In this document: positions 1-22,849 of the stretch, in pieces
Layout of the letters: each line of letters starts with the position of its first letter
How positions within the stretch are numbered: the first letter of the stretch is position 1
Notes under the pieces: generated by a model
Seen by the model: the letters and a program-made list of their open reading frames with translations, nothing else
Database searches by the model: none
What the model was told of the DNA's origin: nothing
Virus record (IMG/VR): IMGVR_UViG_3300021085_000233
Location: 1 to 22,849 of that record
DNA from: a virus
Length of the DNA: 22,849 nt
Direction: 5' to 3' (one strand)
Translations under genes and position numbers: made by a program

Positions 1-44
1 GTTGACTTTTTTGTGCGTCAGCTTGAAAGTAAAAGGGAAACCCC

Positions 45-56
45 TAACTTAGCTAA
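45..56 (+). promoter_or_regulatory. Predicted Bacteroidota-type promoter of the packaging operon
   Basis: TAACTTAG at 45-52 is one mismatch from the Bacteroidota -7 element TAnnTTTG. A TTG at 23-25 lies 19 nt upstream, which fits the -33 element. Only 4 nt separate the -7 element from the terS ATG at 57, so a transcript started here would have almost no leader. The geometry matches the elements at 10635 and 17311, which is the main support. The promoter consensus is established knowledge; use of this copy is inferred. Confidence 0.5.
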
Positions 57-380
57 ATGAACGATGCGCAATTTCAAAGGTTCACGGAACGCGTGGCCGA
101 GTACAGCACACGCAGCGAGCTTACCAGCGGCGTAAAGTCTTTAATTCAAACGCTTTCCTGCGTAGAAATTGAGGAAGAAATGTTGCAATCTTTTTGCAAT
201 GAGCAGGGCACGTGCTACCAAGTCACAGGCAAAAGCGGCGACGTTTACAGCCGCGCACGTCCTGAATGGCAACAACTCAAAGAGGCACGAATGAGAAAGC
301 AGGCCATGATTGCCACGCTGGAGAGGTTAGTAGGTACAACGGCAGAAACAGAGGAAAGCGTTGACGAATTCTTCGGATGA
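57..380 (+). CDS. terS: Terminase small subunit (P27-like)
   Basis: This 107-aa protein is placed as the DNA-recognition subunit of the packaging motor. It sits immediately before the large terminase and overlaps it by 20 nt. Its central and C-terminal part (about residues 53-95) has the pattern of P27-family small terminases: a Gly/Tyr-containing segment, a proline before an aromatic-rich helix (RPEWQQLKEARMRK), then a second long helix. The length is normal for the family. The ATG at 57 follows a promoter-like element by 4 nt and there is no Shine-Dalgarno sequence. The call rests on position and general resemblance, because small terminases diverge quickly. No helix-turn-helix is obvious by eye in the N-terminal part. 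Confidence 0.75.
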   Translation: MNDAQFQRFTERVAEYSTRSELTSGVKSLIQTLSCVEIEEEMLQSFCNEQGTCYQVTGKSGDVYSRARPEWQQLKEARMRKQAMIATLERLVGTTAETEESVDEFFG

Positions 381-1923
381 ATTCCACTTCGACGAAGACG
401 CGGCCAATCGTGCCGTTGATTTCATCGAGAAGTTTTGCAGTCATGTAAAAGGCGAGCTTGGCGGTAAGCCGTTTCTGCTTGAAGATTGGCAAAAAGACGA
501 CATAATACGCCCACTTTTTGGATGGAAAAAGGCCGACGGAAGGCGGAAATATCGCACTTGCTACGTTGAAATCCCGCGCAAAAATGGCAAGTCAAACCTA
601 TCCGCAGCGATTGCGCTCTATATGCTTTTTGCAGACGGTGAGCCGGGCGCGGAAGTGATAAGCGCGGCAGGCGACCGAAACCAAGCCAATATTGTCTTCA
701 GCATAGCGCAGGAGATGATTCACAACAACAAACACCTGAGCCAACGCGCCAAGGTTTTGCGCAACTCAATCAACTACAAAAGCAGTTTTTATAAGTCTAT
801 CAGCGCCGAGGCAAGCACCAAACACGGCTTTAACTGTCATGCGGTTATATTTGACGAATTGCACACGCAGCCCAACCGCGATTTGTGGGATGTACTCGTA
901 ACGTCCACAGGCGCAAGAACGCAGCCGCTTGTTATCGCACTAACCACCGCAGGACATGACCGTAATTCGATATGTTTTGAAATTCATGAGTACGCTCGGC
1001 AAGTTGAGGAGGGTTCTATTCTCGATGAAACTTTTCTACCAGTACTTTATGCCGCTGATGAAAGTGATGACTGGACAGCTGAAGAAACATGGGCAAAAGC
1101 CAACCCGGGTTATGGGTCGATTTGCACTAAAGCATATTTTGAGCAAGAAAGCAAGAAAGCGCAGAATGTCCCGTCGTACTTAAACACGTTTTTGCGTCTA
1201 AATCTCAATATTTGGACGAGTGCCGAACACGCGTGGATACCTGACGACGTTTTTATGCAAGGCGCTGAGCCAATCCCGTGGGAGCGTTTGCCGCTTTTAC
1301 CTGCCTTTGGTGGCTTAGATTTAGCATCTACGCAGGATTTGACGGCTTTTGCACTGCTATTTCGTGACGATGAAAACGATTGTTTTTACTTAATCGTTCA
1401 CCAATTTGTAAACCAAGACAAGGCCGACAGCAAGAAACTAAGCGCGGGAATTGACTACCATAGGTACGCCAAGGACGGGCATTTAACCATTACACCGGGC
1501 AACGTCACCGATTTCAGGTATGTTAAAGAGCATATCGTAGACGCGTGCGCTAAATACGACATTCGCGGCATAGGATACGACCCACGATTTAGCACGTATA
1601 TCGTGAGCGAATTGATACAAGACGACATAGAAATGCACCCAATGGCGCAGAATATTACGACTATGAACGGCCCAACTAAGGAATTTGAGATGCAAATGAT
1701 GAAAAGCAACATCATACACGGAGGCAATGAGGTGCTACGGTGGCAAATGGGTTGTGCTGTTGTTTACACTGACGTAAACGAAAACAAGCGCGTGACTAAA
1801 GAGAAGCACGAAAGCAAAAAAGTTGATGGCGTAATAGCTTCAATCATTGCCATGAACGAATACGGCCACCATAAAACGAGCGGCGCACATGACACGGTTT
1901 TCGATATAATTTCCCTTTCGTAA
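361..1923 (+). CDS. terL: Terminase large subunit (ATPase and nuclease)
   Basis: This is the motor that pumps DNA into the prohead and cuts the concatemer. The N-terminal ATPase domain has a Walker A motif IPRKNGKS at residues 71-78, a Walker B motif AVIFDELH at 161-168 (catalytic Glu in DELH), and a coupling-type TTAG at 195-198. The C-terminal RNase-H-like nuclease domain shows acidic metal-ligand candidates in GGLDLAS (about residue 320), GYDPRF (about 412) and DGVIASI (about 489). At 520 aa it has a normal full length for the Terminase_1 type. The start is the TTG at 361, which overlaps terS, because no ATG or GTG occurs in this frame before the conserved N-terminal sequence. Confidence 0.96.
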   Translation: MTNSSDEFHFDEDAANRAVDFIEKFCSHVKGELGGKPFLLEDWQKDDIIRPLFGWKKADGRRKYRTCYVEIPRKNGKSNLSAAIALYMLFADGEPGAEVISAAGDRNQANIVFSIAQEMIHNNKHLSQRAKVLRNSINYKSSFYKSISAEASTKHGFNCHAVIFDELHTQPNRDLWDVLVTSTGARTQPLVIALTTAGHDRNSICFEIHEYARQVEEGSILDETFLPVLYAADESDDWTAEETWAKANPGYGSICTKAYFEQESKKAQNVPSYLNTFLRLNLNIWTSAEHAWIPDDVFMQGAEPIPWERLPLLPAFGGLDLASTQDLTAFALLFRDDENDCFYLIVHQFVNQDKADSKKLSAGIDYHRYAKDGHLTITPGNVTDFRYVKEHIVDACAKYDIRGIGYDPRFSTYIVSELIQDDIEMHPMAQNITTMNGPTKEFEMQMMKSNIIHGGNEVLRWQMGCAVVYTDVNENKRVTKEKHESKKVDGVIASIIAMNEYGHHKTSGAHDTVFDIISLS

Positions 1924-1935
1924 TTTGCACCCCAC

Positions 1936-3129
1936 ATGGCAACACTTCGCGATAGATTGAACGCGCTTTTACGGTATCGAGTCGGCAAGTACGACTCACA
2001 GACCTTGGCGAATGACTTAGGTATTTACGGCACTACGGTAAGCGGTGCGAATATCAACGAGAACACGGCGCTTACAATCTCGACGGTTTACGCCTGCGTT
2101 TACAAGATTGCCAGCACCTTGGCCAGCTTAGATTTAGAGGTATATGAGCGCACAGGCCGAGAGATAGAACCTGCGAACGTTCACCCTGCTTATGACGTTA
2201 TCAAATACAAGCCCAACGAATACCAAACGGCGTTTGACTTTTGGGAGACCGTTATAAGCAACGCAGTCATTAACGGCGTTGGCTATGCACTGATTGAGCG
2301 CGATGGACGTGGCTATGTTACTAGCCTTGTTTGTTTGGACATATACGACGTAGACCGCAAGAACGTCAATGGCCAAATAGTTTACAGCGTGCGCAATGTG
2401 GGCATTGTTCAGCCTGAGAATATGCTGGAGATTTGCAACCTACAAAGAAAGTCGCCGATACGTTTGCACCGTGAAAATTTAGGACTAGCCAAAAGCGCGG
2501 AGGACTTTGGCGCGGAGTACTTTGGTAGCGGCGGGCAAATGACAGGGATACTATCTAGCGACCAGCCTTTGAAAAAGGAGCAGATGGATATAATACAAGG
2601 CAGTTGGAACAAGGCCGCACAGCAAGCAGGCACGAAGCTGCTGCCGTTTGGGTTTAAGTATTCACGCATCAGCATCAGCCCCGACGAAGCGCAGTTTATA
2701 GAAACGCGCAAATTTCAGGCTGAAGAGATATGCCGCATTTTTAGCGTGCCGCCTACGTTGGTACAGCTTGAAAGCCAAACAACTTACAACAACGTTGAAC
2801 AGCAGAACCTACAATTTGCACGGCACACCATTGCACCTTGGGCCAAGCGCATCGAGCAGGAGATAGATAGAAAGCTAATCCAGTCACGCGAGCGCCCACA
2901 GATATACAGCAAGTTTAATTTAAACGATTTGTATCGGGGCGATATGCAGAGCCGCGCAGACTTCTACACGAAGATGCTGAACAATGGCGTGTTGAGTATT
3001 AACGAAGTCAGGGGCAAGGAAGAAATGAACCCAACGGACGGAGGCGACACGCACACGGTGCAGGTAAACCAAATCGCGCTGGACCGCCTAGGCAAGTACA
3101 GCGATAAAGTCAGCAGCGATGGCGTTTAG
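1936..3129 (+). CDS. Portal protein, HK97 family
   Basis: This 397-aa protein would form the dodecameric channel at one head vertex through which DNA enters and leaves. Recognisable family features include the N-terminal TALTISTVYACVYKIAS helix (about residues 43-59), the FDFWETVISNAVINGVGYALIERD block in the wing region, and the IFSVPPTLVQLES segment in the stem/crown half that is typical of HK97-like portals. The length is normal. It starts 12 nt after terL and its 3' end overlaps the next gene by 11 nt, as is usual for terL-portal-protease operons. The C-terminus is Asp/Ser/Val-rich and may be flexible. Confidence 0.95.
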   Translation: MATLRDRLNALLRYRVGKYDSQTLANDLGIYGTTVSGANINENTALTISTVYACVYKIASTLASLDLEVYERTGREIEPANVHPAYDVIKYKPNEYQTAFDFWETVISNAVINGVGYALIERDGRGYVTSLVCLDIYDVDRKNVNGQIVYSVRNVGIVQPENMLEICNLQRKSPIRLHRENLGLAKSAEDFGAEYFGSGGQMTGILSSDQPLKKEQMDIIQGSWNKAAQQAGTKLLPFGFKYSRISISPDEAQFIETRKFQAEEICRIFSVPPTLVQLESQTTYNNVEQQNLQFARHTIAPWAKRIEQEIDRKLIQSRERPQIYSKFNLNDLYRGDMQSRADFYTKMLNNGVLSINEVRGKEEMNPTDGGDTHTVQVNQIALDRLGKYSDKVSSDGV

Positions 3130-5299
3130 TAAGTACCCTGAGGCGATGACAAACAACGCGAAACGCGGCCTGCGTCTAAATGAAGAGGTAGGCGGTAAGT
3201 GCGCGACGGCGGTAGGTAAAGAGACCGCGCGGATTTTATCAAACAAAGAAGCAATCAGCGAGGCACGCACCAAAAGAATGTACAGCTTTTTGAGCCGCGC
3301 CCGAACATATTACAAGCCCGACGACACAGAAGCGTGCGGCACAATTAGTTACTTACTTTGGGGCGGTGATACCGCTTTGAATTGGAGTGAATCAAAAGTT
3401 AAAGCAATGAAAGAAGAAGAAGACAAGCGCACGGAAGAACTGCGCAGCCAATACGGTGACAGCGTAGAATTACGCACGGCAGAAGTGCGGGCCGCAGGTG
3501 ATGATGCTTTGGTAGTCGAAGGCTACGCGAGCAATTTCGATGTAGAGTATGATTTAGGATACTTCAAAGAAACCGTAGCACGTGGCGCATTCGATGACGT
3601 AATGCAGGATGATGTAAGATTTTTACTGAATCACACAGGCGCACCATTGGCACGAACTACGAACGGCACGTTAGAGCTGAGCGTAGACGAGCAAGGTTTG
3701 AAATACCGTGCAGCACTTGCCGACACGCAGGACGGGCGCGACCTTTACAAGCTTATCAAGCGCGGCGATATTACACAGAGTTCGTTCGCTTTTACAATTG
3801 ACTCGGACACGTGGAGCGAAGACCGCAGCACGCGAACAATTACCAAGGTGGGCAAATTATTAGACACGTCGGCGGTCACATACCCAGCAAGCCCGACGGC
3901 ATCAGTCTACGCGCGAAACATGGCAGAGGCCGCGCAGGAAGTGGAGGAATTGAAACAAGAACAGGTAGCAGCTGAACCCGTAGAGGAACAGCGCGCAGAA
4001 CCTGAAACGATAAAAACAGAACCGCGTAACTTTACGCAAAACATTACAAAGATGACTTTAAACGATTTGAAAGGCCAGCGCAATGCAAACTATGAAGAGT
4101 TTGTTGCAATCGGCCAAAAGGCGGACAGCGAAGGCCGCGTTATGACAGAAGCAGAACAGGAGCGATGCGACAAGCTTGACAGCTTGATGCAAGACCTCGA
4201 CGTTAAGATTAAGCACAAGACACGTGAGCAAGACATGGTTGCACGAATGGCGCAGAGCGGTACAGCCGGCGCATCCGAGCAACGCGAAGTTGAGCGCGTC
4301 AATAGTTCTTTCAGCTTGAGCCGTGCAGTAGCTGCCGTTGCAAACGGTCGAAACTTGGAAGGTGCAGAAGCAGAGTGGGCAAGTGAAGCAAGCAAGGAAG
4401 CACGAAGCCAAGGCCTGCAAATGGCTGGACAAATTGCAATTCCTTCAATCGCTTTGCGTGCTGGAGCTGCTGACGACTTCCAAGCAGGAAGCGGCGACGG
4501 TTCAGGATTTGTTCCAACTGTTGTACCTGCTGCAATCGAAGCACTTCGCGCCCCTACCGTATTGGAAGGACTCGGCACAACAGTAATTCGTAACGCTACG
4601 GGTAACTTGCAGTTTCCACGTGTAAGCGCAAAGGCCGCAGGCACAGGTGAAACAGAAGTTTCAGCCGATGCAGGTTCAGGCTTGGAAATGGATGACGTTA
4701 CTTTGACTCCGCAGCGAGTTGCAGCTAACACCAAGTACAGCAAGCAATTGATTTTGCAGGGCGGTGCAGAGGTAGATGCTTTGATTGCTAACGAGTTGGC
4801 CGCAGCTATGAATGCATATGTTGATGACTATGCTTTTGACGCTATTATGGCATCTACTGATGTTGATGTTTACAACACTGCCGACGCTGCTTTGTCTGCA
4901 ACAGTTGCAAACGCAATGGAGGCCGCTGTACTTGCAGCAGGTGGAAACCTCGGAGGCGCTTCGTACGTTATGAGTCCACAGGCTTACCTACTTTCAAAGT
5001 CCGTTGCACAGGTTGCTGGCGTGACTCCATTGTGGGAAAATGGCCAGTTCAATATGTACAACGCAGTCGCTACACCTTACTTGGTGAACGATACGCTTGA
5101 CGCAACTGGAGCAGGTGGCCGAATGATTTTCGGAAACTTTGCACAGGGCGGAATCTTGGCCTACTTCGGTGGCCTTGATTTGCTGGTTGACCCGTACAGC
5201 GACGCAGGCACTGCACAGATTGCATTGCACGTGAACCGTTTCTTTGACTTTGGTATCCGACAAGGCGGCGCATTGAGCCGAGCGGTGAAGCTCTCTTAA
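3119..5299 (+). CDS. Protease-scaffold-major capsid polyprotein
   Basis: One uninterrupted 726-aa frame carries functions usually split over two or three genes. Residues 1-95 form a compact domain with the motifs AKRGLRLNEEVGGKCATAVG, RMYSFLSRA and CGTISYLLWGGD. A similar domain recurs, from memory, in other phage head proteins, with unknown role. Residues about 117-265 are an HK97-type prohead protease, with candidate catalytic His172 (LLNHTG) and Ser222 (TQSSFAF). Residues about 270-311 are a Glu/Lys-rich linker. Residues 312-385 are a charged helical region like the HK97 delta (scaffold) domain. Residues about 395-726 are an HK97-fold major capsid protein ending NRFFDFGIRQGGALSRAVKLS. Autocleavage would release the capsid subunit. 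An internal ATG at 4052 could make capsid separately. A terminator follows the gene. Confidence 0.92.
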   Translation: MAFSKYPEAMTNNAKRGLRLNEEVGGKCATAVGKETARILSNKEAISEARTKRMYSFLSRARTYYKPDDTEACGTISYLLWGGDTALNWSESKVKAMKEEEDKRTEELRSQYGDSVELRTAEVRAAGDDALVVEGYASNFDVEYDLGYFKETVARGAFDDVMQDDVRFLLNHTGAPLARTTNGTLELSVDEQGLKYRAALADTQDGRDLYKLIKRGDITQSSFAFTIDSDTWSEDRSTRTITKVGKLLDTSAVTYPASPTASVYARNMAEAAQEVEELKQEQVAAEPVEEQRAEPETIKTEPRNFTQNITKMTLNDLKGQRNANYEEFVAIGQKADSEGRVMTEAEQERCDKLDSLMQDLDVKIKHKTREQDMVARMAQSGTAGASEQREVERVNSSFSLSRAVAAVANGRNLEGAEAEWASEASKEARSQGLQMAGQIAIPSIALRAGAADDFQAGSGDGSGFVPTVVPAAIEALRAPTVLEGLGTTVIRNATGNLQFPRVSAKAAGTGETEVSADAGSGLEMDDVTLTPQRVAANTKYSKQLILQGGAEVDALIANELAAAMNAYVDDYAFDAIMASTDVDVYNTADAALSATVANAMEAAVLAAGGNLGGASYVMSPQAYLLSKSVAQVAGVTPLWENGQFNMYNAVATPYLVNDTLDATGAGGRMIFGNFAQGGILAYFGGLDLLVDPYSDAGTAQIALHVNRFFDFGIRQGGALSRAVKLS
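4052..4054 (+). other. Possible internal start for a separate delta-domain/capsid protein
   Basis: Codon 312 of the polyprotein is an ATG that opens MTLNDLKGQRNANYEEF, which looks like the natural N-terminus of a stand-alone HK97-type capsid precursor. Initiation here would give a 415-aa protein, the usual size. The upstream bases are A/T-rich (AACATTACAAAG) without a Shine-Dalgarno sequence, which is not unusual in Bacteroidota. This site would let the phage make far more capsid than protease from one frame. It is an inference only. Confidence 0.3.
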
Positions 5300-5320
5300 T
5301 TTGGTTGGGTTATAGTTTGG

Positions 5321-5351
5321 AGAAAGGGGGGCCTCGGCCCCTCTTTTTTTT
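5321..5351 (+). terminator. Rho-independent terminator after the capsid gene
   Basis: A GC-rich hairpin (GGGG...CCCC, with inner GGCC/GGCC pairing possible) at about 5325-5342 is followed by eight T residues at 5344-5351. It lies 22 nt after the polyprotein stop and just before the tail operon, so it probably limits read-through from the head genes. Confidence 0.85.
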
Positions 5352-5356
5352 GTCCG

Positions 5357-5368
5357 TATTTTAGCCAT
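5357..5368 (+). promoter_or_regulatory. Possible promoter of the connector/tail operon
   Basis: TATTTTAG at 5357-5364 is one mismatch from TAnnTTTG and sits exactly 4 nt before ATG 5369, the same spacing as at 45, 10635 and 17311. No TTG is present at the expected -33 distance, where the terminator stem lies instead. The call is therefore weaker than the others. Confidence 0.35.
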
Positions 5369-5932
5369 ATGATGACCGTAGAAATAACAGGCACGCCCGA
5401 CCTTGACAGCATTATAACCGTGGCACAGCTAAAGGAGCATTTGCGAGTTGACCACACAGACGAAGACACGTTAATCGAGGCGCTGAGAGATGCAGCGATA
5501 GCGTGGATTGAAGATGTATGCAATACGCGACTCGGTGACGTTACCGCCGTGGGTTATATCGACTATTTTTATAACGTTCGTTTTCCCATTGGCCCGGTGA
5601 ACTCCATTGCATCCGTGACGTACTTGGACACGGCAAACGCAACGCAAACGCTACCAGCCGCAAAATATTGGTTTGACATAAAAACCAAAAGCGCGCGCAT
5701 TACGTTCGACAATACGCCCGACCTATACGACGACACATTCAACGCGGTGCAGGTAAATATGACGGTAGGTTATGCAGAGGATGCAATCCCGCAGCCGCTT
5801 GTTCATGCCATTCGTTTGCTTGTTGGGCATCTGTACGAGAACAGGCAAACCGTTACAGGCTACAAAATGCACGAGCTGCCTTTGGGTATTTATAGCATTA
5901 TTTCACCATATCGCAACGTTACAAGTGTATGA
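5369..5932 (+). CDS. Head-tail connector (gp6-like)
   Basis: This 187-aa protein resembles the gp6-like head-tail connector family, whose members form a ring under the portal. The N-terminal segment VAQLKEHLRVDHTDEDTLIEALRDAAIAWIEDVCNTRL (about residues 17-54) is the characteristic helix pair of the family, with the usual LRVD...ED spacing. It is the first gene after the capsid terminator and overlaps the head-closure gene by 4 nt (ATGA), the normal order for HK97-like modules. Two tandem ATG codons occur at 5369 and 5372 and either could be used. Confidence 0.85.
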   Translation: MMTVEITGTPDLDSIITVAQLKEHLRVDHTDEDTLIEALRDAAIAWIEDVCNTRLGDVTAVGYIDYFYNVRFPIGPVNSIASVTYLDTANATQTLPAAKYWFDIKTKSARITFDNTPDLYDDTFNAVQVNMTVGYAEDAIPQPLVHAIRLLVGHLYENRQTVTGYKMHELPLGIYSIISPYRNVTSV

Positions 5933-6258
5933 AAATCGGGAAACTCGACAGGCGAATAACGATAGAGCGCGCAACGCTAACGCTCAACGATTACGGCGAG
6001 CGTGCTGAAACATGGACAACCTTGGCCACGGTTTGGGCAGAGGTTAATTACCGTGGAAGCGGTAGCGAGTCCATACAAAGCGACCAAGTTTATGCGGTTC
6101 AACCTGTGCATTTTATCATAAGGTACAGCAGCACAGTAAGCAGCTTGCGGCCAAGCGACCGAGTAAGTTACAGCGGCCAACTGTATCAAATTGAAGCCGT
6201 GCAGGAAATCGGACGCCAGGAAGGTTTAAGGCTTGTCACAACGTCAACGGGTGAGTAA
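5929..6258 (+). CDS. Head closure / head-tail joining protein
   Basis: This 109-aa beta-rich protein opens with IGKLDRRITIERATLTLNDYGE and continues with TWTTLATVWAEV. This is the signature of the SPP1 gp16-like head-completion family, which seals DNA in the filled head. The C-terminal GQLYQIEAVQEIGRQEGLRLVTT also fits. Size and position between the connector and the tail-completion gene agree. It overlaps the previous gene by 4 nt and the next gene by 1 nt (TAATG), so translation is probably coupled. Confidence 0.9.
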   Translation: MKIGKLDRRITIERATLTLNDYGERAETWTTLATVWAEVNYRGSGSESIQSDQVYAVQPVHFIIRYSSTVSSLRPSDRVSYSGQLYQIEAVQEIGRQEGLRLVTTSTGE

Positions 6259-6785
6259 TGGATACGATGCAGGCGCAACTTCGCAAAATCGAAAAGCGGT
6301 TAGACAGAGCCGCACGATTTGGCACGATTAACAAAAAGGAATTCAGAAGGGCGAACCGCTTGGCAGGTAAAGAAACAGTGCAGGCAATGCGCGGAAAACT
6401 AAAGCCGTACAAAGACGATATAAAAATTCACAAGAAAAACGGCAAGCACGTAACCGTAAAAAAAAACCAGCTTAAAAAATCAATTGGCGTTTGGTTTGGC
6501 AAAGACAGCAACACGGCAATGATTGGACCGCGTGCAAACAATGCAGGCAAATACAAATTAAAGCGCAAAGTGCGTGACAACGCGGATGGCTGGTTTGCTC
6601 ATATTGTGGAAATGGGCGCACGTCCTGCAACGATGAAAAAAGGCGGCAAGAAAGGCGGCGGCGGTATCATCATGCAAACGCCAAACAAAGGTAAATTAAC
6701 GCAGGGTATTAAAGCAGGGATTGGCAAGACTAAGCGCAAACAGGTGGAACTTTACAGAAAGGAATTTAAAAGGTTTATGAAATGA
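6258..6785 (+). CDS. Tail completion protein (HK97 gp10-like)
   Basis: This very basic 175-aa protein sits where HK97 gp10-like proteins are found. The family joins the tail tube to the head or finishes the tail top. The pattern EFRRANRLAGKETVQAMRGKL near residues 29-49, followed by LKKSIGVWF and WFAHIVEMGARPA, matches the family's helix plus beta core and its conserved HxxExGxxP-like segment (here HIVEMGARPA). A Gly/Lys-rich insert lies near residues 127-140. Lysine is unusually frequent throughout. The assignment combines motif resemblance with gene order. Confidence 0.8.
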   Translation: MDTMQAQLRKIEKRLDRAARFGTINKKEFRRANRLAGKETVQAMRGKLKPYKDDIKIHKKNGKHVTVKKNQLKKSIGVWFGKDSNTAMIGPRANNAGKYKLKRKVRDNADGWFAHIVEMGARPATMKKGGKKGGGGIIMQTPNKGKLTQGIKAGIGKTKRKQVELYRKEFKRFMK

Positions 6786-9607
6786 CAGTTGGAAAAGCTA
6801 TTTTTGATTTGTTGCTGGACAACACGGATTTGCGCGCAATCGTAAACAACCGAATCTTTCCCGAAGTTGCGCAACAAGACGCTCAACTGCCTTACGTGGT
6901 TTACAACATAAGCAGCAACGAACCAAGCGACACAAAGCGCGAGCCGTCTAAGATGGACACCGCACAAGTCGAGGTTAATTTATATTCGACCAGTTACACC
7001 GAGTGCATTGATATGTCCACGCACGTGCGGGCTGCGCTTGACCGGGTAACGGGCACATATTCGGGCGTGAATGTTCAAAGCATTCAATACCTTGGCGAGG
7101 TTATTGATTTCGATGAGGCGCAGAGGGCTTATAACATCACATCTGATTATGATGTAAGGGTAAGCCGCAGCGACTTCGAGATAGCGCAAGGAAGCCCCAT
7201 CACAGGCGTTAAGCTTGGCGAATTGTCAGACGTTGACACCACAGGCGTAACCGATGGCCAAGTAATTGCCTACGATGCAGCCGCACAGGAATGGCAGCCA
7301 GCAGATGACGCGGGCGGCGTTACTCAGTTAGGCCAGTTAACTGACGTGCAATTTGGTCAGGGCGGCCCTGAATCGGGCGACCTTTTAAAGTACGACGGCA
7401 GCGAGTGGACGAATGACAGCTTAACAAAAAGTGAGATTGGGCTTGGTAACGTGGACAACACCAGCGACGCAAGCAAGCCTGTCAGCACGGCCACGCAAAC
7501 CGAGCTAAACGCCAAGGCCAACAGTGCCGACTTTAGCAACGTAGATAATACAAGCGACGCGGATAAGCCATTAAGCACAGCGACACAAACGGCACTAAAT
7601 GCAAAGGCCGATACAAGCGCAGTGCCTACGGATTTAAACGACCTGAGCGACGTGAGCATAGTAGGCACGCCCGTAGGCAATCAGGCGCTAATCTATGACG
7701 CGACAGCGGGCGCGTTTAAATCGCAGGTCAGTTACACCAACCGTTTCGAGGATGAGGTGGAATCAGGTTTATACATTCCGACCATATACGCCGAGCGCGG
7801 ATATTCTGTAAAGTCAGAAGGCGACGGCACTTTCATCGACCCATCGCCCGACACGCCAACAGCGGGCAAGGTTATACAGCGCAAGATTTACCACAAAACT
7901 GGTTTTATCAGCGACTCGGATGTGATAGGAGACTACACTTTAATCCACACCTTTGCAGACGATACAGCTTACGCGGATACCCTGGCCGTGTTTGACGCGT
8001 TCGAGGATGGCGCAACCTATGGCGTGCCACCGTTCACGTTGTTTCAAACGTGGGAGGAGGTTACAGCAGCCCCATCGTTCACGGGGTTGCTCAACGAGAC
8101 CTACGGAAGCGGAGCGGAAGCCGCGTATTCAACGCGAAGGCTCAACGGCAATGTAACCGAGTGCATGGTCATTCGCAGAGCATCGGACAGCACTACCACC
8201 ACGATAGGCTTTGACGTTTCAGGGAACATTGACGAAAGCGCAATAAATACGTTTTGTTCGGGAACTACTTGCACCGTCCAAACATGGAAAGACCAAAGCG
8301 GAAACGGGAACGATGCGACGCAGACAGACCCAACGAAGCAACCGACCATTTACACGGGTGGGGCGATTGTGAAGGAAAACGGACGGGTAGCGGTGCAAAG
8401 CGATGGCTCAAATGATATACTGCAAACAAGCGACCTTGCTTTATCAAATACAGAATTGAGTTTCTTCGGTGTTGCTACGAATGATTTTGCAACAAATCAG
8501 ACGGAAGGGCTTTGGGGCAGTCCTGGGGCAGCAAATGTTGCGCCGTCTTTGTTGCGGTATCAAAACCTAAAACATCAGGCTGTATTTGCTCCTTTTAGTG
8601 CCGTTGATTTTGGACTCGCCGACACTTCGCAGCATTTGTTGACGATGATATACGACACGCAAAGAAAAGCGGCTCAAGACGGGAGCGCATTTGCCACGCA
8701 AGCGGGGTCTTTGGCGTCTTTATCCGTTATTGGATTATTCAGTAGAGGAGATACCTACGCTTGGACGGGTAATGCGCAAGAGTTTATTTTCTACGCCTCT
8801 GATAAAACCACCGACCGCACCAGCATCGAATCCAACATCGGCGACTACTTCACCCAAAACACGCCACTACTTGACACGTACAGCGGTGCAGCTGCTGCGT
8901 ATTCTTTGCGTCGGCTTTCGAGTACATACACAGGTGACGCGGTAGAGGTTTACAACGGGAGCAGCTACGCGGATATAGGGTTTAACGTATTCGGTGAACT
9001 CGATACGGTTGCACTGGCAGACCACTGCGGTTCATCCGATGGGTTTGTATCGAAGTGGTATGACCAAAGCGGAAACACGAACACGGCAGCGCAAACGACT
9101 ACATCTAATATGCCGAAGATTTACGACGGCAGTACGGGCGTGGTGACGGAGAACGGAAAGCCTTCCCTTAACTTTAAAGCGGGTGATTTTATGAGCGATA
9201 CAGGTTGGAATGGCGCTTCGACTAGTTATATTTTCAACGTCCTTAAATCCAATGGCTCTGAATCAAGTCCACGAATTGCAGTCGATGTTGGTTCATCTGT
9301 CGAGTACTATGGTTTAGGAATTAACGGTAATTCGGGAGCAAGCAGCGCGGGAATTGGTAGCTTATCGCAATTCAGTAACGGAACTTCAATCGGAATAACG
9401 CGTAACGATATTTGGGACGCGCTGCAATCGCAAAGCGTTCTAACCGTTTCGGGTGATTTTAGCAGTTGGACGGGAGGATTTGGATTGACTCGAAGTGGTC
9501 AGAAAATGTACACTTTTGCTCAGGAGTTTATTATTTATAATTCCGACCAATCCGCCAACCGCACCGACATCGAAGACAACATTAACACCTTCTACAGCAT
9601 ATATTGA
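6782..9607 (+). CDS. Tail terminator fused to fibre-like repeats and two lectin-like domains
   Basis: Residues 1-133 of this 941-aa protein resemble a complete DUF3168 tail terminator (AIFDLLLDNTDL, FPEVAQQDAQLPYVVYNI), the hexamer that caps the tail tube. The rest is unusual. Residues about 145-315 hold three fibre-type repeats (LSDV...YD...W, near 147, 182 and 287) interleaved with two 30-aa NVDNTSDA..P.STATQT.LNAKA repeats. Residues about 445-695 and 700-941 are two copies of a LamG/arabinofuranosidase-B-like beta-sandwich, each with YSxRRL, W.DQSGN.N.A.QT and a closing FI.Y.SD....RT.IE.NI. The frame has no break. The extension probably binds sugar and would decorate the neck or tail top. 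It overlaps its upstream neighbour by 4 nt. Confidence 0.85.
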   Translation: MTVGKAIFDLLLDNTDLRAIVNNRIFPEVAQQDAQLPYVVYNISSNEPSDTKREPSKMDTAQVEVNLYSTSYTECIDMSTHVRAALDRVTGTYSGVNVQSIQYLGEVIDFDEAQRAYNITSDYDVRVSRSDFEIAQGSPITGVKLGELSDVDTTGVTDGQVIAYDAAAQEWQPADDAGGVTQLGQLTDVQFGQGGPESGDLLKYDGSEWTNDSLTKSEIGLGNVDNTSDASKPVSTATQTELNAKANSADFSNVDNTSDADKPLSTATQTALNAKADTSAVPTDLNDLSDVSIVGTPVGNQALIYDATAGAFKSQVSYTNRFEDEVESGLYIPTIYAERGYSVKSEGDGTFIDPSPDTPTAGKVIQRKIYHKTGFISDSDVIGDYTLIHTFADDTAYADTLAVFDAFEDGATYGVPPFTLFQTWEEVTAAPSFTGLLNETYGSGAEAAYSTRRLNGNVTECMVIRRASDSTTTTIGFDVSGNIDESAINTFCSGTTCTVQTWKDQSGNGNDATQTDPTKQPTIYTGGAIVKENGRVAVQSDGSNDILQTSDLALSNTELSFFGVATNDFATNQTEGLWGSPGAANVAPSLLRYQNLKHQAVFAPFSAVDFGLADTSQHLLTMIYDTQRKAAQDGSAFATQAGSLASLSVIGLFSRGDTYAWTGNAQEFIFYASDKTTDRTSIESNIGDYFTQNTPLLDTYSGAAAAYSLRRLSSTYTGDAVEVYNGSSYADIGFNVFGELDTVALADHCGSSDGFVSKWYDQSGNTNTAAQTTTSNMPKIYDGSTGVVTENGKPSLNFKAGDFMSDTGWNGASTSYIFNVLKSNGSESSPRIAVDVGSSVEYYGLGINGNSGASSAGIGSLSQFSNGTSIGITRNDIWDALQSQSVLTVSGDFSSWTGGFGLTRSGQKMYTFAQEFIIYNSDQSANRTDIEDNINTFYSIY
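7442..7621 (+). repeat. Two tandem 30-aa fibre-type repeats
   Basis: NVDNTSDA(S/D)KP(V/L)STATQT(E/A)LNAKA is encoded twice with a 90-nt period, the two GTN codons of VDN being at 7451 and 7541. Protein identity is high, while many codons differ synonymously, so the duplication is old and kept at the protein level. Similar repeats occur in many phage tail fibres. Confidence 0.85.
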
Positions 9608-10014
9608 TGAACGGATTTATCATAGTCCTACCAACGGACACGCAGACAAGCGAACGGAGAGCGTACCAAATCACGCGAGAGCTGTACAACATCTCCCGCC
9701 CCGTTTTGATACAGGCGGAAGGCGAAGCGGCTTCGACCGTGTTTGGTATTATCGTACACCCTGACGGAGTGCAGAACGCTTTGCAGGTTGACACGGATTA
9801 TCTTATCAACGTACACCCTGCGGCAAACCTCGAGCGCCTTGTGGCTTGCTTTCCTGAGCTGTCGAACGACGAGCGGTATAGCCTCAGCAGCTACGTGCAG
9901 GTTAATCAAAAGTTTCCTTTCGGGCATATCGTGCCGAGCGATACGACGATTCGAACACAGGAGTACATGGATGAAAATGGATGGTTTCCTGAATCGCCTG
10001 AAGGTGAAATTTAA
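9607..10014 (+). CDS. Unknown tail-module protein
   Basis: I do not recognise this protein of about 135 aa. It lies between the tail-terminator fusion and the major tail protein. The sequence is a soluble alpha/beta mix starting MNGFIIVLPTDTQTSERRAYQITREL, with no membrane segment or obvious catalytic motif. The C-terminus has IRTQEYMDENGWFP. The ATG at 9607 overlaps the previous stop by one base and is preferred over the TTG one codon earlier. It could be a neck component or a chaperone for the lectin fusion, as suggested by position only. Confidence 0.7.
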   Translation: MNGFIIVLPTDTQTSERRAYQITRELYNISRPVLIQAEGEAASTVFGIIVHPDGVQNALQVDTDYLINVHPAANLERLVACFPELSNDERYSLSSYVQVNQKFPFGHIVPSDTTIRTQEYMDENGWFPESPEGEI

Positions 10015-10032
10015 AAGCAGTAAATTGCACGC

Positions 10033-10188
10033 ATGAAGGTAACATTACAAAAACCATACAACAAAAACGGCTGGAAATGGTCAGCGGGCAAAGTTGTAGA
10101 CGTTTCAAATAAGTTTGCCGCAAAACTTAAAAAAGGCGGGTATTTAGATAAGCCCGAAAAAAAAGAATCAAAAAAAATTAAAGAGTAA
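10033..10188 (+). CDS. Small basic protein upstream of the major tail protein
   Basis: A 51-aa gene begins MKVTLQKPYNKNGWKWSAGKVVDV and ends in a Lys/Glu-rich tail (KPEKKESKKIKE). It starts with ATG 18 nt after the previous stop and overlaps the major tail protein start by one base (TAATG), which supports real translation. The aromatic/glycine pattern suggests a small beta-barrel. Short proteins of this style are common near tail-tube genes in phages, with unknown function. Confidence 0.65.
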   Translation: MKVTLQKPYNKNGWKWSAGKVVDVSNKFAAKLKKGGYLDKPEKKESKKIKE

Positions 10189-10634
10189 TGGCACAAACAA
10201 CAGGCATTATAAATTCGTCAAGTATTCGGGTATTCCTTGGAACAACTGACGATTCGGAGGTAGTAATTGACCACGTAACTGAGTGCAGTATTTCCATGAC
10301 TACGGACATGAGAGACATAACGACAAAGACAAGCGCGGGATATCGTGAACTTTTGCCCGGGTTAAAGTCGGCCAGCATGAGCGTTAGCGGCCTTTTTGCA
10401 GAGGACGCAACCAACGGTTACAACCAACTCATCGACCACCAACTTGCAGGCGACAAGCTTTTTGTAATCTTCACAAATACAGGAGGCGGAGCAACTGCAA
10501 ACGCAGGCGACGAGCAATTTGATATTGAAGGTTATATTTCAAGCCTTGAGCAAACCGCAGGCGTAGAAGACAACGTTGGCTTTTCTATGACTATCGAAGT
10601 AACGGGCACAGTTGTACGTGAGGTGATTGCGTAA
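10188..10634 (+). CDS. Major tail tube protein
   Basis: This 148-aa protein has the size, position and beta-rich composition of TP901-1-type major tail proteins, which stack as hexamers to build the non-contractile tube. Features include an N-terminal strand (RVFLGTTDDSEVVIDHVTECSISMTTDMRDITTKTSAGYRELLPG), the SMSVSGLF segment, and a C-terminal strand set ending GFSMTIEVTGTVVREV. The motif DITTKTSAGYRE...G is typical of the fold's central loop. A promoter-like element begins right at its stop codon, ahead of the chaperone gene. Confidence 0.85.
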   Translation: MAQTTGIINSSSIRVFLGTTDDSEVVIDHVTECSISMTTDMRDITTKTSAGYRELLPGLKSASMSVSGLFAEDATNGYNQLIDHQLAGDKLFVIFTNTGGGATANAGDEQFDIEGYISSLEQTAGVEDNVGFSMTIEVTGTVVREVIA

Positions 10635-10646
10635 TATCTTTGCCCT
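10635..10646 (+). promoter_or_regulatory. Predicted promoter of the tail chaperone/tape measure genes
   Basis: TATCTTTG at 10635-10642 matches the Bacteroidota -7 consensus TAnnTTTG exactly. A TTG at 10612-10614 lies 20 nt upstream. The spacing to ATG 10647 is 4 nt, as at 17311, predicting a leaderless or near-leaderless mRNA. Confidence 0.6.
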
Positions 10647-10952
10647 ATGGTAGAGATAAAACTAGACGGTAAAACATTCCCAATACGTGCAACTATGCGC
10701 GCTTGGCGAAAGTTTGAAGATGCGACAGGTAAAAAGGTGGCAGACGTTGACAGCAACGACGTTACTTTGATTCCTGAGCTGGTTTATTATTTTGTGCAGG
10801 AGGGTTGCAAAAACCAAGGGATGGCGTTCGAAATGGACGTTGATGATTTCTTTGGTATGATAGAAATATCAGACTTGCAAAAACTCAGCGAAGCCGTGGC
10901 GAAAGTCATGGGCGGCACACAAAAAAAAACAAAGGCCAAGGCAAGCCGTTGA
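10647..10952 (+). CDS. Tail assembly chaperone, G-like
   Basis: This 101-aa protein sits between the tail-tube and tape-measure genes, the position of lambda G. The sequence (VEIKLDGKTFPIRATMRAWRKFEDATGKKVADV) fits small siphophage tail chaperones that coat the tape measure during assembly. The 3' end carries nine A residues (10921-10929), giving ...GTQKKTKAKASR before the stop. A slip to the -1 frame there would extend it through the next frame to 196 aa, as in lambda G/GT. The ATG is 4 nt after a consensus -7 element. Confidence 0.85.
   Translation: MVEIKLDGKTFPIRATMRAWRKFEDATGKKVADVDSNDVTLIPELVYYFVQEGCKNQGMAFEMDVDDFFGMIEISDLQKLSEAVAKVMGGTQKKTKAKASR
10922..10928 (+). promoter_or_regulatory. 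Probable -1 programmed frameshift site
   Basis: In the chaperone frame the bases read as A-AAA-AAA within a run of nine A. After a -1 slip the reading is AAC AAA GGC CAA GGC AAG CCG TTG, with no stop, and it continues directly into the next frame. Heptamers of this type are efficient in bacteria, and a -1 G/GT frameshift is conserved in siphophages. No strong downstream stem was seen by eye. Confidence 0.75.
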
Positions 10953-11236
10953 CGTGGGATGAAATTGAAGAAATGGGGTTAGGCCAGTTGCGTCTAACCC
11001 CTTTTTTGCTTTATGGTTTAACGTTCTCAGAGTTTGGCAACGCGATGGCGGGGCACTACAAAGAAATCGAGGAACGGGAAAGAGCGGAATGGGAGCGCAC
11101 GCGGTGGCTTGCAGCTATCACAATCAACCCACACGTAAAGAAAAGAATAACACCGAAAGACCTTGCAACCTTCCCATGGGAGAAGAAAGAAAAGGCTGCC
11201 GACGGAATTGGTATCTTGCGACAGTTAGCAAAGTAA
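10949..11236 (+). CDS. Tail assembly chaperone, T domain (frameshift extension)
   Basis: This frame is open on its own for 95 codons from a TTG at 10949, but it is best read as the T part of a G-T fusion made by -1 frameshifting at 10922-10928. It lies in the -1 frame relative to the G-like gene and overlaps its end. It has no ATG at a suitable place, and it has the usual T-domain style (MGLGQLRLTPFLLYGLTFSEF, then a charged helix EEIEERERAEWERTRWLAA). The fused product would be 196 aa and would recruit tail-tube protein to the tape measure. Independent TTG initiation cannot be excluded. Confidence 0.8.
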   Translation: MTWDEIEEMGLGQLRLTPFLLYGLTFSEFGNAMAGHYKEIEERERAEWERTRWLAAITINPHVKKRITPKDLATFPWEKKEKAADGIGILRQLAK

Positions 11237-11240
11237 CAGC

Positions 11241-13298
11241 ATGGCAAAATTAGGCGATTTAATAGTAAGAGTTGGCGCGGATACGACTCAGCTGAACAAG
11301 AAACTTGGCGACGCACGCAAAAGCATAGCAAAGAATACGCGAGAGATTCAGCAGCTTGGCCGAAATATGACCGTCGGCATAACTGCGCCGCTGGCTTTAA
11401 TGGGTGCAAGCAGCGTGCAGGCATTCCGCGAACAGTCCAAAGCCATTGCACAGGTTGAGGCGGGCTTAAAATCTACAGCGGGACAGGTTGGAATGACTTC
11501 GCAGGAGTTGCAAAATATGGCAACCGATTTGCAGAACAAAACGCTGTTTGGCGATGAGGTTATTTTGAAGGATGCAACGGCACAGCTTTTAACGTTTACC
11601 AATATTACCGGCGAGCAGTTTGCACGAACGCAGGCGGCGGCCCTTGATTTGGCGACGCGGTTAGATGGCGATTTAAAAAGCGCGTCTATTCAGTTAGGTA
11701 AGGCGCTAAACGACCCAATTGCAAACCTTAGCGCGTTGAGCCGTTCAGGTATCCAATTTAGTAAAGAGCAAAAAGAGGTTATTAAATCGCTTACGGAAAC
11801 GGGCCGACTTGCTGAGGCGCAAACGTTAATTCTTGACGAACTAAATAAGCAGTACGGAGGTAGTGCAGAAGCAGCAGCCCAGGCCGACGGAGGATTTACG
11901 CAGTTGGCTAATTCATTTGGTGACTTACAGGAAGAAATTGGCCGCTTGCTTGTCGACTATTTACGGCCTATCGTTGACCAGTTGAAAACGTTTGTGCAGT
12001 TCTTGCAAGGCACAAGCGAAGGCACAAAAAACGTGGCTTTAGCAATTGCAGGAATTGCCGCAGCCATCGGCCCTGTTCTGCTGATTTTGCCGAATTTGAT
12101 AAGCGGAATAAAAGCGGCGCAGGTGGCTTTTAAATTTTTAAACGCTACAATGTTGGCGAATCCCTTTGCGCTTGCTGCCACGGCCTTGGCGTTGGTCGTC
12201 ACGGGCATTATAATGCTCACAGACGAAACGACTAAAGCAGTAACAGCAGTCGACGCCTTAACCGAGGCAAACAAGAATTTAACGCTTGAGGAACAGAAGC
12301 GAAATATTGAAGTGCAAATTGAGCAACAGAAAAAACTTGTTGAGCAATTAGAAGCCGAGAAAGCCGCAAAAGATAAGATAGCCGAAAAGTTTGGCGGCAA
12401 AGCAATCAAAGAACAGAAGGAAGCAAACGCAGCATTTGCCACAGCTAACAGCGAGTTGGCTACAATGAATACGATGCTGGACGAGGTCAATAAAAAGCTC
12501 GAAAAGACGCCCGTAATTATTGAGGAAATCAAGGACGAAACAGAGGACTTAACTACGAAATCGCGCGAGCTTAAAAACACTATCGGGTTTTTGATTAACG
12601 AGCTTGAGGAAGTACCAAGCGAGAACATTTGGAAACCAACAGAAGACGGTGCAAAGGACTTGACGCAGACGCTTGGCGGGTTAATGAATATGCTCGAGGA
12701 AATACCAGCGGCAACGGTTGACACGCAGCCGCTAACACAGGCAGAACAAGACTTTGAGGATTTTGCTGAATCAGTAAGTAAAGCAATTGAGACAGCAGCG
12801 GAAAGCGCGGCCATAGGCTTCGGCATGATGTTGGGCGAAGGCATTGCAACAGGTAAAGGCATGAAAGGCGTGGGCGCTATGTTGTTAGGCGTTTTTGCAG
12901 ATTTAGCCATTCAATTGGGAACGTTGGCAATTGGCTACGGTATTGCCATCGACAGTATTAAAGCGGCTTTAGCCAGTATAAACGGAGTTCTTGCGGTTGC
13001 TGCTGGTGTTGCGCTTGTTGCATTAGGTGCAGGAATCAAAGGAGCAATTACCAAACGCGCAGAAGGTGCAGGCATTCCAGCCTTCGCCGATGGCGGTATA
13101 GTTTCAGGCCCTACGCTTGGCCTTGTGGGTGAGTATCCCGGCGCGAAAACCAACCCCGAAGTAATTGCACCACTTGACAAATTGCGGGGTATGTTAGGCG
13201 GCCAGCATGTACAAGTGACGGGCAAGATTTCAGGCCGTGATATACTTTTAACGAGTGAAATGAGCAGTATAGACCGTAACCGCGTAAGGGGATACTAA
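11241..13298 (+). CDS. Tape measure protein
   Basis: At 685 aa this is one of the longest tail-module proteins, and it follows the chaperones directly. The N-terminus (LGDLIVRVGADTTQLNKKLGDARKSIAKNTREIQQLG) is characteristic of phage tape measures. Hydrophobic segments lie near residues 264-290 and 310-330 and again in the C-terminal half (about 520-600). A Lys/Glu-rich coiled coil covers about 335-440. The late ADGGIVSGPTLGLVGEYPG motif (about 614-632) is frequent at tape measure C-termini. By the usual rule of about 0.15 nm per residue, the tail would be roughly 100 nm long. It overlaps the next gene by one base. Confidence 0.95.
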   Translation: MAKLGDLIVRVGADTTQLNKKLGDARKSIAKNTREIQQLGRNMTVGITAPLALMGASSVQAFREQSKAIAQVEAGLKSTAGQVGMTSQELQNMATDLQNKTLFGDEVILKDATAQLLTFTNITGEQFARTQAAALDLATRLDGDLKSASIQLGKALNDPIANLSALSRSGIQFSKEQKEVIKSLTETGRLAEAQTLILDELNKQYGGSAEAAAQADGGFTQLANSFGDLQEEIGRLLVDYLRPIVDQLKTFVQFLQGTSEGTKNVALAIAGIAAAIGPVLLILPNLISGIKAAQVAFKFLNATMLANPFALAATALALVVTGIIMLTDETTKAVTAVDALTEANKNLTLEEQKRNIEVQIEQQKKLVEQLEAEKAAKDKIAEKFGGKAIKEQKEANAAFATANSELATMNTMLDEVNKKLEKTPVIIEEIKDETEDLTTKSRELKNTIGFLINELEEVPSENIWKPTEDGAKDLTQTLGGLMNMLEEIPAATVDTQPLTQAEQDFEDFAESVSKAIETAAESAAIGFGMMLGEGIATGKGMKGVGAMLLGVFADLAIQLGTLAIGYGIAIDSIKAALASINGVLAVAAGVALVALGAGIKGAITKRAEGAGIPAFADGGIVSGPTLGLVGEYPGAKTNPEVIAPLDKLRGMLGGQHVQVTGKISGRDILLTSEMSSIDRNRVRGY

Positions 13299-15589
13299 TG
13301 AGTACAATAAGATTTTTCGGAGAGTTTCGGGATGAAGTAGGTACAGATTGGCGAATCAATTTGCACGACACTAATTATAACGGCACAAGCAACGAGATAA
13401 CGTTAGGCGCTGAGGGTTTTACATTGCGCTACACGGGCGACAGTGAAAACCGTTTTCAACCTATCATTGGTTCATCAGTTACATTCACCGTCCTAAACGA
13501 TGGCGGACAATTCGAAACGTTTTTAAACACTGTTTTTCCTGCTGCTGAGGAAGGGCGTATGCAGGTGGAAATTCGCAAAGACCCTGACAATACGGATTTA
13601 CTTTATTGGGCTGGAGTTGTGGCAGCCGAGCAGATAGAACAAGAGGACGCGCCAGCGCCTAACCTTGTAAATCTTACAGCATCGGACGACTTAGCAAACT
13701 TAAAAGACACAAAATTTATACAAGAGTCAGGCTCAAGCACTATCGTATATCCCGCACGTGCTGCAATTATGTCAATCATGACACAAATGCGCACAACAGT
13801 ACACTGGGGCGCGGCGGATGCTTTTTTTAGGTATGTTAATGATGTACAGTTTGAAGATTACACAGGCGCGGATTGGCTGAAGGACGTTTTTTTATCTTCG
13901 CCTACAATCACGGAAGACTGTGAAATTTATGACGGTGAGCGCGGTTATAACAGCTTCGAAATTTTAGAAAGCATTGCGGCCAGTCTTAACGCGCGAATTT
14001 TTCAATCCAACGGATATTGGTGGTTTATTCCAGTGAATTGCCATCTACGTGCAGCAGATGGCGACGACTGGACGACTGATTTAAAACAGCTGAACTTAGC
14101 AGGCGCACAGGTAACGGTTACCACAGCGCAAAGCGCCGAACTTACTGCTGGTTATATCAATGAAGTCGATAGCGATTTTGTGAAAATGGCAGGCGGCACA
14201 ATTTCAAACCTGCCGCCATACAAAAGAGTCAGACGCGTACGCAGGTACAAGGGCAATGATTGGATTTTTTCGGATTACACCACGGGAATAACTACGGGCG
14301 ATAATGTAGTTTTCGCAGATACAGACCGCACTTATATTGAAAATTTACAGTTTAATATTTCGGGAAGCTGTCAGATACTATTGCCGTCACAGAGTTTCGA
14401 AAACAATCCCTTTAACAATGCTGTCGTGCAGGTGCAAATGACCATAAAATGCGGCACACTTTACTACACAAATACAGGTTGGGGCACGTCAGTCGGAGAG
14501 TATGCGCAGGCCATTGCACAATTTCAACGAGGCGACGGAATCGACGGCGCTTTCACGTGGGGCGTAACCACGGACGAGCTACCAAGCCAGCAAGACGGGC
14601 TTGATGTTACTATACAAGTGCGCATTATCCAAGTACCCAGCACGGACGTTACAAGCGACTACACAGCTACGGGCGTAATGATTTTAATAAGTCAACTGCT
14701 GCTTAGTGACGACCAAGGTTTACTCGGCGATGGGCTACTATATGAAGCGGTTACCACACTCGACAACAAATTAATTTTTGACCAAGGCGAGTTTTTCCAC
14801 GGCGACCCAACTACAAGCCAATTCAGTACGCCAATTTATTACGTCAACGAATCAAACTATACAATTGACGGAATTGATAACGAATATGTAAGCAGCCAAA
14901 CAACCAGCGCCCTGCCTTTACATAGGTTAGGCGTACAGGAGGCACTAAGCGGCGGCCAGTTTCCTATACCGATAAAGCGCGGGCAAATATATGGGCGTTT
15001 GTTTGAGATGTGGCAAACGATAAAGGAAGGCACGGAATATTTTGCACCGTTTTGCTTTGATGCAGTATTGAACAGCAGACAGAGCAACGTGCAGCGGTGG
15101 CAGCTTGTTTTTGATACCACTAACATAACAACTAACGAAGCTATTTTAAACAATGACGAGGACACGTTACAGACTTCAATGCTACGCAATGCCGTAGTGC
15201 AAAGCACTTCTGAATTGTTTGAACAGGTGCGGCAATTGCGTGCGGGTGAATTAAGCAACTTTTGCGACGTTCGTACTATTCAAAACCGTAGCGCTTCAAA
15301 TAATTATGTGCTACAAAACGACACGCATTTATTTAATAGCTGGATAGGTAGTAACGGCAGCGGCAACCTTTATTTACCGATTGTAGCAAATAGCGAAGGG
15401 CGAGTTATTCAGATTCACAGCGATGACACAATAGCAGCAAATAAGTTTGTCAAGCTCTTGCCAAACGTAACAGATACAAGCGCAACAATAGACGGCGCAG
15501 CTAGTTACAGCTTTGACCGCGCTTATGACGGCATTACTATATTGTGCCACAATTCGAATTGGTATATCATACAGAAAAAAGAGAAGTAA
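13298..15589 (+). CDS. Large tail-tip/baseplate protein
   Basis: This 763-aa protein directly follows the tape measure, the position of distal-tail and hub proteins. The N-terminal 140 residues are beta-rich (IRFFGEFRDEVGTDWRINLHD, then GFTLRYTGDSENRFQPIIGSSVTF) like a Dit/hub domain that caps the tube. The middle is long and poorly recognisable. The last 110 residues form a separate domain (NNYVLQNDTHLFNSWIG, then a DTSATIDGAASYSFDRAYDG-type stretch) that looks like a small trimeric receptor-binding tip. It may combine Dit and Tal roles, since no separate genes for these are seen. The ATG overlaps the tape-measure stop. Confidence 0.8.
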   Translation: MSTIRFFGEFRDEVGTDWRINLHDTNYNGTSNEITLGAEGFTLRYTGDSENRFQPIIGSSVTFTVLNDGGQFETFLNTVFPAAEEGRMQVEIRKDPDNTDLLYWAGVVAAEQIEQEDAPAPNLVNLTASDDLANLKDTKFIQESGSSTIVYPARAAIMSIMTQMRTTVHWGAADAFFRYVNDVQFEDYTGADWLKDVFLSSPTITEDCEIYDGERGYNSFEILESIAASLNARIFQSNGYWWFIPVNCHLRAADGDDWTTDLKQLNLAGAQVTVTTAQSAELTAGYINEVDSDFVKMAGGTISNLPPYKRVRRVRRYKGNDWIFSDYTTGITTGDNVVFADTDRTYIENLQFNISGSCQILLPSQSFENNPFNNAVVQVQMTIKCGTLYYTNTGWGTSVGEYAQAIAQFQRGDGIDGAFTWGVTTDELPSQQDGLDVTIQVRIIQVPSTDVTSDYTATGVMILISQLLLSDDQGLLGDGLLYEAVTTLDNKLIFDQGEFFHGDPTTSQFSTPIYYVNESNYTIDGIDNEYVSSQTTSALPLHRLGVQEALSGGQFPIPIKRGQIYGRLFEMWQTIKEGTEYFAPFCFDAVLNSRQSNVQRWQLVFDTTNITTNEAILNNDEDTLQTSMLRNAVVQSTSELFEQVRQLRAGELSNFCDVRTIQNRSASNNYVLQNDTHLFNSWIGSNGSGNLYLPIVANSEGRVIQIHSDDTIAANKFVKLLPNVTDTSATIDGAASYSFDRAYDGITILCHNSNWYIIQKKEK

Positions 15590-15792
15590 TGGAATGGGAA
15601 TTTGTGGCAATAGTTTTGCCTGTGGTGGCGGGTTTAATTGGCGTATGGGTTAACCTAAACAGCACGGTGGCACGTCTAAAAAGCCGCGTGATACAGTTGG
15701 AATTAGACAGCAACGAAATTAAAAGCGACATGAAAGAACTACTGGCCAGCGTCCACAAAATCGAGTTAATGATAGCAAAGCTGCAAAAATGA
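15589..15792 (+). CDS. Small membrane-anchored coiled-coil protein (lysis module)
   Basis: This 67-aa protein has one N-terminal membrane segment (about residues 4-22, FVAIVLPVVAGLIGVWVNL) followed by a heptad-like coiled coil to the C-terminus (VARLKSRVIQLELDSNEIKSDMKELLASV). This layout fits an inner-membrane spanin or a holin-associated protein. The ATG at 15589 is chosen because it overlaps the preceding stop (TAATG); a longer in-frame start at 15544 would lie inside the tail gene. The next gene overlaps by 4 nt. The exact role is inferred from topology and position before the lysin. Confidence 0.7.
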   Translation: MEWEFVAIVLPVVAGLIGVWVNLNSTVARLKSRVIQLELDSNEIKSDMKELLASVHKIELMIAKLQK

Positions 15793-15911
15793 TTTACATT
15801 ATATTAGCCACCATAATCGTCAACGTTCTATACAAGGCTCGCGAGTACGGCAGGGCAGACGTTGCGGATTTAATTATAATGGTCGCAGCAAGCGCAATTT
15901 TACTAACGTGA
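15789..15911 (+). CDS. 40-aa holin candidate
   Basis: A 40-aa frame starts with ATG overlapping the previous stop (ATGA) and ends overlapping the lysin start (GTGA). It encodes two hydrophobic stretches, MIYIILATIIVNVLYKA and VADLIIMVAASAILLT, separated by a charged turn (REYGRAD). Two short membrane spans immediately before an M15 lysin make a holin the simplest reading, although it is smaller than most known holins. The tight coupling on both sides supports it being a gene. Confidence 0.6.
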   Translation: MIYIILATIIVNVLYKAREYGRADVADLIIMVAASAILLT

Positions 15912-16273
15912 AATACTTTAACTATCATGAATTCGACAGCCCCGACGCAATCGGCAGCGGCGAACACATGATGGACGACGATTTTTTGCAGATGTTAGAC
16001 CGCGCTCGCCACTTGGCGGGCGTTCCTTTTCGTATAAACTCAGGTTACAGGACGAAGGAACACAACAAGAAAATAGGAGGCAAACCAAACAGCGCCCACA
16101 CCATGGGTTGCGCGGCTGACATACATTGCACAGATTCACGTGCCCGGTGCTACATACTTGGCGCACTTCTCGAAGTTGGTTTTAATCGTGTAGGTATTTC
16201 AAAAACCTTCATTCATGTCGACAACAGTTACGACGCGAGCCACGACGAGGATGTAATATGGTTATATGACTAA
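15908..16273 (+). CDS. Endolysin-like M15 peptidase
   Basis: This 121-aa protein is a single M15-type (D-Ala-D-Ala carboxypeptidase / L-Ala-D-Glu peptidase fold) zinc peptidase that would cut peptidoglycan stem peptides. The motif SAHTMGCAAD (residues 62-71) supplies zinc ligands His64 and Asp71, and FIHVD (101-105) supplies His103. INSGYRTKEHN (43-53) is the usual substrate-side motif. No signal peptide is present, so it would depend on a holin. The GTG start at 15908 overlaps the 40-aa gene. The length is normal for stand-alone phage M15 domains. Confidence 0.92.
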   Translation: MKYFNYHEFDSPDAIGSGEHMMDDDFLQMLDRARHLAGVPFRINSGYRTKEHNKKIGGKPNSAHTMGCAADIHCTDSRARCYILGALLEVGFNRVGISKTFIHVDNSYDASHDEDVIWLYD

Positions 16274-16979
16274 GGACATACGCCCACGGATTAACGCCCA
16301 GCAGAAACGGGCACTGGACTACCTGAGAACAAAGGAGCGGCGTATTTTGGTTATAGGTGACTTACATTGTCCGTTCGAGCTTGACGGATATTTTGAGTTT
16401 TGTTTGGACACCTACGACCGCTTTGCCTGCAATCAGGTCATTTTTATCGGTGATATTCTCGATAACCATTATGCGTCATACCACGAAACAGACGCCAACG
16501 GAATGAGTGGAGGGTACGAACTACAGGAGGCGATAAAGCACGTCGATAAGTGGGCGCAGGCGTTTCCGATTGCTGACGTCATTATAGGCAACCATGACAG
16601 GCTAATAATGCGCAAGGCGTTTAGCTCATCAGTGCCACGCGAATGGATTAAAGACTATAACGAGGTGTTGGGCACGTCATGGAATTGGGTCGAGCGCATT
16701 GAGTACGACGGCGTTCAATTCGTGCATGGGGAAGGTGGAACAGCGCGCACGAAGGCAAAAAACGATATGCAAAGCACGGTACAGGGGCACATACATACGC
16801 AGGCATATGTTGAGTGGCTGGTAGGCAACCGCAGCAAGATATTCGGGATGCAGGTAGGTTGCGGCATCGACCGCGACAGCTATGCAGCGGCTTACGCCAA
16901 GCACTACAAAAAACAGGCGATAGGCTGCGGTGTCGTCATCGGTGGCCACACTGCCATAAATTGTTTGATGCCGCTTTAA
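16266..16979 (+). CDS. Calcineurin-like metallophosphoesterase
   Basis: This 237-aa protein has every motif of the two-metal phosphoesterase fold: GDLHC (Asp32, His34), GDILDNH (Asp63), GNHD (Asn109, His110), VHGEG (His154) and GHIHTQ (His175, His177). The substrate is unknown; phage relatives act on nucleic acid ends, nucleotides or phosphoproteins. It overlaps the M15 gene by 8 nt, so it is co-translated with the lysis cassette, an unexpected partner. The last conserved segment VVIGGHTAIN may supply another His. It is cytosolic, with no signal or membrane segment. Confidence 0.88.
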   Translation: MTKDIRPRINAQQKRALDYLRTKERRILVIGDLHCPFELDGYFEFCLDTYDRFACNQVIFIGDILDNHYASYHETDANGMSGGYELQEAIKHVDKWAQAFPIADVIIGNHDRLIMRKAFSSSVPREWIKDYNEVLGTSWNWVERIEYDGVQFVHGEGGTARTKAKNDMQSTVQGHIHTQAYVEWLVGNRSKIFGMQVGCGIDRDSYAAAYAKHYKKQAIGCGVVIGGHTAINCLMPL

Positions 16980-17003
16980 TACCTTGCAGGAAAATTTTAC
17001 AAC

Positions 17004-17177
17004 ATGGGATTATTAATACAGACGTATTGGGCCGAGATTGTTTTGGCTCTTATGGCATTCGTGAAGGTCATTGTAAACCTCACACCAACAGAAGCAGATA
17101 ACAAGGTCTTTGGATGGCTAGACACGCTTATAAATGCAATCGTTAGCGACCGTAGGAAAGCGCGAAGAAATGATTAA
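17004..17177 (+). CDS. 57-aa membrane protein
   Basis: A small gene starts with ATG 24 nt after the phosphoesterase stop. It encodes one N-terminal membrane segment (LLIQTYWAEIVLALMAFVKVIVNL, about residues 3-25), a short TPTEADNKVFGWLDTLI amphipathic stretch, and a basic tail (SDRRKARRND). The topology resembles small phage holins or lysis regulators, and similar short proteins are common at the end of phage lysis blocks. It is the last gene before the control region and its terminator. Confidence 0.7.
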   Translation: MGLLIQTYWAEIVLALMAFVKVIVNLTPTEADNKVFGWLDTLINAIVSDRRKARRND

Positions 17178-17182
17178 CTTAG

Positions 17183-17200
17183 CAAACTGGTAGTAGTTTG
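17183..17200. promoter_or_regulatory. 18-bp dyad, operator or hairpin candidate
   Basis: CAAACT-GGTAGT-AGTTTG has perfect 6-bp arms around a 6-bp spacer, in the longest intergenic gap, six bases after the last lysis-block stop. It could bind a dimeric regulator such as the HTH protein at 18969, or form a weak RNA hairpin upstream of the terminator. Confidence 0.35.
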
Positions 17201-17222
17201 TTTCATAGAGATTGATTAAAGA

Positions 17223-17248
17223 GCCTCCAAACGTGGGGGCTTTTTTTT
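17223..17248 (+). terminator. Rho-independent terminator ending the late operon
   Basis: GCCTCC / GGGGGC form a 6-bp stem with one G-U pair and a 6-nt loop (17223-17240), followed by eight T residues. It separates the late/lysis genes from the early promoter. Confidence 0.9.
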
Positions 17249-17288
17249 GTGCCCAAGAAAAAAAAATCAAAGTTTTTTACGAAAAAGC

Positions 17289-17322
17289 TTGCGTAACGAA
17301 AAAAGATGCGTATCTTTGAGGC
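17289..17322 (+). promoter_or_regulatory. Early promoter, full Bacteroidota consensus
   Basis: TTG at 17289-17291, a 19-nt spacer, and TATCTTTG at 17311-17318 match the -33 and -7 elements known from Bacteroides and Flavobacterium. ATG 17323 is 4 nt further, so the start of transcription should fall close to the start codon and the mRNA should be leaderless. It is the best promoter in the window and heads the replication region. Confidence 0.75.
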
Positions 17323-17571
17323 ATGGAAACACTAACCACCCTCCAGCGCCAATCGCGCATTGCACTCGAAGATGTGCGAACACAGGTTGCAATCTGCAAC
17401 GAGTTGAACAAGAAGGTAACTGCCGAACCAAGTTTGGCGGATGTCCTTAAGAAAGCCAACGAGCGGCTTGAGTTGCTCAAGGCTCGATGGAGCGAAGCAG
17501 GAGATGCGGCTTGGGCAGTAAGCAAGAAGAAATTTTTTCCTGACATGCAATACAATCATCGTTTGATTTGA
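17323..17571 (+). CDS. Unknown early protein, helical
   Basis: This 82-aa protein is unrecognised. It is almost entirely predicted helix with heptad-like leucines (LTTLQRQSRIALEDV, then LADVLKKANERLELLKARW) and ends in a basic, aromatic tail (KKKFFPDMQYNHRLI). It is the first gene behind the strongest promoter and is followed by its own terminator, so it can be expressed alone and early. Such first-in-line phage proteins often act on host functions, but nothing in the sequence shows a target. Confidence 0.75.
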   Translation: METLTTLQRQSRIALEDVRTQVAICNELNKKVTAEPSLADVLKKANERLELLKARWSEAGDAAWAVSKKKFFPDMQYNHRLI

Positions 17572-17580
17572 ATTTGCAAT

Positions 17581-17603
17581 GCCCTTCGGGGCTTTATTTT
17601 TTT
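17581..17603 (+). terminator. Terminator with UUCG tetraloop
   Basis: GCCC-TTCG-GGGC (17581-17592) is a short stem closed by the very stable UUCG tetraloop, followed by TTTATTTTTTT. It would partly terminate the first early transcript and so lower expression of the genes beyond it. A weak promoter-like pair overlaps it (TTTG 17573-17576 and TATTTTTT 17595-17602, 4 nt before ATG 17607). Confidence 0.75.
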
Positions 17604-17606
17604 ACC

Positions 17607-17720
17607 ATGTGGCGCGAAGGATACGACTACCCAGCAGACGACGAAGACGAAGGCCGTGACTACTACGAAGAGGCCGACGAACAACACGACAAACACCAAG
17701 ACGAAAAACTAGACCAATGA
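17607..17720 (+). CDS. 37-aa very acidic protein
   Basis: MWREGYDYPADDEDEGRDYY and the following residues are dominated by Asp, Glu, Tyr and His, ending DKLDQ-like (EKLDQ). The frame starts 15 nt after the UUCG hairpin and overlaps the next gene by 4 nt (ATGA). Small acidic phage proteins can mimic DNA, but here composition is the only evidence. Confidence 0.5.
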   Translation: MWREGYDYPADDEDEGRDYYEEADEQHDKHQDEKLDQ

Positions 17721-17866
17721 ACAAACCAATTTGCGTGCGCAGCAGCGTACAAGTAACAGCCCCGCAGTCATTCAACCAATGGCAGCAAGACCTAGCCGAG
17801 GAACGCGAGTTTCTGCGCCTGATTGACAAAATGAAAATGCACTTAAAGCAAAACCGAGAAAAATGA
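17717..17866 (+). CDS. 49-aa unknown protein
   Basis: This small frame is coupled on both sides by ATGA overlaps. The N-terminal half (NKPICVRSSVQVTAPQSFNQW) is extended, and the C-terminal half (QDLAEEREFLRLIDKMKMHLKQ) is an amphipathic, coiled-coil-like helix. No family is recognised. The tight spacing before the annealing-protein candidate suggests it belongs to the recombination operon. Confidence 0.55.
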   Translation: MNKPICVRSSVQVTAPQSFNQWQQDLAEEREFLRLIDKMKMHLKQNREK

Positions 17867-18237
17867 GTAACACCGATGAACTGCGGGCGCTGTCTGCGAA
17901 ATACGACATGCGCCCCGACCATTTCCACAAAGACCAGCGCGGCTTCGTCATTATGACGCGTAGAGGCGTCGAACACTTGCAAGCTAAAATAAAGGCCGAG
18001 GTTCGCTTTTCTACCGTCGCTGAATACTCAGACCCAAAGGAGGGGAGATATTGCATTAAAGCGTACGCAAAATGCGAAATAGGACGGGTAGAGACGTATG
18101 GCGAAGCGAGCAAATCAAATAACCGCAATGCGTACCCTATTGCCATGGCGGAAAAACGCGCCTTATCCCGTGCCATTTTAAAGCTCGCAGGCTTCTACAC
18201 TGCTGGCGTATATGGCGAAGACGAAATAGACGAATGA
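17863..18237 (+). CDS. Possible Rad52-like single-strand annealing protein
   Basis: This 124-aa protein has a short beta-rich core (GFVIMTRRGVEHLQAKIKAEVRF, then YCIKAYAKCEIGRVETYGEAS) followed by the helix AYPIAMAEKRALSRAILKLAGFY (about residues 88-110). A beta sheet followed by an (A/T)xxRAxxRAxxxxxG helix is a hallmark of Rad52/ERF/Sak-type annealing proteins, although this one is short. It precedes a DUF3127 SSB-like gene and nuclease genes, which fits a recombination module. The link to the superfamily is by eye only; a related family of phage proteins of unknown function is the alternative. Confidence 0.5.
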   Translation: MSNTDELRALSAKYDMRPDHFHKDQRGFVIMTRRGVEHLQAKIKAEVRFSTVAEYSDPKEGRYCIKAYAKCEIGRVETYGEASKSNNRNAYPIAMAEKRALSRAILKLAGFYTAGVYGEDEIDE

Positions 18238-18509
18238 ACCTCGACGAGTTTTTTGATAGCGTAGAGGCTGACCAAGCCGCACACGTGGAAGACGTCAAGG
18301 ATTACGCTCTACACCTGCTGAGTACGTCCACGATGAAGGACGACGATGACGGGTTAGAGGATGAAATTATTGACACAGACCCAACGCCAAGCCGCTGGCG
18401 TGAGATATTCGAGCGGCTACGATTAAACCAGTTGCGTGCAATCGACTTGCCCAACTGTTCACAAACTGAATTCACTAAATCATATAAAAAACATGGAGTT
18501 AATTATTGA
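18234..18509 (+). CDS. Unknown acidic protein
   Basis: This 91-aa protein is unrecognised. The N-terminal half is strongly acidic (MNLDEFFDSVEADQAAHVEDV, later KDDDDGLEDEIIDTDPTP), and the C-terminal half is a basic helix (SRWREIFERLRLNQLRAI) with a KSYKKHGVNY tail. It overlaps the annealing-protein candidate by 4 nt and the SSB gene by 17 nt, which supports expression in one operon. The acidic half could interact with the basic partner proteins around it. Confidence 0.65.
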   Translation: MNLDEFFDSVEADQAAHVEDVKDYALHLLSTSTMKDDDDGLEDEIIDTDPTPSRWREIFERLRLNQLRAIDLPNCSQTEFTKSYKKHGVNY

Positions 18510-18840
18510 AGGAGTTATTAAGCGCGTTTGTAAACCGATGGAATTTGAGAGCGGCTTTCGTAAGTGCGAAGTACACGTTGAAATCCAAGATGGAAAATAT
18601 CCGCAAACGTTGGCGCTGGAGTTTCTAAAGGACGACGTTGATGAGGCAGTTGCATTGCCTGAAGGCAAGACAATCAAAGCACGCTGCAACGTACGCGGTA
18701 GCGAATGGCAAAAGGACGACACGCAGCCGATGCGGGTATTTATGTCTCTAGTGCCTTGGAAGTACGAAATCGTAGAAGCTGGAGCGCAGACAGCACAACC
18801 CAAACAACCCGCAGAAGATGGCAAAAATTTCCCTTTCTGA
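18493..18840 (+). CDS. Single-strand DNA-binding-like protein (DUF3127)
   Basis: This 115-aa protein starts MELIIEGVIKRVCKPMEFESGF and continues with RKCEVHVEIQDGKYPQTLALEFLKDDVDEA. It is an OB-fold pattern characteristic of DUF3127, a family common in Bacteroidota and their phages and regarded as SSB-like. The C-terminus (PAEDGKNFPF) ends in an aromatic/acidic tip like the SSB tail that recruits partners. The ATG at 18493 follows ATATAAAAAAC, a Bacteroidota-style A-rich initiation region, so I prefer it over the earlier in-frame ATG at 18436 that lies deep in the upstream gene. Confidence 0.8.
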   Translation: MELIIEGVIKRVCKPMEFESGFRKCEVHVEIQDGKYPQTLALEFLKDDVDEAVALPEGKTIKARCNVRGSEWQKDDTQPMRVFMSLVPWKYEIVEAGAQTAQPKQPAEDGKNFPF

Positions 18841-19003
18841 TGTGCGTTATACCGTCAAACTACCAAAGCAAAACACGCGCGTAACGTTTGAGAACTACAG
18901 CAGCTTTGAACGGTATGTTGACGACCTACGAACAAAACAAATAAGCCATGAAATCCGAATCGAATACAATGAAACTGAAAAGCTTTATAAACAAGCACTT
19001 TGA
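18818..19003 (+). CDS. 61-aa unknown protein
   Basis: A small protein (MAKISLSDVRYTVKLPKQNT, then VTFENYSSFERYVDDLRTKQ) with a beta-beta-alpha look. It overlaps the SSB gene by 23 nt and the HTH gene. No family is recognised. The frame is bounded by real genes on both sides, and its composition is ordinary for this genome, so it is probably expressed. Confidence 0.5.
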   Translation: MAKISLSDVRYTVKLPKQNTRVTFENYSSFERYVDDLRTKQISHEIRIEYNETEKLYKQAL

Positions 19004-19193
19004 AGGGTTGGACCATTGCGCCGAAAAGTTGGGCGTATCGCGTCGCACGGTAGAAAATTACATCTACAGCAACCCGACCGGGATACTGAAACACAGCGGC
19101 CAATTGATGCAGCTCGACGGCGTTGACCCGTTCGAACTGTTCGACGTGGTAGCTGAGAACGTGGAACAAATTAACCAAAAACAAAAAGCATGA
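18969..19193 (+). CDS. Small helix-turn-helix DNA-binding protein
   Basis: This 74-aa protein (81 aa if the earlier ATG at 18948 is used) has a clear HTH: FEGLDHCAEKLGVSRRTVENYIYSNP, with the LGVSRRTVENY recognition helix. The rest is a helical tail (VDPFELFDVVAENVEQINQ) that may dimerise. It could be a Cro-like regulator or a replication accessory factor. It is the only small repressor-like protein in the window, and no second, divergent repressor is present. The ATG at 18969 shortens the overlap with the previous gene. A dyad at 17183-17200 is a possible binding site. Confidence 0.7.
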   Translation: MKLKSFINKHFEGLDHCAEKLGVSRRTVENYIYSNPTGILKHSGQLMQLDGVDPFELFDVVAENVEQINQKQKA

Positions 19194-19576
19194 TTCAATT
19201 TCATAACGGTTGGGAGCATGATTTAAAAGTCGGTCAAGACGGTGAAAGCGAATTCAGCAACTTGTTACGCGAGGGCCGACCGTTTTACACCGTTGAATGT
19301 AAACGGGATATGCAAGTGCATGAAACAGGTAATTTATTCATCGAAGTCGAGAGCCGAGGAAGTGCCAGCGGGATAGAACACACGCAGGCCGATTATTGGG
19401 CATTCATGACGCACGACAAAAAAGTTAGTATTGTCGTAGACCGTGAAACGTTGCAGAAGGTGCTAGAAGCTCACAAAGGCGACAAAGTAAAAGGCGGCGA
19501 CGACATGACTAGTCTAGGCTACTTGATACAGGCGAAACAGCTAATTCGCTCAATACTGCAATTCGTTGAAGCGTAA
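19190..19576 (+). CDS. PD-(D/E)XK-like nuclease candidate
   Basis: This 128-aa protein has the layout of small PD-(D/E)XK nucleases: an N-terminal helix with glutamates (GQDGESEFSNLL, Glu19/Glu21), then Asp40 in VECKRD, then IEVES with Glu52 and Glu54. The D-x11-E-x-E spacing resembles BamHI, where Glu replaces the usual Lys. TGNLFIEVESRG followed by SGIEHTQADYWAF is a recurring phage motif. It could resolve recombination or replication intermediates, or act as a restriction-like nuclease. It overlaps the HTH gene by 4 nt and the initiator by 11 nt. No biochemical class is certain. Confidence 0.6.
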   Translation: MIQFHNGWEHDLKVGQDGESEFSNLLREGRPFYTVECKRDMQVHETGNLFIEVESRGSASGIEHTQADYWAFMTHDKKVSIVVDRETLQKVLEAHKGDKVKGGDDMTSLGYLIQAKQLIRSILQFVEA

Positions 19577-20309
19577 AGGCATATATATCCCACTGGAGTT
19601 GTGGAATCTTGGCGAGCTGCACCCAAATGAACGGGTACTGCTTGCCGAGGTTGCCAGCTTCGAGGATAAGAATAAACCATGCTTTGCAGGAAACGAACAC
19701 TTTGCCAACCTGCTCAACGTTTCAACGGCCACGGCACGGGGCTATATTTCCAAGCTTGTCAACGCTGGTTTTCTTGTCCGAGAGGGTGACAGATACAACA
19801 GACGACTGCGTAGAATAGCGCAAACGAGTGCGCAGAATAGCGCAGACGAGTGCGTAGATTCACGCAAACGAGTGCGCAAATCCGCGCAAACGAGTGCGCA
19901 GAATTCAGCACATACTATAACAACTACTATATCAACTACTAATACATCTACTAATAGCGCGAAAGTGTTGAATGTTGTTTTGCCGTTTCAATCGGAAAAA
20001 TTTGAAGCCGCATGGAACGAATGGAAAGACTACAAACAAACAGACCACCGATTTAGATACAAATCGCCCAAAAGCGAACAGCGGGCACTAATCAAACTCC
20101 AAAATGAACACACTGAAGAAACAGACGCCATCAACGCAATTCATACAGCAATTGCAAACGGATGGAAAGGCTTGGTATTTAACTCACCCAAAGGCGGGGG
20201 AGCTAACCGCAGGCGAGCGGATAACCTTGAAAGAGATGTCAACCGCGAAAAGCTTGCAGAATTTGCAAGAACTGGACGTATCACGCCTGACGCTTCAAAC
20301 GTGCTTTGA
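19566..20309 (+). CDS. Replication initiator (lambda O-like organisation)
   Basis: This 247-aa protein has a winged-helix N-terminal domain (residues 1-78; HFANLLNVSTATARGYISKLVNAGFL is the HTH), a Ser/Thr/Gln low-complexity linker (84-135), and a C-terminal domain FEAAWNEWKDYK...SEQRALIKLQ...AIANGWKGLVF (146-205) of the DnaD/replisome-organiser kind. The linker is encoded by the iterons and AT-rich tract of the probable origin, just as lambda O carries ori between its DNA-binding and P-binding halves. The start is TTG 19566, overlapping the nuclease gene; no ATG or GTG fits. The protein should bind the iterons, melt the AT tract and recruit a loader. Confidence 0.85.
   Translation: MKRKGIYIPLELWNLGELHPNERVLLAEVASFEDKNKPCFAGNEHFANLLNVSTATARGYISKLVNAGFLVREGDRYNRRLRRIAQTSAQNSADECVDSRKRVRKSAQTSAQNSAHTITTTISTTNTSTNSAKVLNVVLPFQSEKFEAAWNEWKDYKQTDHRFRYKSPKSEQRALIKLQNEHTEETDAINAIHTAIANGWKGLVFNSPKGGGANRRRADNLERDVNREKLAEFARTGRITPDASNVL
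19796..19900. repeat. Origin iterons, 22-bp period
   Basis: Four 17-bp iterons start at 19818, 19840, 19862 and 19884, exactly 22 bp apart. The first and fourth are identical (GCGCAAACGAGTGCGCA); the second differs at two positions and the third at one. A degenerate fifth, in phase at 19796-19812, matches the second at 13 of 17 positions. Each has 5-bp inverted arms, GCGCA and TGCGC. Because 22 is not a multiple of three, the same DNA is read in all three frames (AQTSAQ, ADECV, RKRVRK), so the repeat is kept as DNA and not as protein. Confidence 0.92.
19909..19956. other. AT-rich G-free unwinding tract of the probable origin
   Basis: Forty-eight consecutive + strand bases contain no G and are rich in A and T, with a repeated CAACTACTA-type motif (19921, 19933). 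The tract starts 8 bp after the last iteron. An asymmetric AT-rich segment directly beside iterons is the lambda ori design and would be the first DNA to melt. In the protein it encodes a Thr/Ser run. Confidence 0.8.
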
Positions 20310-20808
20310 AGGCACGAACGTGCGCACGGCATTGGTATGCGACGAAGCACCAACACGCGCGGCACTTATCGGAATGTTAAGCCGATGCGTAAAGTTTATC
20401 GACGCAAATAAGACGCTTACAGAACCTGAACACATAGCGATGACCGTGAACGAGCTTGTTCAGCAATTCCCAACGTTTACGCTTGAAGATTGGCGCTTGT
20501 GCCTGTACATGATGGCCAAGGAAAGCTTTGGGCCGTACTACGAACGCCTAAAGTTGGCGCAGTTTGTCGATTGCTTCACCAAGTACGACCAACTAAAACA
20601 GCCAGTGATTCAAACCATACGCGAAAACGAACGCAAAGCCGCCGAGCAAATGCAGGCCGAGGCGATGAGGCATTTACAGCCCGAATATACGACTCAAATG
20701 AACCCAGTGGCATCGAGGGTTCACCCAGCGGATTGGATGGCAGGAGAGAGCCGCTTAACGTACACAGAGCGCGAAGAGATGAAGAACCGACAGAAAGAAA
20801 CGAAATGA
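20236..20808 (+). CDS. Probable helicase loader / replication partner (P-position gene)
   Basis: This protein of about 190 aa (start ATG 20236, MSTAKSLQNLQELDVSRLTL) follows the initiator, where lambda P or DnaC-like loaders lie. The core EPEHIAMTVNELVQQFPTFTLEDWRLCLYMMAKESFGPYYERLKLAQFVDCFTKY recurs in Bacteroidota phage replication regions, from memory. It has no Walker A motif, so an ATP-independent P-type loader is more likely than a DnaC type. The C-terminus is charged helix. An earlier in-frame ATG at 20104 would overlap the initiator by over 200 nt; 20236 still overlaps by 74. The loader role is inferred from context. Confidence 0.6.
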   Translation: MSTAKSLQNLQELDVSRLTLQTCFEGTNVRTALVCDEAPTRAALIGMLSRCVKFIDANKTLTEPEHIAMTVNELVQQFPTFTLEDWRLCLYMMAKESFGPYYERLKLAQFVDCFTKYDQLKQPVIQTIRENERKAAEQMQAEAMRHLQPEYTTQMNPVASRVHPADWMAGESRLTYTEREEMKNRQKETK

Positions 20809-21596
20809 AGACAGTAACAAGCGTAAGCGGCGGGCAGTCGTCGGCATACATAGCGGCAAATTACCCAAGCGACTACCTTGTTTTTGCTTTGGTTACAACA
20901 GACGACGCAAAATGTAAACACCCCGACCCAATACTGCGAAAAATGGCCAGCGATAAAATTGGCCGCGACTTCATCGGCACGCTTGAGGAAGATACAATTT
21001 TGCAAACCATTTTCGAGCTTGAGCAATGGTTGCAACAGGAAATTTATTGGGTTGCTGGCTTACCATTCGAGCAGATAATTGACAAAAAAAGCGGGTATTT
21101 ACCGAATATTATGGCGCGATACTGCACGACCGAAATGAAGATAAAACCAATGTTCCATTGGTGGCAAAATACGATTGGAGAACCTGTAGAAATGCAAATT
21201 GGATTCCGTCAAGGCGAAGAACGCAGGGCAAAGAATATGCTCGACAAATGTGTCGACGGCTTGCGGCAGTTTGGTAAAGTGGGATGGCAGAAGCCTGTTT
21301 TTCCTCTTATTGACAACGGCATAAAACGCGATAAAATTGTACAATATTGGGATGATATACCGTTACCATTTGCACAGCAAAACAATTGCGTGGGATGCTT
21401 TCACCGTAATGCCTTGGTGCTGCGCAAAAAGTTTGACGACCACCCGAACAAAATGCAATGGTTTAAAGAGCAAGAACAACGCACTGGCAACCAATTCAAA
21501 AGCGAAATCAACTATACTAACATTGAAAAGCATCGACCACAAACGGAAATAGATTTTTCCGATTGGTCATGTGATTCAGGATACTGCGGATTATGA
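20805..21596 (+). CDS. PAPS-reductase-like PP-loop enzyme
   Basis: This 263-aa protein has a PP-loop (SVSGGQSSAY, residues 6-15) in which the usual Lys or Asp after SGG is Gln, then CTTEMKIKPM (107-116), a CVGC pair (about 195-198) and a C-terminal CxxxxC pair (256-261). Free sulfate reduction is unlikely for a phage. Relatives include DndC-type phosphorothioation enzymes and tRNA/base thiolation enzymes, so nucleic-acid sulfur or base modification is possible. The four cysteines could hold an Fe-S or zinc centre. ATG 20805 overlaps the previous stop (ATGA). The substrate is not shown by the sequence. Confidence 0.8.
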   Translation: MKTVTSVSGGQSSAYIAANYPSDYLVFALVTTDDAKCKHPDPILRKMASDKIGRDFIGTLEEDTILQTIFELEQWLQQEIYWVAGLPFEQIIDKKSGYLPNIMARYCTTEMKIKPMFHWWQNTIGEPVEMQIGFRQGEERRAKNMLDKCVDGLRQFGKVGWQKPVFPLIDNGIKRDKIVQYWDDIPLPFAQQNNCVGCFHRNALVLRKKFDDHPNKMQWFKEQEQRTGNQFKSEINYTNIEKHRPQTEIDFSDWSCDSGYCGL

Positions 21597-21979
21597 CACC
21601 AATTGAACAATTTTGGGCTGACCTCATGGACTCACGCCGTTACATGATAACCGAGGTCTACGGCGCTGAATGTGCAAGCCGATACCAACCGCACCACATC
21701 GAAAAGGAGTATTTCTTAAAACATAACGGCACGTTCTCAGCGCATCCAAGTGTAACAGAACACACAAAAGCGTTTTGGGTCATGTGTGAGACTCATTACA
21801 CAACACAGCGCGAGGCATATCGTAGGAAGCTACGAAGTAACTGGCACAGGGTGCAGCAGTCCGATGAATACAAGATGCGACAGCGTGAACGCGAACAGCT
21901 AAAAGATTACATTAGCCAAGCAATTAACGGCAATGGCAAAGAAGCAGACGCACGCACAACTAAAGAAGAAGGTCGATGA
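21593..21979 (+). CDS. Unknown protein with HNH-like histidines
   Basis: This 128-aa protein is unrecognised. The middle has QPHHIEKEYFLKHNGTFSAHPS (about residues 32-53) and FWVMCETHYTTQ (about 61-72), an arrangement loosely like an HNH/zinc-finger nuclease with one cysteine pair missing. The C-terminal half is a charged helix (YRRKLRSNWHRVQQSDEYKMRQREREQLKDY). It overlaps the PAPS-reductase-like gene by 4 nt and ninG by 47 nt. It could be a degenerate nuclease or a small zinc protein. Confidence 0.6.
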   Translation: MTPIEQFWADLMDSRRYMITEVYGAECASRYQPHHIEKEYFLKHNGTFSAHPSVTEHTKAFWVMCETHYTTQREAYRRKLRSNWHRVQQSDEYKMRQREREQLKDYISQAINGNGKEADARTTKEEGR

Positions 21980-22421
21980 GTGGTATAGCAAGACAATCAG
22001 ATACCGTGCAGCAGACAAAGACGGTTACGCCGAATGCTTTACCTGTCACACACGTCACCATGTTGGGCATCTCCATTGCGGACATTTTGCAAGCAGGAGG
22101 CACATGGCCACCCGTTGGGACGACCCAGCCGACGGAATCGGTAACACAGCCCCGCAGTGCGTTGCCTGCAATCTGTACGACCAAGGACGGCAATGGTATT
22201 TCGGTCAGAGACTTGACAGCCTTAAGCGTGGACGAGCTGCGGAGATTATGCAGCGCGCAAAGGATAGTCGACGCTATACCCTTGCAGAACTCAGAGAGCT
22301 GCTCGATAGATATAAGCGACAGGCTAACGACCTCAGCAATGCGACGCCTGCGGTCTTACGACGACCAGCAAAAGAGAAGAAGGATAAACAAACTAAGGCG
22401 AAGGCTCGACGTTCTGTATAA
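21933..22421 (+). CDS. ninG: NinG/Rap-like recombination nuclease
   Basis: This 162-aa protein carries the NinG zinc region: Cys35-x2-Cys38, then HLHCGHFASRR (48-57) and TRWDD, then QCVACN (75-80). In lambda, NinG (Rap) is a structure-specific nuclease that resolves branched recombination intermediates. An N-terminal basic helix (KKQTHAQLKKKVDEWYSKTI) and a C-terminal Lys/Arg-rich tail fit DNA binding. Length is a little shorter than lambda NinG. With the annealing-protein candidate and SSB it completes a recombination module. Confidence 0.9.
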   Translation: MAKKQTHAQLKKKVDEWYSKTIRYRAADKDGYAECFTCHTRHHVGHLHCGHFASRRHMATRWDDPADGIGNTAPQCVACNLYDQGRQWYFGQRLDSLKRGRAAEIMQRAKDSRRYTLAELRELLDRYKRQANDLSNATPAVLRRPAKEKKDKQTKAKARRSV

Positions 22422-22518
22422 TGAACACAACAGCAAAAGCCAAAGCATCTTTATCCGTAAGGCTTACCGAGATGAACTGTATATCTTGACAGGGTTACAC
22501 GGATATTACCGGACCTGA
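22339..22518 (+). CDS. Possible 59-aa gene overlapping the ninG 3' end
   Basis: MRRLRSYDDQQKRRRINKLRRRLDVLYNEHN and the remainder (SIFIRKAYRDELYILTGLHGYYRT) read like a small basic helical protein. It overlaps ninG by 83 nt and its stop overlaps the HNH ATG (TGATG), which would fill the otherwise empty 96 bases between ninG and HNH. A 22-aa frame from 22421 is the only alternative there. The overlap makes this uncertain. Confidence 0.4.
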   Translation: MRRLRSYDDQQKRRRINKLRRRLDVLYNEHNSKSQSIFIRKAYRDELYILTGLHGYYRT

Positions 22519-22820
22519 TGGCGTACATTCCTAAAAGCAGCAGGCGCAGCCCGTGGCACAATACAAGGTTAAAGCAAGGGCAACGAGTCAACAGAGATAA
22601 CCGCTACAGCTCCAAGCCGTGGCGCAAGTTGCGCTCTGCCTTCCTGCGTGAGAATCCAATATGTATCGAGTGCAGTGAACTGGCTAACGTAGTCGACCAC
22701 ATCACACCAGTAACACAAGGCGGTGACTTTTGGCGTGGGCCGTTTCAACCTATGTGCGACAGCTGCCACGCACGCAAGTCAAGGCTCGAACGTACTGATT
22801 TACAAGGGGGTAGGGGGTAG
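22518..22820 (+). CDS. HNH endonuclease next to the packaging genes
   Basis: This 100-aa protein contains a compact HNH/ββα-metal nuclease: Cys49-x2-Cys52, the catalytic VVDHITPVTQGGD (His61), and Cys80-x2-Cys83 followed by HARKS. The N-terminus RSPWHNTR...YSSKPWRKLRSAFLRENP is typical of phage HNH proteins that work with terminase. If the window is circular, it precedes terS by only 85 bp, matching the HNH-terS-terL clusters in which HNH is needed for cos cleavage. It ends in a G-rich stretch coding GGRG. Confidence 0.92.
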   Translation: MAYIPKSSRRSPWHNTRLKQGQRVNRDNRYSSKPWRKLRSAFLRENPICIECSELANVVDHITPVTQGGDFWRGPFQPMCDSCHARKSRLERTDLQGGRG

Positions 22821-22849
22821 AGAAAACCATATGCACGTTATGAGAAAGT
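22821..22849. other. Short non-coding right edge
   Basis: Twenty-nine bases follow the HNH stop. There is no gene and no repeat shared with the left edge (positions 1-56) that I can see. If the molecule is circular, these bases plus the first 56 form an 85-bp gap between HNH and terS, the likeliest place for a cos or pac site. Confidence 0.4.

Follow-up and report, generated by a model that had tools for sequence, protein, structure and literature searches.

A tail terminator carrying a predicted glycan-binding C-terminal arm in a group of small uncultured phages

Introduction

Tail terminators are usually regarded as small, passive ring proteins, and in siphophages they are placed at the head-proximal end of the tail, at the neck. 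Phage TP901-1 has a separate terminator of 129 amino acid residues, and terminator mutants of this phage produce polytails (PMC4493119). In E217, the terminator homologue gp29 has a C-terminal extension that was seen pointing outward (PMC10329688). Among the appendages described at the neck, one neck CBM of the lactococcal neck passage structure (NPS) bound host cells (PMC6669499), Alteromonas phage R7M shows whiskers (PMC8265664), and T4 wac and XM1 gp40 are separate collar-forming proteins located round the neck and not fused to the terminator (PMC10491603).

Here we analyzed a stretch of 22,849 bases, an IMG/VR virus record with a siphophage-type gene order (the window), in which a terminator domain and a fibre-like extension are encoded by the same ORF.

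Results

Gene Organization of the Window

The window contains, in this order, genes for TerL, portal, a protease-capsid fusion, Ad1, Hc1, a protein in the neck slot, an ORF of 941 amino acids, a partner ORF (135-136 amino acids), the tail tube, two small ORFs, the tape measure and a 763-residue protein. All features described below are on the + strand. The head-tail adaptor Ad1 (5369..5932) matches phrog_442 (1.2e-30) and the head closure protein Hc1 (5929..6258) matches PF05521 (2.3e-23). The following product (6258..6785) showed no family match in PHROG and Pfam profile searches and was annotated by position as a putative neck or tail-completion protein, the same slot being occupied by the 'putative neck protein' of Bacteroides phage F4. 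Downstream of the partner gene are found the major tail (tube) protein (10188..10634), which matches phrog_1407 (4.8e-23) and PF06199 (5e-10), the tape measure protein of 685 residues (11241..13298; phrog_27166, 2.7e-58), and a probable tail-tip protein of 763 residues (13298..15589; phrog_23570, 3.1e-9), with a match among the virion structural proteins of Cellulophaga phages. The order Ad1-Hc1-neck-terminator-tube-tape measure is likewise shown by Paracoccus phage Pthi1 and Bacteroides phage F4.

A TerS candidate is the first gene of the window and an HNH endonuclease the last one; both adjoin each other in the relative G005, therefore the window is probably near-complete. G005 has 22,922 bp with a 99-bp direct terminal repeat, which indicates a complete genome of 22,823 bp assembled in circularly permuted form, and its gene list parallels that of the window. 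Sequence searches found no second fibre-like gene in G005, nor any large tail or fibre-like gene beyond the fusion, the tape measure and the 763-residue protein. Genomes of this group, of about 22.8 kb, thus appear by sequence comparison to carry the fusion as their only recognisable adhesin gene. Pthi1 shows a stand-alone terminator of 128 residues and a tail fibre gene downstream of the tail module.

Domain Architecture of the Fusion ORF

The ORF at 6782-9607 is a single unbroken frame from ATG to TGA, and its 941-residue product is composed of a terminator domain, a fibre stalk, a conserved linker and two GH54-like beta-sandwiches. An AlphaFold2 model of the whole protein, built from 36 aligned relatives, was of mediocre quality (mean pLDDT 61.8, pTM 0.44), with pLDDT values of 40-80 in the terminator, below 50 in stalk residues 175-288, around 80 in the linker and 75-95 in the lectin cores. 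Foldseek comparison of this model with the PDB returned GH54 enzymes at the top, followed by head-tail connector chains and tail terminators.

Residues 1-133 (6782..7180) were assigned to PHROG 347 'tail terminator' (3.5e-19), and residues 5-127 match Pfam PF11367, Tail_completion_gp17, over positions 1-123 of the 124 in the profile (5.4e-12; 46.4 bits, with a cut-off of 24.5). Terminator-type matches by Foldseek were Douge, Bxb1, phiXacJX1, the monocin cap, the R2 pyocin collar, T5 p142 and lambda gpU. VIA-align gave Z values of 9.3-9.8 to solved terminator or connector chains, the highest being that of residues 4-130 with phiXacJX1 chain 9lbn_K (3.3 Å over 101 residues). Profiles, fold and gene order, with the domain encoded between the neck genes and the tail-tube gene, support that residues 1-133 are a siphophage tail terminator.

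The fibre stalk (residues 140-330; 7199..7771), modeled mostly with pLDDT below 50, shows the repeats GLGNVDNTSDA-KPVSTATQT-L-AKA at approximately residues 213-277, which include the tail-fibre repeat motif GLGNVDNTSD. Residues 213-249 match more than 10 PHROGs (best 7e-21), several of which are annotated as tail fibre or minor tail protein. It is followed by the linker domain (residues 331-432; 7772..8077), which has no named family, is 34-94% identical between relatives and is present in nearly all of them, as well as in the cassettes carried by other anchors.

The C-terminal part contains two stretches matching PF09206 ArabFuran-catal (3.7e-13), which correspond to domain 1 (residues 435-690; 8084..8851) and domain 2 (residues 695-941; 8864..9604), the latter 32% identical to the former. 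In the AlphaFold2 model, residues 434-693 resemble GH54 arabinofuranosidases by Foldseek and by VIA-align. The VIA-align Z values of the GH54-like domains range between 17.5 and 18.6, the highest being that of domain 1 with 6sxs/2d43 (3.0 Å, about 230 residues, 21% identity). Furthermore, residues 392-691 align with the tailspike of cyanopodophage Pan3 (9vyh; Z 13.5, 191 residues aligned, 12% identity). The number of lectin domains among relatives is one, two or three. These C-terminal domains are of a glycan-binding type and would be expected to bind sugars.

Each of the two lectins contains a hypervariable island, with identities of 17-35% between phages: residues 521-645 in domain 1 (8342..8716; 28-35% between relatives) and residues 796-905 in domain 2 (9167..9496; 17-28%). 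The scaffold residues that precede the first island (433-520) are 69-86% identical in relatives whose island is only 28-35% identical. Such a pattern would be expected if a fixed frame presented a ligand-binding face that changes, and we infer a role of the islands in the binding face.

A preliminary description of this DNA had read residues 1-133 as a terminator joined without a break to fibre repeats and two LamG/arabinofuranosidase-like domains. The profile, fold and gene-order evidence agrees with the terminator, the uninterrupted frame with the join and the tail-fibre profile matches with the repeats, and the label given to the last two domains fits their GH54, or concanavalin-like, beta-sandwich.

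Conservation of the Fusion Among Relatives

Viral contigs were searched for relatives with two queries, the whole protein (51 loci) and the terminator only (34 loci), and further loci were fetched later. After dropping identical sequences, 45 3'-complete ORFs of 638-1224 amino acids keep the terminator and the extension in one frame, and five stand-alone terminators (128-139 amino acids, two of them from phage records) are found in the same set. Among the 17 relatives that run off the contig end, 16 are already longer than 200 residues. With the terminator-only query, 27 of the 34 loci extend beyond the domain, five are stand-alone (L072-L076) and two are cut inside the domain. One fusion relative (L175) belongs to a genome bin produced by an independent whole-genome assembly. 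The only match in the genome collection was a phage contig of 17 kb in a bin assigned to Pirellulaceae, which is no evidence of the host.

In comparisons with relatives that have a like terminator, dN/dS was 0.06-0.13 in the terminator, 0.05-0.13 in the stalk and 0.07-0.17 in the linker. Purifying selection acts on the terminator, the stalk and the scaffold, close pairs showing values of mostly 0.05-0.15. The low dN/dS and the conservation of the fusion across relatives indicate that the extension is maintained.

Separate translation of the extension was rejected, since the window ORF lacks an ATG in frame from codon 100 to codon 461 and the best internal start candidate is the GTG of codon 326, with a weak GAGG upstream. 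The preliminary description had allowed for a sequencing or assembly error and for relatives with two separate genes, and had proposed a search for other terminator-lectin fusions. This search yielded the 45 distinct extended terminators, and the recurrence of the fusion in dozens of contigs and in the separately assembled L175 rules out an assembly error. Separate genes were not found within this group, where terminator and extension are fused; stand-alone terminators occur in more distant relatives (Paracoccus phage Pthi1, L072-L076 and Cellulophaga phi18:1). Long frames found at PF11367 matches in genomes of Planctomycetota were also considered and rejected, as the six that were read proved to be upstream read-through and their terminators stand-alone.

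Exchange of the Cassette and Partner Protein

The relatives form groups: in some, the terminator and the neighbouring head-closure protein share about 80-97% identity with those of the window, in others about 43%. In the latter group, the terminator is 40-44% identical and the stalk mostly 75-96%; over all cassettes on different terminators, the stalk identity is mostly 75-97%. At the DNA level, L008 shows 36-60% identity to the window across the terminator, which jumps to 91-100% from nucleotide 7249, stays at 88-89% in the partner gene and drops to 58% past it. These breaks indicate that stalk, linker, lectins and partner were exchanged as one block, with limits near codon 140 and after position 10014. 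The 5' limit of the cassette is sharp and lies at about residue 140, at the border of the terminator domain.

The partner protein (135 amino acids; 9607..10014) has a start that overlaps the stop of the fusion (TGATG) and showed no family match in Pfam, PHROGs and PDB. Relatives of it are found 436 times in IMG/VR viral contigs and not once among 50,697 phage records. In the best 80 of these 436 loci, 64 have a readable upstream ORF, and all 64 of these ORFs carry linker and/or lectin domains: 20 show the terminator N-terminus, 33 are cut by the contig end and 11 lack a terminator. One of the 11 (L124) starts inside a lectin and is uninformative on the anchor; the remaining 10 start with 'MITFNN...' or 'MIQLANF/Y...'. 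To judge from these N-termini, the same cassette seems to lie behind at least two unrelated anchors in other phages. For the MITFNN domain, 262 relatives were found, and it is fused in every complete case looked at. Its start is helix-strand-strand-helix, reminiscent of the terminator; its AlphaFold2 model was of very low confidence (pLDDT 39.6), and profile comparison with the terminator, using a very shallow profile, gave no match. L064 shows the same terminator followed by a different fibre-like extension. The contig L113/G022, considered as a second anchor in the terminator slot by a window-like tube gene, was rejected because its gene map suggests that two phages were joined, probably at lectin-partner sequence common to both.

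The position of the partner gene, the TGATG translational overlap and the way in which the partner co-varies with the C-terminal edge of the final lectin suggest a possible fibre chaperone. The protein is most likely a dedicated partner of the arm, as an assembly chaperone or an accessory subunit.

Discussion

We consider it probable that the locus encodes a tail terminator with a glycan-binding C-terminal arm that projects at the neck, arm and partner being an exchangeable cassette. Most likely, six C-terminal arms would be placed on the head-proximal ring of the tail and would bind surface or environmental glycans; that these lie at the neck and point outward is suggested by the place of siphophage terminators and by analogy with gp29 of E217. 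The terminator domains would form the ring that halts tail-tube growth and meets the head-closure ring, and the arms (stalk, linker and one to three lectin-type sandwiches) would stick out sideways and bind polysaccharide present on the host or around it, acting as a secondary or first-contact adhesin, with DNA delivery staying with the tail tip. The six extensions could give six single arms, or two bundles if the stalk trimerises; a trimeric stalk on a six-fold ring has a symmetry mismatch unless the chains pair into two bundles. Arm and partner would be swapped between phages as one cassette, with the islands shifting ligand specificity. The 685-residue tape measure presumably corresponds, by rule of thumb, to a tail of about 100 nm. 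This is beyond the span of the arms, so they most likely serve as lateral adhesins, keeping the particle attached to a glycan-rich surface until its receptor is found by the tip.

A bolder version, which we regard as tentative and rather doubtful, is that of a mobile cassette plugged onto different virion proteins, which here took over the terminator and, as the only recognisable adhesin at the neck, does most of the host finding. It seems unlikely that the arms are the main host-recognition device, shifted from the tail tip to the neck, with the tip merely opening the envelope. Such a shift would fit the resemblance of the hypervariable islands to host-range determinants and the fact that a distal fibre gene is not recognisable in the complete relative of about 22.8 kb and is present in Pthi1, whose terminator is stand-alone; however, the tail length assumed above exceeds what a stalk of about 190 residues and two domains can span, and the 763-residue protein may contain a receptor-binding part.

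We give much less weight to the extension being an arabinofuranosidase-like enzyme that trims polysaccharide round the host. The GH54 fold match extends across the whole domain and is accompanied by a sequence match of 72 residues (E 3.9e-11), but this sequence similarity is confined to the N-terminal part of the sandwich, and the middle of the domain, outside the match, is hypervariable. The region of the GH54 catalytic carboxylate pair (E221 and its partner) is not alignable by sequence to the lectin domains, and the sole acidic column invariant over 44 domains is E233, near the C-terminal end. Catalysis by the GH54-like domains seems unlikely. Finally, an assembly artefact, or an extension that is translated apart or removed, is barely credible: stand-alone terminators do occur in more distant relatives, but the fusion recurs across contigs and in one independent assembly, the internal start candidate is weak, the breakpoints coincide with the limit of a domain and purifying selection acts on both halves.

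A terminator with a glycan-binding arm at the neck would act as a covalent adhesin anchor, through which each tail-closed particle gets a fixed number of arms without a collar gene. The group consists of dozens of viral-metagenome contigs, among which no cultured member was found, and these are small uncultured aquatic phages whose particles probably carry sticky, fast-changing adhesins at the neck, beyond the tail tip alone. The features that are new here are the stalk-lectin-partner cassette, its islands, its one to three lectins and its presence on other N-termini, together with genomes of about 22.8 kb without a second recognisable adhesin. The cassette, with its islands and 135-residue partner, is a source of putative glycan-binding modules and offers a host-range sequence handle for uncultured phages; moreover, the islands make the question of the neck-adhesin ligand approachable with purified domains.

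Regarding known systems, the fusion shares with the lactococcal NPS (936 group, TP901-1 ORF51) an adhesin at the head-tail junction, here predicted, and a constant N-terminus followed by a stalk and swappable C-terminal modules, which are carbohydrate-binding in the NPS and of a variable, glycan-type fold here. In contrast, the NPS is encoded by a separate gene and has a BppU-like ring domain and a proposed 18-mer collar, whereas profiles and fold show no BppU-like N-terminal ring domain in the fusion, whose N-terminus is the terminator domain and thus the anchor. The analogy with neck passage structures of a different build, drawn in the preliminary description, is supported.

Among the phages compared for neck adhesins, the closest by genome is Cellulophaga phi18:1, which has distant homologues of the tube and 763-residue proteins of the window. 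Its gp52 is a fibre encoded in the neck block, with a stalk of collagen repeats and a C-terminal Laminin_G_3 lectin, and in this it resembles the stalk and lectin of the fusion. Unlike the window, gp52 is a separate gene of 601 amino acids between Hc1 and a gp10-like gene, it contains a GDSL-lipase-like domain, and the 145-residue protein encoded before the tube gene of phi18:1 has no extension. This separate neck-block lectin fibre, the mobile cassette with its partner gene and the hypervariable islands are observations beyond the preliminary description.

At the level of the domains, GH54 alpha-L-arabinofuranosidases share with the lectins the beta-sandwich and an N-terminal sequence motif, whereas the central part is unalignable and hypervariable here. 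The Pan3 protein shares the fold of residues 392-691 but is a podophage tailspike and not a terminator fusion. The collar whiskers or spikes of T4 (wac) and XM1 (gp40) are, like the predicted arms, neck appendages, proposed for sensing or attachment. In all compared neck appendages of known gene, the appendage is a separate protein, and no terminator-lectin fusion was found in the literature searched, which largely left subscription papers and bioRxiv preprints outside its coverage. Neck adhesins are thus already known, and an adhesin built into the terminator appears to be new; it would represent a second route to neck adhesins beside the lactococcal NPS and the T4-type whiskers.

N-terminal anchors of the lectin cassette

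The lectin cassette (fibre stalk, linker, GH54-like lectin domains and partner gene) is also found behind N-terminal domains other than the tail terminator. A second anchor domain, beginning MITFNN, forms the N-terminal 151 aa of ORFs at the viral loci L126, L128, L111, L130, L131, L135 and others, looks unrelated to the terminator domain and has 262 relatives among viral contigs. Every complete case examined carries a long extension, in most of them this lectin cassette. The cassette also follows an anchor of a third type, MIQLANF/Y, at L106:1612-5004 and L164:1882-5007, and in L164 the ORF adjoins metallophosphoesterase and portal genes. At L064:2854-4950, a terminator domain of the window type is joined to a different fibre-like extension without GH54-like lectins, and no partner-gene match lies between this fusion and the tail tube gene.

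The relative G005 (L082-L083, L089) shows a 99-bp direct terminal repeat and is therefore a complete genome of 22.8 kb. The 40.3 kb contig of L113 and L171-L172 is probably an assembly chimera of two phages, whose likely junction is the lectin and partner-gene sequence common to both.

Other genes of the window

A single 726-aa ORF (3119-5299) encodes both an S78 prohead protease and the major capsid protein. The phage genome, of ~23 kb, also contains a phosphoadenosine phosphosulfate reductase-like gene (phrog_424, 20490-21596).

Lectins and the neck gene block

One profile of 852 positions, PHROG 10356, matches two window ORFs: the head-closure protein Hc1 (5929-6258) at positions 4-106 and the lectin ORF (6782-9607) at 334-542. 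Because both are matched by one profile, this sequence comparison hints at phages with lectins fused to Hc1. In Cellulophaga phage phi18:1, gp52 (L254:6396-8201) is a fibre with a collagen stalk, a GDSL-lipase-like domain and a LamG lectin, and its gene is located in the neck gene block, between Hc1 and a gp10-like protein.
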